A stretch of DNA of 64,000 bases from Candidatus Poribacteria bacterium (lineage in GTDB: Bacteria; Poribacteria; WGA-4E; WGA-3G). The stretch spans positions 124,001 to 188,000 of the forward strand of contig JAJEIE010000009.1 of assembly GCA_022827625.1 (NCBI GenBank). Reading direction: 5' to 3'. Below are positions 1 through 64,000 of this stretch, piece by piece. The notes under the pieces are model-generated. The model made no database searches and was not told the DNA's origin. It saw nothing but the letters and a program-made list of their open reading frames with translations. Made by a program: the position numbers and the translations under genes. How positions within the stretch are numbered: position 1 is the stretch's first letter; each line of letters begins with the position of its first letter.

Positions 1-15
1 TTAGGAGGAACCGTA

Positions 16-813
16 ATGTTTTTATTTAACAATGTCCGCGTAACGCTCGCAAGTTTTATGACAGTCTTTTTGCTGATAGCACTGCCGACCCTCGCCAAGA
101 TTGACCCGGAAAATATTATGGGGATGTGGCTTTTTGACGAAGGGAAAGGCGGCGTTGCCGTTGATTCGTCAGATCAAGGAAACGATGGCGAAATTCATGG
201 CGCAAAATGGGTAGACGGAAAATTCGGCAAAGCCCTCGAATTTGATGGTGTTGATAATTGGGTTGAGGTGCAACATTCGCAAACCGTCGGTTTCAAAGCG
301 GGGGTCTCATTCACAATCACCCTCCATTACAAAGGCACGAAAGTCGGCGGTGCACTCGTCGGAAAGAACTATGAGGACACATCACAAGCACTCCCGTGGT
401 ACTTACTCTGGGACGACGGTTCTTCCAACAAGGTAACGCTCTATCTGCGTGATAGTGCGTCAACCAGTTTTCGAGCAGACGGCACAACCGTTATTGGCGA
501 TGACAAATGGCACTTCATCGTTGGTAGAGCCGATGCCGACACGGGTAAATCCTCAATATGGATAGATGGCGAAATGGAAGCCGAGGCAGATTTCAACGCA
601 AAAGACGGTTATGGCACGAGTGATGGCGTGTTCCATATCGGACGGCACTATGAAAGATTTACTGCTGGCATCATCGACGATGTCGCCCTCTTTAACGTCG
701 CTTTATCAGAAGAAGATATGGAAGAGATCATGAACAACGGCGTTGAAACTGCTGCCGCAGTTGATCCTGTGAACAAATTGGCGACGACGTGGGGCAGAAT
801 CAAACGGCAATAA
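16..813 (+). CDS. Secreted LamG/concanavalin-fold protein with C-terminal TTWG motif
   Basis: A 265-residue exported protein. The N-terminus has a basic start and hydrophobic core (about residues 8-27) ending in a TLA-K type signal-peptidase site. Residues ~30-235 read as a LamG-type jelly roll: 'MWLFDEGKGG' at the front, 'WHFIVGRAD' in the middle and 'IDDVALFNVALS' near the end are typical. LamG domains bind or rearrange around carbohydrates or proteins; the ligand here is unknown. The C-terminus, KLATTWGRIKRQ, is shared with four other secreted proteins in the window. A strong ribosome site (aggagg, 3-8) sits before the ATG. The selenoprotein gene follows after 10 bases, so the two may be co-transcribed. 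Confidence 0.85.
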   Translation: MFLFNNVRVTLASFMTVFLLIALPTLAKIDPENIMGMWLFDEGKGGVAVDSSDQGNDGEIHGAKWVDGKFGKALEFDGVDNWVEVQHSQTVGFKAGVSFTITLHYKGTKVGGALVGKNYEDTSQALPWYLLWDDGSSNKVTLYLRDSASTSFRADGTTVIGDDKWHFIVGRADADTGKSSIWIDGEMEAEADFNAKDGYGTSDGVFHIGRHYERFTAGIIDDVALFNVALSEEDMEEIMNNGVETAAAVDPVNKLATTWGRIKRQ

Positions 814-823
814 AGGAAAAACA

Positions 824-1933
824 ATGAAACAGATACACGTATGTCTCGCTTTAGCACTCTTGCTATTCGCGGGACTGAATTGTGGAACAGAAAATCCGGT
901 TACAGAGGAAACAGTAGACACCTCCGTAGTCGAGACACCAACAGGCACACTACGTGGAGAGGTGCAATCCGTTGAAGGTGTCCTGATTCAGGTACGCCTG
1001 CTGAAAGACGGACAACTCTTAACGCAAACTGAGACCGAGGCAATCTACGAACTTGGATCGCTTGAAGCCGGGAATTATACCTTGCAAATATCAGCGAAAG
1101 GTTATGAAACCACAGAGATTAATGTCACAGCTATCGCTGGACAAACCGTTTCCGTAGATAAGGTAACACTCGTTGCATTGGCGACTCCCGTCTCGCATCT
1201 ACGCGGAATTCTAACCGATGTAGCAACCGGCGCACCGATCTCCGAAGTGCATCTTCAACTCACCGATAAAACCGGTAAAATCTACGAAACACTCACAACA
1301 GCAGCGGGTGCTTTCACCTTTGAAAACCTACCGGTAGAACAAGCTTTCGCCTTGAAAATTGAACACGCGGATTATGAAAACACCGAGGTTGCTGTGCAAC
1401 CGATACCCGCCGCTAACACATTTGAACTCAACCTCAAACTCATCCCGCTGCCGGAAGTAGAAGAATTGGATCCCGGTCAAGGTCTGAGTATTGGGAGCCA
1501 AGCCCCCGACTTTGAACTATCTGATGGCAACGGCAAACTGCACACGCTCGGCGATTATATCGGCAATAAAAACGTGGTGCTCGGCTTCTTCCGCGGTGTC
1601 TGGTGACCCTTCTGCAGAGATCAACTCGTTGAGTTGCAAAAGAACTATGCAGCGATTCAAGCCGCTGGCGCAGAACTCGTCGGAATCAGTTCTGATGGTG
1701 AAGCCGCAACCCGGCAGAACGTTCAAAACCAAGGGCTCAAGTTCACGCTCCTGTCCGATCCAGACGTAGCAACGATTTCTGACTATAACGTCGTCGATCT
1801 GTTTAATCCGAGAATCGCGCGTACGTCATACTACGTTCTCAAGAAAGATGGAACAATCACTTGGAAGTCTATTCACAATAAGGCTGATAAAGTACCGATG
1901 GCACAAATCCTCCAAGAATTAGGTAAACTTTGA
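824..1933 (+). CDS. Selenocysteine-containing redoxin lipoprotein (TGA at 1604-1606 read as Sec)
   Basis: Conventional translation stops at TGA 1604-1606 after 260 residues, but the same frame continues without a break to TGA 1931-1933. The joined protein (369 aa) is a complete AhpC/TSA-type redoxin. Residues 1-20 are a lipoprotein signal (lipobox AGLNC, Cys20). Two carboxypeptidase-regulatory-like beta domains follow at ~40-115 and ~123-205, and the redoxin at ~220-369. The TGA falls exactly at the catalytic position: F-F-R-G-V-W-U261-P-F-C264, where homologues have W-C-P-x-C. The downstream part (GAELVGISSDG, then a 'LLSDPD' strand) is standard for the family. A SECIS-like hairpin lies just after the TGA. 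Role inferred: outer-membrane or periplasmic thiol/peroxide reduction. A sequencing error turning Cys TGT/TGC into TGA is the alternative. No selA/selB/selC gene is in the window. Confidence 0.8.
1609..1642 (+). promoter_or_regulatory. Candidate bacterial SECIS element
   Basis: The bases directly after the in-frame TGA fold into a two-part hairpin. The lower stem is CTTCTG (1609-1614) with CAAAAG (1637-1642), with one mismatch. A 7-base bulge (1615-1621) follows, then a perfect 6-bp upper stem CAACTC (1622-1627) / GAGTTG (1631-1636) around the 3-base loop GTT. The first loop base is G, 22 nt behind the TGA. As I recall, bacterial SelB-recognised SECIS elements have a short upper stem, a G in the first loop positions and a loop about 16-37 nt from the UGA, and this fits. 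It lies wholly inside the coding sequence. Confidence 0.65.
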
Positions 1934-3051
1934 TGAAACCTTACGACCCAGTTATAGCAAACATCATCGCTGACAGCCAAGAGGCGAAACACGACCGAGA
2001 CAAACTTAATCGCCGACAGTTCTTAAGGCTTGCTGCTGGTGTTGGAAGCATTGGCACTCTCAGCACGCTCCCAGTGTTTGCTCAGACCCGTAGTGGACAA
2101 TTACAACCTGAAAACACACAGACAATCCCACTCACACCCGTCGTTGAGGCAGTCGGTAAAGAGGTCTGGAAAGACGACCAACTTGATGAAGATGCAGCGA
2201 GTGAACTGGTCGATCAGGCGATGATGAAACTAACCGGACGCGCCTCTGCTAAAGAGGCGTGGCGAGATATTGTCCTCCCTGACGATATTGTCGGTATAAA
2301 AATCAACCCGCTCGGTGGTCCCGAACTCAGCACGCACGCTATCATCGTTGACAAAATCGTTGAGGGATTATACAGTGCCGGTGTCCTCCGTAAACAGGTC
2401 ATTATCTGGGATCGGTTTGAAGAACACCTTTTGAATGCCGGTTATCCAATCAGAAAAGATGAAAGTGAGGTCCGAACCCTCGCTTCTGACACAGAAGGCA
2501 TCGGATACGACGATGAGGTGTTTTATGAGAGCGAAAAGGACAGTATCACCCGCCGAGAAAATGGCAGTACTTTTTCTCGGTATTCTCGAATCGTCACCCA
2601 GATGGTCGATGTGCTGATTAACGTTCCCGTTCTGAAACACCATGAAATGGCAGGCGTGAGCGGATGTTTAAAGAATTTGGCATTCGGGAGCGTTGATAAC
2701 ACACGCAGATTCCACGGCAAACCGCTTTACTGCAATCCGGCTATCGGTGAGATTCTGGAACATAAGGTCATCAAAGAGAAACTGGTTCTCAACATCGTTG
2801 ACGGCTTAACCGCATCGTTTGACAAGGGACCGACATACGACGCTGAAAGTACGTGGAAATATGGGACCCTTTTCGTGAGTGCAGATCCTGTCATCCTTGA
2901 TGTGCTGGTGCTTCAGACGATTAATCAAAAACGCGAGGAAATGGAGTTAGATTCTGTGTCTAAGTTCTCCAATCATATCAACAACGCCAGTGCGCTCGGT
3001 TTAGGCACAAATACACTTGATCAAGCGGATCTTCAGAGCATTGAGGTGTAA
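1933..3051 (+). CDS. Tat-exported DUF362 family protein
   Basis: A 372-residue protein. The ATG at 1933 overlaps the last base of the selenoprotein stop (TGATG), implying translational coupling; a TTG at 1930 is the only other near start. The twin-arginine signal 'NRRQFLRLAAG' at ~residues 27-37 is followed by a hydrophobic stretch ending in VFAQ. The body matches the DUF362 pattern: 'DIVGIKINPLGG', 'VLINVPVLKHHEMAGVSGCLKN' (conserved K-H and G-C-L-K-N signature) and a C-terminal 'SADPVILDVLVL'. DUF362 proteins often travel with iron-sulfur or redox functions, but no ferredoxin cluster is visible here. Its place behind a redoxin suggests a redox role (inference). Confidence 0.8.
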   Translation: MKPYDPVIANIIADSQEAKHDRDKLNRRQFLRLAAGVGSIGTLSTLPVFAQTRSGQLQPENTQTIPLTPVVEAVGKEVWKDDQLDEDAASELVDQAMMKLTGRASAKEAWRDIVLPDDIVGIKINPLGGPELSTHAIIVDKIVEGLYSAGVLRKQVIIWDRFEEHLLNAGYPIRKDESEVRTLASDTEGIGYDDEVFYESEKDSITRRENGSTFSRYSRIVTQMVDVLINVPVLKHHEMAGVSGCLKNLAFGSVDNTRRFHGKPLYCNPAIGEILEHKVIKEKLVLNIVDGLTASFDKGPTYDAESTWKYGTLFVSADPVILDVLVLQTINQKREEMELDSVSKFSNHINNASALGLGTNTLDQADLQSIEV

Positions 3052-3052
3052 A

Positions 3053-3295
3053 ATGAAATATAAACGAGTGCGTCTGTTTTCCGTTCTGATTCTTTGCTGT
3101 ATCGCGATTGTGTTTTCAGGATGCGCTGTGTCCTTCACGCAGAACGATACGCTGCAACTCAGTTTATCAGAACCAACAGAGAAAACAATGTCGACTGTCG
3201 CTGAATTTGAAGCGAGCGAAGTGGATAATGTCGCGGGTGATGTAACACAGAAAACAGGGAGCGTCTGTGCTGGTGGCGCATGTATTATCTATTAG
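3053..3295 (+). CDS. Small lipoprotein with C-terminal Cys pair
   Basis: An 80-residue lipoprotein starting one base after the DUF362 stop. Residues 1-23 form a signal with lipobox VFSGC (Cys24). The mature part is short, acidic and Ser/Thr-rich, and ends in 'VCAGGACIIY', with two Cys five residues apart close to the C-terminus. I do not recognise a family. Being third in the operon with a selenocysteine redoxin, the Cys pair could be a thiol partner or substrate of that enzyme (inference). An upstream in-frame start at 3017 would add 12 residues that overlap DUF362 and break the signal, so I reject it. Confidence 0.7.
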   Translation: MKYKRVRLFSVLILCCIAIVFSGCAVSFTQNDTLQLSLSEPTEKTMSTVAEFEASEVDNVAGDVTQKTGSVCAGGACIIY

Positions 3296-3299
3296 CGAT

Positions 3300-3422
3300 C
3301 TCTAAATGGTTAATAGTTGCTGGTTAATGGTTATCGGTACAGAGCCTTTGTGGCGTGTAAACATTACGCATCCACAAAGAAGCTTAACTGACAACCAATA
3401 ACCAACAACCAATAACTGATTA
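3300..3422. repeat. Intergenic word-repeat hairpin (GGTTAATGG / CCAATAACC family)
   Basis: The gap between the convergent genes is a long imperfect inverted repeat. The left arm is made of 'ggttaatagttgctggtta' words and the right arm of 'caaccaataaccaacaacc' words, around an inner hairpin CTTTGTGG ... CCACAAAG. Arms of the same words recur in many other gaps in the window. It may act as a bidirectional terminator; origin unknown. Confidence 0.6.
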
Positions 3423-3425
3423 CTT

Positions 3426-4007
3426 CTAATTCGCTTTAATTTCACCCCAAGTCGTCGTTAAATTCCCTTCTGGGTCGACAGGAAGTACAGTCTCTTCAAG
3501 GAAAATAGTCCACATGAGGACTGGATCCCCGATAACTTCGTCAATACCGAGCAGTTCCACTGTTCCGTCGAAGGGTTCATTGGATTTGTAGATGAAGTAC
3601 TCGGTTGGTGCGTGTGGGGCATCAAGCATCAGTATCTCGCCTGTATCGGTATACCCGTCTGTAAACCAGCCTTTCGGATCTTGACCGCGGTCTTCTGGAC
3701 GTGTGTGTCGGCTATCCCAAGCTTGATAGACGTACGCCGGTCGGTCGATGTTAAACGTCAATTTATAGTCCTGTCCGCCTGGGCAGTCCGCTGACGTGGA
3801 AACCTGCGTAAATCCGAGAAATTCTTTCGGAATATGCGTAATCGTATAGTCGCGATCGTGGAAAAATTTACCACCCTCTTCCAACTCAACAGCTTCATAG
3901 ACCCCGCCTTTATTGTCCTCTATCTCCGTTACCACCACTTGCTGTGCCAACACAGGCAACGCAGTTGCGATGAACAGGACAACTATACAAACATAAGCAC
4001 GTCTCAT
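3426..4007 (-). CDS. Secreted protein of unknown fold with C-terminal TTWG motif
   Basis: A 193-residue protein. The signal peptide 'MRRAYVCIVVLFIATALPVLAQ' is clear. The middle contains 'FNIDRPAYVYQAWDSR' and 'DAPHAPTEYFIYKSNEPFDG', which reads like a beta-sandwich of the kind attached to extracellular proteins, but I cannot name the family. It ends 'NLTTTWGEIKAN', the same terminal motif as the LamG protein at 16-813 despite no similarity elsewhere. It is transcribed toward the selenoprotein operon and away from the Dabb gene. Confidence 0.75.
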   Translation of the reverse strand: MRRAYVCIVVLFIATALPVLAQQVVVTEIEDNKGGVYEAVELEEGGKFFHDRDYTITHIPKEFLGFTQVSTSADCPGGQDYKLTFNIDRPAYVYQAWDSRHTRPEDRGQDPKGWFTDGYTDTGEILMLDAPHAPTEYFIYKSNEPFDGTVELLGIDEVIGDPVLMWTIFLEETVLPVDPEGNLTTTWGEIKAN

Positions 4008-4149
4008 CTTTGATATTCCTCCGTAATTTCGTTTGCAAACCTTGTGGAAAACTTGAAAAAAAACAACATTTATGTCATACTTATTAATTATACAATAACT
4101 TTCACCAATTTATCAAAACAAATTTACATTACGGAAGAAGGAATTCATA

Positions 4150-4461
4150 ATGGTTGAACATATCGTCCTACTCAAACTAAAATCGGAGGTTACCGAAGCG
4201 GCGTTGGAGACCTTGTCCGATGCCCTCTTAGGAATGGCTGATGAAATCCCGGGTATCGAATCCATAACCGCCGGTACGAACAACAGTCCTGAAGGGAAAA
4301 GCCAAGGGTATGCGTACGGTTTTATCGTCCGTTTTACAGACGAAGCAGCACGCGATGCCTATCTACCCCATCCTTTTCACCGTCAGATAGCAAGCGAGCA
4401 TATTCGCCCGCTCGTTGAGGATGTTCTCGTTTTCGACTATTCCATACCTACCAACAACTAA
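4150..4461 (+). CDS. Dabb family (stress-responsive alpha/beta-barrel) protein
   Basis: A 103-residue cytoplasmic protein matching the Dabb ferredoxin-like fold. 'MVEHIVLLKLK' opens the first strand, 'GIESITAGTNNSPEGKSQGYAYGFIVRFTD' forms the central hairpin, and 'AYLPHPFHRQIASEHIRPLVEDVLVFDY' is the typical closing segment with conserved HP and H. Dabb proteins dimerise; functions range from stress response to small-molecule cyclisation, and none can be assigned here. A GAAGAAGGA-type site (4134-4142) precedes the ATG. The sulfatase-like gene follows on the same strand. Confidence 0.88.
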   Translation: MVEHIVLLKLKSEVTEAALETLSDALLGMADEIPGIESITAGTNNSPEGKSQGYAYGFIVRFTDEAARDAYLPHPFHRQIASEHIRPLVEDVLVFDYSIPTNN

Positions 4462-4554
4462 GGCGGCAGCTTGGAGCGTAGTGGAAAGCGGATATACGAA
4501 AAAGAACTAATTAACCAGAACTCACCTAACCGAACCGCAAGGAAAAATAAAAAA

Positions 4555-5943
4555 ATGAGTTGGAACATAGTAGTAGTTGTTTCGGATACACTGCGAACAG
4601 CGTATCTTAGCCCTTATGGCAACGATTGGATTCATACACCGAATTTGGCACGGTTTGCCGAACAGAGCGTCAGATTTACAAACGCGCACCCGGAATGTTT
4701 ACCGACAATTCCAACGCGCCGGACGCTACATACCGGCAGACGCGCCTATCCCTTCAGCACTTATACACCCGTGCCGTGGGACAACGTCTATACCCCCGGC
4801 TGGCAACCCATGTCGTCGGATGAACCGGCAATCGCCGAATCACTTGTCCGAAACGGGTATCACACCGGTTTCTTCGCTGATGTCCCACACTATTTCGTGC
4901 CGGGTATGAATTTCACACGCGGTTTCCGGCAGTGGGAATTCGTCCGGGGTCAAGCCGAGGATAGGTATCGCGGTGCCGCCCACGCCGACCCTGCATTAAT
5001 CTCTCGCTACCGTGGGAATCCGGAACGCATTCGCGCCCATATTGTGAACGTCCAACCCGAACGTCCTGAGGAAACGTGGCACGCCGCGCGGTTATTCCGC
5101 TCCGCCATCGAATTCGTTGAACACAACCATAAGAACACGCCGTTTTATCTCTACGTCGATAGCTTCACACCACACGAGACATGGGAAGCACCGATCCACT
5201 ACTATGACCTCTACGGCAAACGCGAAGACCGCGAACCTATCTGCCTCAACCTCCCTTACGGTTCACTCAACGATAAGGAACTTGAGGATAGACTTCCAAG
5301 CGTTAAAGCCAACTACGCCGGTTTAGTAACCCTCGTAGATACATGGTTCGGAAAACTGGTGGATACCATCGACCGCCTCGGATTGCGTGAGAACACACTC
5401 ATCATCTTCCTTGCGGACCACGGCACAAACTTCGCAGAGAATCCAGACAAAGCCACAGGAAAACCTGCTAACTTCATGTATCCAGGCACGATGGACATTC
5501 CTATGATGGTTAGCCATCCATCAGGTATCAATGCCGGTACGACCTGCGATGAATTCGTCTACACGCTCGATGTGCCTGCGACTGTCATGGCAGCCAGTGA
5601 GATTGAACCCGCAGGCGAGATACAGGGGCAGAACCTACTGTCACTCGTAGAGGGAAAAAGCAGCTGGGAATCGCGTGAGTATCTCACCTGTCGCTACGTC
5701 AATTCGGTCTGGTATAAAGACGCGAGGAACTGGTATTTCTCCAGTGTTGACTTCCAAGACGATGTACGCCTATTTGACCTTGAGGCGGATGTAGCGTGCC
5801 AATATGACATCGCTGACCAAGGTGCTGACCGGATTGCACTGGCAAAAGAGCGGATCTTAGCCGATGCGAACGGGCATTTACCGCACTACAAACGCCAAGG
5901 CAGAACGGATGCCCTCGGTAGACCGCAATTCGCAGAAGCGTAA
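4555..5943 (+). CDS. Sulfatase-like alkaline-phosphatase-superfamily hydrolase with Thr at the nucleophile site
   Basis: A 462-residue protein. The ATG at 4555 follows an AAGGA site and gives the usual N-terminal strand 'NIVVVVSDTLR'; a TTG 28 codons earlier adds an unlikely polar leader. 'PYGNDWIHTPNLARFAEQSVRF' and 'FLADHGTNFAEN' are core motifs of the sulfatase/phosphodiesterase fold. The active-site motif aligns as T51-I-P-T-R-R-T-L-H-T-G, so the residue that is Cys/Ser (formylglycine) in true sulfatases is Thr. Cys48 three residues earlier does not fit the C-x-P-S/T-R pattern. It probably hydrolyses a phosphate, phosphonate or sulfate ester with an unmodified nucleophile (inference). There is no signal peptide, so a cytoplasmic location is expected. 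Confidence 0.82.
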   Translation: MSWNIVVVVSDTLRTAYLSPYGNDWIHTPNLARFAEQSVRFTNAHPECLPTIPTRRTLHTGRRAYPFSTYTPVPWDNVYTPGWQPMSSDEPAIAESLVRNGYHTGFFADVPHYFVPGMNFTRGFRQWEFVRGQAEDRYRGAAHADPALISRYRGNPERIRAHIVNVQPERPEETWHAARLFRSAIEFVEHNHKNTPFYLYVDSFTPHETWEAPIHYYDLYGKREDREPICLNLPYGSLNDKELEDRLPSVKANYAGLVTLVDTWFGKLVDTIDRLGLRENTLIIFLADHGTNFAENPDKATGKPANFMYPGTMDIPMMVSHPSGINAGTTCDEFVYTLDVPATVMAASEIEPAGEIQGQNLLSLVEGKSSWESREYLTCRYVNSVWYKDARNWYFSSVDFQDDVRLFDLEADVACQYDIADQGADRIALAKERILADANGHLPHYKRQGRTDALGRPQFAEA

Positions 5944-5948
5944 TTTTT

Positions 5949-6011
5949 AGAAAGGATGCACGTTATGTGTTGACCCATGAAGAATACGACAGAGGAGGAT
6001 GGAAGCCATGA
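5949..6011 (+). pseudogene. Residual C-terminus of a HigB-type toxin
   Basis: Immediately before the antitoxin, one frame reads 'RYVLTHEEYDRGGWKP' and ends at TGA 6009-6011, overlapping the antitoxin ATG by the four bases ATGA. This closely resembles the last residues of HigB/RelE-fold mRNA interferases (…V-x-THxEYDRGxW). There is no room for the rest of the toxin: the sulfatase stop is at 5943. I read it as the tail of a toxin gene whose body was deleted, leaving the coupling overlap intact. Confidence 0.5.
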
Positions 6012-6406
6012 GTGTTATTGCAGAAGACATTCGGACACATTGGCGCGCTGTTCAACCGATCTTTTCAATTCGTGATGAGGCGGAATATGATACAACTATT
6101 TCGACTCTAAACGCACTAATTGATGAAGCGGGTACCAACGAACAACACCCGCTCTACGAACTCCTTGATACACTCGGGACAGTTGTCCATGCTTATGAGG
6201 AGAAACATTATCCCATCCCTGAGTGTAGTGGGATCGAAGCACTTAAGTTTTTAATGGAAGAGCATCAATTTGAACCGTCAGATCTATCAGCACTTGGTCC
6301 ACCGGATATTGTTAAGGAGATTCTTAAAGGTGAACGGGATTTGACTGTTGCACATATTCACACTTTAGCCGAGATTTTTCAGGCTTCACCCGCAGTGTTT
6401 GTATGA
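6008..6406 (+). CDS. higA: HigA-type antitoxin / HTH regulator (COG5499-like), orphan
   Basis: A 132-residue protein. The N-terminal helical part 'AEYDTTISTLNALIDEAGTNEQHPLYELLDTLGTVVHAYEEKHYPIPE' is characteristic of COG5499 antitoxins. The C-terminal XRE-like HTH is 'EALKFLMEEHQFEPSDLSALGPPDIVKEILKGERDLTVAHIHTLAEIF'. The ATG at 6008 sits 9-10 bases behind AGGAGG (5993-5998 region) and overlaps the toxin-remnant stop; the ATG at 5999 abuts the AGGAGG and is unlikely. The partner toxin is missing, so it now acts either as a lone repressor or not at all. The MBL gene starts 9 bases downstream, so it may be co-transcribed by accident of position. Confidence 0.82.
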   Translation: MSVIAEDIRTHWRAVQPIFSIRDEAEYDTTISTLNALIDEAGTNEQHPLYELLDTLGTVVHAYEEKHYPIPECSGIEALKFLMEEHQFEPSDLSALGPPDIVKEILKGERDLTVAHIHTLAEIFQASPAVFV

Positions 6407-6415
6407 GGATTCCCA

Positions 6416-8239
6416 ATGCCAACCCGTTTTTCCCAACTCAGTCATCACCTATACGTTCATCATGGACACGTCAATACCGGCATTCTTCGTGATGGGAACC
6501 GCGCGCTCCTCATAGACCCAAGTGGAACCACTCTGCACACCACACTCGTAGCATTAGAAATTACGAGCGTCGAACAGATTCTTTTTACCCATCACCATCG
6601 CGATAACACAGCAGGCTTCCCTACACTCGATAATGTTCGCGTCGGAGTCCCGTCGAAAGCGGCAGCGTGGTTTAGCGAGGTCGAAACTTTTTGGAACGAC
6701 TCAAAATACCGATGGCACCTCTACAACTACCGTCCACACAATCTCATGCTCGCTGACTCCATCCGTGTAGACGATACACACACCGAGGGGGCAGAGATGC
6801 AGTGGGGTCCAGCATCGCTGAAAGTTCTTGAAACGCCGGGACATACCGATGAGAGCCTTACCTATCTCATCAATGTTGACGGTGAACGCTTCGCTTTCTC
6901 TGGCGATCTTATCTATGACGAAGGTCAGTTGTGGGAACTTTATAGTCTACAGAAGGGACAGCAGACGAGCGATTATCACGGATTTCTCGGTGCGAGAGAC
7001 GAACTGAGGGAGAGTCTTGAAAAGGTCCGTGACGCATCGCCAACAGCACTCATTCCGACACACGGTGTTGTTATGAGAGATCCCGATAAGGCAATTGATG
7101 TACTTCTTCATCGATTGGCAGACTGCTACGATAAATACGTCGCAATCTCTGCACTTCGGCATTACTTCCCGCAACTCTTTACCGAGTTTGAGGGAAACGC
7201 CGGACACATGCCTATCCGAGAGGGCAAACCGCCGCCCGAATTCTTGCGACACTTCGGCACAACGTGGCTTATCATCTCCGAAACCGGTGAGGCGTTCGTG
7301 ATGGATTGCGGTTCACCGCATGTCATCAAACAGATTCAGCGGCTACAAGCAGATGACGAAATCTCAGAGGTCACACAGTTTTGGGTAACGCACTATCACG
7401 ATGACCATGTTGACGCTATACCCGAATTTCAGGCGACTTTCCCTTGCGAAACAATAACAGATTCAGTCGTCGCACGGGTTATCATAAATCCAACAGGCTT
7501 TCGTCTACCCTGCATCTCGCCTGCAGTCACGCGAGTCGATCGCATCACCCATGACGGTGATTCTTGGCAGTGGAACGAGTTCACAATGACCGCTTATCAT
7601 TTTCCGGGACAGACCTATTATCACGCCGGTCTACTCGTTGAGGGGCATGGGGCAAAGATGTTCTTTGGTGGTGACTCTTTCACAATGTCGGGAATTGACG
7701 ACTACTGTTCCGGCAACCGGAACCTGCTGGGTAAGGATGTCGGTTATGAAAAATGCCTCCGCTTGATTCAGCAACTCAAACCTACACATATTTTCAACTG
7801 CCATGTCAACCCAGCGTTTGATTTTACCGACGCCGAAATCGAATGCATGTTGGACACACTCGCTGAACGTGAAAAATGCTACACTGCACTCTTTCCGTGG
7901 GACCATGCCAACTACGGTATGGACGAGCATTGGGTCCGCTGCTACCCTTACGAACAGGAAATTACACCGGGGGAAACGGCACAACTACGCCTGGAAATAA
8001 CGAACCACTCATCTGAACCGCGTACGGCAACTGCTCAACCGATTCTTCCGCCAGCATGGGATGTGGAAATTGACCCTGCACACACAACTATCCCACCGAA
8101 AGCAGATGGAGACATCGACTTTTCGATTCCGATTCCACGGTCCTGTGAAGCATTGGGAAGAATTGTCATCCCCATAGACTTTACCTATAACGCCCGTCCG
8201 CTCGGTCAATTTCGAGAAGCAATCTTCGTCCTTACATGA
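6416..8239 (+). CDS. Tandem metallo-beta-lactamase-fold hydrolase
   Basis: A 607-residue protein containing two MBL domains. The first (~1-270) has the metal motif 'THHHRDNTAGF' and later 'ETPGHTDESLTYLI' and 'FSGDLIYDEG'. The second (~275-490) has 'THYHDDHVDAIPEF', 'FPGQTYYHAGLLV' and 'FFGGDSFTMSG'. The last ~90 residues ('TAQLRLEITNHSSEPRTA…') look like an immunoglobulin-like NEW3-type domain. No signal peptide. Reaction unknown; such folds hydrolyse thioesters, lactones or phosphodiesters. RBS GAGG overlaps the antitoxin stop. The two-domain layout suggests internal duplication and divergence. Confidence 0.85.
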   Translation: MPTRFSQLSHHLYVHHGHVNTGILRDGNRALLIDPSGTTLHTTLVALEITSVEQILFTHHHRDNTAGFPTLDNVRVGVPSKAAAWFSEVETFWNDSKYRWHLYNYRPHNLMLADSIRVDDTHTEGAEMQWGPASLKVLETPGHTDESLTYLINVDGERFAFSGDLIYDEGQLWELYSLQKGQQTSDYHGFLGARDELRESLEKVRDASPTALIPTHGVVMRDPDKAIDVLLHRLADCYDKYVAISALRHYFPQLFTEFEGNAGHMPIREGKPPPEFLRHFGTTWLIISETGEAFVMDCGSPHVIKQIQRLQADDEISEVTQFWVTHYHDDHVDAIPEFQATFPCETITDSVVARVIINPTGFRLPCISPAVTRVDRITHDGDSWQWNEFTMTAYHFPGQTYYHAGLLVEGHGAKMFFGGDSFTMSGIDDYCSGNRNLLGKDVGYEKCLRLIQQLKPTHIFNCHVNPAFDFTDAEIECMLDTLAEREKCYTALFPWDHANYGMDEHWVRCYPYEQEITPGETAQLRLEITNHSSEPRTATAQPILPPAWDVEIDPAHTTIPPKADGDIDFSIPIPRSCEALGRIVIPIDFTYNARPLGQFREAIFVLT

Positions 8240-8335
8240 GGTTTTCTAACGAATGCTTTTGAGCTGCTGCGTCCGTTGTCCTTGCAGTCTTTCAATTGTT
8301 AACAAACCTTTTTAGACCTAAAGCAGGTTTCTAAT
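8240..8335 (+). repeat. Stop-adjacent intergenic repeat (copy 1 of 2)
   Basis: Begins directly after the TGA of the MBL gene and shares a ~95-base sequence with 56798-56890. Common words include 'TGCTTTTGAGCTGCTGCG', 'CGTTGTCCTTGCAG' and 'CAATTGTTAA'. The outer part can pair (CTAACGAATG with CAATTGTTAA). Possibly a 3' UTR hairpin or a small mobile repeat. Confidence 0.7.
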
Positions 8336-8405
8336 CAATTTTTAGACAGGTATCCTCACGACCAAGCAAACAAAGATACCGTTCAGACACAGAGGTAAAA
8401 AGATC

Positions 8406-8825
8406 GTGTTAAACTTATCGCATTCGACCATTGACATCGCCATTACCTGTAGCAATTTTGCCGAATCACTGGACTTCTATCACAACAAGTTGGGACTTGA
8501 GATTGTCTTGGAACTGGAGATTCCAGATGCCCTTGCGCGCGATGTCGGACTTGCACCGACAGGCTTTCGTCAAGTTCGTCTTAAGGCAGGCAACACACTC
8601 ATAAAGCTGATGGATATCGAATCACCACCCCCGACACCTACAGACGCATTCGCCGCAGGTGTCCGCTGGCTCACCTTTTTTGTGAGTGATATTCAGAAAA
8701 CCATTGAAAACCTAAAACAGAAGGGTGTCGAATTCTTATCCGAACCCATAAGTGCGCCCGATGCTGTAGGTGTTGCGTGCGCGAAGGATCCAGACGGCAT
8801 TCTGATTGAACTGGTCCAGATATAA
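8406..8825 (+). CDS. VOC (glyoxalase/bleomycin-resistance fold) family protein
   Basis: A 139-residue protein with the paired beta-alpha-beta-beta-beta modules of the vicinal-oxygen-chelate fold. 'STIDIAITCSNFAESLDFYHNKLGLEIVLE' starts module one, 'GVRWLTFFVSDIQKTIENLKQKGVEFLSEP' starts module two, and 'CAKDPDGILIELVQI' supplies the C-terminal Glu ligand. A GTG start at 8406 is used, with GAGGT about ten bases upstream; no ATG is available. Substrate unknown. Confidence 0.85.
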   Translation: MLNLSHSTIDIAITCSNFAESLDFYHNKLGLEIVLELEIPDALARDVGLAPTGFRQVRLKAGNTLIKLMDIESPPPTPTDAFAAGVRWLTFFVSDIQKTIENLKQKGVEFLSEPISAPDAVGVACAKDPDGILIELVQI

Positions 8826-8857
8826 GCCCATTTCTAATGAACCACTTTTCAAAAGAC

Positions 8858-8882
8858 TTGTAGCATAAACTGTTAGTTTGTG
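8858..8882. repeat. Half copy of the GTAGCATAAACTGTTAG palindromic repeat
   Basis: Reads TTGTAGCATAAACTG followed by TTAGTTTGTG; this matches the left arm of the full hairpin at 41421-41480. It lies in the gap between the VOC and PhyH genes. Confidence 0.6.
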
Positions 8883-8951
8883 CAGTCTTGTTTCTCTATG
8901 AGAAAAGTCGCAGATGTAACATCTATTCTCAGAAATGGTATAAAACACATT

Positions 8952-9818
8952 ATGCAAACCCTAACCGATTCCCAAATCCACGATTTTAACGAGAATGGCT
9001 ATCTGTTACTCGAAGATGCCCTTGCGCCAGACGATCTAAACCCACTCATCGCTGAGTTTGAAGAAATTGTCGATACCGGTGCAGCAGAACTTTACGCCGA
9101 AGGTGAAATCGACTCCGAATTCAAAACGGAGGGCTTCGACACACGTCTGGCAAAAATTACAGCACAGTCGCCCGCGGTGTTTCAGAAAGTGTTTAGCGGT
9201 GCACACACAGGTCCAGCACTCTTCGACCTGCTCATCAATCCGAAACTGCTGGACATCGCCGAATCGCTTGTCGGACCGGAGATTATGTGTCATCCCGCAT
9301 ACCGAGTGCGTCCGAAACTCCCACAGCACGATCGCACGCTCGTTCCGTGGCATCAAGACGCGGGCTATATGGAGCCGAAATGTGACTCGGTTTTACAACT
9401 CACGATCTGGATTCCATTGATAGATGCCACTGTTGAGAACGGATGTATGGAAGTTATTCCACATGCCCACCGAGAGGGCGTTTTACGGCATCGTCACTCT
9501 GAACGTTTCTATCTCGAAATTCCGCCAGAGGCATTGCCCACAGTTGATCCGGTAGTCGTTCCTGTTAAGTTCGGGAGTGTCCTCCTGCTTACCAATCTCA
9601 CACCGCACCGTTCTATTCCGAACGTTAGCCATCAAGTTAGGTGGAGCGTTGACTCGCGCTATCAGGACGCTGCGAAACCGACCGGCTATCAACCGGAAGC
9701 AGGATTTCTTGCCCGCAGTCGATCGCATCCTGAAGATGTTGTTACCACGCCTGAGGAATTTAAGCGCATTCGCGACGAGCATCAACCCGGACCAGGTCCA
9801 AATCGCTGGACTTTTTAA
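8952..9818 (+). CDS. Phytanoyl-CoA dioxygenase (PhyH) family protein
   Basis: A 288-residue Fe(II)/2-oxoglutarate dioxygenase of the PhyH family. 'LTDSQIHDFNENGYLLLEDAL' is the standard opening, 'PWHQDAGYM' gives the H-x-D iron ligands, 'NGCMEVIPHAHREG' is the conserved turn, and 'LTPHRSIPNVSHQVRWSVDSRYQD' supplies the distal His and the 2-oxoglutarate-binding Arg. The ATG at 8952 fits the family start; an upstream in-frame start at 8880 would run through the repeat at 8858. It likely hydroxylates a small organic substrate. One of four PhyH genes in 16 kb. Confidence 0.9.
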   Translation: MQTLTDSQIHDFNENGYLLLEDALAPDDLNPLIAEFEEIVDTGAAELYAEGEIDSEFKTEGFDTRLAKITAQSPAVFQKVFSGAHTGPALFDLLINPKLLDIAESLVGPEIMCHPAYRVRPKLPQHDRTLVPWHQDAGYMEPKCDSVLQLTIWIPLIDATVENGCMEVIPHAHREGVLRHRHSERFYLEIPPEALPTVDPVVVPVKFGSVLLLTNLTPHRSIPNVSHQVRWSVDSRYQDAAKPTGYQPEAGFLARSRSHPEDVVTTPEEFKRIRDEHQPGPGPNRWTF

Positions 9819-9950
9819 ACTATTAAATATGGACGTTGTTCCACTACGTTCCACAACGGTATCCATCTAAGTCAAAAACTTTCTTTAGATTAGAAGAGCC
9901 TGCTAACTTTACCGGAAATCACTGCTGAAAGGAACAGAGGGATACCCAGG
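9816..9950 (+). repeat. Stop-linked hairpin repeat, family A (copy at PhyH 3' end)
   Basis: Starts within the stop codon (TTTTTAAACTATTAA) and carries the hairpin CGTTGT-TCCACTACGTTCC-ACAACG. The same loop with different but complementary stem bases occurs at 28415 onward and, on the other strand, at 33666-33893. Downstream text 'TTACCGGAAA' is shared with the 28 kb copy. Confidence 0.65.
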
Positions 9951-9974
9951 ATCAATCATTAGAAAGGGAAAATA

Positions 9975-10469
9975 ATGATGTGCAATTTCAAACGATTATC
10001 TCCATTTTTCGCCATTCTTGTTTTTCTGATGAGCGGAGCCACACCACCAACCGAGAACCCCAAACCGGAAGAGGTTGAACTCCGCGGCAAGGTCATCTGC
10101 TTAGCGGAGGAGATGCACACGCACTACAATGTAGAACTCTTTAAAACCCACGCGCATTTATACGGGGTCAAGACCGAGGAAGGCAAATACTACACGCTCC
10201 TTCGTACTTCGTTAGCTGAGGCACTTTTTGTTGACGAGCGCCTGCATGAAAAAGATCTGATTATTAACGGTCGCGTCTTTCCCAACACGCAACTGCTGGA
10301 GGTTATTCGTTTTGCCTCCATCAAAGATGGCGTTGTCCATGAACTCTACTACTACTGCGATACGTGCTATATCCGTGCTGTTGCCCCGGGGAATTGCGAC
10401 TGTTGCCAAGCACCGGTTGTACTTATTGAAAAACCGCTAAATGTCGATTCTACAATACCGTCGCCATAG
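9975..10469 (+). CDS. Exported hypothetical protein with Cys-rich C-terminal metal-binding-like motif
   Basis: A 164-residue protein. The N-terminus (MMCNFKRLSPFFAILVFLMSG) is a signal or lipoprotein-like segment. A beta-rich region 'VELRGKVICLAEEMHTHYNVELFKTHAHLYGVKTEEGKYYTLL' resembles small OB-type secreted domains. Near the C-terminus, 'YYCDTCYIRAVAPGNCDCC' gives C-x2-C-x9-C-x-C-C, likely a metal site. I do not recognise the family. A GGGA site precedes the ATG pair at 9975/9978. It lies upstream of two unrecognised paralogues on the same strand. Confidence 0.7.
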   Translation: MMCNFKRLSPFFAILVFLMSGATPPTENPKPEEVELRGKVICLAEEMHTHYNVELFKTHAHLYGVKTEEGKYYTLLRTSLAEALFVDERLHEKDLIINGRVFPNTQLLEVIRFASIKDGVVHELYYYCDTCYIRAVAPGNCDCCQAPVVLIEKPLNVDSTIPSP

Positions 10470-10502
10470 GAGAGGAACGATGTAAGTTCTAAAGGAGGAA
10501 AT

Positions 10503-11696
10503 ATGGAAGGACGACCAAAAATCGCTGCGATTGCGACGATCTATCACAAATACGCACACGCCCAGCACATCGTCGACCGATTCTTGGAAGGCTACGGCTG
10601 GAACAGCAGACACCACTACCCGCCAATGGATCTCGTCTCGCTCCACGTTGAACAGGTCAACGACAACGATCTCAGTCGCGACCGATTGGAACGTTTCCCA
10701 TCAGTGAAAGGGTATCCCACAATCGCCGAAGCACTCACTCTCGGCGGCGAGGAACTGTCTGTTGACGGCGTTCTACTCATTGGCGAACACGGCGAATACC
10801 CAACCAACGAAAAGGGACAACGCCTCTATCCGCGCTATGAACATTTCATGCAGATGGCTGAGGTCTTTGAAAAAAGCGGGCGCGGTGTCCCAGCATTCAA
10901 TGATAAACACCTCTCATGGAACTGGGAGTGGGCGCGCGAGATGTACGACATCTCTCAAAACATGAATTTCGCATTCATGGCAGGTTCCTCATTACCGGTG
11001 ACGTGGCGTACTCCGTCTATCGACATGCCGCTTGGTGTCCCAGTGTCTGAGGCGGTATGTGTCGGCTATGGCGGTGTGGATAGTTACGACTTCCATGCAC
11101 TGGAGACTTTGCAGTGTATGGTCGAACGGCGCGAAGGTGGTGAAAGCGGTGTCAAATGGCTGCAGGCATACCGCGGCGATGCGTTCTGGGAAGCACACCA
11201 CACTGAACTCTGGTCGCGAGAACTCTTTGAGACTGCTCTCTGCCGGAGCCATACCCTCACACCATCACGTCCCGGGTTCAACAATCCGTTTCCAAATATC
11301 GACGAGTTGAAGGAGATTGTGAAAGACCCGATAGCCTATCAATACGAACATACCGACGGATTGAAATCCACAATGATTCTGATGAACGGGTTAGTGCAGG
11401 ACTTCAACTTCGCCGCTTATGTCGGGTCGAACGACGAAATTCTTTCAACACAGATGTATCTCCCGATGCCTCCCGCACGGACGACGTTGGCGAACTTCTT
11501 CTCGCCACTGGTCAACAATATCGAACAAATGTTTCTGACAGACAAAGCGACCTACCCAGTTGAACGCACGTTGTTAACCACAGGACTCGTTGCGGCAGGC
11601 GTTGATAGCCTCTTTGCTGAAGGCACGAAGCAAGAGACACCGCACTTAGACATCGCCTATCAACCGACTGAAGCGTCAACCTTCTGGAGGACCTAA
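10503..11696 (+). CDS. Conserved hypothetical protein, paralogue of the next gene (copy 1)
   Basis: A 397-residue protein with no signal peptide. The N-terminus 'KIAAIATIYHKYAHAQHIVDRFLEGY' looks like a Rossmann-type first strand and helix. 'VDGVLLIGEHGEYPTNEKGQ', 'VPAFNDKHLSWNW' and 'FMAGSSLPVTWRTP' are the strongest conserved blocks and recur almost unchanged in the downstream gene. A Gfo/Idh/MocA-like fold is possible but the EKP signature is absent. RBS AAAGGAGG (10492-10499) is strong. Function unknown; the repeated His/Asp/Glu blocks suggest an enzyme. Confidence 0.85.
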   Translation: MEGRPKIAAIATIYHKYAHAQHIVDRFLEGYGWNSRHHYPPMDLVSLHVEQVNDNDLSRDRLERFPSVKGYPTIAEALTLGGEELSVDGVLLIGEHGEYPTNEKGQRLYPRYEHFMQMAEVFEKSGRGVPAFNDKHLSWNWEWAREMYDISQNMNFAFMAGSSLPVTWRTPSIDMPLGVPVSEAVCVGYGGVDSYDFHALETLQCMVERREGGESGVKWLQAYRGDAFWEAHHTELWSRELFETALCRSHTLTPSRPGFNNPFPNIDELKEIVKDPIAYQYEHTDGLKSTMILMNGLVQDFNFAAYVGSNDEILSTQMYLPMPPARTTLANFFSPLVNNIEQMFLTDKATYPVERTLLTTGLVAAGVDSLFAEGTKQETPHLDIAYQPTEASTFWRT

Positions 11697-11700
11697 ACGT

Positions 11701-12876
11701 ATGAAACGCATTGCTGTTATCGCCACTATCTACCGTTATCTATCGCACGCCCAACACTTCGCTGACCGATTCCTTGTCGGTTATCCGACCGAGGGCAGAT
11801 GGCACCGTCCGAACATGAAAGTCGTTTCTCTGTTTGTAGATCAGAAACCAGAAGGTGATCAGAGCCTTGACCGTGCCAGAGAGTTCGGTTTTTCCGTCTA
11901 TCCTACTATTGCCGAAGCACTTCGATGTGGCGGAGATAAACTCGCTGTAGATGCCGTGCTACTCATCGGCGAACACGGCGAATATCCACACAACGAGAAA
12001 AACCAAGTCCTCTATCCACGATACGAATTTTTCAAGGAGTGTGTCAAAGTCTTTGAGGCAGAGGGTCGTGCCGTGCCTATCTACAACGATAAACACCTCT
12101 CCTACAGTTTTGAGAAAGCGAAGGAAATGGTGGACGATGGACACCGCCTCGGTTTTGGCGTTTTGGCAGGTTCATCACTACCCATCACGTGGCGATTGCC
12201 GGATGTTGAACTACCCTTAGAATGCGAGATAGAGGAGGCACTCATGGTAGGCGTTGGTGGTTCGGATCCGATGGACTATCACGCCTTGGAGGCGATGCAA
12301 TGTATGGTAGAACGCCGAAAGGGTGGTGAAACCGGGGTCGCTGCTGTCCAATTAATAGATGGCGAGGAAGTCTGGAAGGCAGGTGAAGATGGGCACTGGT
12401 CTCTGGCGTTGTTGGAAGCGGCACTTTCGAGAAGTGATACACCGTGCGGTTTAACCGATGAAGACGGCAGAACGCAAGACCTCCTCGGGACCGGCGAACT
12501 TCGGCGACTCGTTGAAAACCCGTCCGCCTATTTCATTGAATATAACGATGGATTGCGGGCGACACTCCTGATGCTCAACGGTGCAGTCCGAGATTATTGC
12601 TTTGCCGCGAAACTGAAGGATGAATCGGTGCCAGTGTCCACACAATTCTTTTTAACCCCAACACCGAACGTTACCTATTCCGCATGTCTTATCGCCAAGA
12701 TTGAGGAACTTTTTGAGACAGGTATCGCACCGTATCCCGCGGAGCGAACTTTGTTGGTGAGTGGTGCCTTGGAGAGTTGTTTGACTTCTCGTATTCAAGG
12801 AAATATCAGATTAGAAACGCCACATCTTAATGTTGAATACCGGGCACCTACAGAATCGCAACATGCGCGGCGTTAA
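11701..12876 (+). CDS. Conserved hypothetical protein, paralogue of the previous gene (copy 2)
   Basis: A 391-residue protein starting 4 bases after its paralogue, so clearly in the same operon. It shares 'IGEHGEYP', 'YNDKHLSY', 'LAGSSLPITWRLP', 'DYHALEAMQCMVERRKGGETGV' and a final 'LETPHLNVEY' with copy 1, spread over the full length, so this is a full tandem duplication that has diverged. The two may form a heteromer or act on related substrates (inference). No known family recognised. Confidence 0.85.
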   Translation: MKRIAVIATIYRYLSHAQHFADRFLVGYPTEGRWHRPNMKVVSLFVDQKPEGDQSLDRAREFGFSVYPTIAEALRCGGDKLAVDAVLLIGEHGEYPHNEKNQVLYPRYEFFKECVKVFEAEGRAVPIYNDKHLSYSFEKAKEMVDDGHRLGFGVLAGSSLPITWRLPDVELPLECEIEEALMVGVGGSDPMDYHALEAMQCMVERRKGGETGVAAVQLIDGEEVWKAGEDGHWSLALLEAALSRSDTPCGLTDEDGRTQDLLGTGELRRLVENPSAYFIEYNDGLRATLLMLNGAVRDYCFAAKLKDESVPVSTQFFLTPTPNVTYSACLIAKIEELFETGIAPYPAERTLLVSGALESCLTSRIQGNIRLETPHLNVEYRAPTESQHARR

Positions 12877-12944
12877 CGCACCACATTAGCAGCGATGGTT
12901 TTGCCATCTGTCTTAATACAAAAACTTATGCGTTTTTTGTAATA

Positions 12945-13985
12945 TCAGTAAAGTGTCCGCTTATTTTTGGCGGACGCGACATCCCAAATACGGATGGTGC
13001 CATCTCTGCCACCGCTCGCAAACGTCCGCATATCCACACTAAAGGAAATAGCAACAACTAATCCGCTATGCCCTTCAAAGTTTTTCTTATATTCGCCTGT
13101 GTTTGGATCCACCAAGTGAATATGCCCTAATTCATCACCACCTGCTAACAGGCTGCCATCTGGACTAAAAGCGATGCTATAAATACTATATATACCGGCA
13201 CCAGAAATTTTATGTTTCAGGTCTCCTTTCACCGTGTCCCACACATGGAGAATCCCACCGCCACTACTGAAAGTCCCGTCTTCACGACGGATAACCCTCT
13301 GACTGCCTCCGCTCGCCACTGTTTTGCCATCCGGACTGAACGCGATGAGATGACAACCTTCTTTGTGTCCTGTAAGCGTTTTTTTGATTACGCCTTTAAC
13401 CGGATCATACAAATCAATAGTGGCGTGCAGATTTGAAACCGCCAGTATAAGGTGCTTCGGATCGAAAATGGAACAGTAAACATTAAGAAATTCTTCCAAT
13501 CTTTTAATATGCTGCTTTTTGACACCCGTGTCTGTGTGCCAAAAAGTGAGGTCTCCGTATATCCCCACCGTCAAGAATGTTTCGCCATCTGGACTGAAAT
13601 CGAAACTTCTAATCCAACCGTCACGCTCAAGTTCATATTTATGCTCCCCTGTGTTGACATCCCAAAGATGGATTCTGGAAAGTTCTTCTTCACTTGCGAT
13701 GATATTCCCGTCCGGACTGAAAACGATACGGTTGGTCCCGGTTTCATGTTTCTTCAACAAACGGAGTAATTGATAGTTGGTGGTATCATAAATCCAAATC
13801 CCCTCAGAATGTGCAACAGCGAGCCGTGTACCATTTGGTGAATACTCCACATCGTAGATGCGACCCTCACGGAACGATCCTTTCGTACCTTCGGGTAAAG
13901 CGGATTGAGAGAAAAGGGATGGGAGATAGAACGTTGAAACGAGAAAGAACATCAGAGAGGTAAGGAAAGGGATTTTTTTTATCAC
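12945..13985 (-). CDS. Exported WD40 repeat protein
   Basis: A 346-residue protein. I place the start at GTG 13985 because GAGGAG lies about 7 bases ahead and the sequence then reads directly into a signal peptide ending LFSQ; an ATG at 14042 would add a polar 19-residue leader. Six to seven WD40 blades follow, each with 'FSPDGxxxASG…' and 'IxLWDxxTGE' strands. The WD40 propeller is a protein-interaction scaffold; here it would work in the periplasm or outside the cell. Its neighbour upstream is a longer protein of the same type. Confidence 0.87.
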   Translation of the reverse strand: MIKKIPFLTSLMFFLVSTFYLPSLFSQSALPEGTKGSFREGRIYDVEYSPNGTRLAVAHSEGIWIYDTTNYQLLRLLKKHETGTNRIVFSPDGNIIASEEELSRIHLWDVNTGEHKYELERDGWIRSFDFSPDGETFLTVGIYGDLTFWHTDTGVKKQHIKRLEEFLNVYCSIFDPKHLILAVSNLHATIDLYDPVKGVIKKTLTGHKEGCHLIAFSPDGKTVASGGSQRVIRREDGTFSSGGGILHVWDTVKGDLKHKISGAGIYSIYSIAFSPDGSLLAGGDELGHIHLVDPNTGEYKKNFEGHSGLVVAISFSVDMRTFASGGRDGTIRIWDVASAKNKRTLY

Positions 13986-14068
13986 AATAGGTCTCCTCAA
14001 ATGTAGATTGTTGGAATGTATATTATTCTGTGCTTCAAACAAAAAGTGCCTACAGAAGGTCTGTTTCT

Positions 14069-16060
14069 CTAATCCATATTATCAACCGCGAGATCCCACA
14101 ATAACACAGTGCCGTCAACACTACCACTCGCGATTGTCCTCCCATCCGGACTGAACGCGACGCTTCCTACAAATCCTCGATGCGCATTTAGTGTCTGCAG
14201 CTGTTTGCCGGTGCTTACCTCCCACAACATCACACTGCTATCATTAGAGCCATGCGCCGCGGTCTTACCACCAGCACTTACCCTCCACAATATCGCATTG
14301 CTATCATTAGACCCGTGTGCCAGTATCTTACCATCCGGACTGAACGCGATGCTATTGCCAGAACCACATTGCGCTTCTATCGTCCGAATCGGTTCACCCG
14401 ACCCCACATCCCATAAAAGCACCGTCCCGTCCTGAGCACGACTTGCGCCTATCTTTCCGTCTGGACTGAAAGTTACGCCATAAAGTGGTTTATCCAACGT
14501 CAAAAGCAAGGCACCGGTATGTGCATCCCACGTGTGTACGGTTTTATCATCACTCCCGCTTGCCAACACAGAGCCATCTGGACTGAACGCGATACTTGTG
14601 AACCCAGCCCTTTCCAACCTGTTCACACGTCTATTCATCCGCTTATTCAATGCTATCGTCCTTATATGCTTACCTGTTTGCATATCCCACAAATAGATAA
14701 AGCCGCTGCTATTCGCATTCGCAAGTTTTTTGCCATCTGGACTAAAAGCAACGTAGCAAGGCGTAGGAACGCTTACCGGACCGGTTTTAACATTACGTTC
14801 AAGCCGCATCGGAAGTTCTGCCCCTGTTTGGACATCCCACAAAAACACGGTTTTATCCATACTACCACCTGCAAGGGTTTTGCCATCCGGACTGAACGCT
14901 ACACTCACAAGGGAACGCCACCAATCCATAGCCGATGTTTGAAGCAGCTCGCCTGTCTGAATATTCCACAAATAAGCCGTATTATCCGAATAGCTGCCGC
15001 CTGCCAAGGTTTTGCCATCTGGACTGAACGCAATGCTACCAATAGCATGCCTATGTGCTATCATCTTCCGCTGTTCTATACCGGTTTTCACATCCAACAG
15101 ATGCACAGTGTTGAACCTGCTACAACTTATCAGCGTCTCACCATCTGGGCTAAATACAAGGCTCCTGCTACCAACCTTATCCCCCAACACCCGCAGGTAT
15201 ATCCCTCTCTGCACATCCCATAGATAGATTATACTGTAACTTCCACCCGCCAACATCTTACCATCCGGACTGAACGCTACACTAAAGAGAGTATTGTGGC
15301 TACGCTCAAACCTATGAAGGCACTCGCGCTTCTCCACATCCCATAAACAGGCGGTATCGTCTTCACTTGCACTCGCCAGCAACTTTCCATCCGGGCTGAA
15401 CGCTACGTCTAAGACTTTGTCCCCATGCCCTATGAAGGAGTACAGCGTTTTCCCTGTCTGTGCATCCCACAAACGGATGGTCTTGTCCTCACTCCCACTC
15501 GCCACTGTTTTGCCATCCGGACTAAACGCTACACTTGTGACAGCCTCGGTATGTCCCTTGAGCATACGCAGCTGTTTGCCGGTGCGCACATCCCATAAAC
15601 GGGTGGTCCTATCCTCACTCCCACTTGCCACTGTTTCGCCATCCGGACTAAACGCTACATCCGTGGTTTTACCCTTATGTCCTCGCATTGTCCAAAGTTC
15701 AGCACCGGTGCGCGCATCCCACACACGGACGGTGCGATCAATGCTTACACTTGCCAACAGGGTGTCGTCCGGACTGAATGCTACACTCATAACCCAATCT
15801 GTATGTCCTGTCAGCAAATTGAGTGGTTTGTCGGTCTCTGTGTCATACACCCAAATACCGATGCTACAGGCGACTGCTAAGCGTTTTCCATCACTGGAAC
15901 TCGCGATATTTCCTGTTATTTTCCCCTTACCAAACCGTGCTTTCACGCCTTCGGGTAATCCCCATAAGTGCCAATCTTGTGTGTCTTGTGCGAACGTGTT
16001 TTCGGGAATAACGCATATCGCGAACACAATCGCTAAAATCAAAGGCAATGTTTTTTGCAT
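14069..16060 (-). CDS. Exported WD40 repeat protein (long form)
   Basis: A 663-residue protein with signal peptide 'MQKTLPLILAIVFAICVIPENTFAQ', then about 13 WD40 blades with near-identical 'VAFSPDGKTVASGSEDKTIRLWDAQTGK' type cores. Residues around 590-640 contain an incomplete duplicated half-blade ('HGSNDSNAILWRVSAGGK' then 'HGSNDSSVMLWEVSTGK'), so blade number is changing by recombination. A TATAAT-like -10 lies upstream at 16095-16100 on the minus strand. Long antisense frames in the plus strand are a by-product of the repeats. It shares the mature start 'LPEGVKARFGKGKI' with the downstream paralogue's 'LPEGTKGSFREGRI'. Confidence 0.9.
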   Translation of the reverse strand: MQKTLPLILAIVFAICVIPENTFAQDTQDWHLWGLPEGVKARFGKGKITGNIASSSDGKRLAVACSIGIWVYDTETDKPLNLLTGHTDWVMSVAFSPDDTLLASVSIDRTVRVWDARTGAELWTMRGHKGKTTDVAFSPDGETVASGSEDRTTRLWDVRTGKQLRMLKGHTEAVTSVAFSPDGKTVASGSEDKTIRLWDAQTGKTLYSFIGHGDKVLDVAFSPDGKLLASASEDDTACLWDVEKRECLHRFERSHNTLFSVAFSPDGKMLAGGSYSIIYLWDVQRGIYLRVLGDKVGSRSLVFSPDGETLISCSRFNTVHLLDVKTGIEQRKMIAHRHAIGSIAFSPDGKTLAGGSYSDNTAYLWNIQTGELLQTSAMDWWRSLVSVAFSPDGKTLAGGSMDKTVFLWDVQTGAELPMRLERNVKTGPVSVPTPCYVAFSPDGKKLANANSSGFIYLWDMQTGKHIRTIALNKRMNRRVNRLERAGFTSIAFSPDGSVLASGSDDKTVHTWDAHTGALLLTLDKPLYGVTFSPDGKIGASRAQDGTVLLWDVGSGEPIRTIEAQCGSGNSIAFSPDGKILAHGSNDSNAILWRVSAGGKTAAHGSNDSSVMLWEVSTGKQLQTLNAHRGFVGSVAFSPDGRTIASGSVDGTVLLWDLAVDNMD

Positions 16061-16334
16061 GAAAGTTGTCCTTTTTCGGACTGTTTTGACCCATATTATA
16101 ACATGAGTTGACAGTGAACCGTTCTATTATCGTACCCCGATTACTTAAAAGACACAATTTTTGGAGAAAAACGTGCAAAGCGTTAAATTTTTTGATGTTT
16201 CTGTAATACGAGGCTATGTTGCTATCAAAACTTTCTGTCCTTGCATCTCGCGATTGCACGGCGTTCTGCGAGTTCGGATTTTACATAGTGCACTGACATG
16301 CAATTAATATACGCTACCCATTGCTAACTTTAAG

Positions 16335-17510
16335 TCACCCTGCTTCAGCCGTCAATGCGGACGCAACCTGCACAAGGTCAAGGACATCAACAACGCCATC
16401 GCCATTAACATCCGCAAGGCTGTGGCCGGTCCTCCCAAAATGCGTCGAAACGAACGTGAGGTCTTGGATATTCACATGCCCATCTCGGTTAATATCTTCC
16501 GGCTTCGGTATTTGTGCCGAGGTATCTTCCTGAATGAGCATCGTGAACTCCGAGAGTGCTGCCTCATCTTGAATCAAAGTTTGGAAGTCCGGATCCCTAA
16601 AGAAATTTCGGATCTCGGGCGTGTCTTTAACATAATTTACAAACTCGGCATCTATGCCGAACGTCCTGAGGAGTTCCGGATTATCAACCATGATTTCAAT
16701 GAGTTCGGGGGTCAAACGTGTACGATTTTCAGGTATCTCAAGCCAAGCGAGGATATTCGGCAGCACGCTTTGAATTCTCGGTTGCCGAAAGGTTCGTCCG
16801 TATCTATCAAACATTTGTGTGGCGAGTGTAATTCGTGGATAAGCAGTTGGTCGGGATTCATTGTTCGTAGGAAGAGTCGTCGTGAAATTGGCGGCATCCA
16901 GATAAATTTCAAAGAACATCCCCCAATCTTGCTGATTGTCAGTGACTTTGACTAAGAGAAGATTATCACCGGCGTTTAGATTAACACGAAACAGGTCCTG
17001 AATCCCTGTTGTGCCTCTGTCAACATTATTTATATGTACGACTTCGCCATTGAGCCAGACTTTGACTGCGTCATCACTTCCGACCCCCATCCCAATATTT
17101 CTCTGTTGCCGCGGTGAGACTACATTAATTAAGGCATACGCCGTGTGGTAATCCAAATTTCTATCGTTGCTCAGTCCCACTGCATTAACCACTTCGTTGA
17201 CATTGTTAGAACGGCATCCCAAAATCCAGAATAGGCAATCAACCGTAGGGCGAATGCGTCCGCGGGTCCATCGCAATTGTCCCAAGGCATCGTGTTCATT
17301 TATACCGTGTTCAGCAACATAGCGTTCGGTAATCGCGCCTCGGCTGGTTATCGCGAGATAGTCGGTCTTAATATTCGCGCCCTTTGCAATCATCCACAGC
17401 CAAGGACCTTCTATGTAAGCCGCTGCCGGAGCGCAGACGGTGCCTGTAAGCAAAATTACGACTAAATAACACAATATCCACCTCGACTTCACAATATCTA
17501 AACGCATCAA
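16335..17510 (-). CDS. Secreted protein with C-terminal dockerin-like calcium repeats
   Basis: A 391-residue exported protein; the signal peptide ends around 'TVCAPAAAY'. Residues ~100-215 form a beta domain containing 'GMGVGSDDAVKVWLNGEVVH' and 'LNAGDNLLLVKVTDNQQDWGMFFEIYL', a pattern common in carbohydrate-binding (PA14/NPCBM-like) modules. The last ~55 residues hold two EF-hand-like loops, 'DINRDGHVNIQDL' and 'DVNGDGVVDVLDL', i.e. a dockerin type I-like pair. No cohesin or scaffoldin is in the window, so the dockerin-like unit may simply be a calcium-stabilised C-terminal module, as is common outside clostridia. Confidence 0.82.
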   Translation of the reverse strand: MMRLDIVKSRWILCYLVVILLTGTVCAPAAAYIEGPWLWMIAKGANIKTDYLAITSRGAITERYVAEHGINEHDALGQLRWTRGRIRPTVDCLFWILGCRSNNVNEVVNAVGLSNDRNLDYHTAYALINVVSPRQQRNIGMGVGSDDAVKVWLNGEVVHINNVDRGTTGIQDLFRVNLNAGDNLLLVKVTDNQQDWGMFFEIYLDAANFTTTLPTNNESRPTAYPRITLATQMFDRYGRTFRQPRIQSVLPNILAWLEIPENRTRLTPELIEIMVDNPELLRTFGIDAEFVNYVKDTPEIRNFFRDPDFQTLIQDEAALSEFTMLIQEDTSAQIPKPEDINRDGHVNIQDLTFVSTHFGRTGHSLADVNGDGVVDVLDLVQVASALTAEAG

Positions 17511-17584
17511 TATCTTACTCCCTCAACCTTTCGTTACAAACAGTTAATAGCCAAAGATCAACAAGCAATCTAACACAAAATTAG

Positions 17585-17613
17585 ATGACACGAAATCCAA
17601 ATTTTGGTATAAT
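17585..17613 (+). promoter_or_regulatory. Sigma-70-type promoter for the PEP-hydrolase-family gene
   Basis: A -35 box ATGACA (17585-17590; one mismatch to TTGACA) is separated by 17 bases from a perfect TATAAT (17608-17613), about 58 bases ahead of the ATG at 17672. Confidence 0.6.
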
Positions 17614-17671
17614 TCGTGAACGCTATTTTATCATAAAATTGGATGTTTATAGGAGAAAAAAGGATACACTC

Positions 17672-18499
17672 ATGAAATTCAAACGCGAAGAAATTTTGAC
17701 CCAATTGCGCAACAACATCGATGCAGGCAAACCGATTATTGGAGCCGGTGCCGGCACGGGGATCTCCGCTAAATGCGAGGCAGCTGGCGGGATTGACCTG
17801 ATTATTATCTACAACTCTGGAAGATTCAGAATGGCGGGCAGAGGTTCACTCGCTGGCATGATGCCCTACGGCGACGCGAACCAGATTGTCGTCGAAATGG
17901 CGAGCGAGGTGCTACCGGTTGTCCCGGATACACCCGTTCTCGCTGGGGTCTGCGGCACGGATCCCTTCCGTCTGATGGATGTCTTCTTGAGTCAGATAGA
18001 TGCGATCGGATTTTCTGGAGTTCAGAACTTCCCGACGGTAGGGCTGATTGACGGCACATTCCGTCAACTGCTGGAAGAGACGGACATGGGATACGGACCT
18101 GAGGTGGAGATGATTCGGACAGCGAGTCAAATGGGGATGCTTACGACCCCTTACGCCTTCAACGAAACCGAGGCGGAACAGATGGCGGATGCCGGGGCGG
18201 ATATCCTCGTTGCACACATGGGACTGACGACGAAAGGCTCTATCGGTGCCCAAACCGCTCTCACGCTTGAGGATGCCGCGGAACGGGTGCAAGCCATCCA
18301 TGACGCTGCGAAAGGGGTTAATCCTGAAATTCTTGTTATCTGCCACGGGGGTCCTATCGCTGAGCCGGAAGATGCTACATACGTTCTGGAAAATACTGAG
18401 GGTGTTGTAGGATTCTACGGCGCATCGAGTGCTGAACGTCTCCCGACGGAACGCGCGATTACGGCGCAGATTGAGGCTTTCAAGACAATTCGGTTATAG
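17672..18499 (+). CDS. Phosphoenolpyruvate hydrolase family TIM-barrel protein
   Basis: A 275-residue protein. '[52 protein letters not shown]' is the hallmark N-terminal region of the PF09370-type PEP-hydrolase/TIM-barrel family. '[12 protein letters not shown]', '[16 protein letters not shown]' and '[18 protein letters not shown]' follow in family order. The exact reaction is not certain; members are often found beside UPF0261 genes, and none is here. The ATG at 17672 has AAGGA 8 bases upstream; a further in-frame start at 17585 overlaps the promoter. Confidence 0.87.
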
Positions 18500-18502
18500 A
18501 AT

Positions 18503-18582
18503 AGCAGTCAGCAAAGGCTATCAGCGGTCGGCGGTCAGTGCTGAGAGTGAGCACAGCGAACCTCCTGATCGCCGAAAGCCAA
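18503..18582. repeat. Intergenic GTCAGCAGTCGG-type repeat
   Basis: Short words such as 'gcagtcagcaaagg', 'gcggtcggcggtcagtg' and 'gatcgccgaaagccaatt' fill the gap between two convergent genes and can fold back on themselves. Confidence 0.45.
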
Positions 18583-19653
18583 TTACTGTGTTAGATAATT
18601 TTCGTTAATATAGCGTGTAATTATCTCAATCTCTTCCTCTTCAAGGTAAAGTCCAATCTCTATCATCCGTGTTATGAGTTCAATTGTCTCATCTTCAGAC
18701 CGGGGTGGATAGTCTTCAACATCGGTGATGGGGTGACATTGAGAACATCTGTCCTCAAAGAGTGCCTGCGCTTCTACTGCGTCATAGATGTCGGTTTCCG
18801 TTATATCCGTTTCAACTTCTACATCCATTTCCATAGCGACAGTTGCGACTTGGACAGCCGCTTTCGCTTCAACCGCGCGCATCTGTTCTTGTCGCTGTTC
18901 TCGTACTGAAACCTGGATATCCGGCGTGATGGCGATAAGATACGCTGAGACCGTCCACTCCTCTTCCTGATAAATAGGTTCACCAATCATCGGTTTTATC
19001 GCCATACGATTGACGAGACGGACCCAGTCTGTCGGTGTACGTGGTTTTGCAAGAATAGTGCGTAAATCGTGGCAGATGACACACTTGCGTTGTAAGACAT
19101 GCTGACCTTCCCGCAATTTCCGCTTCGATGCGAGTTGATCCAGTGGTGCATCTGCTGGTAATCCGGCGTTTTCAAGCAACTTGCGGGTTCGGACGATACC
19201 TTCTTCGCTGAATGCCCCCGTCTGTGTCCGCAACGCTGCCTCGCGAAATGTGAACGGCACGGACAGCCCGATTAACAGATAGGTACAGATCAGCAGACAC
19301 GTGCCGATATACGGCATCGACTCCTCAAAATGTCGGAAAAACCGAAGGATGGCAATCTTGACGAGGATCAGCACACCAATTGTAATGCCGAGCATCAGAT
19401 GCGCAACGGTGCGCGGGGGTAGCTCGACTTGGTAGTTCCACAAACGCGGCACCATGTGCCACATCATAAACACATAAAGGACCGCATACGCATAACCGAT
19501 GAGTCGATGGAGCAGCATCAATGCGGGCGGTGCCGCACTGGTCCGAGTCTCTTTGTCAAATGGGTAGCCCCATAACTTAAACATCAAAAAAACGGAGGCA
19601 TTCGCTAAGCCTAAAAAAATTAAGCCAAGGATTGCACTCGTTGAAGTAGACAT
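18583..19653 (-). CDS. Membrane protein with two c-type haem (CxxCH) motifs
   Basis: A 356-residue protein. The N-terminal half has about four to five membrane helices containing spaced His residues ('LLHRLIGYAYAVLYVFMMWHMV', 'VAHLMLGITIGVLILVKIAILRFFRHFEE'), which look like a b-type haem-binding membrane domain. Then come haem c motifs CVICH ('VLQRKCVICHDL') and CSQCH ('LFEDRCSQCHPI'), each in a small cytochrome-like domain ending with a helix. The linker between them is unusually acidic and valine/alanine-rich ('AVEAKAAVQVATVAMEMDVEVETDITETD'). Probably an inner-membrane quinone-to-cytochrome electron carrier (inference). ATG 19653 follows AAAGGA; an earlier in-frame start at 19737 adds a poor leader. 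Confidence 0.8.
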   Translation of the reverse strand: MSTSTSAILGLIFLGLANASVFLMFKLWGYPFDKETRTSAAPPALMLLHRLIGYAYAVLYVFMMWHMVPRLWNYQVELPPRTVAHLMLGITIGVLILVKIAILRFFRHFEESMPYIGTCLLICTYLLIGLSVPFTFREAALRTQTGAFSEEGIVRTRKLLENAGLPADAPLDQLASKRKLREGQHVLQRKCVICHDLRTILAKPRTPTDWVRLVNRMAIKPMIGEPIYQEEEWTVSAYLIAITPDIQVSVREQRQEQMRAVEAKAAVQVATVAMEMDVEVETDITETDIYDAVEAQALFEDRCSQCHPITDVEDYPPRSEDETIELITRMIEIGLYLEEEEIEIITRYINENYLTQ

Positions 19654-19786
19654 ATCGCATATTCCTTTTTTTAAACTGATGCCGAGCGTGTGATAAGGTT
19701 TTGCGCGGCGTTGTGGGTGATACTCCCAGAACCGCACTGCGCCGTTGTTGCAGTGCTCCTGGCTTTGGCCGAGGTTGGAATTACAC

Positions 19787-20587
19787 CTACGTTTCTAATA
19801 CAGGACGATTTAGGCGAGAATGATACGGCGGCTCCATCACGGCGCGCTGACGTTCATTTGCCCACTCCGGTATTTCATAGGCAGGAACATACGCCATGTT
19901 GCCTGCGGTATAACGCGTCAAAATTGAACGTCTTGGATGATCAGCAGTCCACGGCAGCGTTCCGTGTGTCACCGCTTCTGTGAAAATGGCCACATCACCG
20001 GCTTCACAAACAACCTGTCGGATATGCTCCTGATGTTTCTGGTAAAGCCGCATCTCTCGTGGACACGGATAATTGCTTTTATGGCTTCCCGGAATGACAA
20101 TTAACCCGCCTACTCCCGGTGGTACGTCCGTCAACTGGAACGTGACGACAGTTAAACCGTTGTGCATGCGTCCATCACGGAAGATATAATACTGGTTCGG
20201 GTCAAAACCGGGGCCAGAGGAACCATGAAACGTATGTCCCTCCGCACCTTTGTCCATTGACAGCAGGAACATTTGATGATCCATCCGGAACCCTTTTCCC
20301 AATATTACATTCAGATAAGGGATGAGTGTCGGATGTGCGAGCATGTGTCGGAACGGGTTGCACCATGGTTCTTCCCAGTGGAGCATACCGCCGAGTTCGC
20401 CTCTTCCCTGCTCACCTTTTAAGTCTGGGGAACCACCATCAAGTGCCTGTTCGCGGGGACGGACGCGGCCTTGCTCACTATGTCTATCAATTGCTTCGTT
20501 GGCAAGGGCTACCTCTTCAGGTGTTAGCACATTTTTTATAACGAGGTAACCGTTCAGATCAAATAGATATTTTTCGTCAGCGTTCAT
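19787..20587 (-). CDS. PhyH family dioxygenase-like protein
   Basis: A 266-residue protein. 'EKYLFDLNGYLVIKNVLTPEEVALANEAIDRH' is the PhyH opening, 'VPPGVGGLIVIPGSHKSN' is the conserved core turn, and 'EAVTHGTLPWTADHPRRSILTRYTAG' supplies the distal His and Arg. The usual H-x-D iron pair is not cleanly visible ('RMHNGLTVVTFQL' is the best candidate), so metal binding may differ from the other copies. ATG 20587 lies 8 bases behind GGAGG. Confidence 0.83.
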   Translation of the reverse strand: MNADEKYLFDLNGYLVIKNVLTPEEVALANEAIDRHSEQGRVRPREQALDGGSPDLKGEQGRGELGGMLHWEEPWCNPFRHMLAHPTLIPYLNVILGKGFRMDHQMFLLSMDKGAEGHTFHGSSGPGFDPNQYYIFRDGRMHNGLTVVTFQLTDVPPGVGGLIVIPGSHKSNYPCPREMRLYQKHQEHIRQVVCEAGDVAIFTEAVTHGTLPWTADHPRRSILTRYTAGNMAYVPAYEIPEWANERQRAVMEPPYHSRLNRPVLET

Positions 20588-20609
20588 TTTCGATTTCCTC
20601 CGCCTCATA

Positions 20610-20712
20610 AATAGCCATCAGCAGTCAGTCATCAGTCATCAGCGATTCGCTGTGGCGATTGCAAACGTTTGTCCACACCACACGACCTACTGACTGCCGA
20701 CTGCTGACTGCT
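20610..20712. repeat. Intergenic inverted word repeat (CAGCAGTCAGTCATCAG / CTGACTGCCGACTGCTG)
   Basis: Left and right arms of roughly 30 bases pair around a core ('ggcgattgcaaacg…ccacaccacacgacctactga') that resembles the core at 29386-29450. It fills the gap between two minus-strand genes. Confidence 0.55.
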
Positions 20713-20720
20713 GTGGGCAG

Positions 20721-21848
20721 TTATACCGCATAAGCAACAGAACCATCTTCACGCAAAGGTGTTGTACCGGTATTCATCGGTTGATAAGGAGTTTTCTCGA
20801 TTAAACCATCGTCCAGTTCAATGCCCAAACCGGGCGCTTCAGGGATCGGAATATAACCGCCTTCCCGTTTATACGCCACTTTATACACGGCGAATTGCTC
20901 GGATTCATCAGCCTTCGTATATTCCTGGGTGATGAAGTTCGGGATACTCGTATCTAAATGCAGCGATGCAGCAGTAATGAGCGGTCCGAGGAAGTTATGC
21001 GTAACAACCGCGCTGTGATACGCCTCGGCAAGTGCAGCGATTTTTTTACACTGTGTTATACCGCCAGCGAGACCGAGGTCTGGACGCACGTATTGCGGTC
21101 CGCCTGCTTCAAGGAGTTCACGGAATTCCCAGATGCTGACATTGCGTTCGCCGACAGCAAGTGGGGTCGTCATCCGTTTCGCTAATTCCGCTTGTGTCGC
21201 GATGGTATCTATCTGAATAGGGTCTTCAATGAAATAGAGATTAAAGGGTGCCAACGCCGATTCTAAGACGATACTATTCATTGGTGTCAGTTTCCGATGT
21301 ACCTCAACAATCAGATCAAGGTCGGGGCCACCACCCTCACGCGCAGCGGCAACGATATCGCGCGCCGTCTTGACGAGACGATCAACCGCCATATCTTGGA
21401 AACCTCCAACCACCGGATCAAATTTGAGTGCCGTGAAGCCTTCTTCAACGGCTGCTTTCGCCGCGTCATACATCGTTTCTGGCGTGCTGCCGCCACCGAG
21501 CAGGTGTAGCCGGATTTTGTCACGGCAATTTCCACCTAACAGTTCCCAGATGGGTACGCCGAAATGTTTGCCCTTGATGTCCCACAAGGCGATGTCCACC
21601 GCACTGATCGCACCGCTCAGGGCAGTCCCACGGAACGGTCCCATGCGGTAGAGGTATTGCCAGTGATGCTCAATCCGCAATGGGTTCTGTCCAATGAGGT
21701 ATTTTTTAAACGTGTTCACGATGCTATCAACGGCTTCTGGATAGCCCCAGCAGGCGGTCTGTCCAACTCCGCTGATACCTGTATCTGTGTGAATCCGAAT
21801 CACATAGCCGTTCCCAATAAAAAACGACTCAATTTTATCAATCTTCAT
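20721..21848 (-). CDS. Mandelate racemase/muconate lactonizing enzyme family dehydratase (galactonate-dehydratase-like)
   Basis: A 375-residue enolase-superfamily protein. N-terminal capping domain 'YVIRIHTDTGISGVGQTACWG' and 'SGAISAVDIALWDIKGKHFGVPIWELLGG' are diagnostic. Metal-ligand strands of the barrel are 'LIVEVHRKL', 'YFIEDPI' and 'LAVGERN'; 'VVTHNFLGPLITAASLHLD' supplies the catalytic His. These resemble sugar-acid dehydratases (galactonate/mannonate type) more than racemases. It likely dehydrates an aldonic acid released from polysaccharide; neighbouring Gfo/Idh/MocA and PhyH genes suit a carbohydrate-catabolism context. Confidence 0.88.
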   Translation of the reverse strand: MKIDKIESFFIGNGYVIRIHTDTGISGVGQTACWGYPEAVDSIVNTFKKYLIGQNPLRIEHHWQYLYRMGPFRGTALSGAISAVDIALWDIKGKHFGVPIWELLGGNCRDKIRLHLLGGGSTPETMYDAAKAAVEEGFTALKFDPVVGGFQDMAVDRLVKTARDIVAAAREGGGPDLDLIVEVHRKLTPMNSIVLESALAPFNLYFIEDPIQIDTIATQAELAKRMTTPLAVGERNVSIWEFRELLEAGGPQYVRPDLGLAGGITQCKKIAALAEAYHSAVVTHNFLGPLITAASLHLDTSIPNFITQEYTKADESEQFAVYKVAYKREGGYIPIPEAPGLGIELDDGLIEKTPYQPMNTGTTPLREDGSVAYAV

Positions 21849-21952
21849 ATATCCCTCCAGTTAGAAGTCACTTAACTTAGTCGGTTGCATTGTATCAGAA
21901 GCACACGAATTTGACAACAGAGAAAGCAAGTAAAGACTTCCCAATCAAACAG

Positions 21953-21984
21953 TTGACACAAATTCGTGAGCGTGTTAATATAAT
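21953..21984 (+). promoter_or_regulatory. Candidate promoter for the Gfo/Idh/MocA gene
   Basis: TTGACA at 21953-21958 is followed by an AT-rich -10 region containing TAATAT (21976, 17-base spacing) overlapping TATAAT (21979-21984, 20-base spacing), about 50 bases before the ATG. Confidence 0.4.
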
Positions 21985-22033
21985 GGCAAGTTTCGGAAAC
22001 CCACAACTGCACGCTTCAAAGAGGAGGCACATT

Positions 22034-23068
22034 ATGGGAATGTATCGAACTGGGATCGTCGGTGGAAGGCGAGGCGTACACCATGCCCGACGCTATGAAG
22101 GCATTGAGAATATGAAGGTAATTGCCATCTGCGAGATTGACGAGGAACGGCTACAAACAGCCGTCGCGGAACTCAACGTCCCGGGATATACAGATTACGT
22201 CGAAATGCTGGAAAAGGAAAAACCCGACATTGTCCACGCCGTAACGGAGCCGACAGTGCCACGACATATCTGGGTAGAGCTCGCCGCCGAAGCAGGTGTC
22301 AAGGCGTTAGTGATAGAGAAACCGCTCGCACTCAGACCGCGTGAAGCAGAGGCACTCGCTGCCGCGCACGAGAAAACAGGCTTGAAGATTATCGTCAACC
22401 ACCAACGTCGGTATCTGCCTTTCGCCGAAAAGCTTCTGGAGTTCTTTGCCGACGATAGCCTCGGGGATATACATTTCATCCGTGCTTGCACCGAAGGCGA
22501 CATCACTGATATGGATACCCATTTAATGGATGTCGTGCTTTTTGCCCTTAAAGATATTCCAATTACACACGTCTGGGGTGCCGTTCAAGGTGCTGAAACC
22601 TATCACATTCCATATCGGCAATGTCCTGAAGATTTGATGGCGATTTATACGTTTGAGAACGGTGCTCGCGTCCACTTTGAATCGGCGCGGACAGCATTCG
22701 GGACCATCGACTTCCCCGGCAGCAATCCTCGGTGTAACCTCGATTTCTGGGGAACGAAAGGCAGGATGTGGTGGCGAGAAAACGGTTCATGGGGATACCA
22801 ATTTGACGGTATGACAGAACACTTCGTCGAGAAAACCCACTTCGGTGAAGACGACAAATTCGGACAGCGGGACTTTACGCAGGCGATCGCTACATGGTTG
22901 GATGATGAAAATCAACCACATCGCAATAGGTTAGCGTACGCCATGCTCGGTTTTGACCTGATTATGGCGGCGTATCGCTCCGCGCTCATTGGCGAGCGGA
23001 TCGCGTGGCCCCCGAAACTCAGCGATGAAGAGTGGGTAGCACTTAAAAATAGGGTAACTGGCACTTAA
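22034..23068 (+). CDS. Gfo/Idh/MocA family oxidoreductase
   Basis: A 344-residue NAD(P)-dependent oxidoreductase. The nucleotide-binding loop reads 'TGIVGGRRGVHHARRYEG' and the family signature is 'ALVIEKPLALRPREAEAL'; 'IIVNHQRRYLPFAEKLLEF' and 'DLMAIYTFENGARVHFESAR' belong to the C-terminal beta-sheet domain. ATG 22034 follows GAGGAGG with ~6-base spacing. Probably oxidises or isomerises a sugar, inositol or uronate derivative (inference from family). Confidence 0.9.
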   Translation: MGMYRTGIVGGRRGVHHARRYEGIENMKVIAICEIDEERLQTAVAELNVPGYTDYVEMLEKEKPDIVHAVTEPTVPRHIWVELAAEAGVKALVIEKPLALRPREAEALAAAHEKTGLKIIVNHQRRYLPFAEKLLEFFADDSLGDIHFIRACTEGDITDMDTHLMDVVLFALKDIPITHVWGAVQGAETYHIPYRQCPEDLMAIYTFENGARVHFESARTAFGTIDFPGSNPRCNLDFWGTKGRMWWRENGSWGYQFDGMTEHFVEKTHFGEDDKFGQRDFTQAIATWLDDENQPHRNRLAYAMLGFDLIMAAYRSALIGERIAWPPKLSDEEWVALKNRVTGT

Positions 23069-23081
23069 AATCAAAAGGAAT

Positions 23082-23155
23082 GGCTGTCAGCCGTTAGCAG
23101 TCGGCAGTCAGCAAAGCAATTTTCTTGCTGTCGGCTGAGTGTCGGCGGCTAAGAC
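23082..23155. repeat. Intergenic GTCAGCAGTCGGCAGTC-type inverted repeat
   Basis: The arms 'ggctgtcagccgttagcagtc' and 'gctgtcggctgagtgtcggc' flank a small hairpin AGCAA-AGCAATTTTC-TTGCT. Same word family as the other intergenic repeats. Confidence 0.5.
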
Positions 23156-23176
23156 AAGGAACGCTCATTAAAGATT

Positions 23177-23989
23177 ATGCTCAATCAAAATCAGGTGGAT
23201 ACATTTCGGAAAAAAGGGTTTCTTCTCGGAAACCGAGTTTTAAGCGATGCACAGGTTGATGAATTGCGTTCGGAGTTGGGGCGCGTCATTGATAACTATG
23301 AAAAACCTGAGGTCCCACAACCTGTACGTATTGCCAATCTCGGTGGTAAAGAAGAGAGTCCCGTCTGGCAAATTGTTAATATCTGGGAGGCGAGTTCTGC
23401 TTACCATCGACTCGTTCACAATCCGACCATTGTGGAAGAGATTGGACAACTGACAGCAGCAACAGAGGTGCGCGTCTGGCACGACCAAATCCAATACAAA
23501 CCGCCACAAGTCGGTGGCGTGAACCGTTGGCATCAGGATTCGCCGTTGTGGGGGATTCTCATGCCGAAAACGAGCCAAGTAACGGCTTGGGTTGCGTTGG
23601 ACGATGTTGATGAAAGCAACGGGTGCATGCGTATGGTCCCCGGTTCTTACCATTGGGGCAGCCAGATGCCGTTTTTGCGTGAAGTTGGGGACCTCGATTC
23701 ACTGCCGGATCGCTTTGAAGGTAAAGAATTAGCGGTCGAACTCTGCCCTGTGTCGAAGGGGCATGTCCATTATCATCACGCCTTAACGTGGCACGGTTCG
23801 CATGATAACACCAGCAGCGATCCGCGGCGCGCGATTGCGGTGCATTATATGACGAGCGAAACCATTTATGACGAAAGTGGTAGCCACATCATGAAACGTT
23901 TCGTTACTATCAAAGATGGCAATAAATTAGCAGGCCACCACTTTCCACTTGTGATGGATGCTGGAAAACCGACGAAGCCGAATATATAA
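23177..23989 (+). CDS. PhyH family dioxygenase (tandem copy 1)
   Basis: A 270-residue protein. 'QVDTFRKKGFLLGNRVLSDAQVDELRSEL' opens the fold, 'NRWHQDSPLWGIL' carries the H-x-D iron ligands, 'NGCMRMVPGSYHWG' is the core turn and 'LTWHGSHDNTSSDPRRAIAVHY' gives the distal His and the 2-oxoglutarate Arg. The downstream gene is almost the same protein. Substrate unknown. Confidence 0.9.
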   Translation: MLNQNQVDTFRKKGFLLGNRVLSDAQVDELRSELGRVIDNYEKPEVPQPVRIANLGGKEESPVWQIVNIWEASSAYHRLVHNPTIVEEIGQLTAATEVRVWHDQIQYKPPQVGGVNRWHQDSPLWGILMPKTSQVTAWVALDDVDESNGCMRMVPGSYHWGSQMPFLREVGDLDSLPDRFEGKELAVELCPVSKGHVHYHHALTWHGSHDNTSSDPRRAIAVHYMTSETIYDESGSHIMKRFVTIKDGNKLAGHHFPLVMDAGKPTKPNI

Positions 23990-24013
23990 GTTTTTCTATA
24001 GGAGTGAAGAGAT

Positions 24014-24826
24014 ATGCTCAACCCAACCCAGGTTGACACATTTCAGAAAAAAGGCTTTCTCCTCGGAAGCCGTGTTTTAAGCGATGAACAGGTTGAGGAA
24101 CTACGGTCAGAACTGGCACGCGTTATTGATGATTACGAAAAAGCCGATATTCCGCAGCCCGTGCACATCGCCAATCTTGGTGGTAGGGAAGAGAGTCCCG
24201 TCTGGCAAATCGTTAATATTTGGGAGGCGAGTCCTGCCTATCACCAACTCGTTCACAACCCTGTTATTGTGGAAGAAATTCGCCAACTGACAGCAGCAAC
24301 AGAGGTGCGCGTCTGGCACGACCAGATCCAATACAAACCCGCCAAAGTCGGGGGTGTCAATATGTGGCATCAGGATTCGCCGTATTGGCCAATTCTTACA
24401 CCAAAAACGAGTCAGGTAACGGCTTGGGTTGCGTTGGATGATGTTGATGAAAGTAACGGGTGTATGCGTATGGTCCCCGGCTCTTACCATTGGGGCAATC
24501 AGATTCCGTTCTTGCATTCCATCAAAGACATCCATTCCATGCCTGACCACTTTGAAAATAAAGAATTAGCGGTCGAACTCTGCCCTGTCCCGAAAGGGCA
24601 TGTTCATTACCATCATTCCTTAACGTGGCACGGTTCGCATGACAACACCAGTGGGAATCCGCGCCGTGCGATTGCGGTGCATTACATGACAGGCGAAACT
24701 CGCTATGATGCCAGTGGAAACCACGTTATGAAACCTTTTGTCACCGTCGATGACGGCGATAAATTAGCAGGCGACCATTTTCCGCTTGTAATGGATGCAG
24801 GGGTGCCGACAAACCCTAACGCATAA
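24014..24826 (+). CDS. PhyH family dioxygenase (tandem copy 2)
   Basis: Also 270 residues and colinear with copy 1 over its whole length without gaps that I can see. All catalytic residues are kept ('NMWHQDSPYW', 'LTWHGSHDN…PRRAIAVHY'). Most changes are conservative or cluster around residues 160-180 ('IPFLHSIKDIHSMPDHFENK' versus 'MPFLREVGDLDSLPDRFEGK'), which may shape the substrate pocket. The gap to copy 1 is 24 bases with AGGAG upstream. A recent tandem duplication. Confidence 0.9.
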   Translation: MLNPTQVDTFQKKGFLLGSRVLSDEQVEELRSELARVIDDYEKADIPQPVHIANLGGREESPVWQIVNIWEASPAYHQLVHNPVIVEEIRQLTAATEVRVWHDQIQYKPAKVGGVNMWHQDSPYWPILTPKTSQVTAWVALDDVDESNGCMRMVPGSYHWGNQIPFLHSIKDIHSMPDHFENKELAVELCPVPKGHVHYHHSLTWHGSHDNTSGNPRRAIAVHYMTGETRYDASGNHVMKPFVTVDDGDKLAGDHFPLVMDAGVPTNPNA

Positions 24827-24882
24827 ATCTTTTTTCACTTATAAGATGATCACAAAATCGCAATTACGGATTGGAGAAAAAC

Positions 24883-26517
24883 ATGAAAGTTGTTGATGCA
24901 GTTGCAAAAGTCCTTAAAGCCGAGGGGGTAGAGTACTTATTCGCCTACCCGGTCAACCCGATAATCGAGGCAGCAGCGAAATTAGACATCCGTCCGATTA
25001 TCGTCAGACAGGAACGGATTGGACTTCACATGGCAGATGCAATGAGCCGAATGACCTCTGGGGAAAAGATTGGCGTATTCTGCATGCAGAGCGGACCCGG
25101 TTCCGAAAACGCGTTCGGGGGTGTCGCACAAGCCTACGGTGATTCCGCCCCGATTGTGGTCTTGCCGGGTGGTTATTCCCGAAGTATCACACAGATTCAA
25201 CCGAATTTCAATTCCGCCTTGAACTATCGGCACGTAACGAAGTCGTGCGAGCAAGTGACAATGCCTGAAGCTGTCCCGGAAGCCATGCGCCGCGCCTTTA
25301 CCCAAGTTCGGAACGGCAGACCGCGCCCTGCACTCGTCGAATTCCCGTCAGATCTGTTCAACGAGGAAATCTCGGACGCGTTTGATCCAAAACCAGTACC
25401 TACCGTGCGCTACGGACCTGATAGCGCATCGATTGAAGCCGCTGCAGCGGCACTGCTTGATGCAGAATGCCCTGTCATCTATGCTGGACAAGGTGTCCAC
25501 TACGCGCAAGCGTGGGATTCCCTGAAAACGTTAGCGGAGTTGCTTGGTGCACCTGTGACAACGAGTTTAGGTGGTAAAAGTGCGTTTCCTGAAAATCATC
25601 CGTTAGCCCTCGGTTCCGGTGGACGCGCGATTCCGAAACCGGTACATCACTTTCTCCAAAAAACGGATCTGATACTCGGTATCGGATGCAGCTTCACGCG
25701 GACGGGTTTTGGTGTTAGGATTCCTGAAGGCAAACGCGTCATCCACGCTACATTAGACCCAGCAGACATCAACAAAGACGTTCCTGTTGAAACCGCTCTC
25801 GTTGGCGATGCCGGTTTAATTTTAGACGGATTGGTAGAAGCCGTCCGCGATCGTACCAATGGTACATCCGAAAGTCGTGCGGATGCTGTCAAGCAAGAAA
25901 TTAGTACTGTCAAAGCGGAATGGCTTGAACAGTGGAAGCCTAAATTGACCTCCGATGAAGTGCCGATGACACCGTATCGCGTCATCCGAGACCTACTGCA
26001 TACCGTGGATGTCGAAAACACGATTATCACACACGATGCGGGGAGCCCACGCGATCAGATGTCGCCGTTTTGGCAGTCCGTCGCACCGTTGACCTATATC
26101 GGTTGGGGCAAAACGACGCAGCTCGGCTATGGGCTTGGCCTCGCGATGGGTGCGAAACTGGCGAGACCGGATCACCTCTGTGTCAACGTTTGGGGTGATG
26201 CCGCTATCGGCTTTACGGGTATGGATTTCGAGACTGCGGTCCGTGAGAGAATCCCGATTTTATCAGTGCTATTCAACAATTTCTCTATGGCTATTGAGAT
26301 TCCGATTATGCCTGTTTCTACTGAAAAATTCCGTAGTACAGACATCTCTGGTCACTACGCAGACATGGCGAAGGCGTTCGGTGGCTACGGTGAACGGGTT
26401 GAGACCCCGGATCAGATTATCCCGGCGATTCAACGCGGCATTCAGAAAACACAAGAAGGTGTACCGGCACTGCTTGAGTTTATCACCGCAAAGGAAATTC
26501 AGATTTCGAGTTTCTAA
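24883..26517 (+). CDS. Thiamine-pyrophosphate-dependent enzyme (acetolactate-synthase-like)
   Basis: A 544-residue protein with the three-domain layout of the TPP enzyme family. The N-terminal PYR domain has the catalytic Glu in 'IIVRQERIGLHMADAMSRM' and 'GVFCMQSGPGSENAFGGVAQAYGDS'. The middle domain has 'CPVIYAGQGVHYAQAW'. The C-terminal PP domain has 'VWGDAAIGFTGMDFETAVRERIPILSVLFNN', the GDx…N thiamine-diphosphate motif. The ATG at 24883 is preceded by GGAG; an in-frame TTG at 24871 is less likely. Function within the family (synthase, decarboxylase or lyase) cannot be set from sequence alone; there is no small regulatory subunit nearby. Confidence 0.88.
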   Translation: MKVVDAVAKVLKAEGVEYLFAYPVNPIIEAAAKLDIRPIIVRQERIGLHMADAMSRMTSGEKIGVFCMQSGPGSENAFGGVAQAYGDSAPIVVLPGGYSRSITQIQPNFNSALNYRHVTKSCEQVTMPEAVPEAMRRAFTQVRNGRPRPALVEFPSDLFNEEISDAFDPKPVPTVRYGPDSASIEAAAAALLDAECPVIYAGQGVHYAQAWDSLKTLAELLGAPVTTSLGGKSAFPENHPLALGSGGRAIPKPVHHFLQKTDLILGIGCSFTRTGFGVRIPEGKRVIHATLDPADINKDVPVETALVGDAGLILDGLVEAVRDRTNGTSESRADAVKQEISTVKAEWLEQWKPKLTSDEVPMTPYRVIRDLLHTVDVENTIITHDAGSPRDQMSPFWQSVAPLTYIGWGKTTQLGYGLGLAMGAKLARPDHLCVNVWGDAAIGFTGMDFETAVRERIPILSVLFNNFSMAIEIPIMPVSTEKFRSTDISGHYADMAKAFGGYGERVETPDQIIPAIQRGIQKTQEGVPALLEFITAKEIQISSF

Positions 26518-26685
26518 TTGGTTGTTAATAGTCGTTGGTTGTTAGTTATTGGTTAAGTGTTCTGGTCTTTACATCCGTCTTGAATTCCCCAGCTTCTCTG
26601 TACAAAAAGGTTTGTGGCATTCACAAAAAACATAAGCTCCAAAGCACTTAACCATTAACTGACAACTATTAAAAAAGGAGTTCAC
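26515..26685. repeat. Intergenic word-repeat region (GGTTGTTAGTTATTGG / AACCATTAACTGACAAC)
   Basis: Arms made of 'ttggttgttaatagtcgttgg' words on the left and 'cacttaaccattaactgacaac' on the right enclose ~90 bases with a 'ttgtggcattcacaa' inner dyad. It fills the 173-base gap before the LamG gene. Confidence 0.5.
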
Positions 26686-26690
26686 TTGTT

Positions 26691-27461
26691 ATGAAATCCG
26701 TTATCACCGTTCTTTCCGTCATTTTCCTGAGTCTTAGCGTCAATTCATGGGCATTAAATGATGATGAGGCATTGATGTTGTATTTCACTTTTGATGAAGA
26801 CGAAGGTGGCAAAGTGACAGATATAACTGGAAATAACATTGAAGGTTCGTTTGAAGGTGCAGTCTGGTCGAAAGATGGTAAAATCGGTGGTGCTGTCTAT
26901 CTTGAAAACAACCAGCAGTTTGTAGAGGTTGACGCAGTTCCCGAACTCGATATTACCGATGAACTGACGATTCAGGCGTGGTTTTTTCCTGAAGAATCCC
27001 AAGGCGACTCTAATTTGATGGGACGCAGGAGCGGGGCAAACGTGGGGGGTTATTGTCTCCAATGGAGCGCGCAGTTTACGGGTGCCCCGCAAATTGAGAC
27101 ATGGATCAACATCGGTGGATGGCAAGGCTCTCGCAATAAACAGACGATTAAACCGGCATTAGAGGAATGGCACCACGTCTCTTCTACTTTCGATGGAGAT
27201 ATGATTCGTCAATATATCGACGGCAAATTGGATGTCGAATTCGCGCCACCGAAGGGGAAAATTAATAGTATCGAGGTGGTTTTCCGCATTGGCAAAGCAC
27301 AAACGGGGTTAGACGGTATGGTTGGCTTGGTCGATGAGGTGGCTATCTATAACCGCGCCCTCTCCGTTGACGAGATTAACCAAGACATGGAAAACGGTGT
27401 CTACTTTGCTGTGTCCCCGAAGGACAAGCTTGCCACGACATGGGGCAAGTTAAAGATGTAA
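26691..27461 (+). CDS. Secreted LamG-domain protein with C-terminal TTWG motif (pair member 1)
   Basis: A 256-residue protein. Signal peptide 'MKSVITVLSVIFLSLSVNSWA', then a full LamG/concanavalin domain: 'LMLYFTFDEDEGGKVTDITGN' at the start, 'ELTIQAWFFPEE' in the centre, 'EWHHVSSTFDGDMIRQYIDGK' and 'VDEVAIYNRALSVDEINQDMENGV' at the end. It ends 'KDKLATTWGKLKM'. AAAAGGAG precedes the ATG. The next gene has the same architecture but a diverged sequence. Confidence 0.9.
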   Translation: MKSVITVLSVIFLSLSVNSWALNDDEALMLYFTFDEDEGGKVTDITGNNIEGSFEGAVWSKDGKIGGAVYLENNQQFVEVDAVPELDITDELTIQAWFFPEESQGDSNLMGRRSGANVGGYCLQWSAQFTGAPQIETWINIGGWQGSRNKQTIKPALEEWHHVSSTFDGDMIRQYIDGKLDVEFAPPKGKINSIEVVFRIGKAQTGLDGMVGLVDEVAIYNRALSVDEINQDMENGVYFAVSPKDKLATTWGKLKM

Positions 27462-27464
27462 TGG

Positions 27465-27560
27465 TTATCAGGTATCGATTGTCAGTTGTCGGTTAAGAGA
27501 TTTATTGTGGCTGGAACAGAGAACCCTATCGCCGCAAGTCTTTAGCCAAAAACTGACAAC
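27465..27560. repeat. Intergenic word-repeat hairpin
   Basis: 'ttatcaggtatcgattgtcagttgtcgg' on the left and 'ccaaaaactgacaaccag' on the right pair around a ~50-base core between the two LamG genes. Confidence 0.45.
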
Positions 27561-27628
27561 CAGAAAACTGTTTAAAGGTAGTAAGCGTGTGTTTTTCCGT
27601 CTATCTCTGTCACAAGGAGGAATGATCG

Positions 27629-28417
27629 ATGAAAACCGAAGTGTATCTAATACTATGTGTTTTTCTCAGCTTATCTATCTGCCAAGTCGGATTCAGTGCA
27701 GGTGGGAAGGGGAACGTGAAACAACTCGGCGAGCAACTATATGTCTGGCACTTCGACGAAGGCAAAGGGGATAAGACTGAAGATGAAACTGCCGGCTTGG
27801 TCGGTGAATTTAACGGCAATGTGAAGTGGGCTGAAGGCATTTCAGGGAGTGCCGTGGAGATGGCTGGCAAGGTGGGGAAAGCCGATTTTATAGAGGTTGC
27901 CCATTCCGACGAAGTGGATATGGACGAAGAGATTACGATGATGGCGTGGGTTTACCCTGAGGAACTCCCAGCAGGTGGTCAGGAGAATAAATTCACTATC
28001 TTCTTCAAGAACACCTATTATTTGCAAATCGAACCCGGGGACGGGAAACTCGCTTACTATTTTTATGACACGAATAACCCCGGCTACCATATCTCTGACG
28101 GTAAGGTGAAAGCGAAAGAGTGGAGCCATGTTGCCCTTGCGTGGGACGGGACCGAAGCCCGTTTCTACATCAACGGGGAATCTGATGGCAAAGCTATCGC
28201 GCAGAAGGGACCTGGACGGAGTATGCCGGATAGATCGTTGAAATTCGGTGGCGAGAATAATGGGTGTTGTCCGCGTTTCTTTCAAGGGAGGATCGATGAA
28301 CTGATGTTAGCCAACTATGCGCTCTCTGAGGGGGACATCCAGAAAATCATCAACGATACGCTTGATGTCTCTGCGCTTGGTAAGTTGGCAACGACGTGGG
28401 GTGATTTGAAGAAATAG
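27629..28417 (+). CDS. Secreted LamG-domain protein with C-terminal TTWG motif (pair member 2)
   Basis: A 262-residue protein with signal peptide ending around 'GFSAGG'. The LamG domain has 'YVWHFDEGKGDKTEDETAG', 'EITMMAWVYPEELPAGGQ', 'EWSHVALAWDGTEARFYINGE' and 'IDELMLANYALSEGDIQKIINDT'. It ends 'LGKLATTWGDLKK'. A strong AAGGAGG precedes the ATG. A stop-linked repeat and a terminator follow. Confidence 0.9.
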   Translation: MKTEVYLILCVFLSLSICQVGFSAGGKGNVKQLGEQLYVWHFDEGKGDKTEDETAGLVGEFNGNVKWAEGISGSAVEMAGKVGKADFIEVAHSDEVDMDEEITMMAWVYPEELPAGGQENKFTIFFKNTYYLQIEPGDGKLAYYFYDTNNPGYHISDGKVKAKEWSHVALAWDGTEARFYINGESDGKAIAQKGPGRSMPDRSLKFGGENNGCCPRFFQGRIDELMLANYALSEGDIQKIINDTLDVSALGKLATTWGDLKK

Positions 28418-28560
28418 TTTTTAATTTATTGAATCTGAGCATCGTTCCACTTCGTTTCACGATGGTTTCGGGGAGTAGAGAATCTGCTTTAGGTTTGGAA
28501 AGATTACTGACCTTACCGGAAACTACTGTGGAATGTAATGGAGCAGTACTTATACAGCAA
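28415..28560 (+). repeat. Stop-linked hairpin repeat, family A (copy at LamG 3' end)
   Basis: Starts at the TAG stop and contains the hairpin CATCGT-TCCACTTCGTTTC-ACGATG. The loop matches the copies at 9816 and 33666, while the stem bases differ but stay paired. It shares 'TTACCGGAAA' further on with the 9.8 kb copy. Confidence 0.65.
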
Positions 28561-28598
28561 TAGTTAGAAAACTGGCATCTGTCTGTTGCCATCAAGTT

Positions 28599-28626
28599 GG
28601 GCGGGACCTCACTCTCGCCCATTTTT
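28599..28626 (+). terminator. Rho-independent terminator after the LamG pair
   Basis: Stem GGGCGGGA (28599-28606) / TCTCGCCC (28613-28620) with one G-T wobble, loop CCTCAC, followed by ATTTTT. Confidence 0.7.
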
Positions 28627-28677
28627 CATTGCAAATAGGCGAGAATAGGCGTATAATTGGTTTGTAATAGGTGCATG

Positions 28678-28700
28678 TAAAAAGCGAGGTTGGGACCTCG
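28678..28700 (-). terminator. Rho-independent terminator of the TPR gene (minus strand)
   Basis: On the minus strand the perfect stem GCGAGGT / ACCTCGC (28683-28700) with loop CCCA is followed by TTTTT (28678-28682), just past the TPR-gene stop. Confidence 0.75.
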
Positions 28701-28723
28701 CCAGCAGTATGTCTACGTAGGAT

Positions 28724-29356
28724 TCAGGGGAGTTCAGAGACTACGCTTTTAAGCGAGTCCTCTTGTTGCGCGAATCGCTTGAGTTCCGGGTTCAAGTCTA
28801 TCGCTTGCGCGAGTGAGCCTACTGCCTTTTGGGACTCACCTTCTAACGCGTAGGCACACGCTAAGTTGTAATGGAGCAGCGCCGTTTTCGGAAAAGTTTG
28901 AAGGGCATGTAGGCACAACGCGCGGGCATCCGCTGGTAAGTTCTGCCGAAGATACGCAGTTGTCAGATTGACGTACCCCTCGACTATATCGGGTGCCATC
29001 TCAATCACTTTTTTAAAGTTCGCGATTGCTTCGCTGTATTCTTCGGCGTACAGATACGCCTGTCCAAGGTTGTTGTAAACCGAAGGCTCTTTCGCAAAGA
29101 AAATCGTACGGGTCTTATTTTTAATTGCCTTCTGATACACTTCAATCGCCTGTGCTGCTTCGCCGTTGCGCATGAGAAAGGTTGCTTTTCGATAGTGGTC
29201 GTTAAACTGTGTTTGGTGATGCCAGACCCAGAGAAACAACACCGTTACTGCAAGGCAAAATGTCATACAGACAATCCTAAAAACTTTATTGCCGGGTGTC
29301 TGTTCCGCTTCCTCTGTTGGTGAACTTTCTGGAATTTGGTTTTCGTTAGAAGTCAT
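28724..29356 (-). CDS. Membrane-anchored TPR protein
   Basis: A 210-residue protein. A short polar N-terminus is followed by one membrane helix ('FRIVCMTFCLAVTVLFLWVW'), then about four TPR units ('AIEVYQKAIKN', 'YNNLGQAYLYAEEYSEAIANFKKVIEMAP', 'GYVNLTTAYLRQNLPADARALCLHALQTFP', 'HYNLACAYALEGESQKAVGSLAQAIDLNP'). TPRs bind partner proteins; with this topology they would face the periplasm if the N-terminus is inside. Partner unknown. A clear terminator follows it. Confidence 0.88.
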   Translation of the reverse strand: MTSNENQIPESSPTEEAEQTPGNKVFRIVCMTFCLAVTVLFLWVWHHQTQFNDHYRKATFLMRNGEAAQAIEVYQKAIKNKTRTIFFAKEPSVYNNLGQAYLYAEEYSEAIANFKKVIEMAPDIVEGYVNLTTAYLRQNLPADARALCLHALQTFPKTALLHYNLACAYALEGESQKAVGSLAQAIDLNPELKRFAQQEDSLKSVVSELP

Positions 29357-29363
29357 AATTTTT

Positions 29364-29462
29364 ACGGTTGTCAGCCGTCGGCAGTCGGTCAGAGCGCGTT
29401 ACGTTAGGAGAAACGTTCGCAACCGCCACACGATCTACTGATGGTTTGCGATAACCAATACC
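29364..29462. repeat. Intergenic inverted word repeat
   Basis: Contains 'ggttgtcagccgtcggcagtcgg' and a core 'gaaacgttcgcaaccgccacacgatctactga', closely resembling the core of 20610-20712. It lies in the divergent gap between the TPR and oxidoreductase genes. Confidence 0.5.
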
Positions 29463-29499
29463 TCATAAATTTTTATCTTACAATAGGAACACACAAAAT

Positions 29500-30549
29500 A
29501 TGAAGACATACGGATTTGGTATTATTGGGTGCGGAATGATCTCAGATTTCCACTCCGCCGCAATTTCTGAATTAGAACACGGTCAACTCGTTGCGGTCAG
29601 TTCGCGAAACGCTGAGAACGCGAAACGGCTCACCGATCGGTACAACGTTGACAGTTATACGGATTACACAGAGATGCTCAAACGCGATGATCTGGACATC
29701 GTTTGCGTTTGTACACCGAGTGGTGCGCATTTGGATCCCGCTGTTGCTGCAGCAGCAGCCGGCAAACACGTCATCGTTGAAAAACCGCTGGAAATCACTC
29801 TACAACGGTGTGATGAAATCATCGAAGCCTGTGATGCAGCAAGTGTTCGTTTGTGCGCTATCTTTAATTCCCGTTTCACGGAAAGCACACAACTTGTTAA
29901 ATCTACAATTGAGAGCGGTCGATTCGGTAAACTCACCTTAGGCGATGCCTACATCAAATGGTACCGTTCCCAAGAATATTACGACAGCGGCGGTTGGCGC
30001 GGCACATGGGACCTTGATGGCGGTGGTGCGCTTATGAACCAATCCATCCACGCCATCGACCTGCTCCAGTATTTCATGGGACCCGTCAAATCCGTCCAAG
30101 CCTTTACCGATACACTGGCACACGAACGCATAGAGGTCGAAGATGCTGCTGTTGCTGCACTTCGGTTTGAGAACGGCGCCCTCGGTGTTATCGAAGGCAC
30201 AACCGCTGCTTATCCGGGTATGCTTAAGAAGACCGAAATCTCTGGTACACATGGGACTATCGTCTTAGCCGAAGAAGACATCGTGATATGGGAATTTGAT
30301 CCCGAACTTCCTGAAGATGCGGAGATCCGAGAGAAATTTGCCAAAAAAACCGATACCGGTGGCGGTGCCTCTGACCCACGTGCTATTAACCATGACAACC
30401 ATCGGCGGCAGATGGAAAACCTCATTAACGGACTTGAACACGATGCCTCACATCTTGTTGACGGACGCGAAGGACGTAAAGCGGTTGAGATCATCCTCGC
30501 AATCTACCAATCGAGTCGCGAGGGGCGCATTGTTGAATTGCCGTTGTGA
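29500..30549 (+). CDS. Gfo/Idh/MocA family oxidoreductase
   Basis: A 349-residue protein. The Rossmann motif is 'FGIIGCGMISDFHSAAI', the family signature 'HVIVEKPLEITLQRCDEII', and the substrate domain contains 'GGALMNQSIHAIDLLQYFMGPVKSV' with the conserved catalytic-region His. AGGA lies ahead of the ATG. Likely an NAD(P)-dependent sugar or cyclitol dehydrogenase; only distantly similar to the copy at 22034. The MDR dehydrogenase converges on it from the other strand. Confidence 0.92.
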   Translation: MKTYGFGIIGCGMISDFHSAAISELEHGQLVAVSSRNAENAKRLTDRYNVDSYTDYTEMLKRDDLDIVCVCTPSGAHLDPAVAAAAAGKHVIVEKPLEITLQRCDEIIEACDAASVRLCAIFNSRFTESTQLVKSTIESGRFGKLTLGDAYIKWYRSQEYYDSGGWRGTWDLDGGGALMNQSIHAIDLLQYFMGPVKSVQAFTDTLAHERIEVEDAAVAALRFENGALGVIEGTTAAYPGMLKKTEISGTHGTIVLAEEDIVIWEFDPELPEDAEIREKFAKKTDTGGGASDPRAINHDNHRRQMENLINGLEHDASHLVDGREGRKAVEIILAIYQSSREGRIVELPL

Positions 30550-30688
30550 GTGGGTTGTTAGCCATCGGCAGTCAGCAGTCGGTTAAGAGCAATTTGTAAC
30601 AATTACCCCGCTACTCAGCGGACTCCAAGAAACGGTGAATTGTTACACAACGCTTCTTAACTGAAAGCCGGTAGCCGATAGCCAACGG
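30550..30688. repeat. Intergenic inverted word repeat with TGTAACAATTAC core
   Basis: The outer arms 'ggttgttagccatcggcag' and 'ctgaaagccggtagccgatag' enclose an inner dyad TTGTAACAATTAC … GTGAATTGTTACA. The same type of core (TGTAACAATTC … GTAATTGCTACA) is at 37340-37395. Confidence 0.55.
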
Positions 30689-31654
30689 CTATATATAGTC
30701 GAAAACAATCTTAATCGCCTCATCTTTTTTATTTAGTGCCATTTCAAATCCGAGTTGTGCCTCTGTGAAAGGCAGATGATGCGTAATAATCGGGGACACA
30801 TCAATGCGACCTTGGGCAATCATATCCATCGCTAATGGGAAGTCGTTGGGTGCATCGGGTCCGACGGAGCCGATAAAGTTGATATTTTTTCGGAAGAAAT
30901 CTGCGAAATGGAAATCGTAAACCAAATCGTCCGGCACACCGAAGGCAAGCAGCGTTCCGCCGCGTTTTAGTAATTGGAGACAGTCGTTGATAGTCTCCGT
31001 TTGGTGCCCAACGACCTCAATCACCAGGTCCGCCATTCTACCTTCTGTAATCCCCTCTACAACAGCGGCTGGGTCTTGCTTAGCAGCGTTAATCGTGTGT
31101 GTGGCGCGCATCTTTTTGGAAACAGAAAGTCGGAAGTCAACAACGTCGGTTGTGATGACTGTTTTCGCACCGAGGTTGCTTAATGTATGCGTAAAGAGAA
31201 GTCCCATCGGTCCCTGTCCGACAACAACCACATCAAGATTGAGGAGGTTCGGGAGCTTCCGACATGCCCACACAACCGTGCCAAGGGGTTGAGACATCAG
31301 GATGCAGTCTTTCCGTGGGAAATCTGTCAACGGCATCGTGACACTCTCATCGGACAGGAAGTACTCCGAAAGTCCACCGATATAGCGTGGTAGCGCAAGG
31401 ACTTCGTCCCCGGGTTTAAATCTATCCGATTTACTATCTGTAATAACGCCAATCGCCTCGTGAATCGAAAGTCCCGGCTGAAGCGGATAACTTTCTGCTG
31501 GATGCTCAAGAACAAATGACGGCATATCGGTGCCACAGATGGCACTATGTGCGGTTTTTATCATCACTGTGCCGTCGGGATAATTGGCGAGATTCGGTTG
31601 TTCTATGTCAACAATCTCAATCTGACGCGGTGCAACAATTTGTCCGGCTCTCAT
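30689..31654 (-). CDS. Zinc-type medium-chain dehydrogenase (MDR superfamily)
   Basis: A 321-residue protein. 'SAICGTDMPSF' holds the first catalytic-zinc Cys and 'GLSIHEAIGVITDS' the His-Glu pair (GHE is IHE here). The four-Cys structural zinc loop is absent. The Rossmann motif is 'VVVGQGPMGLLFTHTLSNLGAKTVITTDV' and 'LLKRGGTLLAFGVPD' closes it. Similar to sorbitol/threonine dehydrogenase-type enzymes acting on secondary alcohols of polyols (inference). Transcribed convergently with the Gfo/Idh/MocA gene. Confidence 0.87.
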   Translation of the reverse strand: MRAGQIVAPRQIEIVDIEQPNLANYPDGTVMIKTAHSAICGTDMPSFVLEHPAESYPLQPGLSIHEAIGVITDSKSDRFKPGDEVLALPRYIGGLSEYFLSDESVTMPLTDFPRKDCILMSQPLGTVVWACRKLPNLLNLDVVVVGQGPMGLLFTHTLSNLGAKTVITTDVVDFRLSVSKKMRATHTINAAKQDPAAVVEGITEGRMADLVIEVVGHQTETINDCLQLLKRGGTLLAFGVPDDLVYDFHFADFFRKNINFIGSVGPDAPNDFPLAMDMIAQGRIDVSPIITHHLPFTEAQLGFEMALNKKDEAIKIVFDYI

Positions 31655-31851
31655 TTTTCTATATTTGCTCCTTATAATTTATAGTTAGCAGTTATAGTAA
31701 AGTCGAAAAAAACTCAGGCACTCTTTAAGACGACGGGCAATTCATTGCCCTACTACGAACGGATGTTTGTTAAGAGATAGGTGTCTACTTAATTCTTAAT
31801 TTTACTATTAAGAGTCCGTAGAATTCACGCGTTACGACACTGCCACAAGCA

Positions 31852-32829
31852 TTAACCGACAACCGACAACTGAGAACTGACAACTTTTAAAACGTGTTCA
31901 TGGAGTTTTCCATTGGTTGCGACAATGCCTCGATTTTCGTGCATCCGCTTGCCTGTCAAAAAGTTAAGGGGTGCGCCGTTGGCATCTGTGACCATCCCAC
32001 CGGCTTCCTGAACAACAATCATCCCTGCAGCGTGATCCCAGATACACTCGCGGTAATCAGGATACGTTGGGTTCGGCAGACGAATATAGAGTGAGGCTTC
32101 ACCACGGGAAACAATACCATACTTCGCCTGACTGTCCATCCGGACAGGTGGTTCTGTAATTCCGAGTGCTTCCGCAATCTTACTGTGTGCCTCGCTATCC
32201 CCATGCGTGGACTCAACACTCTCGGCGAAGCAATGCACCTCCTCCGATACACGGACTGGCTCTAAAAAGTTTCCTGTGTTTGTATAGAGCTGCGTGCCTT
32301 CGCCATAGGCGGCAACAAAAAGGCACCCGCGTTGCTCCGTACCCGTATCCTTCAAAAGATACGGTAAATTTGGACACCCCAACACACCGAGCCGTACAAT
32401 ACCATCAACAATATAAGCCAAAGCAATCGCATATTGATCGCGACGCAGAAAGCCTTTCGTCCCATCAATCGGGTCGAGCGTCCAGAAACGTTGTCCAACT
32501 TCGCCGCTGCCACGGTCAATCCAGTCACAGACAGTGTCAGGCGAAACCATCTCTTTTGCAAAGTGGCTTACATCACTTGCGACGCGCGCTAAAAGTGTTG
32601 CGTTCTTTCTAAGTGCCTGTGCGCTCTCCTCAGCGACAATAGGGTCGTCAGGAAAAGCATCGCCGATCGCTTTACATATCAGTGCCTGTGATCCGAAATC
32701 AGCGACGGTGACAGGACTTCGGTCCGCTTTTTGAATCGCATCGGTTGACACCATTTCGGCTTGCACCTGCTCACAGAGCCGCATCGCCTTCAGCACGGCA
32801 TTTATAGCAATTTGTTTTTTCAATAGCAT
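31852..32829 (-). CDS. Inositol-monophosphatase-fold enzyme, 3'(2'),5'-bisphosphate-nucleotidase-like
   Basis: A 325-residue protein. Motifs in order are 'KADRSPVTVADFGSQALI', 'DPIVAEES' (metal-binding Glu), 'FWTLDPIDGTKGFLRRDQYAIALA' (the D-P-I-D-G-T signature) and 'CIWDHAAGMIVVQEAGGMVTDANG'. The order and the 'GTKGFLR' form match CysQ/HAL2-type nucleotidases, which remove the 3'-phosphate of PAP, rather than true inositol phosphatases. The last residues, 'VVSSQLSVVG', are encoded by intergenic repeat words (31852-31885), so the natural C-terminus was probably lost or extended when the repeat arrived. Confidence 0.87.
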   Translation of the reverse strand: MLLKKQIAINAVLKAMRLCEQVQAEMVSTDAIQKADRSPVTVADFGSQALICKAIGDAFPDDPIVAEESAQALRKNATLLARVASDVSHFAKEMVSPDTVCDWIDRGSGEVGQRFWTLDPIDGTKGFLRRDQYAIALAYIVDGIVRLGVLGCPNLPYLLKDTGTEQRGCLFVAAYGEGTQLYTNTGNFLEPVRVSEEVHCFAESVESTHGDSEAHSKIAEALGITEPPVRMDSQAKYGIVSRGEASLYIRLPNPTYPDYRECIWDHAAGMIVVQEAGGMVTDANGAPLNFLTGKRMHENRGIVATNGKLHEHVLKVVSSQLSVVG

Positions 32830-32831
32830 TT

Positions 32832-33018
32832 TTTTACGAGTTGTTAGTTGTTGGTTGTTGGTAGTAGTCTTCGGTTATCGGTTCACTCACTTCGTTCGCT
32901 ATCGGTTGTCAGTGACCTCTTAACCGAAAACTGACAACTGAAAGGGTTGCGTAGCAACCCGAACTGAAAGTGGAGCGCAGCGGAACGCACCGAGAACCAT
33001 TAACCAGCAACCATTAAA
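32832..33018. repeat. Long intergenic word-repeat with GGGTTGC-GTA-GCAACCC hairpin
   Basis: Left words 'gttgttagttgttggttgttgg' and right words 'ccattaaccagcaaccatt' bracket the segment. A perfect 7-bp hairpin GGGTTGC/GCAACCC with loop GTA is at 32944-32960; the same hairpin with the same flank CTGAAA occurs at 37418-37434. The right end supplies the stop codon of the UDG gene. Confidence 0.6.
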
Positions 33019-33646
33019 AAAGCGTCAATTTCGGTTGTTCTTCAGATTCGCGTAACTTTCGCTTCGCTGCGGCGATATCGTCAATGACAGTCTGTCGGAC
33101 GATTTCAAAATCCTCACCTTCCTGTCTCAGGACATAAGCCGGATTAAAGGTCGCCATCGCGAAGGGGGCATACAGTGTATCCGTAAACCAGATACCGCGC
33201 GCCTCGGTAATACGGAAACTTCGCTGAATGAGTGCCTTTGCAGCAGGTGCGCCCATACACAAAATCACCGAAGGTTGTATGAAGGTCAATTCTCCGTCAA
33301 GCCATTTGGCGCACGCTTTAATCTCCGATGCTTTCGGTGGGCGGTTTTTGAGCACGCCTCCCTTAAAACTTGCCGCTCGACACTTGATAATATTCGTCAG
33401 CCAAATCTGGCTGCGCGTTAAATCGTTTGCAGCGAGTACTTCATCAAGCAAATCCCCAGCAGGTCCCGAAAATGGAAGCGTTGTCCGATTATCAGCAGCA
33501 GATGGTCCTTCAGCCACAATCACTAATTTTGCGGAAGCACTTCCACTACCAAAGACAACATTCGCACGAGTTTTTGACAAATCACATGCTGTACAAACGC
33601 TTGCTTGTGTTTTGAGGGTTTCCAAATGCGTCTGAATAGTGCTCAC
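33014..33646 (-). CDS. Family 4 uracil-DNA glycosylase
   Basis: A 210-residue DNA repair enzyme that excises uracil from DNA. 'VCTACDLSKTRANVVFGSG' gives the first two Cys of the [4Fe-4S] site, and 'IIKCRA' and 'EIKACAKWL' give the other two. The active-site region is 'LVIVAEGPSAADNRTTLPFSGPAGDLLDEVL'; usual family members have GEAPG…E/D…G-R-PF at this point, so the motif GPSAADN is a moderate variant. 'ILCMGAPAAKAL' and 'ATFNPAYVLRQ' (usually HPAxxLR) complete the fold. Confidence 0.87.
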   Translation of the reverse strand: MSTIQTHLETLKTQASVCTACDLSKTRANVVFGSGSASAKLVIVAEGPSAADNRTTLPFSGPAGDLLDEVLAANDLTRSQIWLTNIIKCRAASFKGGVLKNRPPKASEIKACAKWLDGELTFIQPSVILCMGAPAAKALIQRSFRITEARGIWFTDTLYAPFAMATFNPAYVLRQEGEDFEIVRQTVIDDIAAAKRKLRESEEQPKLTLF

Positions 33647-33665
33647 ATTTCCATCCCCAATTTTA

Positions 33666-33893
33666 TTGATGTTTCTCGTGACAGCAACAAATATACTCTA
33701 CAATTCAGTAGCAGCTTGATTTAACCGTATCCCACCGTGAAACATAGTGGAACGGTGACCAGAGTTAATAGTTTAAAAAATTGATGTTTCTTGTGACGGC
33801 AACAAATATACTCTACAATCCAGTAGCAGCTTGATTTAACCGTATCCCACCGTGAAACATAGTGGAACGGTGACCAGAGTTAATAGTTTAAAA
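33666..33893 (-). repeat. Stop-linked hairpin repeat, family A: two tandem copies
   Basis: Two units of ~113 bases offset by 115 (33666 and 33781) differ at only a few positions. On the minus strand each starts TTTTAAACTATTAA, right at the stop codon (33888-33890) of the glycosidase gene, and carries the hairpin CACCGT-TCCACTATGTTTC-ACGGTG. The 'ATATTTGTTG' and 'AGAAACATCAA' segments are also repeated. Confidence 0.8.
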
Positions 33894-36428
33894 ACCAGAA
33901 GAACTGCCAGAGGTCTTAGTGAATTGGATGCTTGCCTGCACCAATTTGTCGGGTTGCGTTTTTGTAAACGTCAATTGACAGATCGGTGAGTTCCAATTAT
34001 ATTGATAATCACTGCCGTAAGTCGCTACACCTATGGGTAAGTACCCCTCTGGTACATGAATAAAGCAGGTACCATCCGCCTGTCGAAGGGGTTTGCAGAC
34101 GAGTAGGTAAGTTTGGCTATGGCTATCCCAACCCGCGGATAGAATTTCAACCGCGCCTTGCGTATAGTGCATATCCGTTGCAAGGAGCTGTGGAATGTCT
34201 TGCTCTTCACGAAAACAGAGAAGTTTCACGGAGCGCGGGGGAATATTGAGTAAGTTCACGCTATGTGAAATCTTACCGAGGTACTGCCGCATCCAGAAAT
34301 CGTGAACGAGATACTCCTTCGATTCACCAAGCCCAAGTGCATCGAGTTCAAAGTAAGTATCATCTTCATGGTCATTCCAATTGAAGACTGCCACAAGGTG
34401 CCAGGCCTCGTTCGGTGTTGAAATCGGGAGGCTCCAAATTTGTGGGAATAGCTCATCATAAAGGTCTACCGGTATAGCAGCCTTACCCAAGAGCGGAAAG
34501 ATCCGCGCTAAGTCCGCCGCCCGCGACGCAGTAAGTGCGGTTAATCGGTCCCCGCAAAAGACGGCACCGCCACTCAATGCTGCTGCCGTCATCTCCACAA
34601 TCACCTCATTGACAGGTCTCGGCTCACCCACCGTCAGTTCACCGAAGACATGCTGCCAGAGGGAATGATGCTCTCGGATACGGGCTGCATATCTGCTCAA
34701 ACGGTGCTTCGTCCCCCGCGGGTGGTGCCACGGATCATTGATGCGGTTTGAAGTAGCCATGCTCGAAAACGGAGGGTTGAGAAGTGGTGCATTCAACGCT
34801 ATATTCCCAAGGCAGGGTCCCGTGACGGCATTGTATCCCGCCAGAAAGACCTTTTTATCAGTAGATGTGTTCTCCGAGCGCGCCTCTTCAATAGCATCTT
34901 TTAGCAACTCACCGGCAAGGCGGTAGAGCTCGACAGAGGTAAGAGCTTTATCGTGCCAGCGCAAGTTGTGTTCGCTGTTAGTAAGCGCTGTCGTATACGC
35001 CGTGAAATCTACATTGATGAGTGAACATCCATATTCGTTGATTATCTGTTTAATCTGTTTGCTGATATGCCGCCGCACTTCAGGGTGGGAAACATCTAAC
35101 AGTACGACTTCGGTACTGCCTTCTGGTAGATGCGTTGTGGCAGGTTTGTAATCGTTGCGCCCTGAATGCCGCCGTGACTTCCTTCTTCCATTTCGTGCCA
35201 CGACTGCCTCTTGGATGCAGTAATCCGGGTGTTTCTGGACAAGTGCTGAATCAGGTACTGCACAAAATGGGTTGATTCGAACTGCTGTCCTAAAGCCTTT
35301 TGTTTGAATCTGATTGAGAACTGTTCGCAGCTCGTCAGCAGGCGTTTGTGTTTCTGGATCCTCTCTATCCAGTACAGAAGTCCCAAATTGCGATTCTAAT
35401 CCAGGGTCTAATTGAATATAATTTATCCCGCCGAGGAAATCTGGTTGAAAGAACCGGTTTTCCGTGAGTTCATCGGCTTGCGTTAAGACAGTGTTCGCGT
35501 CCAAGGACAGTTGGGCGGGGGAAAGGTTCCAAGCAGCAATTGGGACATCAGACTCAGGCGAAGTGTGAGGTTCAGGACAACCGTTCTTCAGTGCTAACAT
35601 CTGCGTGTAGTGTTCATAGCACGCTGCAGCACTGCCTGAAAAGTTGAGATAGACAGTCTCCGAAGTGATCTCTTCCCCGAAATCGCATCGCTGTTTACAT
35701 AGATGATAGAGTGCCCACGGATTAGCACCAGATGTTGATGTCCTTTTATGGGATTGGGCGTTGGACCGCGGCTTACCGTGACAGCCGACTTGGATACGGG
35801 GCCACCATTTCTCTGTCGTCAGAAACCCAAAAACGAGGGTCTTGCCGCTCTTGGTATCGCGAAGTACACCATCGTGGCAGGGATGTCTGGCATCCGTTTC
35901 ACTCAACAGAAATCCATCATAGAGCCTTCTACTCACGCCAGAGGAGACGGGCGGCATGTTGATAAATAGATGGCAATCCGAGGGGGTTTTACCAACCAAC
36001 ACAGCACCACGGTTTGTGGAAACGCCAAGTACGGTTAAATTTTCTAGCTGGACCGATCGCTCCTGATTGAGGTTCTCAACACCCACTTTCAGCAGGATAG
36101 CTGGCTGTGTAGGGTAGCAATTGAGGTAGGTATTTATGCGTATGCCCTTCCCTGTCGCTTCATGCGAGAAACGGATCTGATAATACGTTCCGAAAGCATC
36201 CGTTTGGGGAAATGCTGTGATAAATTCGGAGTTCCCGGCATCTTCGGTCTTGACAACGCTTCCGTCATCAAGGGTTATCTGTGCACATCCATTGCGGATA
36301 ATTGTATCGCCACTCTCATCAATGTAATCCCATGTTCCTTTTGAAAGGCTGAATTTAATTTCAAACTTACTATGGTTTATCACGACAAGGTTTCCCCGCC
36401 GTGAAACAACTACATCATCTGGTTTCAT
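33888..36428 (-). CDS. GH36-like (clan GH-D) glycoside hydrolase, putative alpha-galactosidase
   Basis: An 846-residue protein without signal peptide. The N-terminal ~300 residues form a beta-sandwich ('YYQIRFSHEATGKGIRINTYLNCYPTQPAILLKVGVEN'). A TIM barrel follows ('GGINYIQLDPGLE', 'KGFRTAVRINPFCAVPDSAL'). 'CSLINVDFTAYTTAL' resembles the GH36 nucleophile strand (K-x-D type), and 'ATSNRINDPWHH' resembles the acid/base segment. A beta C-terminal domain ends the protein. Substrate uncertain: alpha-galactosides are the family default. The stop codon coincides with a repeat start. The central insert 'NGRRKSRRHSGRND' is basic and looks non-conserved. Confidence 0.7.
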   Translation of the reverse strand: MKPDDVVVSRRGNLVVINHSKFEIKFSLSKGTWDYIDESGDTIIRNGCAQITLDDGSVVKTEDAGNSEFITAFPQTDAFGTYYQIRFSHEATGKGIRINTYLNCYPTQPAILLKVGVENLNQERSVQLENLTVLGVSTNRGAVLVGKTPSDCHLFINMPPVSSGVSRRLYDGFLLSETDARHPCHDGVLRDTKSGKTLVFGFLTTEKWWPRIQVGCHGKPRSNAQSHKRTSTSGANPWALYHLCKQRCDFGEEITSETVYLNFSGSAAACYEHYTQMLALKNGCPEPHTSPESDVPIAAWNLSPAQLSLDANTVLTQADELTENRFFQPDFLGGINYIQLDPGLESQFGTSVLDREDPETQTPADELRTVLNQIQTKGFRTAVRINPFCAVPDSALVQKHPDYCIQEAVVARNGRRKSRRHSGRNDYKPATTHLPEGSTEVVLLDVSHPEVRRHISKQIKQIINEYGCSLINVDFTAYTTALTNSEHNLRWHDKALTSVELYRLAGELLKDAIEEARSENTSTDKKVFLAGYNAVTGPCLGNIALNAPLLNPPFSSMATSNRINDPWHHPRGTKHRLSRYAARIREHHSLWQHVFGELTVGEPRPVNEVIVEMTAAALSGGAVFCGDRLTALTASRAADLARIFPLLGKAAIPVDLYDELFPQIWSLPISTPNEAWHLVAVFNWNDHEDDTYFELDALGLGESKEYLVHDFWMRQYLGKISHSVNLLNIPPRSVKLLCFREEQDIPQLLATDMHYTQGAVEILSAGWDSHSQTYLLVCKPLRQADGTCFIHVPEGYLPIGVATYGSDYQYNWNSPICQLTFTKTQPDKLVQASIQFTKTSGSSSGF

Positions 36429-36454
36429 CCATTAATTTCCTTTTTGTACTCGCT

Positions 36455-36572
36455 ATTGGCTGTTAGTGGTTAGTCATTAGCAGCAAGTGGGCGTTGTGGA
36501 TATTACAGATATTCGCACCTGACCCACGCCTTACGAATCGCCAACCGCTAATTACCAATCGCTAATCACCGA
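36455..36572. repeat. Intergenic word-repeat (GGCTGTTAGTGGTTAGTC / AATCGCCAACCGC)
   Basis: Arms 'attggctgttagtggttag' and 'taattaccaatcgctaatc' pair around a ~50-base core between the cupin and glycosidase genes. Confidence 0.45.
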
Positions 36573-37287
36573 CTGCCCAACAATATATTAGTGTGGTCGG
36601 TTCATCGCCTGTGTGGGAAAGCGAAAAAGTGTCTCCGGGGGCGAGAAAAAGCACATCGTGTTGTTCCAACACACGCGTCTCAGCCTCAGATGTCACCTCT
36701 GCTCCTCCATCCTTTAGCACATAAATCGATTCAGTCTGTATCGGTTCGTGTGTAAAATGCTGGTTTTTATTCAGGTGGATGTAGTCTAAGGAGAGATGTA
36801 CAGAGCCTTTGTGAGGTGAGACAACGCTTCGCCACTCAACAGACTTCCCAAAAACAGGACCACTTCGTGCCATATTAATGACCTGAACGTTACTTCGGTG
36901 TCCATTTTCCGGCGTTGGTGCTGCATCAGGGGTATCTCGTTCGCCTCGATAGAGTGCCATATCCGGCGGGGCTTGAAAGCTAATGAGGCGTGCCATGTTC
37001 GGTGTCGTGTTGACGGTTCCATGGATTTCGCCTGCAGGCACAAAAATGAGATCACCTGCGGCAATCGGCGTATAGACACTCCCTTGTCGGATAGCCCCAC
37101 CCCCTTCCAACACGACAATCGCGTCTTCTGAGGCATCGTGATAATGCTGTGTGAATTCTTGACCGGGTGCGTGAAGCCCATGGTTCAGTGTAATTTGTGT
37201 TGAACCCATATCTGGATGCACAACACGCCAGTTTTTACCTTTACCCATCTGAAAGGGTGTTCCTGATTGGAGATTCAAGATTTTCAT
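36562..37287 (-). CDS. Bicupin protein
   Basis: A 241-residue protein with two cupin barrels. The first (~30-110) has 'FTQHYHDASEDAIVVLEGGGAI' and 'LIFVPAGEIHGTVN', giving the His, His, Glu and His ligands. The second (~150-235) has 'FTHEPIQTESIYVLKDGGAEV' and 'DVLFLAPGDTFSLSH', with a reduced ligand set. Probably a metal-dependent isomerase, dioxygenase or sensor. No signal peptide. Lies between repeats on both sides. Confidence 0.85.
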   Translation of the reverse strand: MKILNLQSGTPFQMGKGKNWRVVHPDMGSTQITLNHGLHAPGQEFTQHYHDASEDAIVVLEGGGAIRQGSVYTPIAAGDLIFVPAGEIHGTVNTTPNMARLISFQAPPDMALYRGERDTPDAAPTPENGHRSNVQVINMARSGPVFGKSVEWRSVVSPHKGSVHLSLDYIHLNKNQHFTHEPIQTESIYVLKDGGAEVTSEAETRVLEQHDVLFLAPGDTFSLSHTGDEPTTLIYCWAVGD

Positions 37288-37299
37288 GTTTTGTTTATA

Positions 37300-37442
37300 G
37301 CAATCAGTAATTAGCAGTCAGCAGTCAGCGAAGAGGTTTTCTGTAACAATTCAACGCTAACTCGAAATATTTCAAACACGGGTAATTGCTACAAACGGTT
37401 TTTACTGACTACTGAAAGGGTTGCGTAGCAACCCGCCCTGAT
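37300..37442. repeat. Intergenic word-repeat with GGGTTGC hairpin, overlapping the rsmD 3' end
   Basis: Holds 'agcagtcagcagtcagcgaag', a TGTAACAATTC … GTAATTGCTACA dyad and the hairpin GGGTTGC-GTA-GCAACCC (37418-37434). The rsmD stop (37409-37411) lies inside the repeat. Confidence 0.6.
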
Positions 37443-38047
37443 GGCTGACAGCTATTCTCCCATTGATAAAACGATACGACTGTATCTCCGTAACGCGTTT
37501 GTCGGTCTCGGTGCAAACTTCCCACAGCGTCAGGCATAACAGCCTGTTTTGCATGTTCAACAAGCAATATACCACCGATTTTAAGCAGCGCGGCCTTCGC
37601 AAGCAGGGCTAAAGTCGTCGTATACAGTTCAAGATGTTTCTGCGACCCATCTCCTAAACCGACACCATAGGGCGGATCAAAATAAATGATTTCAAACGTA
37701 TCTTCTCGTTTATGAAGGGATCTAATCCCTTTCAAAACATCACGACAGAGCAGATAATATATCCCGGATTCAGTCGTGAGACCGCAAGTGTCAAGGTTCT
37801 GCGCTATAATAGCGATGCATCGCGGATTTTGGTCTAAAAACGTAACGTGTTTTGCCCCGCGGCTCAACGCCTCAATCCCCATGCTCCCTGTCCCGGCACA
37901 AAGGTCAAGAAAATTCGCATTAACAACCCGTTCCCGTAGGATACTAAACACCGACTCTTTTACCCGATCGGTCGTTGGTCGGACGAGCCGATTCCCTTTA
38001 GGGACAGCCAAACGTCTGCCTTTGAATGTGCCGGCAATTACTCTCAT
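37409..38047 (-). CDS. rsmD: 16S rRNA (guanine966-N2)-methyltransferase RsmD
   Basis: A 212-residue SAM methyltransferase that modifies G966 of 16S rRNA. 'MRVIAGTFKGRRLAVPKG' and 'VRPTTDRVKESVFSIL' are the RsmD start, 'FLDLCAGTGSMGIEALSRGA' is the SAM-binding motif I, and 'EIIYFDPPYG' is the catalytic D-P-P-Y. The usual end near 'YGDTVVSFYQW' is followed by ~15 residues ('SCQPSGRVATQPFQ') encoded by the intergenic repeat at 37409-37450, probably a harmless added tail. Confidence 0.92.
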   Translation of the reverse strand: MRVIAGTFKGRRLAVPKGNRLVRPTTDRVKESVFSILRERVVNANFLDLCAGTGSMGIEALSRGAKHVTFLDQNPRCIAIIAQNLDTCGLTTESGIYYLLCRDVLKGIRSLHKREDTFEIIYFDPPYGVGLGDGSQKHLELYTTTLALLAKAALLKIGGILLVEHAKQAVMPDAVGSLHRDRQTRYGDTVVSFYQWENSCQPSGRVATQPFQ

Positions 38048-38160
38048 TAGGGTTATAAGTTATAAGTTATAAGTTAAGAAACTAATTTTTACAAACCCAC
38101 CACAGGTTCCACACACGCTTATGGCGTTGATTCTAACCACAGACAGCCAATAACCTAATA
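38045..38160. repeat. Intergenic repeat (TTATAAGTTATAAGTTA)
   Basis: 'gggttataagttataagttataag' sits upstream of rsmD and 'agacagccaataacctaataact' near the DUF1501 stop. A shorter TTATAAGTTATAAG copy is also at 59770-59790, after rsmA. Confidence 0.45.
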
Positions 38161-38161
38161 A

Positions 38162-39472
38162 CTACACCCCTTTAAATAACTCCTCTATAACTGAACCATC
38201 GTTGGCGACGCGAATCGGTCGCCCGGAACGGGAGTAGTTTTCTTCATCAGGATCAATCCCAAGCGCAAAGCAGAGCGACGCAAAAAGGTCAGGTACACCG
38301 ACAGCACCACTGACCACCTCACTCCCATCTTCATTGGTTCCACCGATGACCTGTCCGCCGCGTGTGCCGCCGCCTGCGACGACAGTAGCCCAACCGTTGG
38401 TATGATGGTCTCTCCCATCATTGTTGTTAATTCGCGGGGTCCGTCCGAATTCACCGAGCCATAACACAATGGTCTTGTCAAGGAGATGGCGTTCGGATAA
38501 ATCCTTGAGAAGCATTGCAAATGCGGGATCTACGAGATTTAAGAGTTCTCTGGTACGTTCAAAGTTATTTTGGTGCGTATCCCATCCGTCTAACGAGATC
38601 TCCACGAATTTAACCCCGGCTTCTACAAGGCGTCGCGCCATCAGACACCCCTGTCCGAACTTATTCATGCCGTAGGCTTCGCGAACAGCGATCGGTTCTT
38701 CGTTGAGTTGAAACGCGTCTATTTTAGGGGAATTGATGAGCTGATCGGCTTTTTCGTAAATCGCTTCGTGCGCCTCCGTGCTGCGTCCCGTCCGTTTAGC
38801 GATAAAATCCTTCTCAATCGCTCTGAGCATCTTGAGACGTTCCCGAAAACGGTGCGTGTCCATCTGTGCCGGATACGAGAGGTCTTCTACTGGACGCATC
38901 GAGTCATTGACGACAAATGGGTCGTGCGTGGCACCGAGAAAGCCGCCAGAATATGTTGGGGCATTAATATTAACGCAACTCGGAAGGTCGGATAGGCTAT
39001 CGTCAAGGTAATAAGAGGTAAGCGAACCGAGGGTCGGATGTCTGACTGCGCCACCCGGTGCGTAGCCGGTATGCAGTAAGTACCGTGCGCGTTCATGATT
39101 CCCTTCACGGGAAACCATGGAACGAATGATAGAGAGATGGTGTGCCTGTTCGGCAACCTGCGGGAGATGTTCAGACACCTGGATACCTTCAACGCTTGTC
39201 GGAATCGCTGCGAAGGGACCGCCGTTTTTAGTGTCGGGTTTGGGGTCGAAAGTGTCTATCTGACTCGCGCCACCATTCATGAACAGGACGATGCAATGCT
39301 TGGCACGTGGCAGCATATCTTCAAGCTGCGCAGAACTACTGGACCCGAAGTGTTGCATTGCGACGAGTCCGAGAAAACTCGTGAAACCGCTCTTGAAAAA
39401 GCAGCGTCGTGAGATTTCTTTGTGCCATAATTCGGGGGTGTCGTATTCTGGAACCCACAATTTTGCGTCCAT
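38162..39472 (-). CDS. DUF1501 family exported protein
   Basis: A 436-residue protein. The N-terminus has a twin-arginine-like signal 'SRRCFFKSGFTSFLGLV' at ~residues 21-37. 'HCIVLFMNGGASQIDTFDPKPDTKNGGPFAAIPTSVEGIQVSEHLP', 'FVEISLDGWDTHQNNF' and 'VLWLGEFGRTPRINNNDGRDHHTNGW' are the DUF1501 core and place it in the alkaline-phosphatase/sulfatase-like fold. DUF1501 genes usually pair with DUF1549/DUF1553 partners, which are not next to it. ATG 39472 is ~8 bases behind GAGGAG; a GTG lies two codons earlier. Confidence 0.9.
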   Translation of the reverse strand: MDAKLWVPEYDTPELWHKEISRRCFFKSGFTSFLGLVAMQHFGSSSSAQLEDMLPRAKHCIVLFMNGGASQIDTFDPKPDTKNGGPFAAIPTSVEGIQVSEHLPQVAEQAHHLSIIRSMVSREGNHERARYLLHTGYAPGGAVRHPTLGSLTSYYLDDSLSDLPSCVNINAPTYSGGFLGATHDPFVVNDSMRPVEDLSYPAQMDTHRFRERLKMLRAIEKDFIAKRTGRSTEAHEAIYEKADQLINSPKIDAFQLNEEPIAVREAYGMNKFGQGCLMARRLVEAGVKFVEISLDGWDTHQNNFERTRELLNLVDPAFAMLLKDLSERHLLDKTIVLWLGEFGRTPRINNNDGRDHHTNGWATVVAGGGTRGGQVIGGTNEDGSEVVSGAVGVPDLFASLCFALGIDPDEENYSRSGRPIRVANDGSVIEELFKGV

Positions 39473-39699
39473 GTCCACTCTCCTCGTTTATTACATGGAC
39501 ACTATTTTAACACGTAGGGTCTTTTTAAGCAATAGAAAAAAATAAGGTGTCGGTTGTTAGTTGGTGTCTGTCAGAATCAGGATTATCAGGATTCAAGGAT
39601 TTTCAGGATCGGTTTCACATGAGTTCGAGACGTTTCATAAAAAATACGGACGTGAATATAGATTTAACTTAACGGTATATTTTTTAGTAATTTTCCCTA

Positions 39700-39725
39700 A
39701 AAATGTTACACTGGTGTAACATTTT
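39700..39725. promoter_or_regulatory. Perfect 12-bp dyad, operator-like
   Basis: AAAATGTTACAC / GTGTAACATTTT with a 2-base centre; a second half-site occurs ~115 bases downstream. Position upstream of the DUF1501 gene suits a repressor site, though it could equally be a hairpin of the repeat type. Confidence 0.35.
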
Positions 39726-39856
39726 GTGTGCGGTGTGTAACGTTAGAGAACCCAGTAGCCGTAAGGGTTTGTTGATGTTTAATTTTCTGTCGTAAAAAAA
39801 ATAATAAGTCCGAAAAGTGTAACATTTTTTTTTGGGCAAATCAGAATCAACGGTAT

Positions 39857-39934
39857 GAAGCCTATAAAGGCTTCAAATCAACGGTATTCATGCCTTATGG
39901 GCATGAACCGGGGTATGAATGCTTTATAGCATTC
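39857..39934. repeat. Three consecutive hairpins with AT loops
   Basis: GAAGCC-TATAAA-GGCTTC, TTCATGCC-TTATG-GGCATGAA and GAATGCT-TTAT-AGCATTC follow each other. The first two are each preceded by ATCAACGGTAT and the third by GGGGTAT. They lie downstream of the sigma-54 activator. Confidence 0.6.
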
Positions 39935-40039
39935 CCCGGGCTATTGGCTGTCGGAAGCTATTGTTTGTAGATTGATACGTTATTCCCCTCTTTGGAAGTG
40001 TTATTATATATTATACTATTTTTGCTAACTGATGTCAAG

Positions 40040-41044
40040 TTAAAATATATTATACTTTTTCAACTTCCTTTGCAACGTTCGTATGCCAATCCCTAATTCC
40101 CTCGCTGTTTTTGTTCGATTCCCATCAAACCACGCCAAAGTTTCACGGATAAGCGTTTCTTCCATCGCCTTAAGCGTCGTGCCGACGGGAACACTCACGC
40201 TTTGCCTGTTTTCAAGGATAGCGATCTCTTCGGAGATATTCATAGATTGCTTTTGGTACGTCTGAATTTTTTTGGGTAGGTGCTTCGGTAAGAGCATCCC
40301 TCCTTTGATAAGGTAAGACACCCTTTCAATAGTGTTTTCCAATTCTCGTACATTCCCGGGCCATGGGTAAGTTTCCAGCAGAACTCGTGTATCTGGAGAA
40401 ATTTGTAAGACCGGGGGACTGGAAAATTGACAGTATTTCTCAAGAAAATGTGACACCAACACGCAGATATCCTCTTTTCTCTCGTATAGCGTCGGCAGAG
40501 ATATAGAAGCAACATTTAATCGATAATAGAGGTCTTCACGAAACATCCCACCTTTAACGGCTTGTGCAATATCTCTATTGGTAGCTGCCACAACCCGAAC
40601 ATCCACCGTAATTGGTTTTTTACCGCCAATGCGTTCAATCTCACCTTCCTCAATTGCGCGTAACAACTTCGGTTGCATGGGAAGCGGCATCTCAGTGATT
40701 TCATCAAGGAACAGCGTACCATTGTGAGCCCTTTCAAACCTACCGACATGTCGTCTATTCGCGCTCGTAAACGCGCCTCTCTCATGTCCAAACAATTCAC
40801 TCTCAAATAAATTCTCTGGTATCGCCGCACAATTGATAGACACCATTTCTCCTGATCTGCCACTGTTTTTGTGCAGAGCACGGGCGACGACCCCTTTGCC
40901 AGTCCCTGTTTTACCAAAAATTAAAACCTTCAAGTGCGTAGCCGCAATATCATCAATTTGCTGGAGGACTTCAAAAATCTGGGGGCTTTCTCCAACGATC
41001 TCACTATAATCCCCAGTCAATTCATCTCTCATTAGACTGCTCAT
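40040..41044 (-). CDS. Sigma-54-dependent activator (AAA+ and Fis-type HTH, no receiver domain)
   Basis: A 334-residue regulator that would remodel sigma-54 RNA polymerase. Residues ~15-245 are the AAA+ domain: Walker A 'GKTGTGKG' (usual last residue E), 'ELFGHERGAFTSA' as the sigma-54 contact loop (usual GAFTGA), Walker B 'GTLFLDEITEMPLP' and 'YPWPGNVRELENTIER'. The last ~45 residues are a Fis-like HTH ('RTKTARELGIGIRTLQRKLKKYNI'). There is no N-terminal sensory domain, only ~14 residues, so control must come from another protein or be constitutive. It is the last gene of the long minus-strand block and a plausible regulator of it. Confidence 0.9.
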   Translation of the reverse strand: MSSLMRDELTGDYSEIVGESPQIFEVLQQIDDIAATHLKVLIFGKTGTGKGVVARALHKNSGRSGEMVSINCAAIPENLFESELFGHERGAFTSANRRHVGRFERAHNGTLFLDEITEMPLPMQPKLLRAIEEGEIERIGGKKPITVDVRVVAATNRDIAQAVKGGMFREDLYYRLNVASISLPTLYERKEDICVLVSHFLEKYCQFSSPPVLQISPDTRVLLETYPWPGNVRELENTIERVSYLIKGGMLLPKHLPKKIQTYQKQSMNISEEIAILENRQSVSVPVGTTLKAMEETLIRETLAWFDGNRTKTARELGIGIRTLQRKLKKYNIF

Positions 41045-41681
41045 TTTCTCTATATTTTCCCCTCCTTTTTCCGCAGGACAAAAAAAACAACACTTCTATA
41101 AGTTAACAACGCGTATGCAAAAGGAAAAGGTGGTACAAAATATGATTCTTCAAAACTCATGTCCTTTATAATTTAAGGACACAATTTTTTGGACGAATGG
41201 GTGCATGACTTCCCAGAGCATACTCGGTATAGAAGTTTTATCCCCTTCTAAGCGAATAAGGAACCTTCACTGAATCTACGAAAACTCGAAGAACTCAATG
41301 ATGGGTTTCCGATGATCGCTAACCTTTAAAACTTTTATCAAGCTCACTCTATCTATATAGTCGTAATTTTGGAGGCGAAAACGTGCATAATCGACAAAAA
41401 CACGAGAAATATGTGGGCATTTGTAGCATAAACTGTTAGTTCGTGTCGGAGTGACACGCAACTAACAGTTTGCGCTACAATAGGAATGTCCAAGTAATTG
41501 GGAACTTTACTATAATTTCAAGGACACGGGACTCTTATTAAAAAAAAGTGGTGACGAGTGTTAGGTAGGGAAAGGGACATATAAAGTAGGGTGGGTCATG
41601 GGTTCCCTCCCTACGAATTGGGTTGCGATGCAAGTATTACTGCTCCGTAAGGTGCATACTCTCAATAATTCAGGATATTTT
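41045..41681. other. 637-base gap with palindromic repeats, no gene seen
   Basis: Contains GTCCTT…AAGGAC (near 41160-41180), a large hairpin (41421-41480) and AT-rich text. A 61-codon frame on the minus strand crosses the hairpin and has no family features. It separates the activator gene from the rest of the block, so the activator may have its own promoter here. Confidence 0.55.
41421..41480. repeat. Full palindromic repeat (27-bp stem, TTGTAGCAYAAACTG family)
   Basis: Left arm 41421-41447 and right arm 41453-41480 pair almost without mismatch around a 5-base loop. Partial copies are at 8858, 51334 and, inside a gene, 50543. Confidence 0.8.
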
Positions 41682-42863
41682 TCAGTAAAGAAAAAACGAC
41701 CCTATTCTCTCCATCATCTGATTTAGTTCTGCTCCGCGAACAAATGAATAAACCATTCCATTTGCCAATAGTGTCCCCACAGCTCCCAAAACAATCATTA
41801 AAGCAAAGGGTATCTTTTTCTGAATGAGCAATCTATTTTCGTATTCCTTGAGACTACCTTTTGCAGCAAGCTGATGAAGCTGCTCGATTTGAAGTGGCGT
41901 TAACCCCTCAGAAGAGACATCCACAATGACATTATCTTGGGCAGGATTTGCAAAACCGGCAGGGATTTTCACGTATCTATCCTTCACGGTCTGCTCCTCC
42001 TGCTCTTCAATTTTAACGATTCGTTCTGCGGGAATCATGTTCGGACGAAGGTTTTCGACAGGAATCTCTTCTGTAAAAAGGGAACGGATGACAGCACTAA
42101 ACATGATGAGAAACCACGGAATCAGAAAGATAAAGACAATAAAAGTGCCGAGTTGAATAAGCGACGGGATCGCCAAAAAGAGTGCTAAGAGGAGAAAGGG
42201 AACATGAAATGCAGTTACGTATTTCTGTGGAATGTACTTTTCAACCCCTTTATTAAAAGCAAAAATAATTGCCATGAACAGTGTTATTCGGATAGCTAAG
42301 TCCAACTCCACACCCATGCGTGAGGGAACATAAAACGCCAGTCCACCTACTCCCACATACGAAAGCACTCGCAGCAGTCGCTGGGGAAACTGTTTTAGCT
42401 GTGCAGTGAAACTCTTAGCAATGAGTGTCCGTTGCTGTTGAAAAGTTGTTTTAAGGAGGGAGATTAATACGACATAAACTAAAAACAAGAGAAAGATATT
42501 CACCATCAAAATCAAGGGATAAAATTGTGTCTCTGAAGTGTTGCTAAACGCACTCGGTGGCAGCAAGAGACTCATGCCCCAAAAGAGTTTGGCATCCCCG
42601 GCTGCCCATATTCCCGTGTAAAACATTACAAAGGAGATACCCAATCCGCCAAAAAGGGTAACACAACTGTGCATCCAGGTGATGTTTCCTTCACTTATAA
42701 ACAGGACTTGACTGATAATGCCAAAGCCGATCAAGAACGCAGTGTAAATGTTAGCGATTTTTCCGTAGCGGAAATCGGTATAACTTGTATAAAGTCCGCA
42801 ACTCACAATTGCCAAGAAAACCATTTTTTCGTGTGTCAATAATTCAAAAACACTAAAATTCAT
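41682..42863 (-). CDS. Prepilin-peptidase-like membrane protease (A24 family)
   Basis: A 393-residue polytopic membrane protein. The two catalytic Asp motifs of A24/TadV-type peptidases are visible: 'SYTDFRYGKIANIYT' (D-x-R…I-x-N) at ~residue 30 and 'WAAGDAKLFWGMSLL' (G-D-x-K-L) at ~residue 87. It is longer than CpaA/TadV (~170 aa): residues ~170-260 add more membrane helices, and ~265-365 are a soluble segment with 'GFANPAQDNVIVDVSSEGLTPLQIEQLHQLAAKGS' and a final helix. It may process the small peptides encoded at 54383-54897 (inference). Gap of 28 bases to the phosphohexomutase gene, same strand. Confidence 0.78.
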   Translation of the reverse strand: MNFSVFELLTHEKMVFLAIVSCGLYTSYTDFRYGKIANIYTAFLIGFGIISQVLFISEGNITWMHSCVTLFGGLGISFVMFYTGIWAAGDAKLFWGMSLLLPPSAFSNTSETQFYPLILMVNIFLLFLVYVVLISLLKTTFQQQRTLIAKSFTAQLKQFPQRLLRVLSYVGVGGLAFYVPSRMGVELDLAIRITLFMAIIFAFNKGVEKYIPQKYVTAFHVPFLLLALFLAIPSLIQLGTFIVFIFLIPWFLIMFSAVIRSLFTEEIPVENLRPNMIPAERIVKIEEQEEQTVKDRYVKIPAGFANPAQDNVIVDVSSEGLTPLQIEQLHQLAAKGSLKEYENRLLIQKKIPFALMIVLGAVGTLLANGMVYSFVRGAELNQMMERIGSFFLY

Positions 42864-42891
42864 TAGATGTATTCCAACCTAAATCAGGAGA

Positions 42892-44364
42892 TTACCTATT
42901 TTCCCAACGAAACGCTGTTTCTCGCTTGCCACCGAGGTTTTCCAGCACTTCACTGAGCTGCTCGGTTTTTTCGATAAGAAGTGGAAGGTCCCTAATTGCC
43001 TCAAGGTTGAGCCGCAAAAGGGGTTCGGTGTTCGATTCTCGGAGATTGAACCGCCAGCTGCCGGGTCCTAAACGATGGAAACCGGTGTCGCTCTTGTGAC
43101 TTTTAGGAAATCGGACTGATATGCCGTCAACGGGGACTTCAATCTGGAAAGGGTTTCCCAACCAATGTAATGTGTGTCTGACCACATTCATGGCATCGAA
43201 CATTAGACCTTGACTTTCAAATGCAAAGTTAATTTCACCGGAGACTGGATATTCCGCTCGGAGTGGATTAACCAATTCTGTGAGTGAACTTCTCTTTTCA
43301 CAGAGGTTTTCAAGGAGAAGCAAAAATGGAATCATGCCATTATCGGCATAGAAATTGTCTCGAAAATAGTAATGTCCACTCGTCTCTCCTGCAAAAAGGG
43401 CATCCATTTCCTGCATACGAGCCTTGATAAACGAATGTCCGCACCGATTGAGCATCGGTGTACCGTTGGTATTCTTAACAGCACCTTCCACCGCCCATAT
43501 CGCTCTTGGGTCAAAGATGATCTTCCCACTCCGTTTCTCTGCAAGGAGTTGCTGAGCAAGTAGCCCTGTGATGTAGCAGCCTTCAACGAATTCTCCATTT
43601 TCATCGAAGAAAAAGCATCGGTCAGCATCTGCATCCCACGCCACTGCCAAGTCTGCTCCTGTCTGTTTGACTGCCTTGGTGGTAAGTTCTCGATTCTCTG
43701 GACGCAACGGGTCTGGGCGGCCCGCTGGAATGTCAGCAAACGTTCCATCGGGTTTGCTGAATAATCGCGCGCAGATATGAATCGGTGTTTCTTCTAATAG
43801 ATATTCGGCAGTCTGACCCGCAAGTCCACTATTCGCGTTGATGACAATCCGTCTGCTGGACAACTGCTGCCAGTTTACAAAGGAACGGAGGTGTGTGAGG
43901 TATGCCTCCAGAAACGGGGCAGGTTGAAGGCTCCCGCGACAGGATATCTTCGGTTTCTTGAGTAGACTCCTGTTTCCAATAGCATCGCGAAGATCAAAGA
44001 GTTCGGTATCCGAGGAAATGGGTGTTGCACCCCGACCAACCAGTTTCATTCCGTTATACGCTGCGGGATTATGGGACGCTGAGATGGTAATGCCGCCGTC
44101 TGTCTGGTAATGCACCACAGCAAAATAGAGCATATCGGTTGAAATTTGCCCGAGATTGAGGACCTCAACGTCTGCGTCTTGGAGACCGTCCGCAACCTGT
44201 TCCCACAACTGTGGTGAACTTTCTCGGACATCGTGTCCTAATGCAACTGTCTTGGGTTGAAAGCAGTTAGCATAAGTTCGGGCAATGTGATAAAAGTCTT
44301 TCGGTTGAAAGTCAACGCCAAATATGCCGCGTATATCATACGCCCGGAAGATATTAGGATTCAT
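42892..44364 (-). CDS. Phosphomannomutase/phosphoglucomutase family enzyme
   Basis: A 490-residue alpha-D-phosphohexomutase, interconverting 6- and 1-phosphosugars. 'FRAYDIRGIFG' is the standard start, 'GGITISASHNPAAYNGMKLV' carries the phosphoserine loop, 'AVAWDADADRCFFFDENG' the magnesium-binding D-x-D-x-D, 'FAGETSGHYYFRDNFYADNGM' the sugar-binding loop, and 'RESNTEPLLRLNLEA' the phosphate-binding site. The four-base overlap (ATGA) with the nucleotidyltransferase shows they are made together, giving a sugar-1-phosphate that is then activated to an NDP-sugar for the glycosyltransferases of this block. Confidence 0.93.
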   Translation of the reverse strand: MNPNIFRAYDIRGIFGVDFQPKDFYHIARTYANCFQPKTVALGHDVRESSPQLWEQVADGLQDADVEVLNLGQISTDMLYFAVVHYQTDGGITISASHNPAAYNGMKLVGRGATPISSDTELFDLRDAIGNRSLLKKPKISCRGSLQPAPFLEAYLTHLRSFVNWQQLSSRRIVINANSGLAGQTAEYLLEETPIHICARLFSKPDGTFADIPAGRPDPLRPENRELTTKAVKQTGADLAVAWDADADRCFFFDENGEFVEGCYITGLLAQQLLAEKRSGKIIFDPRAIWAVEGAVKNTNGTPMLNRCGHSFIKARMQEMDALFAGETSGHYYFRDNFYADNGMIPFLLLLENLCEKRSSLTELVNPLRAEYPVSGEINFAFESQGLMFDAMNVVRHTLHWLGNPFQIEVPVDGISVRFPKSHKSDTGFHRLGPGSWRFNLRESNTEPLLRLNLEAIRDLPLLIEKTEQLSEVLENLGGKRETAFRWENR

Positions 44365-45059
44365 TGACTGGCTCCGTTTCGGAAGTATCGTCTTGCATAC
44401 GCCAGTCGCTCGGGAACCCCTATATCAATCCAACTCGCTTCGGTCTTTAAAGTGTAGAGATTGGGAACAGAGGGAAAGACATCTCGTTCTATGGAAAAGC
44501 CCTCTTGGTTTTTAGGAAATGCGTCGGCGATGGTTTGATTAAAGAGATACACTCCTCCATTTATGTATCCGATACGGGATATAGACTGTTTCTCACGAAA
44601 AGCCATGACTCTCCCATTGTTGTCCGATAGAATTTCACCATACTGACGAATATCATCAACGTGTATACTCAGCAGCAAACCTATCATTTCTTTATGAAAT
44701 CTCTCTAACATTTCTCGAAGTGAGAAGCCATTTAGGAGGACATCACCATTTAGGACAAAGAAGGCGGATGTATTAATATATTGCATCGCGTTCCGAATTG
44801 CGCCGCCAGTACCAAGCCTTTTTTCTTCTTTGGCGTAACGAATGCGGACACCATTGTAGTGGTCACCGACCTGCTCATAAAGCACGTCGTGTAGGTGTCC
44901 TGATGCGAGGATGACCTCTTGGACATTCACGTCCTTCAGCATCTGAATCTGCCATGCCAATACGGTTTGTCCAGCGATGTCAAGCAAGATTTTAGGTATA
45001 GTTTTCGCGGTTTCGCCCAGCCGCGTTGCAAGACCTCCGCAGAGAATAATGGCTTGCAT
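44361..45059 (-). CDS. Sugar-1-phosphate nucleotidyltransferase (HddC/mannose-1-P guanylyltransferase-like)
   Basis: A 232-residue GT-A-fold nucleotidyltransferase. 'AIILCGGLATRLGETAKTIPKILLDIAGQTVLAW' is the nucleotide-binding signature (G-G-x-x-T-R-L…P-K), 'LGTGGAIRNAM' and 'FFVLNGDVLLNGF' form the sugar-binding site, and 'SWIDIGVPERLAYARRYF' the end. The short length fits HddC-type heptose or mannose guanylyltransferases. The product would be the sugar donor for the RRE-type glycosyltransferases (inference). Overlaps the mutase by four bases. Confidence 0.88.
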   Translation of the reverse strand: MQAIILCGGLATRLGETAKTIPKILLDIAGQTVLAWQIQMLKDVNVQEVILASGHLHDVLYEQVGDHYNGVRIRYAKEEKRLGTGGAIRNAMQYINTSAFFVLNGDVLLNGFSLREMLERFHKEMIGLLLSIHVDDIRQYGEILSDNNGRVMAFREKQSISRIGYINGGVYLFNQTIADAFPKNQEGFSIERDVFPSVPNLYTLKTEASWIDIGVPERLAYARRYFRNGASQ

Positions 45060-45071
45060 CCCGCTGCTCCT

Positions 45072-45971
45072 TTATAACTTGATGCTTAACGCGAAGGTAT
45101 CCACAAAAGTCTCTGTCTGACGTTGAAATTCCTTTGTTTCAAAGTCGACAACCTTGAGTCCAACTTTTTTGTAGAGTGCTAAAATTTCATCGGGACTCTC
45201 AAAATCGTAGAGGTGCATGAGAATCGGTAAATTTATTGGAAGCGCAGTGATCGCATAACCCCCCGGTTTCAACACACGCAGTGCCTCCGCCAAACCGACT
45301 TCTGGATCCGGGATATGCTCAAGCACTTCGACCGCAACAACCAAATCAAAGGTATCATCAGGATAAGGCAACGCACGGACATCCCCGAGGGACAGTTTGC
45401 ATCTTTCAAGAACCTTTTTTTTCTTTAAGAGTCTTTCGGCGTGCTGAAGGCAGTAGCTGCTAATGTCAATACCACATCCAATCCATCGTTCTTTCTGTTG
45501 GAGGATAAAGGCACTCAGCACGCCAGGGCCAAAGCCGAGGTCACAGAAGTGTCCTGTATCTGCTAAACGATCCAAGTGCTTGTGGATAAACATTTTTCGT
45601 TCCAAAGCAGGTGGCAGAAAGATATAATTCAGGTGCTCACTAATTGGGTAATACTTGGTTTCATATAGTTTGGTTTTGACATCCTCAAAATCCCTATCTG
45701 CTGTGAGTTCATTGGGAATTTCAAGCGAAAAAAGTTGTTGCATATTAACATCCGCACAATAGAGAATATCACCGACGACTTCTTCTGTATTTTCCCAATT
45801 GGCTTGAGGCTGTTGAAGGAGTGCTTCGGTTTGACTCAAAATAGAAGACAATAGATATTGTATTGAGTGCTGAAAGTTGGTTTGATGGTAATCAACGGCA
45901 TAAGGATATAAATCTTTCTGTGTTTGTAGAAGTTTTTCAAATGTTGTTTCAAACTCGTGATATTGCATCAT
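45072..45971 (-). CDS. SAM-dependent methyltransferase (class I)
   Basis: A 299-residue protein. The N-terminal ~125 residues are helical and unlike any domain I know. Residues ~130-270 are a Rossmann methyltransferase: 'GHFCDLGFGPGVLSAFI' (motif I), 'LGDVRALPYPDDTFDLVVAVEVLEHIPDPEVGLAEALRVLKPGGY' (motifs II and III). It ends 12 bases before the nucleotidyltransferase start. In this setting it could methylate the sugar or the peptide (inference). The ATG pair at 45971/45968 has only a weak AGAG site. Confidence 0.85.
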   Translation of the reverse strand: MMQYHEFETTFEKLLQTQKDLYPYAVDYHQTNFQHSIQYLLSSILSQTEALLQQPQANWENTEEVVGDILYCADVNMQQLFSLEIPNELTADRDFEDVKTKLYETKYYPISEHLNYIFLPPALERKMFIHKHLDRLADTGHFCDLGFGPGVLSAFILQQKERWIGCGIDISSYCLQHAERLLKKKKVLERCKLSLGDVRALPYPDDTFDLVVAVEVLEHIPDPEVGLAEALRVLKPGGYAITALPINLPILMHLYDFESPDEILALYKKVGLKVVDFETKEFQRQTETFVDTFALSIKL

Positions 45972-46118
45972 TGCATTCTCTTTTCTATAGACCTATCGCC
46001 CCGTTGGGCTGTTATTAATTGGACTGAAATATCTTTTTCCGTTAGAGGTCTGTGACGCACAAAATTGTGGTATACCTTAGGTATTGCTTAGCAGGAATAC
46101 AAATTTTTCGATTGATTG

Positions 46119-47558
46119 TCAAATGTCTGATCGGAAGAATTTCAGAAACGCTATGGTTGTCAACACGACTGCGAAAAAACCGAGGAGCAGTACATCCACT
46201 ATCGATTGACGGAAGGTCTCCTTTAAAATTGTGGTCTCCAAAGGGGGTGGTTGTGTGATTTGAACTACATCCTGAGTGCTCATAGTTCTTATGGAGACAT
46301 GATCTACGATTTTACTGAACAAATCCGTATAAAGAGCGTCGTAGTAACGCTCGCCTGTTTGTAAGTAATTCCTTCTTTTTCGCTTGCCCGTCTGCGTCAA
46401 ACTTGTCGTCAGATAAATGAGGGAAGATGTCGGGGTGATTCGGGATAGCGTTTCGCCTACTTCTTCTTGCCGCGTTTTCTTGCGCTGATAGTCCCGGTCT
46501 ATCTCGGCAGCGTGCTCCGCAATCTTCTGTCGGTATTCGGCTTCAAGCGGTTTTACACGTTTATCAACTTCCTTGCCAATTTCCATGCTGACGGTCAAAG
46601 CTTCCGTGTCATCAGGAGAAGTAAAATCTTGCTGGCGTGCTGCCCAGAGTTCTTTATGTATCTCAGCTTTTTTCGCTTCAAGTTCCGCATTAAAATTTTC
46701 GCGAGAGGCTGTCTTTTCCAGATAAACGCTCTGTGAAGTCGGTGTCGGTGCGATAAGTTTTGCCGTAAGAAACCCTACACGTGGCGCAATTAGCACGGCA
46801 AACACCCAGAGGGTAAACGCTACGATGAGAGCCGTTTTGGAATTGTCCAAGAAAGTAGAGATCACCGTCCCTATCGCAAAAAAGACGGCAATGTAAAGCA
46901 GGGAACCCAGTGTGAGGCAGAGAACGCGTGGAAAAATGTCAGGCTCGCCGAGAGGGAATCCTTGCGAAACAAGCAAGAGTAAACCGAAGAGGAAGGAGAC
47001 CAAAAATGGGACGATAAACACAAGGTAGCCGCCAATTAACTTGCTCCAGAGAAAGAGATCGCGCGGCAGCGCATTTGATAACGTAATTCGGAGCGTTCCT
47101 GCCTCTCTTTCGCCAGCAACTGCATCAAAAGTAAATAGCAGTGCCAGCAAACTGAAGACTGTGCCTACTATGAACAGAAAGTCAAGGTGCCCCAAAAGGT
47201 AGGAAAGCGGCTCAGAGACCAAGGCAGGAGGCCCCTGGGTAATTCCATTGCGCGTCATTCCAAGATAACTTGGGAGTGCCTCCCCTAATCCGTTTGCGAA
47301 TACACTCAAGGGTGTCGGTTTCAGGAAAAGTTTGGACACCTCTAACTCGGGTTCCAAGGGCATCTTGGGATTGATCGTGGTCTCCTCAATGTTTGCGAGT
47401 TTGACGGCTTCTTGATAGTCCACTAAGTTGTGGCGATAATTCCGATAATTAATAGAAAGCGTGAGTGGAATAAGCAAAAGACACATCAAGAGGAGGGCAA
47501 CAAACCGGACATTTAGAATATGATGTAGGATCTCTTTTTGAATCAATGTTAGTAACAT
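46119..47558 (-). CDS. ABC-2-type permease with large extracytoplasmic loop
   Basis: A 479-residue membrane protein. A first membrane helix ('FVALLLMCLLLIPLTLSI') is followed by a soluble segment and then at least five helices ('FLFIVGTVFSLLALLFTFDAVAGEREAGTLRITLSNALPRDLFLWSKLIGGYLVFIVPFLV'). The E-R-E-x-G-T-L-R signature is typical of ABC-2 (NatB/DUF3526-like) permeases. A charged coiled-coil-like loop with E/K/R-rich text ('LEAKKAEIHKELWAARQ') follows, then a last helix. No ATP-binding subunit is in the window. Candidate exporter for the product of this block (inference). The transglutaminase-like gene lies 26 bases upstream. Confidence 0.82.
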   Translation of the reverse strand: MLLTLIQKEILHHILNVRFVALLLMCLLLIPLTLSINYRNYRHNLVDYQEAVKLANIEETTINPKMPLEPELEVSKLFLKPTPLSVFANGLGEALPSYLGMTRNGITQGPPALVSEPLSYLLGHLDFLFIVGTVFSLLALLFTFDAVAGEREAGTLRITLSNALPRDLFLWSKLIGGYLVFIVPFLVSFLFGLLLLVSQGFPLGEPDIFPRVLCLTLGSLLYIAVFFAIGTVISTFLDNSKTALIVAFTLWVFAVLIAPRVGFLTAKLIAPTPTSQSVYLEKTASRENFNAELEAKKAEIHKELWAARQQDFTSPDDTEALTVSMEIGKEVDKRVKPLEAEYRQKIAEHAAEIDRDYQRKKTRQEEVGETLSRITPTSSLIYLTTSLTQTGKRKRRNYLQTGERYYDALYTDLFSKIVDHVSIRTMSTQDVVQITQPPPLETTILKETFRQSIVDVLLLGFFAVVLTTIAFLKFFRSDI

Positions 47559-47584
47559 ATAGCGTAACCCTAAGGAATCCCCGC

Positions 47585-49198
47585 TTAGAATTTCGATACG
47601 TATTTTGCTTCTTGGTCTGATAATTCCACAGTCCGGTAGGGACGCTCCTTAACCCATTGCGTGGGTGACCAAGTTTTTGTGAAATCAATTTCGGAGAATT
47701 CCGCTGCATCAATAATTTTTATGAAGACTTTGTCGGTTCCTGCGAATAAAGGTCCCTCATTGATTTGATAACCCAGCCGGATCCAATGATTGTTAAGGTA
47801 AACTTCGACCTGACTGTGTCCAACAATTGCAACTTCATTAGGCACAGATGGCTGCTCGTAAGCATAGCTGCCTGTAACAGCTTCATTGCCCAAGTTTTTC
47901 ATCAAGCGTTTCCACTCACCAGTGCCTTTGTAATAGTATATCATGGGCACAGACATAGACACCCGGGCTGGAATCCCGGCAGCTCTCAACATGGAAGCGA
48001 AAAGACGTGCCCGAGAAATACAGGCACCATACTGCTTTCTTCTAAACATTGAGTCGCCAAAGTAATTCACTGCTAACGCCTCTCGAATTTTAGCATCGGT
48101 CACCTCTTGATCAATGCTCTCAAAGAAGGTTTGGTCTACGACCAATTTGCCCTGCTGTTTATAGGTGTAAACGAAAGGGGCATAGAGCGGAACGGTTAAT
48201 TTCATTTGTGAGATCTTATGTTGCAATCTCGCGAGGAGATCTAGCGTATGGGTTGCACCGGAAAGAATTCGCTGGATTTCCGCCTGCATTTCTGGAGAAT
48301 AATTGAGATCAATAGTAGGCTGGGTATACTTGGCGAATGCTTCTGGTGTCCGTTGACTGGGATACGCAGTTGGGAGCAGCACCGGCGCAGCATAGGGATA
48401 AACGATAATCTCTATCTTACTGTAAGCTCTATTTTCAATCGCTTGTCCCATAAGTCGCGCGTCTTGAAAGAGATCGTTCATCGCCTCAAGGCTCCAAGGC
48501 GGTTTCAGTTCGAGCACTGTCCTAATGCTATAGGTGTATTCTCTCCGTTCGTCCCAGTCTGCATCGGGTATGCCGTCTCCGTCACTATCGGATGAGGTTG
48601 GATCCGTTTGATATTTGCAGTATTCTTCATAGTCTGTCAATCCATCTGCATCAGTATCAGAAGTTGTGGAAAGTGTACCAAGTACGGCTTCAAGGCCATC
48701 ATCTAATCCATCTTTATCGGTGTCTTGGAGAGTTCTATCTTTAAATTCAGAAATGCGGTTTTGTGTTATGTCAGATGGGGCGGTCATAAATGTCAAGACA
48801 TATTCATTAAGAGGCTTTCCCCATCGGCCTTTCATGATATTCTCACTTTCGGATGTACTATTCAAGCTGCTGTTTAAGACGATACTATAAAATGCCTCTG
48901 GTTTCAAGGATTCTGTGAGTGGAAACACTAAAATTGTTCGCTGTTCATCAATCCATTGGGATTGGCCTCTCAACCGCATCCCTCGAAAGGTGATGTTTTT
49001 TTCTTGGGACATTGATTGGCTAAACACGAACCGAATCTCTTGTGTGTCAATAGGGACATTCATCGCTGAGATTGCGGGGGTTGTTTCAATAATCTTGGGC
49101 CCTGGCAGAAAGCGTTTAACTAGCGATGGAAGCAGGGTCAAGGAAAAAATTAAGATAAAAATGATGAGTAATAGACGTTCAATTCTGATTTTTGGCAT
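47585..49198 (-). CDS. Membrane-anchored transglutaminase-like protein with Ig-like domain and calcium repeats
   Basis: A 537-residue protein. An N-terminal membrane anchor ('LLLIIFILIFSLTLLPSL') precedes a Big_5/SbsA-type Ig domain (~35-150: 'IIETTPAISAMNVPIDTQEIRFVFSQSM'), then thrombospondin type 3-like calcium repeats (~165-225: 'DTDKDGLDDGLE', 'DTDADGLTDYEE', 'DSDGDGIPDADWDE'). The C-terminal part (~370-500) is a papain-like transglutaminase core with Cys in 'YGACISRARLFASMLRAAGIPARVS' and His in 'VGHSQVEVYLNNHWIRLGY'. The third catalytic residue (usually Asp in 'W..lD') is not evident. It could be a protease or a peptide-processing enzyme on the cell surface. Confidence 0.82.
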   Translation of the reverse strand: MPKIRIERLLLIIFILIFSLTLLPSLVKRFLPGPKIIETTPAISAMNVPIDTQEIRFVFSQSMSQEKNITFRGMRLRGQSQWIDEQRTILVFPLTESLKPEAFYSIVLNSSLNSTSESENIMKGRWGKPLNEYVLTFMTAPSDITQNRISEFKDRTLQDTDKDGLDDGLEAVLGTLSTTSDTDADGLTDYEEYCKYQTDPTSSDSDGDGIPDADWDERREYTYSIRTVLELKPPWSLEAMNDLFQDARLMGQAIENRAYSKIEIIVYPYAAPVLLPTAYPSQRTPEAFAKYTQPTIDLNYSPEMQAEIQRILSGATHTLDLLARLQHKISQMKLTVPLYAPFVYTYKQQGKLVVDQTFFESIDQEVTDAKIREALAVNYFGDSMFRRKQYGACISRARLFASMLRAAGIPARVSMSVPMIYYYKGTGEWKRLMKNLGNEAVTGSYAYEQPSVPNEVAIVGHSQVEVYLNNHWIRLGYQINEGPLFAGTDKVFIKIIDAAEFSEIDFTKTWSPTQWVKERPYRTVELSDQEAKYVSKF

Positions 49199-49628
49199 TT
49201 TTTATTTCTGTGTCTGAACCATGATGCATAGAATTAAAGAATTTGCAGGATTATAGATTTTCTTGATTGAAAACTATCCTTTATAATTTGAGTTCGGTAA
49301 TATAAGCGCACTACGTAGGTTGGGTTGAGCGGCGCATGAAAAATTAAACTATTTACCTCAAATACCTCCAGCGGACTAAAAACATTAAAACCTCCGAATT
49401 CCAGCGAAACTCAAAGCTATTTCTCAAGCAACCACAATTTTGTTGGGTTTCGCTGCTGTTACTTTTGGAAAGTGGATGTTACGCGTGGAACAAACGTAAC
49501 TTTGGCAGGTGGCTCAACCTAACCTACCTCGCTTTCAGTTGCTATTATCAAATCCACGTTTTTATAGAATTACCGGTACACTTTTATACACTTCGTGAAA
49601 GCACGACTACAAGAATAAGTTTTACACT
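49199..49628. other. 430-base gap holding a MITE-like inverted-repeat element
   Basis: No gene seen. Most of the gap is the 213-base element at 49315-49527. The rest is AT-rich and contains 'tcctttataatttgag', similar to text near 41160. Confidence 0.55.
49315..49527. mobile_element. MITE-like element with 16-bp terminal inverted repeats
   Basis: GTAGGTTGGGTTGAGC (49315-49330) and GCTCAACCTAACCTAC (49512-49527) are inverted copies with one mismatch. An inner pair CAGCGAAAC … GTTTCGCTG is also inverted. No open frame and no clear target duplication. Confidence 0.6.
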
Positions 49629-51314
49629 TTAAGGAATTAGTGTTGCAACCACCCTATCTGCTTTCTCTGTGTCTTGGAGCAGATACCGCAAGACAAGCCG
49701 GACTTCCTCAGGTGTATGATCAGACAAGAGGGTCTGTGCTATTCCTTCTTCAACTCGATTTTTAAAAAAACCGTCTAGTTGTGTGGCACTTGTTCTAACC
49801 ACATTCTGTGCCCTGTCATAGTATGGCGAAAAAGCAACATCAGGATATTTTGGAATTGTATTTTGCGTTTTGATCTTGTTGAGTTCGGTAAACAACTCCA
49901 CAAAGCATTGTGCGATTTTATCCCAAGAGTAGTTTAAAGCAATTTGCCTCGCTTTGATTGACAGCATTTCTCGCAATTCTGAGTTGCCGAGTAATGCATT
50001 TATCTGTTCCGAGATGGCATTGATCGGAATCATAAACTTGCCTGTGGTCCCATCTCGTATGATAGGCACTGATACTGTACATGCTGTTAACTCTTCGGGT
50101 AACGTGTTTGAATTAAGGACAAGTGCCGGGGTCCCGCATGCGAGTGCCTCAAGGACCATAGAAAACGGTGTACCGATAATCGTTGGAAAAATCATAAACT
50201 CACAGGCACTATAAATCCATGGGAGGGCGACGGTATCCTCGGGTTGTTGAATGTTAATATAAAAAACATTACGCTGTAGTTGCTGGTGATCTTGGCCAAG
50301 AATTGAATCATAGACAATGAAAACAATTTCTTTATGTAATTGTGCTAACTCCGTTATCATTCCAAGGCTATTCTGGGGCTGGAAACCATTAAGGATTCCA
50401 ACAAGAGGCAAGTCCAAGATACTATTCTCATCAACAATCGAAGCGACAGCCTCTCTCGCTTGTTGGTGATTTTGCGGAGAATACAAGTCCGTATCAACGC
50501 CGTTGGGAATGATGTCCAATCCTTCTCTTTGAGAAGAATTATGGCACAAACTGTCAGTTTGTGTGCTTAGGATCCACGCCAACTCATCTGCTATCCACGG
50601 TGTATCTAGGCAAACACTGTCGAAGTTACGGCGGAGGGCATGGTGACTTAACAATTTGTTAATTGTGGTTTCACGTAAGTCTTTATCACTGTAGATGCGC
50701 GAAATGATTGGTATCGTATTGTGTCGAAAGTAATTCAACTCCTCGTAGGGATGGGGTGAAAGGGCGAAAATTCCATGACAGTCTTTGACGATGAAACGAT
50801 TCAATGCATAAGTTGGTGGATCGGTTGATTCAAATAGGTCGGATACGAACTGAATACCCAATGCTGCTAGTTGATTTCGTTGTTCCTTGACAATGTTGTC
50901 ATTGTCTATTTCCACAAAGACTGTGGCATATTTTGCAAGTGCCATCAGTAGATTATAAATGCCGACGTTTGTCTTAGGGCTTAGGATCTCCTTATATTTC
51001 ATAAAGCCGTGCGGGATAAAAATCCGCAATTTATCATCTGCAGTTGTTAAGATTGGAGTCTGCTCAGGTTCAAACAGAAGCGTCTCTATATTATCATCCA
51101 ACGCTTTCAGGCTTTCAAGAATCTGCCCTTCTGAATACTTGTGTCCAAGTTTTTCAAGGATACTGGCGTTATTGTGCGTACTGCATAACGCCAAAATATC
51201 GGCGGTGACAGAATCTATTTGAAGCACATCGCCTGTTTGGAGATTCGCAACATACCAAGCGTCGTCTTTTTCAAACGTGTGGATTTGTTGAAGTGTTCGC
51301 GGGAATCTAATCAT
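49629..51314 (-). CDS. Glycosyltransferase with N-terminal PqqD/RRE-like domain (A)
   Basis: A 561-residue protein. Residues 1-80 ('IHTFEKDDAWYVANLQTGDVLQIDSVTADILALCSTHNNASILEKLGHKYSEGQILESLKAL') match the winged-helix pattern at the front of peptide-modifying radical SAM enzymes, i.e. a PqqD/RiPP-recognition-like domain. Residues ~95-480 are a two-domain GT-B glycosyltransferase with 'IIPNGVDTDLY' and 'PWIYSACEFMIFPTIIGTPFSMVLEALACGTPALVLNSNTLPEE', the GT4 donor-site E-x7-E region. A C-terminal helical tail (~500-561) is shared with copy B. A palindromic repeat is inserted in frame at 50543-50566, encoding 'TQTDSLCHN' plus flanking residues. Confidence 0.85.
   Translation of the reverse strand: MIRFPRTLQQIHTFEKDDAWYVANLQTGDVLQIDSVTADILALCSTHNNASILEKLGHKYSEGQILESLKALDDNIETLLFEPEQTPILTTADDKLRIFIPHGFMKYKEILSPKTNVGIYNLLMALAKYATVFVEIDNDNIVKEQRNQLAALGIQFVSDLFESTDPPTYALNRFIVKDCHGIFALSPHPYEELNYFRHNTIPIISRIYSDKDLRETTINKLLSHHALRRNFDSVCLDTPWIADELAWILSTQTDSLCHNSSQREGLDIIPNGVDTDLYSPQNHQQAREAVASIVDENSILDLPLVGILNGFQPQNSLGMITELAQLHKEIVFIVYDSILGQDHQQLQRNVFYINIQQPEDTVALPWIYSACEFMIFPTIIGTPFSMVLEALACGTPALVLNSNTLPEELTACTVSVPIIRDGTTGKFMIPINAISEQINALLGNSELREMLSIKARQIALNYSWDKIAQCFVELFTELNKIKTQNTIPKYPDVAFSPYYDRAQNVVRTSATQLDGFFKNRVEEGIAQTLLSDHTPEEVRLVLRYLLQDTEKADRVVATLIP
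50543..50566. repeat. Palindromic repeat inside a glycosyltransferase gene
   Basis: CACAAACTG-T-CAGTTTGTG is a perfect palindrome and matches the TTGTAGCAYAAACTG family. It is read in frame on the minus strand and falls where the paralogue at 51756-53465 has fewer residues before the conserved 'PNGVD'. Confidence 0.55.
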
Positions 51315-51755
51315 CTAATATTCTCAATCTCCCTTGTAGCACAAACTGTATGAAGGTTAACTTTTTAACTCGGTAATTTCCTAACAATGCCCGGGGCGGT
51401 TAGGAAACCGCACCATAGTGTCAATTTAGGGATTTTTCGCGGTATTTTGAAGTGCGTTTCTCTAAATGCCGCCCCTACGGGGCTTGCTTTTTGCTCATAT
51501 ACGTTTCTACATAGATACCGTCCCTACGGGACTCAAAACAGACCCCTTCCCTCTTACTTTCCGCAGAATCCTTGAAAAGGTTCTACTGAACAAGATTTTT
51601 TCAGGGTCGAAAAACAACCGTTTTTTTAAAATTGACACCCATGGTGCGGTTAGGAAACCGCACCTACCGGGCCTGGGGAAATAAATATTACCGAATTAAA
51701 TTCTGAAACCTCACATAATTTACGGTACAAAGACTTTTACTGAACCCAGGTTATA
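51315..51755. other. 441-base gap holding an inverted-repeat element and a partial palindrome, no gene seen
   Basis: Starts with a partial TTGTAGCACAAACTGTA copy (51334-51350) and continues with the 271-base element at 51394-51664. Short palindromes such as GCCCCTACGGGGC (51472-51484) and GTCCCTACGGGAC (51521-51533) are inside it. Confidence 0.55.
51394..51664. mobile_element. MITE-like element with ~35-bp terminal inverted repeats
   Basis: The left end GGGCGGTTAGGAAACCGC…ACCATAGTGTCAATTT (51394-51427) is matched in reverse by AAATTGACACCCATGGT…GCGGTTAGGAAACCGCACC (51628-51664). Each end itself contains the hairpin GCGGTT-AGGA-AACCGC. No transposase. It sits between the two paralogous glycosyltransferase genes. 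Confidence 0.65.
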
Positions 51756-53465
51756 TTACGCCAGTGCGTTAAGGAAGTTCTGAACCCTCTCAACTACCTT
51801 AGCAGCATTAGAAACATCTTCAAATATATGTGTCAAGACGGCTTCGACTTGTCTCGGTGTATGTCGTTTCAATAACGTCAGAGCCAGTCCCTCTTCCATC
51901 GTTTGAACGTAACCCCTTTTTACTTGAAGCGGTGACTCCAGAAATGAGGTCAAATTGAGGAGTAGGGCGCGGCTTTCTATTTGGTGTTGAAAGGCATCAA
52001 AATGCGGAACAAAAGCGACAGACATATCTGGGGCGGTTCTCTGGTGCTTTCTGATTTGATTCAATTCCTCAAAGAGTTGAATGAGTCTCTTCGCATTGTT
52101 ATCCCATGTGAAGGTTACTGCCCGGTCGCGTGCTTTTTTTCCAAGTTCATGACGGATGCTATCCTCAAGGAGTGAGGTAACACCTTTCGAGAGTTCAGCA
52201 GGTGAAACATAAGCAGCAAATCCTGCCATGTCTTCTGAAAACTCTTGCGCAGGGACAATAACACCTGCGTCGCCAACCACATCCGGCAACCCATCAAATC
52301 TTGGCACAACAGGCGGCACACCACATGCCATCGCTTCCAAAAGGGTAAGCCCAAACGTCTCCTCTGCTGCCATTGAAGGAAAACAGTAGATATCAAAAGC
52401 GTTGTAGAGCACTGGCAGCTGCGTTCGGGGTAAAAAACCGACATAGATCAAGTTATCAGGTAATTTCTCATAAGTAGGACGCAGTAAAAATCTCCCACCT
52501 ACTAAGAAAAGCAGATCTGGATGCATTTCAGCGAGTTGAATAAAGATGTGTGCGCCTTTTTCGGGCTGAAACCGCGAGAGAAAACCAACAGTTAGTCCAT
52601 CTTCAATTCGCTTGTCTTGCACAATCTCAGCAATAGTTGCCTTTGCCTCGGATTTATCCAGAGGTTTAAAGGTTTCAGAATCTACACCGTTCGGATTTGT
52701 GTGAAAGTGGCGCGTATCGCCGACAAATTTTGAGTAGAATTTGGCGACAGAATCCGAGGGTGATGTGAAGGCATCATACGGTCGCATTAAAGAATGATGT
52801 AACAACGTGGTATTAATCGCCTGACCGGCGTGGCCTCTCGGGGCATGATTCTGGACAATAATAGGAAGGGCAACTTCGCGGAAAAAGGGAAAAAGTTCGT
52901 AAGCACCATAGTTTTGATGTGCCAAGATTCCATTTATTCCTATCTGTTTCAATCTTTGGTTAAATCTTTGTGGAGATTCTTTTAATTCATTTCCGGAAAG
53001 TCCTATAGTATAGATACCTGGTGCAATTTCTTCCTCTGTTTTTGCTGAGAAATAAATATCAGCAAACTTTGATAGGCTTTGAGTCGTGTGATATAAAGCT
53101 ACGTTCGTCCCTGCTGAAATAGATTCCGGATCTAAAAACCATTCGTTTCTACCTTGGGGCACATAAATTCTCAACCGATCATTTTTGGAGTCTGGCGGAG
53201 GGATCCATGGGTGGAGATAAAAAATTACATCAGTACTTTGAAAATCACTCAATAATTCTAAGGTTTCAAGCACTAATTCCTTTGAATAGGTTTGGCTCAG
53301 ATGTGCAATTAGTTCTTCCGTTTCCAGCATAGGAGACAATTCCACAACATCCCATGCAATTTGGTTGACTTCAACCAACTGGAACTTATCCAAGTCGGCA
53401 ATGAACAACCGATTATTATGTTTAAACTTATAAAGATGATGTGTTTTAACTGGACATTTCAACAT
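51756..53465 (-). CDS. Glycosyltransferase with N-terminal PqqD/RRE-like domain (B)
   Basis: A 569-residue protein. Residues 1-75 ('HHLYKFKHNNRLFIADLDKFQLVEVNQIAWDVVELSPMLETEELIAHLSQTYSKELVLETLELL') have the PqqD/RRE pattern. Then a GT4 enzyme: 'LSGNELKESPQRFNQRLKQIGINGILAHQNYGAYELFPFF', 'TNPNGVDSETFKPLDKSEAK', 'VGFLSRFQPEKGAHIFIQLAEMHPDLLFLVGG' and 'YNAFDIYCFPSMAAEETFGLTLLEAMACGVPPVVPRFDGLPDVVGD', the complete donor-site motif. A shared C-terminal helical tail ends it. ATG 53465 follows AGGTG; GTG 53471 is possible. Probably glycosylates a leader-bearing peptide (inference). Confidence 0.87.
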   Translation of the reverse strand: MLKCPVKTHHLYKFKHNNRLFIADLDKFQLVEVNQIAWDVVELSPMLETEELIAHLSQTYSKELVLETLELLSDFQSTDVIFYLHPWIPPPDSKNDRLRIYVPQGRNEWFLDPESISAGTNVALYHTTQSLSKFADIYFSAKTEEEIAPGIYTIGLSGNELKESPQRFNQRLKQIGINGILAHQNYGAYELFPFFREVALPIIVQNHAPRGHAGQAINTTLLHHSLMRPYDAFTSPSDSVAKFYSKFVGDTRHFHTNPNGVDSETFKPLDKSEAKATIAEIVQDKRIEDGLTVGFLSRFQPEKGAHIFIQLAEMHPDLLFLVGGRFLLRPTYEKLPDNLIYVGFLPRTQLPVLYNAFDIYCFPSMAAEETFGLTLLEAMACGVPPVVPRFDGLPDVVGDAGVIVPAQEFSEDMAGFAAYVSPAELSKGVTSLLEDSIRHELGKKARDRAVTFTWDNNAKRLIQLFEELNQIRKHQRTAPDMSVAFVPHFDAFQHQIESRALLLNLTSFLESPLQVKRGYVQTMEEGLALTLLKRHTPRQVEAVLTHIFEDVSNAAKVVERVQNFLNALA

Positions 53466-53487
53466 GCGCACACCTCATTATACTCTT

Positions 53488-54237
53488 TTAAAACCCTTTC
53501 AAACTACCCCACGTTTTTGTGAGTTTTCCTTTTGGTTTTACCGATAATCCACCCCTATCTGGGATACTGTCGCCAGTAATCATGATGTTATCGAAACGCG
53601 CTGTATGATTTGATAATCCCAAACCGGCATGACCTGTCGAAAAGTTAGGGAATTCATTTAGCGGTTCCGGAAGATCTCTGGGTTCTGGAACGCCTAGGGG
53701 ATCCAAAACCTGCTTCCCATTAATCCAAAAAGTAAAGAGATTTCCATGAACGCTCAACTTCAGATGAGACCATTGATTCAATTTCAACGACGGATGGCGT
53801 TTACTGCCAAGGAAAAGTGCTTTGTCGTCGTGCAAATTGCCAGCAAAACAACTTGCCCTGAATTCAGGTCTAAGTGCCGGGAAGGCCAGGTCACCAACTA
53901 CACACCACACCGCCCAGGTTCGCTTAACTCGTGCGGCAACAGCAATATTTCCGGGTCCATGTTTTTTCAGGGGTTTGACATCAAATTCAATAGTGTAGTC
54001 GCGCCATGTTTCATCGCCTATTGTGAGTAATCTTGTAAACCCTTCCAGACTTATTGCATGAAGTTCACTATCAATAACCTCCCAAGAACCGGGCACTGCA
54101 TCATGCTGGACAATTTCCTGCCACTTATTTAAGTCCTTATTATCAAACGTTTCTACAAAAGTACCTGCTAAGGTTGTGTCTGCTAAGGTAAGAGAGGTTA
54201 ACAAAAACAGGAGAACTCCAATGTTTACTGATGGCAT
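53488..54237 (-). CDS. Secreted concanavalin-like (DUF1080-type) protein with C-terminal TWG motif
   Basis: A 249-residue protein. The ATG at 54237 starts a clean signal peptide ('MPSVNIGVLLFLLTSLTLADTTLAG') 7 bases after GAGGT; the earlier in-frame start at 54306 would hide it. The body reads as a 3-keto-disaccharide-hydrolase/DUF1080 jelly roll ('FVETFDNKDLNKWQEIVQ', 'WRDYTIEFDVKPLKKHGPGNIAVAARV', 'WSHLKLSVHGNLFTFWINGKQV', 'GHAGLGLSNHTARFDNIMITG'). It ends 'PKGKLTKTWGSLKGF', the same terminal motif as four other secreted proteins. It lies between the peptide genes and the glycosyltransferases. Confidence 0.83.
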   Translation of the reverse strand: MPSVNIGVLLFLLTSLTLADTTLAGTFVETFDNKDLNKWQEIVQHDAVPGSWEVIDSELHAISLEGFTRLLTIGDETWRDYTIEFDVKPLKKHGPGNIAVAARVKRTWAVWCVVGDLAFPALRPEFRASCFAGNLHDDKALFLGSKRHPSLKLNQWSHLKLSVHGNLFTFWINGKQVLDPLGVPEPRDLPEPLNEFPNFSTGHAGLGLSNHTARFDNIMITGDSIPDRGGLSVKPKGKLTKTWGSLKGF

Positions 54238-54297
54238 GGGACTTACCTCAAATTGATGTTTGGCAGTTACAATAATACCTTTTCGACACACTAATAA

Positions 54298-54374
54298 TTG
54301 AGTCACTTCGCCTAGATCGCGTACGAACCAATCCGTGTTTCGGTTGACAACGGACCTAAGCGAAGTGATTTAGT
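54298..54374. repeat. Imperfect inverted repeat between the secreted-protein and peptide genes
   Basis: GTCACTTCGCCTAG and CTAAGCGAAGTGAT pair with two mismatches around ~45 bases. Possibly a processing or attenuation hairpin in the transcript of the peptide genes. Confidence 0.45.
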
Positions 54375-54382
54375 TTGTAAGA

Positions 54383-54583
54383 TTAGATTGCCACAATAAC
54401 CTCAATCGGAGTGCCAAGGTCAAAGATCGCCTCACTATTTGTTTGACTCAGCACGAGAGCACTCGCAAATGCCCCAATTGTAGCAGCATTCTTGACCCCA
54501 ACGCTTCCGGTTTCCAAGCGGATGAAGTCGGAGATCGCTTTTTTACCCACCTTTTTGATCCGCGTGATTTCATGATTCTTCAC
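54383..54583 (-). CDS. Small peptide, putative modified-peptide precursor or pilin-like subunit (copy 1)
   Basis: A 66-residue peptide starting at GTG 54583, 8 bases behind AAGGAGG. The first 26 residues are basic and helical ('MKNHEITRIKKVGKKAISDF'), ending 'IRLETG'. The rest is 'SVGVKNAATIGAFASALVL' followed by a short polar and then aliphatic tail ending 'IEVIVAI'. It has no Cys. The neighbouring gene encodes the same peptide with a diverged tail. Two readings: a RiPP-like precursor (the leader is read by the RRE-type glycosyltransferases downstream), or a Flp-like type IV pilin (F-x-x-x-E-x-G followed by a hydrophobic helix, but Lys replaces the usual Glu5). Function not known. Confidence 0.7.
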   Translation of the reverse strand: MKNHEITRIKKVGKKAISDFIRLETGSVGVKNAATIGAFASALVLSQTNSEAIFDLGTPIEVIVAI

Positions 54584-54690
54584 AGGTTTTTCCTCCTTTT
54601 CTTAAAGTTTTCTCAGAATTATAATTCATCTCTCAGTCCCACGAATTCTAGATTAACAAACTGAGACAGATTGAATTTCTGTTTGAGGTA

Positions 54691-54897
54691 TTAGATTGCT
54701 ACTATAACCGCTATAACGTTGCCTTCATCGTCATACACAGCTTCGCTGCTTGTCTGACTTAGGATTATAGCACTCGCAAATGCCCCACCAATTGTAGCAG
54801 CGTTCTTGACCCCAACGCTTCCGGTTTCCAAGCGGATGAAGTCAGAGATCATTTTTTTACCCATCTCTTTGATCCGCATGATTTCAAGGTCTTTCAC
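54691..54897 (-). CDS. Small peptide, putative modified-peptide precursor or pilin-like subunit (copy 2)
   Basis: A 68-residue peptide, also starting at GTG and behind an identical AGGAGGAAAAACCT leader. It matches copy 1 in 'ISDFIRLETGSVGVKNAATIG', then has GG instead of G, 'AFASAIILSQTSSEA' and a different tail 'VYDDEGNVIAVIVAI'. Conservation is highest in the middle and the last four residues (I-V-A-I), with a variable segment between. The upstream 107-base gap between the copies is AT-rich with no other gene. This is the first gene of the long minus-strand block. Confidence 0.7.
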   Translation of the reverse strand: MKDLEIMRIKEMGKKMISDFIRLETGSVGVKNAATIGGAFASAIILSQTSSEAVYDDEGNVIAVIVAI

Positions 54898-55357
54898 AGG
54901 TTTTTCCTCCTGTCATTAGCATTTTCAAATTTAAGCCTCACCCCAAAGTATCGCCAATGCCTCATTCGCTCAAGGAAGTTAATCTACATTTCCATAGCGA
55001 TGCGGTTATAAGTCTACTGATTAGAGAGGTGAAGTTATGACCACATTTATCATAAGCCATGTCTCAATAAGACACGGTATTCATGATTATATTGAGCAAG
55101 TTTCATGCCAATGCCTTTAGGAAGACACAATATTTGTGCCAAAACCTACGAAAGTATTTTTACGACGATGCTGCTAAAACATAGGTATACACTGGGTTTA
55201 TTTATGGGAAAGTGTTTGTAATCCACTGCCTATTGCCAATACAAAAAATTGAATTCAGCCCGATTTTGAACTACGGCATTTTGACGTGGTACGGCGTTTT
55301 GACGTACCTAATCCCCGTCATTTTGACGGAGTGCCAACCATCATTCGTCCAACCGCG
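54898..55357. other. 460-base gap upstream of the peptide genes
   Basis: No gene seen. It probably holds the promoter of the minus-strand block; I find no convincing TGGCAC-N5-TTGC (sigma-54) site. Three 'ttttgacg' words (CGGCATTTTGACG, CGGCGTTTTGACG, CGTCATTTTGACG) repeat at 55273-55330. Confidence 0.5.
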
Positions 55358-56128
55358 TTAAATATTTGAATGCGACTGGCACCCATCAACGTTCACACAG
55401 GCACCCGTTACAAGACTCGCCCGTTCCGATGACAGAAAAACAACGACATTTGCAACTTCTTCGGGTTTCCCAAATCTACCGAGTGGCATATCGCTTTTCA
55501 CAAAAGCCTCCATTGCCTCTGGATCGGCTGCGATTCGGCGTGCCCAGCCGCCACCGGGAAAGAGTATGGAACCTGGGGCGACGCTATTTACACGGATATT
55601 GTCGGGTGCGAGTTCTTTTGCTAAGGATTTCGTCATGCTAATCTCGGCGGCTTTCGCGGCGTTGTAGGTAATGTGTCCACCGCCTTCTCTACCGTAGATG
55701 GAGGTAATCATCAGAATTGCGCCACCGCCTTGTTTTTTCATTTCAGGGATTACACATCGGTTAACGCGCGCTGCAGAAACCAGATTCAGATCGAGAATCT
55801 CGTGCCATTCGGTATCTGAAATATCTTCCAATGGGGTCCATCGACTCCCACCGACGTTGTTCACAACGACATCAATCCTGCCGTAAGTGTCCACCGTTTC
55901 CGATATAAACGCTTCAACTTGACCTGTATCTGTGACATCTGTGGGTTTGGCGAAGACGTGCGCGCCTTTTGCTGTGAGTTCGGCTGTTACGCTTTGGAGT
56001 GTGTCTTCGGTTCTGCCACAGATGCTGAGGCGTGCGCCTTCATCGGCGAACCCGTGTGCGATTGCACGTCCGATGCCGCGGCTCGCGCCTGTTACAACGA
56101 CGACTTTGTCTTTTAATCCTAAGTTCAT
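55358..56128 (-). CDS. Short-chain dehydrogenase/reductase (SDR)
   Basis: A 256-residue classical SDR. 'VVVVTGASRGIGRAIAHGFADEGARLSICGR' is the nucleotide-binding T-G-x3-G-x-G motif, 'DVVVNNVGG' the N-N-x-G turn, and 'GAILMITSIYGREGGGHITYNAAKAAEI' the catalytic Ser, Tyr and Lys. 'ELAPDNIRVNSVAPGSI' and 'SLVTGACVNVDG' follow as usual. Resembles 3-oxoacyl-ACP reductase or sugar/alcohol dehydrogenases; substrate unknown. Divergent from the ferredoxin gene. Confidence 0.92.
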   Translation of the reverse strand: MNLGLKDKVVVVTGASRGIGRAIAHGFADEGARLSICGRTEDTLQSVTAELTAKGAHVFAKPTDVTDTGQVEAFISETVDTYGRIDVVVNNVGGSRWTPLEDISDTEWHEILDLNLVSAARVNRCVIPEMKKQGGGAILMITSIYGREGGGHITYNAAKAAEISMTKSLAKELAPDNIRVNSVAPGSILFPGGGWARRIAADPEAMEAFVKSDMPLGRFGKPEEVANVVVFLSSERASLVTGACVNVDGCQSHSNI

Positions 56129-56254
56129 TGGAATCCCCTTATTTTTTGGATGAAATATATTGATTTAAAAACGACCTCTCATGAGGAACATTATTATTAT
56201 AGTCTAAGAACTCTGGAACGTCAATGGAATAGTTTTTAGCGAATAAAAACACAC

Positions 56255-56283
56255 TTGACAATGTAAAAAGATTGTGATAAAAT
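56255..56283 (+). promoter_or_regulatory. Sigma-70-type promoter of the ferredoxin gene
   Basis: Perfect TTGACA (56255-56260), 17-base spacer, TAAAAT (56278-56283), about 56 bases before the ATG at 56339. Confidence 0.65.
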
Positions 56284-56338
56284 ATATTGTATCAAGCATA
56301 TCAGAAAGATTTTGTCTAAAAATACAGGAAAAGAACAA

Positions 56339-56797
56339 ATGGCGTACTATATCACTGAAGAATGTATTGGGTGTATGGCATGTTTAACGAATTGTCCCGT
56401 TGACGCGATTACCGGGGACAGAAACATGCTGCACATCATCGATCCAAACATTTGTATTGACTGCAGTGCGTGTGGGATGGTCTGTCCGGTTGAGGCGATT
56501 CGGGACCAGTTCGGCGAAGTGTGTAAGTTCATCCGTCGTCCGACGCATCGACCCATCGCTGTGATCTACGAAGAGCTCTGTTCGGGGTGCGATTTCTGCG
56601 TTCATATCTGCCCATGGGATTGCCTTGAACTCAAGGACCCGGAGACGGGGGAACACGCTGAGAGCTTCTTCGGTATCTGCGAATTGGTTAAACCGAAGGA
56701 TTGTGTCGGCTGCAAATTGTGCGAAGAGGTTTGTATCAAGGACGCTATCCGTATCGAATCACCCGTGCTTGTGGAACTCGCAGAAGCCGCAGACTAA
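56339..56797 (+). CDS. Ferredoxin with four [4Fe-4S] motifs
   Basis: A 152-residue iron-sulfur protein. Four C-x2-C-x2-C-x3-C sets are visible: 'CIGCMACLTNCP', 'CIDCSACGMVCP', 'CSGCDFCVHICP' and 'CVGCKLCEEVC'. They are arranged as two bacterial 2[4Fe-4S] modules joined by a ~30-residue linker. Electron carrier, partner unknown; no oxidoreductase is adjacent. ATG 56339 is preceded by AGGA; an in-frame TTG at 56312 is unlikely. Confidence 0.92.
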   Translation: MAYYITEECIGCMACLTNCPVDAITGDRNMLHIIDPNICIDCSACGMVCPVEAIRDQFGEVCKFIRRPTHRPIAVIYEELCSGCDFCVHICPWDCLELKDPETGEHAESFFGICELVKPKDCVGCKLCEEVCIKDAIRIESPVLVELAEAAD

Positions 56798-56890
56798 TTT
56801 TTAACGATTGCTTTTGAGCTGCTGCGGACGTTGTCCTTGCAGGCTTCCAATTGTTAAAAGCCTTTTTTAAATCTTGATCAGGTTTTTTAA
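56798..56890 (+). repeat. Stop-adjacent intergenic repeat (copy 2 of 2)
   Basis: Begins right after the ferredoxin stop and matches 8240-8335. Here the inner part forms a stable hairpin (CTGC…GGAC-GTT-GTCC…GCAG) inside the outer pairing TTAACGATTG / CAATTGTTAA. The end (CAGGTTTTTTAATG) includes a potential but unlikely start codon for gmk. Confidence 0.7.
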
Positions 56891-56931
56891 TGATTCCTAC
56901 GGACGCGATGTTCGGACATAATCGTAAAAAA

Positions 56932-57591
56932 ATGGCGAATACACACCTTTACAAACCGAACCTCGTTATCGTCATCTCCGGCCCGTCTGGCTCAGGAAAA
57001 AGCACTGTTATTGATGCCCTCTGCAAAGCCGATCCAACATTAAAACTATCCGTTTCCGCAACAACACGCAATCCGCGCCGTGGTGAAGTGGATGGCGTTA
57101 ATTATCACTTCCTATCAAAAGCAGAATTTGAAGCGCACATTCAGCAGGGCAGCTTCTTAGAATGGGCGGCATACGGCGACAATCTCTACGGTACCCTTAA
57201 ATCTGAAATCGTCGCGGCACGCGAAGCCGGGAAAGACGCTGTTTTAGAGATTGAGGTAAAAGGTTCCCTCCAAATTAGAGACCACGCGCGAGACCTTGCT
57301 CCTGCGAGAAGTCTCCTCATTTTTATCGTCCCCCCATCTTTTGCTACCTTGGAGAAACGGCTTCGCCGCAGACAGACGGAATCGGAAAAGGAACTGAGAC
57401 AGCGTTTAGACATCGCTAAATCCGAAGTCCTTCAGATTCGGCACTACGATTACTGGGTTCACAATCCTGAAAAGGGTATTGCGCAAGCGGTTAAGCAGAT
57501 TCAGGCTATTATTGCTGCTGAACGTTCCCGTATTGATGATAAGTTGATAGAGACGATTAATCCGTTGCTCGGTGTTGAGGGTGTAGATTAG
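56932..57591 (+). CDS. gmk: Guanylate kinase
   Basis: A 219-residue enzyme phosphorylating GMP to GDP. 'VIVISGPSGSGKSTVIDAL' is the P-loop, 'SVSATTRNPRRGEVDGVNYHFLSKAEFEAHI' the GMP-binding region with the usual S-x-T-T-R-x-P-R-x-G-E, and 'FLEWAAYGDNLYGT' the closing loop. The start is not certain: ATG 56890 lies in the preceding repeat, and ATG 56932 gives the shorter N-terminus usual for the family but lacks an evident ribosome site. First gene of a gmk-coaBC-rsmA set. Confidence 0.93.
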   Translation: MANTHLYKPNLVIVISGPSGSGKSTVIDALCKADPTLKLSVSATTRNPRRGEVDGVNYHFLSKAEFEAHIQQGSFLEWAAYGDNLYGTLKSEIVAAREAGKDAVLEIEVKGSLQIRDHARDLAPARSLLIFIVPPSFATLEKRLRRRQTESEKELRQRLDIAKSEVLQIRHYDYWVHNPEKGIAQAVKQIQAIIAAERSRIDDKLIETINPLLGVEGVD

Positions 57592-57593
57592 GT

Positions 57594-58910
57594 ATGGAAT
57601 TTAAAGATCGGACTATCATTTTAGGTGTCACAGGTGGGATTGCTATCCACAAGTCGCTTGATGTGGCCAGCCAACTCGTCAAAAGTGGTGCCTCTGTCCA
57701 CGTCGTGATGACAGAGAACGCGACCCGTCTTATCCAACCTTTGCAATTCCAAGTTATCTCGCGGAACCCCGTCCTCTTGGATATCTTTGACGCAGGCACA
57801 GATTGGAAACCGCCGCATATTGACCTCGCTGACCGTGCTGATCTCCTCATGATTGTCCCTGCGACGGCGAATATTATCGGTAAGCTCGCAAACGGTATCG
57901 CTGATGACCCCCTCTCCACCGTCGCTGTGTCTGTTCACTGTCCAGTCCTCGTGGCACCTGCAATGAACGGACACATGTATCAGAACCCCTTCGTTCAACA
58001 AAACATAAACAAACTGAAAACACACGGCTACCACTTTATTGAACCTGCAAGCGGTGATTTGGCATGCGGTTATGAAGGAATCGGACGTTTGAATACAGTA
58101 GAGGCGATCCTTGAGGGTGTGAGTGGTATTTTGAAGGGTCGGGAAGCGGAGTTCCCTCCTACAGATGTGGGTGGTATTTTGAAGGGTCGGGAAGCGGAGG
58201 GCGCGCTTACAGGAAGAAGTCGGGAAGCGGAGTTCCCTCCTACTGAAAAGGGAGCTGATCTGCGCGGGACACGCGTCCTTGTTACAGCAGGTGCGACGCG
58301 CGAGTACATCGATCCTGTCCGATTTATCACCAACCGTTCCAGCGGTAAGATGGGTTACGCCATCGCTGAGGCAGCGGCACACCGTGGCGCGGCAGTACGA
58401 CTCATCAGCGGCACTGCTACTCTCCCTCCACCGACCAACATTAAAACGCAACATGTCGAAACAACGATTCAGATGCACGACGAAGTGCTGCAAGCGTTCG
58501 ATGAAACGGATATTGTCATTATGGCGGCTGCACCTGCTGATTACCGTCCACGCGAATTTACACCGCATAAAATCAAAAAGACCACTGACCCGCTAACACT
58601 TCCACTCGAAAGGAATCCAGACATAGCTGAGACGATTGGCGAACGGAAAACACATCAAACCCTCGTCTGCTTTGCTGCAGAAACGGATGACCTGCTCGAG
58701 AATGCTAAAAAGAAGTTGATTCGCAAGAACTGTGATCTCATCGTCGCGAACGATATTCTTGCGGAAGGTGCTGGATTCCAATCCGATACCAACATCGTCA
58801 CCCTGCTCGATAGGCACGGTACTTGTGAAGAACTGCCACGCGCCCCCAAACGCGACATAGCGGATGCGATTCTGACGAAGGTGGTTTCGATACGAAAAAG
58901 TGGGAAATAA
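57594..58910 (+). CDS. coaBC: Bifunctional phosphopantothenoylcysteine decarboxylase/phosphopantothenate-cysteine ligase, with in-frame repeat insert
   Basis: A 438-residue coenzyme A biosynthesis enzyme. The N-terminal CoaC flavoprotein (~1-180) has 'ILGVTGGIAIHKSLDVASQLVKSG', 'VAPAMNGHMYQNPFVQQN' and 'PASGDLACGYEGIGRL'. The C-terminal CoaB ligase (~225-435) has 'RVLVTAGATREYIDPVRFITNRSSGKMGYAIAE', 'DIVIMAAAPADYRP' and 'LIVANDI'. Between the domains, 58123-58250 encodes three repeats of 'GREAEFPP'-type residues from a ~27-base DNA repeat, about 40 extra residues in a linker where insertion is tolerated. Starts two bases after gmk. Confidence 0.93.
   Translation: MEFKDRTIILGVTGGIAIHKSLDVASQLVKSGASVHVVMTENATRLIQPLQFQVISRNPVLLDIFDAGTDWKPPHIDLADRADLLMIVPATANIIGKLANGIADDPLSTVAVSVHCPVLVAPAMNGHMYQNPFVQQNINKLKTHGYHFIEPASGDLACGYEGIGRLNTVEAILEGVSGILKGREAEFPPTDVGGILKGREAEGALTGRSREAEFPPTEKGADLRGTRVLVTAGATREYIDPVRFITNRSSGKMGYAIAEAAAHRGAAVRLISGTATLPPPTNIKTQHVETTIQMHDEVLQAFDETDIVIMAAAPADYRPREFTPHKIKKTTDPLTLPLERNPDIAETIGERKTHQTLVCFAAETDDLLENAKKKLIRKNCDLIVANDILAEGAGFQSDTNIVTLLDRHGTCEELPRAPKRDIADAILTKVVSIRKSGK
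58123..58250 (+). repeat. In-frame tandem repeat insert in coaBC
   Basis: GTCGGGAAGCGGAG followed by TTCCCTCCTAC occurs at 58139 and 58219, with a variant at 58187; GGTATTTTGAAGGGTC precedes two of them. GGGAA-GCGGAG-TTCCC can form a hairpin. Total length keeps the reading frame. Confidence 0.75.
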
Positions 58911-58912
58911 AG

Positions 58913-59767
58913 ATGAACCCACAACAGGTCCGTGACTTTTTTACCCGTAATCATACACGTCCCAAAAAGCAGTTAGGGCAAAATTTCCTTGTTAACCCAG
59001 AGGCTCTCAATATTATTCTTGAAACCGGAGAAGTCAGAGATTGTGATACCGTCATAGAAATCGGTGCCGGGTTAGGGTATCTCACGGATGCCTTGGCGCG
59101 CCATGCTCAACGCGTAATCGCTGTCGAAGTGGACGAGTTATTATACAATGCCTTAGCGGCGCAGTTTTCGGTAGATTCACAGGTCCAACTCCTTAACGCA
59201 GACATCCTCAAATTGGAATTCAATTCGTTGTTGTCCGAAAACACAGCATCTGAGGACCCTACGACTTTCAAGGTCATCGCAAATCTGCCTTACAGTATCA
59301 CAACACCGATTTTGTGGAAACTTCTTGCGCATCGGAGACAGCTTCATAGCTGCGTCCTAATGATGCAGAAGGAGGTAGCGGAAAGGATCGTCGCTGGACC
59401 GGGGGGAAAGGACTATGGTGCCCTGACGATTGGTGTCGCTTATCACGCTGAATCGTCGCTAATCGCCACGCTGTCGCCAGAGAATTTTTACCCATCTCCG
59501 AAAGTAGATTCAGCCCTTCTAAAGTTGACGATGCGCGAAAGCCCGAAGGTTAGCGTTGAAGATGAGATGTTGTTTTTTAAAATAGTACGGACGGCATTCA
59601 GAATGCGGCGGAAGATGTTAAAAAATGCTTTGGTTAGGGGGAGGTTCGCTTCAGCGGAAAGATTGGCAGCTGCATTTGAGGAAACCGGCATAGCTCCGGA
59701 GCGGCGCGCCGAAACATTGGATATCACGGAATACGCCGCCCTTACGAATTTTTTGGTTCAGTGTTAA
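58913..59767 (+). CDS. rsmA: 16S rRNA dimethyladenosine transferase RsmA/KsgA
   Basis: A 284-residue methyltransferase that dimethylates A1518 and A1519 of 16S rRNA. 'RPKKQLGQNFLVNPEALNIIL' is the KsgA start, 'VIEIGAGLGYLTDALARHAQRVIAVEVDELLYNAL' motif I, 'VIANLPYSITTPILWKLL' motif IV (N-L-P-Y), and 'FYPSPKVDSALLKL' the specificity loop. Starts two bases after coaBC, so co-transcribed with gmk and coaBC. Confidence 0.95.
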   Translation: MNPQQVRDFFTRNHTRPKKQLGQNFLVNPEALNIILETGEVRDCDTVIEIGAGLGYLTDALARHAQRVIAVEVDELLYNALAAQFSVDSQVQLLNADILKLEFNSLLSENTASEDPTTFKVIANLPYSITTPILWKLLAHRRQLHSCVLMMQKEVAERIVAGPGGKDYGALTIGVAYHAESSLIATLSPENFYPSPKVDSALLKLTMRESPKVSVEDEMLFFKIVRTAFRMRRKMLKNALVRGRFASAERLAAAFEETGIAPERRAETLDITEYAALTNFLVQC

Positions 59768-59866
59768 GTAGTTATAAGTTATAAGTTAATCGAGTTTCGA
59801 TGCCCGTCGGGAAAGTGGTAAATTATTTTTTAATATTGCTTGAATTTGGAAGTCCTACCTTTAGAA

Positions 59867-60652
59867 TCACAGGCGGATGTCTATTTCCAGAAGCTGCCAA
59901 TACACAATTTTCCAATCTCGTCCTTCACGGCGGAATTCAAATTTAGCACCGGCTTTAATTTCTCTCAAGTTCTCTTCATCCCCCTTTCTGGCGTTCACAT
60001 CAAGCCGAAGGGTTACTGCCGCTTTTCTTGCATGCGTCACATCCATATCCATATCCTTGAACAGGAATTCAAGAAAGGTGTACTCATCAAAGAGTTGGGT
60101 TATTGCGGGGTTGACATCTGCGTAATTTTCAGGGATAATGCCCGATGCCACCCCAAAGAGGGTCGCATCATCATCTGCGGCGACATAAGTTTCCGAGAAG
60201 AGCCTCTCAACGGCTTCAATATTTTCTACGTCCACAGACTCAAGGAGGTCCGAAAAATTCTCAAAAAATCCCTGTATTTCCAGCACTGGGTCTTCTAAGG
60301 GTGTTAGCGCGATATCTACAACCAAGCGTTGTTGGTCGAGCACAAAGGACTGACCATGATATTCATAATCCGGATCCCTGACAATCAGGTTATAAGTATC
60401 GCTGTAAAGTAAATCTTGGAAAGTGTAAACGCCATCCACACCCGTCTCAACCGATAGCCCCATTAGAATTACCATTGATCCAGGGATAGGATTTCCTGTC
60501 CCCGCATCAGTAACGGTTCCAGAGACCGTGCCGTATTGAAGTACTACCGGTTCTTCGGGTTCAGGTTCCGGTTCAAGCGGATCTTCGGTTGTCCCACATG
60601 CGAAGATGCACGTTAGTAGTAAAAGAAACAAGATAGTATTTTTGGGGTTCAT
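59867..60652 (-). CDS. Lipoprotein with carboxypeptidase-regulatory-like and SnoaL-like regions
   Basis: A 261-residue lipoprotein (signal with Cys19, 'CIFACGTTEDP'). An acidic Pro/Glu linker (~22-38) precedes a carboxypeptidase-regulatory-like beta domain (~42-118: 'GTVSGTVTDAGTGNPIPGSMVILMGLSVETGVDGVYTFQDLLYSDTYNLIVRDPDYE'). The C-terminal ~140 residues ('QGFFENFSDLLESVDVENIEAVERLFSETYV … GAKFEFRREGRDWKIVYWQLLEI') look like a SnoaL/NTF2-type cone fold. Exported binding protein, ligand unknown. The N-terminal plan resembles the selenoprotein lipoprotein. Confidence 0.8.
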   Translation of the reverse strand: MNPKNTILFLLLLTCIFACGTTEDPLEPEPEPEEPVVLQYGTVSGTVTDAGTGNPIPGSMVILMGLSVETGVDGVYTFQDLLYSDTYNLIVRDPDYEYHGQSFVLDQQRLVVDIALTPLEDPVLEIQGFFENFSDLLESVDVENIEAVERLFSETYVAADDDATLFGVASGIIPENYADVNPAITQLFDEYTFLEFLFKDMDMDVTHARKAAVTLRLDVNARKGDEENLREIKAGAKFEFRREGRDWKIVYWQLLEIDIRL

Positions 60653-60702
60653 CGTGTGTTTATTATCCTTTTTTTGATTTTTCGTTATCGCCTTACCGGC
60701 AA

Positions 60703-62148
60703 TTAATCAAAAAATTTCCCAAGTGTTTGTTGACTCGGCGGTTTTGTGAACAGAGAAACGATTATCAACATACAAGATGAAACAATAATCAAAATCGCAA
60801 CGGGCATAATCCCGGTTCCACCGACAGTATATCCCGGTGTTTGCCAATTTCTGAGGAAGAAATAGAGCCACAATAAGATAACGCTTATAATTGCGGCGAA
60901 TGCCCCGTGCTTTGTGCTACGTTGCCAGAAGAGCGCCGCGACGACAATCGGGAAGAGTCCTGAAAATCCAGTAAACGACCAAACGGCGAGCCTGAAAATG
61001 CTCGGTGTCGCAACAAGCGATATAAGATAGGTGATGCAGAGGACACCCATTACGAACAGCCGTCCTACCCACACCCGCTGGTTCTCCGAAAACGCCTTTT
61101 CACGATAATGCTCAACAATATCGTGTGTGAACATACTCCCAATAGCAAGCGACTGCGAATCCAGTGAGGACATAATTGCGGCGAAAACGCCTGCACCTAA
61201 AAACCCAGCTAAGATTCCAGGTGCGTGTATACCAATCATCTGAATTAGCACGTTGTTTGCCTGCGAACCTTGTAAACCCGGGACATCGACATTTCCTAAT
61301 ATGCCGAGCAGCACACTCGGGATCCAAACAATTGCAATACACACGGGATACAAGATAATCGCATAGCGGAACGTTCCAACTTCCTTCGCTGTCAGGAAAT
61401 GTGAAAAGATATGCGGAAACATACCAACACAGAGCGGCATACAGATATAAGTTAGGAGTTCCAAGGGTTTAATATGCTCCGCTTGCATGAGCAAACCTGA
61501 GTCCACTTTAGAGATAGCACTCGAAAATCCGCCCATCCGATTCACAATGATGAAGAATGTAATACCGCCGAGGATCATGAAAACGAGCGTTTGAAATGTG
61601 TTCACCCAAGCAGTGCCTCGCATCCCACTGTAGGTAACGTAACTGAGAACAACAGCGCATATCAGTAAACCCCCGACCCACTGCGGAATTTTACCATCAG
61701 TCAGTGTTGCTAACGTTCCACCACCCCCCATGACCCCGATAAGCAGATACGGAATAAGCAGTAACACAAGCACGATAAAAAGCAGGAGTCCTAAGCCTCC
61801 AGATTCCCACCTGTCTCTGAAGTACTGCGCCTGTGTCACATAACCAAACCGCTTTCCGAGTCGCCAGAGGCGAGTTCCAATAAAAAGGAATACACACGGT
61901 GCCACTATAGCGGTAGACGAAGCCATCAGTGCAAAAACGCCGATCCCCCTGTGATAGGCTTCACCGGATGCACCGAGGATCGAGAACGCCGTCATATTCG
62001 TGCCAAAAAGGGTCATCAACAAGACGAACCAATTGATTGTCCGGCTCGCAACAAAGTAATCTTCGCCAGTATTGCGGAAAAGTTTATGACTCAGCGCACC
62101 GAGAACAAGCACCACAGCAAGGTAGACAAAGATAACAGCAATGCTCAT
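60703..62148 (-). CDS. Sodium:solute symporter (SSF family)
   Basis: A 481-residue membrane transporter with about 13 helices. 'EDYFVASRTINWFVLLMTLFGTNMTAFSILGASGEAYHRG' is the SSF start with the discontinuous first core helix, 'GYVTQAQYFRDRW' the conserved loop, and 'GVFAAIMSSLDSQSLAIGSMFTHDIV' the sodium-site helix. The substrate could be a carboxylate, sugar or amino acid. ATG 62148 has GGAG ahead and overlaps the TGA of the DUF3311 gene (ATGA), so the two are coupled; such pairing is common in this family. Confidence 0.92.
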   Translation of the reverse strand: MSIAVIFVYLAVVLVLGALSHKLFRNTGEDYFVASRTINWFVLLMTLFGTNMTAFSILGASGEAYHRGIGVFALMASSTAIVAPCVFLFIGTRLWRLGKRFGYVTQAQYFRDRWESGGLGLLLFIVLVLLLIPYLLIGVMGGGGTLATLTDGKIPQWVGGLLICAVVLSYVTYSGMRGTAWVNTFQTLVFMILGGITFFIIVNRMGGFSSAISKVDSGLLMQAEHIKPLELLTYICMPLCVGMFPHIFSHFLTAKEVGTFRYAIILYPVCIAIVWIPSVLLGILGNVDVPGLQGSQANNVLIQMIGIHAPGILAGFLGAGVFAAIMSSLDSQSLAIGSMFTHDIVEHYREKAFSENQRVWVGRLFVMGVLCITYLISLVATPSIFRLAVWSFTGFSGLFPIVVAALFWQRSTKHGAFAAIISVILLWLYFFLRNWQTPGYTVGGTGIMPVAILIIVSSCMLIIVSLFTKPPSQQTLGKFFD

Positions 62149-62357
62149 CGCTTGCTCCAATCTTGATCGCCTTTGACCCCATTTTTGACAAAGACAGCCA
62201 TTAGCAGTGTTACCACGAGGCAGAACCCGATATGATACAGCAGTCCGACTGGCAGCCCTAAAACGAGTTGCGGCGTTTTCCAGAACCAGAAATCGTTATG
62301 AAGTAAGAATAATAAAGCAATCAAGCAGTAAAACAACCATTTAGTCCGATGTTTCAT
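62145..62357 (-). CDS. DUF3311-type small membrane protein, symporter partner
   Basis: A 70-residue protein with two membrane helices. 'PQLVLGLPVGLLYHIGFCLVVTLLMAVFVKNG' is the DUF3311 signature. ATG 62357 lies 7 bases behind AGGAG; an upstream in-frame start at 62411 adds 18 residues inside the TRAP gene and is rejected. Overlaps the TRAP gene end by 17 bases and the symporter start by 4 bases. Probably a small subunit helping the SSF permease. Confidence 0.85.
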   Translation of the reverse strand: MKHRTKWLFYCLIALLFLLHNDFWFWKTPQLVLGLPVGLLYHIGFCLVVTLLMAVFVKNGVKGDQDWSKR

Positions 62358-64000
62358 GGCGCATCTCCTTTCTCTGCCAATTATAGTAGAAAACAGCACC
62401 ACTTGCAACAACTACTACGCCGTGAATCCAAGCGAATTGGATACTTATAGGCGCAAAAAAGAGAATCGCTGCAGCGATAAATAGTATACCACGTGCTGAT
62501 ACTGACAATTTACTAAAAAGATAACCGGCGATAGCTGCTGCAAAGATAACCGTCCCTACGAACGTTAGAGAAAATATTCCTAAAACTGTCCACACTTCTG
62601 GAATCCCACCATCAGGGCGTAACCAGAGGAGTGCGGGTCGCAGCACAAAGGCGTAAGGCAAAGCAAAACCGACAAGTGCGAATCGAAATGCTGCGAACCC
62701 CGTCGCCATAACCCCAGAACCTGCAATCGCAGCCGCAGCATACGCCGCTAACGCAACCGGCGGGGTCACCATTGACATCATCCCGAAATAGAAAATAAAA
62801 AAGTGCGCAGCAAGCGGGACAACCCCTAAATCCAGAAGTACAGGACCCACCAAGATAGCCATCAGCAAATAACAGACAGATGAAGGCAACCCCATGCCGA
62901 GAATAATTGTCGAAATCATTAAAAAGAAGAGTGCCAACATTAGATTCGTTGCTGCAAGGGGTAAAAGGGTCGATGGTAATTTGCCACCGATACCGGTCAA
63001 TGTCACCACACCTAAAATGATACCGACACACGCAGCAGCAGCAATCAATGAAACACCGCTCTGTGCTGCCCGCTTACAGGGTGAAACCAAAAAGTCAACT
63101 GCCTTCAGTAAATCCACGCTCCCGATACGCGTTTGTGCTGTAGAATTCCGGTTCCCGATTCTTCGTCCCAAGAAATTCAGCAGACTTATCGCGACAACCA
63201 CCAATAGACTCCAAGTCACAGCGCGGAAGGCTGTAGCACCCATCAGCAGAAACCCAATCAGCGTAACGAATGCAGCGAGAAAGATGCCTCCTTGTACTGT
63301 GAAAATTTTTTCACGTGATGTCTCTTGGTCATTGGTGTGTGTTTCGTTAGGTTCGAGGTTCCACGCCTCTCCCAGAGTGTGTTTTCTACTTTTTGCAGCG
63401 AAGTGTACCATACACAGCATGCCTGTGTAGTAGAGAATCGCCGGCAGGAGTGCTGCCTTGATAATCTCTAAATAGGTGACAGCAGGTTCCACGATTTCCA
63501 GCATCATATACGCCGCTGCACCCATGATAGGTGGGACCAATGCCCCACCGGAACTCGCCGCGGCTTCAATCCCGCCTGCGATTGCGGGTTGAAACCCAGA
63601 ACGTGTCATCAATGGGATTGTAAACGTGCCAGTCGTTGCGGTATTCGCGACAGCGGAACCCGATAGTGAACCCATCATCCCGCTACTCAGCACGGCGACC
63701 TTCGCAGGTGCGCCTACGCTCGAACCGAACATCCGTCTCGCCAAATTCAGCACATAACCCGTGGCTCCCGTCCGCTCCAATAAGGTGCCAAACAACACAA
63801 AAAGGAACACATAAGTGAACATCACCCGAAGTGCGATGCCGAATGCCCCTTGACTGTGTAAAAACGTCTGGCTAATGATACGTTGAACAGAATATCCACG
63901 ATGTGGAAACAGCCAATCCGGCATAAACTGCCCAAAACCGGCATAGAGCAGAAATGCGAGAGAGAGTAGGGGAAGCGTCATACCGATAGAACGGCGCGTC
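62341..64000 (-). CDS. TRAP-transporter fused permease, 5' end outside the window
   Basis: At least 551 residues; the frame stays open to the window edge at 64000 ('TRRSIG' precedes the first Met), so the N-terminus is missing. 'LPLLSLAFLLYAGFGQFMPDWLFPHRGYSVQRI', 'SGMMGSLSGSAVANTATTGTFTIPLMTRSGFQPAIAGGIEAAASSGGALVPPIMGAAAYMM' and 'LGMGLPSSVCYLLMAILVGPVLLDLGVVPLAAHFFIFYFGMMSMVTPPVALAAYAAAAI' are the large-subunit (DctM-type) motifs of the fused 4TM/12TM permeases. The substrate is probably a carboxylate or similar; the binding protein is not in the window. About 130 residues at the C-terminus carry extra helices. Confidence 0.9.
   Translation of the reverse strand, partial: TRRSIGMTLPLLSLAFLLYAGFGQFMPDWLFPHRGYSVQRIISQTFLHSQGAFGIALRVMFTYVFLFVLFGTLLERTGATGYVLNLARRMFGSSVGAPAKVAVLSSGMMGSLSGSAVANTATTGTFTIPLMTRSGFQPAIAGGIEAAASSGGALVPPIMGAAAYMMLEIVEPAVTYLEIIKAALLPAILYYTGMLCMVHFAAKSRKHTLGEAWNLEPNETHTNDQETSREKIFTVQGGIFLAAFVTLIGFLLMGATAFRAVTWSLLVVVAISLLNFLGRRIGNRNSTAQTRIGSVDLLKAVDFLVSPCKRAAQSGVSLIAAAACVGIILGVVTLTGIGGKLPSTLLPLAATNLMLALFFLMISTIILGMGLPSSVCYLLMAILVGPVLLDLGVVPLAAHFFIFYFGMMSMVTPPVALAAYAAAAIAGSGVMATGFAAFRFALVGFALPYAFVLRPALLWLRPDGGIPEVWTVLGIFSLTFVGTVIFAAAIAGYLFSKLSVSARGILFIAAAILFFAPISIQFAWIHGVVVVASGAVFYYNWQRKEMRHETSD

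Follow-up and report, generated by a model that had tools for sequence, protein, structure and literature searches.

Copies of a hairpin element in the window

The window, by which is meant the whole 64-kb stretch of DNA analysed here, carries four copies of a hairpin-bearing sequence. A 47-nt consensus matches exactly these four, with scores of 38-45 of 47 as compared with a best score of 24-27 in each of 20 shuffled windows, and a conserved T-rich end (TTTTTAAACTATTAAATCTGG) precedes each hairpin. One copy is a complete element of about 154 bp in the 3′ end of a PhyH gene (9812..9965, + strand), as delimited by its sequence, the consensus and comparison with congeners. Its left end has an intact hairpin, CGTTGT/loop/ACAACG (9834..9858, with arms at 9834-9839 and 9853-9858, + strand), and its right end (GATCAATCATTAGAAA) has decayed. 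The initial annotation had placed the start of this feature at 9816; it actually starts at 9812, and the hairpin is one end of the unit of about 154 bp. Comparison with congeners indicates that a TAA supplied by the element (9816..9818, + strand) ends the PhyH gene early, giving the C-terminus NRWTF* instead of NRWAKKENNDA*.

Directly behind the stop codon of a LamG gene lies a complete two-ended element of 154 bp (28418..28571, + strand), both ends of which are matched by the covariance model R1 described below (C33:152418-152476 on the plus strand and C33:152512-152571 on the minus strand); its hairpin, CATCGT/loop/ACGATG, occupies 28440..28464 (arms 28440-28445 and 28459-28464, + strand). 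The other two copies are on the minus strand and are the halves of a 115-bp tandem duplication, 97% identical to each other, each with one hairpin end and the same CACCGT/ACGGTG stem (33848-33872 and 33733-33757). The half at 33780..33894 lies at the stop codon of a GH36-like gene, whose TAA (33888-33890) sits inside it, and the half at 33665..33779 has no contact with a stop codon. Direct reading of the sequence confirms the loop and all three versions of the stem given in the initial annotation. Its statement that all copies begin at a stop codon holds for three of the four, the fourth (33721-33779) touching none; in two of the three the TAA comes from the element's own TTTTTAA end, and the copy at 28418 starts right after the TAG of the gene.

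A related end type, similar in its T-rich terminus and with another hairpin, which carries CTGCAAGGACAACGGACGCAGCAG on the minus strand, occurs twice on the plus strand, 4 nt past a stop codon (8243..8330) and directly behind one (56798..56885). The window has further repeats of other kinds. Another family (GGTTATCAGGTATCGATTGTCAGTTGTCGGTTAAGAG) starts 2-6 nt past three stop codons, at 26523, 27463 and 30553. Two adjacent ORFs at 12945-16060 are made up of numerous short direct repeats with a frequent spacing of about 126 bp, and probably encode what we take to be WD40-like repeat proteins. At 23177-24826 lies a tandem gene duplication in which each gene encodes 270 aa and the DNA at the ends is 80-82% identical.

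A palindromic element restricted to one genus

In the genome from which the window comes, 19 pairs of ends face each other within 320 bp, nine of them spanning 152-156 bp, and pairs of similar length are present in congener G017 (1576082-1576234 and 3569868-3570021). Facing pairs of like length define the unit as a palindromic element of about 154 bp, the other end of which can also be of the second type, as found at 8243-8330 and 56798-56885. Each end consists of an AT-rich terminus of 20-22 nt (TTTTTAACTATTAAATCTGG) followed by the hairpin. On the leader strand, the hairpin has a 6-bp stem, a GAA/GGA internal loop, 2 bp (AC/GT or AT/AT) and a GWA triloop, and reading towards ATG the order is (GGTTGGAATTAACC) GAAAACC, hairpin, ACCAGATTTAATAGTTAAAAA, ATG. 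RNA folding recovers the same helices, with unexceptional fold energies (z of -0.6 to -1.6).

A blastn search with a 161-nt region gave 35 matches in the same genome. The covariance-model search that the initial annotation had proposed was carried out with R1, built from 30 ends, all of them copies from this genome, toward which its matches are therefore biased. It gave at least 124 matches at E<=0.1, a lower bound since 150 of 2518 candidates were scored; 119 of them, leaving out five with E of 0.027-0.067, have been analysed. Matches are present in all 18 members of the genus, this one included (6-104 per genome at E<=1e-4), and in none of 12 genomes that represent the order's other genera, 30 genomes having been searched in all. 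An exact-pattern scan of 84,980 species yielded 17 stretches, all from Candidatus Poribacteria, 12 of which have a start codon (ATG, once GTG) 0-2 nt downstream. Among the 30 genomes searched, the element is restricted to the genus. Rfam covariance models have no match in the window, and 12 element loci searched at E<=1 gave one weak match to a nematode snoRNA, below the threshold of that family. No description of the element was found in the portions of the literature searched, and the words intergenic, repetitive, MITE and untranslated are absent from the Poribacteria genome paper (PMC3909097).

Contact with gene borders and empty sites

An end was called start-linked when it abuts the ATG of an opposite-strand ORF of 60 codons or more, and stop-linked when it abuts a stop codon on the same strand. 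By this mechanical rule, 66 of the 119 ends are start-linked, 23 are stop-linked and 30 are neither, so that stop linkage, initially taken as the defining feature, is a minority state. The contact with start codons is exact in many cases: 58 of the 119 ends lie at -2 to +1 nt of an ATG and 47 at exactly 0. Of 5000 positions drawn at random from this DNA, 96 fall at -2 to +1, and of 79 other TTTT(T)AA words none does. Among 66 parsed copies from relatives, 34 are flush with an ATG and 11 are stop-linked. The genes downstream of start-linked ends, named from reading their translations rather than from a family search, are not related to one another, and many are housekeeping genes (proS, carB, tpiA, bioA, rplC, dapB and others). 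Putative mobile promoters, said to have been described by Matus-Garcia and co-workers in 2012 and mentioned in PMC8049555, are likewise recognized by similar sequences that immediately precede unrelated genes of a single genome; the present element differs from these in its hairpin with compensatory stems, in inverted ends that are also found at stop codons and in a likely translational role. It is not a universal leader of its genome, most genes of the window being without it. Confinement to operon-internal junctions was likewise rejected: upstream neighbours are co-directional in 59 of 66 cases by a longest-ORF rule, a mild excess at most over the window, where a count by eye from the ORF list gave 38 of 49 for adjacent same-strand pairs.

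Comparison with congeners reveals sites at which the element has been inserted. The PhyH junction is free of the element and compact in 20 of the 24 congeners compared, in which PhyH continues beyond NRWA to meet or overlap the ATG that follows. The element of about 154 bp in the window breaks the gene after TGGAC and leaves the native GGGAAAATAATGATG in place. Of the others, G011 has an independent related leader there, flush with ATG, and G008, G045 and G046 have other sequence. The LamG element is absent from all 11 congeners compared, G042 reading TAG/CATGTATCTGTC and the window TAG/154 bp/CTGGCATCTGTC, and the copy at the GH36-like gene is missing, by eye, from all 24. At PPK2, G042 has AATTGG-AAACCTACA-ATG where our genome has AATTGG-154 bp-ATG, and G007 has only about 20 nt of the leader tail left before ATG, the remainder being replaced. 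At LamG and PPK2, the few sites compared with G042 for this purpose, there is no target duplication.

Housekeeping genes vary in the same way. Upstream of tpiA, 12 of 18 congeners have a short spacer of native type containing GAAAGGACT or something close to it, and three (G002, G003 and G031), together with our genome, have the hairpin leader flush with or at most 2 nt from ATG; two have other sequence and one is unreadable. Among 19 congeners at proS, the leader is native in four, the hairpin type in eight (and in our genome) and of another family in four, three being unreadable. At the ATG-flush start sites compared the native Shine-Dalgarno (SD) region is gone; some copies, at PhyH, C7_116903 and C19_74064, have kept it. 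Upstream of carB and proS (L134-L172), the same start sites are taken in congeners by further leader families, which likewise end in AAAA|ATG (e.g., ACCGAACCGCAAGGAATAATTAAAAA). The comparison with congeners thus provides good support for the view that the element is mobile. The initial annotation had set a selected structure against a decaying repeat, an opposition that falls away for an element that is present in many copies and that congeners lack at the same junctions.

Stem pairing, start codons and rival readings

Alignment A1 contains 39 cells with two-sided changes, whereas shuffles give 13.6. Pairing holds in 92.7% of its cells and reaches no more than 57.8% once the arms are slid; further pair types are no more numerous than in shuffles. 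With stems parsed from loop anchors, independently of the stem itself, 95 of the 119 copies in our genome and 66 of 88 loci in relatives could be read, and 535/570 and 375/396 of their cells, respectively, are Watson-Crick. Together, the 161 copies have 23 distinct perfect stems and 910 of 966 cells Watson-Crick, counts that include copies whose hairpin is broken by another insertion. The random breaking of pairs in further copies that would have spoken against a selected structure is thus not seen. Start-linked stems are better kept, with 13 of 582 cells non-Watson-Crick against 43 of 384 in the others (Fisher 9e-9), or 10 of 576 against 31 of 366 without truncated copies (1.5e-6), values that are not strict probabilities because the copies are related.

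By eye, all nine hairpin leaders of proS pair. Their stems come in two versions, CACCGT and CATTGC, with differences at three pairs, and the stem of G017 has one T-G cell. A comparison by eye of our genome (G000) with G042 covered 60 of the 119 copies and gave no clear two-sided point change; several stems have one-sided changes (e.g., C26_297201, C40_37533, C33_95789 and C30_300752), and where stems differ at one gene (C4_86568 and C19_4183) the whole leader has been exchanged. From the one-sided changes and whole-leader exchanges it follows that the covariation may lie largely between subfamilies, and DNA-level causes may account for it. G-U cells number 23 on the leader strand and 13 on the other, with no clear asymmetry. 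Of the selected RNA structure proposed initially, the pairing kept through many two-sided changes therefore stands, and the RNA level is left unsupported by the G-U counts and by the comparison of G000 with G042.

How could an element end so exactly at start codons? None of the 58 flush copies has an SD word (GGAG, GAGG or AGGA) at -13 to -4, as compared with 12 of 34 ATG-start ORFs of the window. All 58 have A at -3, and A is found in 74% at -6, 88% at -12 and 62% at -13, being nearly fixed at -5 to -2; this pattern is a property of the element rather than independent evidence gene by gene, as the copies share ancestry. According to the parts consulted of a study on the SD-less Flavobacterium johnsoniae, adenines at -3, -6, -12 and -13 promote initiation (PMC6847099). 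The absence of an SD word together with this A pattern suggests that the terminus of the element is able to replace SD as the initiation region. The same source describes the Kozak-like enrichment of A at these positions, instead of SD, and the SD-less condition as the native state of most genes in Bacteroidetes, whereas here it is tied to the element, in a genome whose other genes often have an SD.

The reading that we consider probable is that the hairpins mark the ends of a non-autonomous mobile element, confined to the genus, and that the AT-rich end of this element turns into an SD-less leader for initiation. The element would enter short junctions of mostly co-directional genes. Its end towards the upstream gene would sit at, or provide, the stop codon of that gene, and its end towards the downstream gene, read in reverse, would form a 5′ leader of hairpin, ACCAGATTTAATAGTTAAAAA and ATG, often with loss of the native SD region. 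The A-rich unstructured tail would act as the initiation region, bordered on its 5′ side by the hairpin; selection would preserve the start-linked ends and other ends would decay. From sequence comparison alone, we infer the translation from the A-rich tail, the mode of movement and the exact ending at ATG, and an end before a start codon may serve as a landing site for the ribosome. A broader version is possible and more doubtful: both ends would carry a hairpin and a start-codon-ready SD-less initiation region, the spread of this transposable ribosome-landing leader would convert genes, housekeeping ones included, from SD to A-rich (Kozak-like) initiation, and several families with similar terminal nucleotides would compete for the same start codons. 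If so, core genes such as proS, carB and tpiA would have their ribosome-binding region exchanged for mobile DNA, and the turnover of leaders among species with 81-98% identical proteins would be a natural experiment on SD-less translation start. Such a case would also show how structural covariation, commonly taken to prove a regulatory RNA, can travel on a transposable element.

A purely selfish element of MITE or REPIN type, the hairpins being single-strand or cruciform recognition sites for a transposase and the contact with gene borders mere tolerance of compact operons, would suit the symmetric hairpin ends, the fixed length, the few G-U pairs, the mostly paired stop-linked ends and the compact, overlapping PhyH junction. 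Y1-type movers are not known to leave a target duplication, and none is seen at LamG and PPK2. We nevertheless think it unlikely, because 47 of 119 ends touch ATG with a gap of 0 nt, so that the element must supply initiation, because start-linked stems are the better kept and because G007 retains the tail where the remainder is lost. Compensatory changes may also arise without selection when template switching at an imperfect palindrome rewrites both arms at once, which would make the covariation uninformative on function. The nearly complete Watson-Crick pairing with few G-U intermediates and the hairpins of copies without start contact agree with this; a purely mutational process, however, does not predict that start-linked and other copies differ in pairing, and one-sided changes persist between G000 and G042, making it a decidedly improbable account of the stems.

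A vertically inherited cis-regulatory leader of a regulon, riboswitch-like and abundant by chance, could explain the compensatory changes and the leaders that G000 and G042 share at many orthologous genes, a sharing overstated since the pieces of G042 were mostly chosen for holding copies. It is largely refuted by the empty sites, with presence and absence within the genus at tpiA, proS, PhyH, LamG and PPK2, and the unrelated downstream genes, the stop-codon copies pointing away from any start and the Rfam result also make it very improbable. The 23 ends that abut a stop codon might recall an intrinsic terminator or a 3′-end stabilizer, in line with the transcript 3′-end role suggested initially. 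Such a role is scarcely credible, as the T run is on the 5′ side of the hairpin with none after it, no terminator-like site is found at 9700-10050, and start-linked ends outnumber stop-linked ones about threefold (66 against 23).

Where does the element stand among known systems? Integron attC sites, which were considered for the stop-to-ATG position and the symmetric ends, have the core GTTRRRY, the final Y of which is missing from the end GTTAAAAA, and this assignment was set aside. No sigma-70-like site is present at 9700-10050. Like prokaryotic MITEs such as Correia elements (PMC10969869), the element is short and non-coding, has terminal inverted repeats and many copies, and lies near gene starts, where MITEs can alter expression; it differs in having no target duplication at LamG and PPK2 and no related transposase among the Y1 genes, and that paper, in the parts consulted, discusses promoters and not the supply of a translation-initiation region. 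With REPINs, the REP sequences moved by RAYT transposases, it shares, according to the sections of PMC3116915 considered, two inverted hairpins as the mobile unit with singlets as remnants, extragenic location and frequent compensatory changes, and no target duplication has been seen in the element. It is set apart from REPINs by ends that directly adjoin start codons and by the 20-nt AT-rich terminus that these ends have in common outside the hairpin.

A search of our genome for the Y1 family found three transposase genes, a RAYT gene (L023) and two of IS200 type; the ends of the element are not found at any of them, nor was an autonomous copy found. The RAYT gene (L023:1000-2200, G000:C7 near 153874; NF047646) lies between arrays of a REP of GTAG type (GTAGTAGGGCAATTCATTGCCC). 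Membership of the element in this RAYT/REP system was rejected, the cognate repeat being this other REP, which is distinct from the hairpin element; one copy of it interrupts a hairpin of the element at C7:124045. The IS200-type TnpA genes (L021 and L022, on G000:C20 and C24) are nearly identical, and a repeat near them (AATCAACGGTATTCATGCC) also interrupts the hairpin at C33:94580, C33:95629 and C26:327370. In many copies other repeats are inserted in the hairpin loop with the stem still paired, and other short palindromic repeats enter at about the same place (e.g., C37:5728, C26:68429 and C30:450492 of G000), so that the loop behaves as if it were a preferred target of other repeats.

Follow-up and report, generated by a model that had tools for sequence, protein, structure and literature searches.

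A short C-terminal tag on unlike exported proteins of Poribacteria, a candidate phylum-specific sorting or docking signal

Why should several exported proteins encoded in one stretch of a Poribacteria genome end in nearly the same residues? Poribacteria, a phylum of bacteria not yet in culture, are known above all from marine sponges and are dominant in many of them. The window, by which we mean the whole stretch of 64,000 nucleotides that was analysed (G000:C33:124001-188000), belongs to a genome of 5.02 Mb in 41 contigs. A sequence-only reading of it had listed five near-identical terminal motifs on proteins with signal peptides, and all five are present, one or two residues ahead of the stop codon, each in a protein with an N-terminal signal peptide. 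On the forward strand, translation of positions 16-813 gives a LamG-like exported protein of 265 aa, whose tag together with its stop codon, VDPVNKLATTWGRIKRQ, occupies 760-813 (profile E 1.4e-8, G000:C33:124745-124804). Positions 26691-27461 of the same strand encode an exported LamG protein of 256 aa (PF13385 by Pfam) with the tag VSPKDKLATTWGKLKM and stop at 27411-27461 (profile E 3.3e-9), and positions 27629-28417 a LamG-like exported protein of 262 aa with VSALGKLATTWGDLKK and stop at 28367-28417 (profile E 1.3e-8). On the reverse strand, an exported protein of 193 aa from a family without a name (3426-4007, by translation) carries VDPEGNLTTTWGEIKAN and its stop at 3426-3479 (profile E 4.8e-9), and an exported 3-keto-disaccharide hydrolase/DUF1080-like protein of 249 aa (PF06439 by Pfam; 53488-54237), which starts at an internal ATG of the longer ORF 53488-54306, carries VKPKGKLTKTWGSLKGF and its stop at 53488-53541 (profile E 3.5e-7).

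The bodies of these proteins had been described as unrelated, which holds in part: three are distant LamG homologues, as seen from the similarity of 26691-27461 to 16-813 (E 1.3e-17, match G000:C33:124055-124804) and to 27629-28417 (E 1.0e-15), and what stands is a division into three groups, namely LamG, PF06439 and one without a family. The latter, at 3426-4007, gave no Pfam match, and a 78% identical relative (locus L133) has the tag at its end too. Around the first of the tagged LamG genes, a PorV-family-like barrel left of the window (G000:C33:122814-123605, L389) stands head to head with 16-813, and the ORF at 824-1606, which encodes carboxypeptidase-regulatory repeats, stops 37 positions into an AhpC/TSA domain and may be truncated or frame-shifted.

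Chance is excluded as the origin of the pattern, since TWGx[hydrophobic]K, searched at the DNA level, has 85 matches in the genome and two in the reversed control, and since 145 of 146 profile matches are C-terminal. The profile was built from 66 tails and gave at least 150 matches, at least 146 of them at E<1e-3 with a clear gap before the next at 0.01; it scored 150 of 229 first-look candidates, and the total of tags may therefore be higher. From about 150 tags in 5 Mb, we estimate that the tag is carried by about 3% of all genes here. The tag lies 12 residues or fewer from the stop codon in 145 of the 146 matches, mostly 2-3, and the sole internal one stands directly ahead of a type IX secretion (T9SS) tail. 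A signal-peptide-like start, called by a crude hydrophobicity rule, was found in 137 of the 145 tagged ORFs and in 136 of 430 untagged ORFs of 200-450 aa (32%; Fisher p 5e-44), which bears out the enrichment that the sequence-only reading had proposed to check and, together with the terminal position, leaves the motif absent from cytoplasmic or mid-protein settings. Eight tagged ORFs have no such start; two of them are cut by the end of a stretch and four are ORF pieces of 32-42 aa (L051, L068, L085 and L347) whose body probably lies in a different frame, most likely owing to a frameshift close to the 3' end of the tagged gene or to an assembly error. No lipobox was seen among the tagged proteins of the window's genome, which suggests that signal peptidase I processes them and that they carry no lipid anchor.

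In this genome, the consensus tail spans about 15-16 residues and reads V-[ED]-[PA]-x-[GD]-K-L-[AT]-T-T-W-[GAS]-x-[LI]-K. The residue counts come from 145 tags selected by a regular expression that demanded W[GAS]x[ILVMF]K and excluded only one of the 146 profile matches. The first residue is V in 138 and otherwise I, followed by [ED] or S, P or A, any residue, and G or D; the middle consists of K (135, or R) and L (122), then A or T, T, T and W; after W comes G (103), A (36) or S (6), and the tag ends in any residue, L (85) or I (46), and K. This ending is also found when the motif plays no part in the selection, as all 30 LamG proteins picked by body homology end in W[GAS]x[LI]K. Between the last K of the tag and the stop codon lie 0-12 polar residues which vary in number and kind, indicating that the free end is not the conserved part. 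The T, G, L and K of the tag use all their codons and third positions vary freely, which argues that selection acts at the protein level and rules out a DNA-level element such as a repeat or terminator.

The tagged proteins are mostly small and lectin-like. The 141 full-length bodies fall into 32 BLAST similarity groups, of which the largest has 72 members, and about half are LamG; among 74 tagged proteins searched against Pfam, LamG was found in 40, with CBM9, Kelch, PD40, LTD, PF06439, dockerin, F5/F8 type C and others also present. AlphaFold2 folds 26691-27461 into a jelly roll (mean pLDDT 85.4, from 57 sequences) in which residues 242-256, the tag, form the sole segment under pLDDT 50, the helix drawn in the tag region being below that value. 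A fold search with this model returned an ordinary concanavalin-like jelly roll, with an arabinanase domain as the best match. For 53488-54237, modelled from a shallow alignment of only five sequences (mean 65.2), the tag residues 230-249 are at about 31 and among the least confident parts. AlphaFold2 and the presence of the tag on other bodies rule out that it is part of the LamG fold. As the tail is unstructured in AlphaFold2, the tagged proteins do not have a folded C-terminal domain in common, so that neither of the two observations that would have refuted the sequence-only reading was made. A PDB search with the tag profile gave no significant match.

Conservation limited to the ends of otherwise unlike exported proteins, proposed from the five proteins of the window, holds genome-wide and phylum-wide. 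The motif occurs in all 85 Poribacteria genomes examined, from 22 genera, with 4-119 matches each (median 73 versus 3 in the reversed control; 5896 versus 271 in sum), and G017 is the only genome not clearly above its own control. In the deep-branching G001, G002 and G004, which belong to other families, the tags fetched lie 0-3 aa from the stop codon, most of them on proteins with signal peptides and nearly all on proteins with hydrophobic N-termini. A scan of 84,980 species placed 111 of 115 stretches in Poribacteria among the matches listed, the other four being L124, L150, L172 and L181; this distribution and the homologues of window proteins at L101-L215 are what assigns the window's genome to Poribacteria. 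Of these, L172 was rejected as a chance ORF. Genuine-looking tags are found in L124, L150 and L181, on contigs filed under Pseudomonadota, Myxococcota and Thermoproteota; the genomes that hold them have 4-7 matches each with no enrichment, so that they are probably misplaced Poribacteria contigs. With the outsiders reduced to one chance ORF and three contigs in unenriched genomes, occurrence of the tag in other phyla was rejected for the matches listed.

These observations are consistent with the tag being a linear C-terminal sorting or anchoring signal of Poribacteria that is bound by one common envelope partner, a reading to which we assign a probability of about 0.5. Sec would first export a tagged protein and leave its tail exposed; a single partner, specific to the phylum and shared by all tagged proteins, would then bind the tail in the outer membrane or at the cell surface and so capture the protein there. 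Such a partner would read the internal 15-residue motif and not the free carboxylate, as is suggested by the 0-12 unconserved end residues and by the tags that stand before T9SS tails. None of the candidates tested as a partner (sprA and PorV-family neighbours) travels with tagged genes across the phylum.

The composite proteins, in which tag and T9SS tail follow one another, bear directly on where the tag may act. A pattern that joins WGx[IV]K to a T9SS tail behind it has matches in 52 of the 85 genomes and none in the control, on differing bodies and with deep branches of the phylum included. The K of the tag lies exactly 7 residues ahead of N[YF]PNPFNP in 28 of 30 composites examined, and in untagged T9SS tails, T/N at -5 and L at -3, counted from N[YF]PNPFNP, are invariant. 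In P. gingivalis, PorU cuts just ahead of the tail (PMC4560394); if, by analogy, a PorU-like cut fell near the T/N, the mature composite would have two residues behind the tag at its end, just as tag-only proteins do. The near-constant spacing thus looks as if the tag must lie near the mature C-terminus. Removal of the T9SS tail by a PorU-type protease would leave it at or near that position, from where it would act on final localisation, and it is probably this and not T9SS export itself that the tag serves.

The main rival, possible although unlikely, is that the tag is a sortase-like site at which a PorU-family (C25) transpeptidase would cut, for example between W and [GAS], and attach the protein to a glycan or lipid of the surface. 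A small residue (G, A or S) follows W in 145 of 146 tags, and this strictness fits the small-residue preference, X/(GSA)(VLI), of P. gingivalis PorU (PMC4560394). This is also supported by three PorU-like proteins in the window's genome (1688-2122 aa, below the model cut-off) and by the position of the tag in the composites, where PorU would act. However, the supposed leaving peptide has an invariant K and [LI] as well, there is no hydrophobic segment to retain a precursor, and most T9SS-tailed proteins have no tag. It is missing from 31 of 61 examined, in a set enriched for composites, and present on about 2 of 47 in the window's own genome, which rules out a general PorU recognition site.

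We regard as rather doubtful the proposal that the tag is itself an outer-membrane export signal, taking small proteins through the T9SS or another pore. The machinery for such a route is likely to be present in divergent form. Kamke et al. (2014) reported Por-type sorting tails in Poribacteria but no structural genes (PMC3909097). The window's genome encodes 43 or more tails that resemble those of T9SS, of the PNPFNPETW kind, and a SprA/Sov-like protein of 2257 aa (L277:8470-15243, G000:C31; TIGR04189 E 1.3e-42, below the curated cut-off); TIGR04189 matches occur in 84 of the 85 genomes, exceeding the curated cut-off in just one. The PorV-family model (PorV_fam) matches at 15 places in the window's genome, seven of which reach its cut-off, and one PorV-like gene directly adjoins a PorU-like gene. 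SprA-, PorU- and PorV-like proteins are thus all encoded, and Poribacteria likely possess a divergent T9SS core, as judged from these similarities; besides L277, the loci concerned are L377, L378, L379 and L380-L395. PorV-family genes adjoin T9SS-tailed or PorU-like genes at G000:C25:37186-38677, C31:11361-12922 and C30:331166-332842, which suggests dedicated cargo-shuttle pairs.

Besides these components, export by the tag is favoured by homologous bodies that bear either ending, such as tagged L035 and T9SS-tailed L230 (47% identity over 205 aa). Against it, known T9SS tails fold into domains of about 70-100 residues, for which the tag has no counterpart. The tag load is also uncoupled from the T9SS-tail load outside the window's genus, where the two numbers show no correlation (4 tags and 23 tails in G009, 52 and 13 in G001), and several of the 15 PorV-family places adjoin T9SS-tailed genes, not tagged ones. 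A link of the tag to PorV-family barrels was rejected on similar grounds, the barrels adjoining T9SS-tailed or PorU-like genes and not tagged genes, bar single cases. Three genomes from the genus of the window have a tagged gene directly upstream of sprA (L277:15695-17092, L313:6303-7061 and L325:5913-6701); this arrangement was seen only in that genus and not in the other genera examined, and a tag-SprA linkage was rejected.

A peptide for periplasmic chaperones, proteases or oligomerisation, which would hold tagged proteins together or serve quality control and do no sorting, seems improbable. The tag segment is short, disordered and amphipathic, and its excess hydrophobic moment at 160 degrees corresponds to a beta-strand-like periodicity, as such a peptide might have; an amphipathic helix was rejected, as no excess is found at the helical 100 degrees. 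Nevertheless, 32 unlike groups of exported bodies are not expected of a self-association peptide, and the terminal residues are not conserved, unlike those of C-terminal degrons. It is very improbable, and in practice refuted by the conservation pattern, that the tag lacks a function of its own and persists as a neutral remnant from a single ancestral protein end, duplicated along with the LamG superfamily that makes up about half of the tagged bodies. Relatives are about 50-60% identical in the tag versus about 28% in the body, W, K and V hardly vary although third codon positions are free, and the tag occurs on Kelch, PF06439, CBM9 and family-less bodies as well as in deep-branching members of the phylum.

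If the tag is a sorting signal bound by a common partner, the set of proteins that Poribacteria export, and probably expose on their surface, would be defined by a 15-residue pattern, with the same address on about 3% of genes, most with glycan-binding-like folds, and it would provide a defined bait for a new receptor or sorting enzyme. The T9SS core is of interest in its own right, in a phylum where the 2014 study had tails and no machinery (PMC3909097). Tentatively, the tag may belong to a second phylum-specific display pathway beside the divergent T9SS, either processed before G/A/S by a PorU-family enzyme or held by a receptor; the resulting coat could face the host or polysaccharides.

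The sequence-only reading knew of no described signal with this sequence, and we have found none that matches the tag: in those window proteins that were scanned, it lies outside every Pfam and NCBIfam match, and literature on the motif, LamG or T9SS in Poribacteria yielded nothing on it. Its comparison with sorting and anchoring tags stands as far as the conserved end on unlike exported proteins is concerned, but not for the membrane segment of LPXTG and PEP-CTERM or the folded domain of Por tails. Like the T9SS type A domain (TIGR04183/PF18962, the Por tail), the tag is a C-terminal signal on many unlike Sec-exported proteins, found in the same genomes and at times directly ahead of such a tail. 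It differs from this folded, PorU-cleaved domain of about 70-100 aa in having about 16 residues and no predicted structure, AlphaFold2 leaving it disordered immediately after the end of the LamG fold; neither TIGR04183/PF18962 nor a FlgD-like tail matched the five window proteins in NCBIfam, and T9SS-tail models are not among the top 25 Pfam families of the 74 tagged proteins. With the PEP-CTERM/exosortase and LPXTG/sortase signals, it shares a short conserved motif close to the C-terminal end, presence on many exported proteins and some basic residues thereafter, but the motif residues differ and just 0-12 polar residues follow in place of a transmembrane segment. In the surface retention model for T9SS type B CTDs, a PorP/SprF-like protein acts as shuttle and anchor (PMC9143113, PMC12618676), which resembles the retention by an outer-membrane partner modelled for the tag, although the type B CTD is a folded domain and the tag is not linked here to a PorP-like partner. 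Dockerin-cohesin serves as a working analogy for a C-terminal docking module on unlike extracellular proteins, but dockerins have calcium-binding repeats of about 60 residues that the tag lacks. The BAM-recognised outer-membrane beta-signal is likewise short and C-terminal and includes aromatic and hydrophobic positions; unlike its bearers, the tagged bodies are soluble jelly rolls and propellers and not barrels, and the last residue of the tag is not a conserved aromatic. With exported proteins (137 of 145 versus 136 of 430), a C-terminal position (145 of 146) and 32 body groups, it shares these general properties with sorting tags and is best filed as a phylum-specific variant of C-terminal sorting or docking signals.
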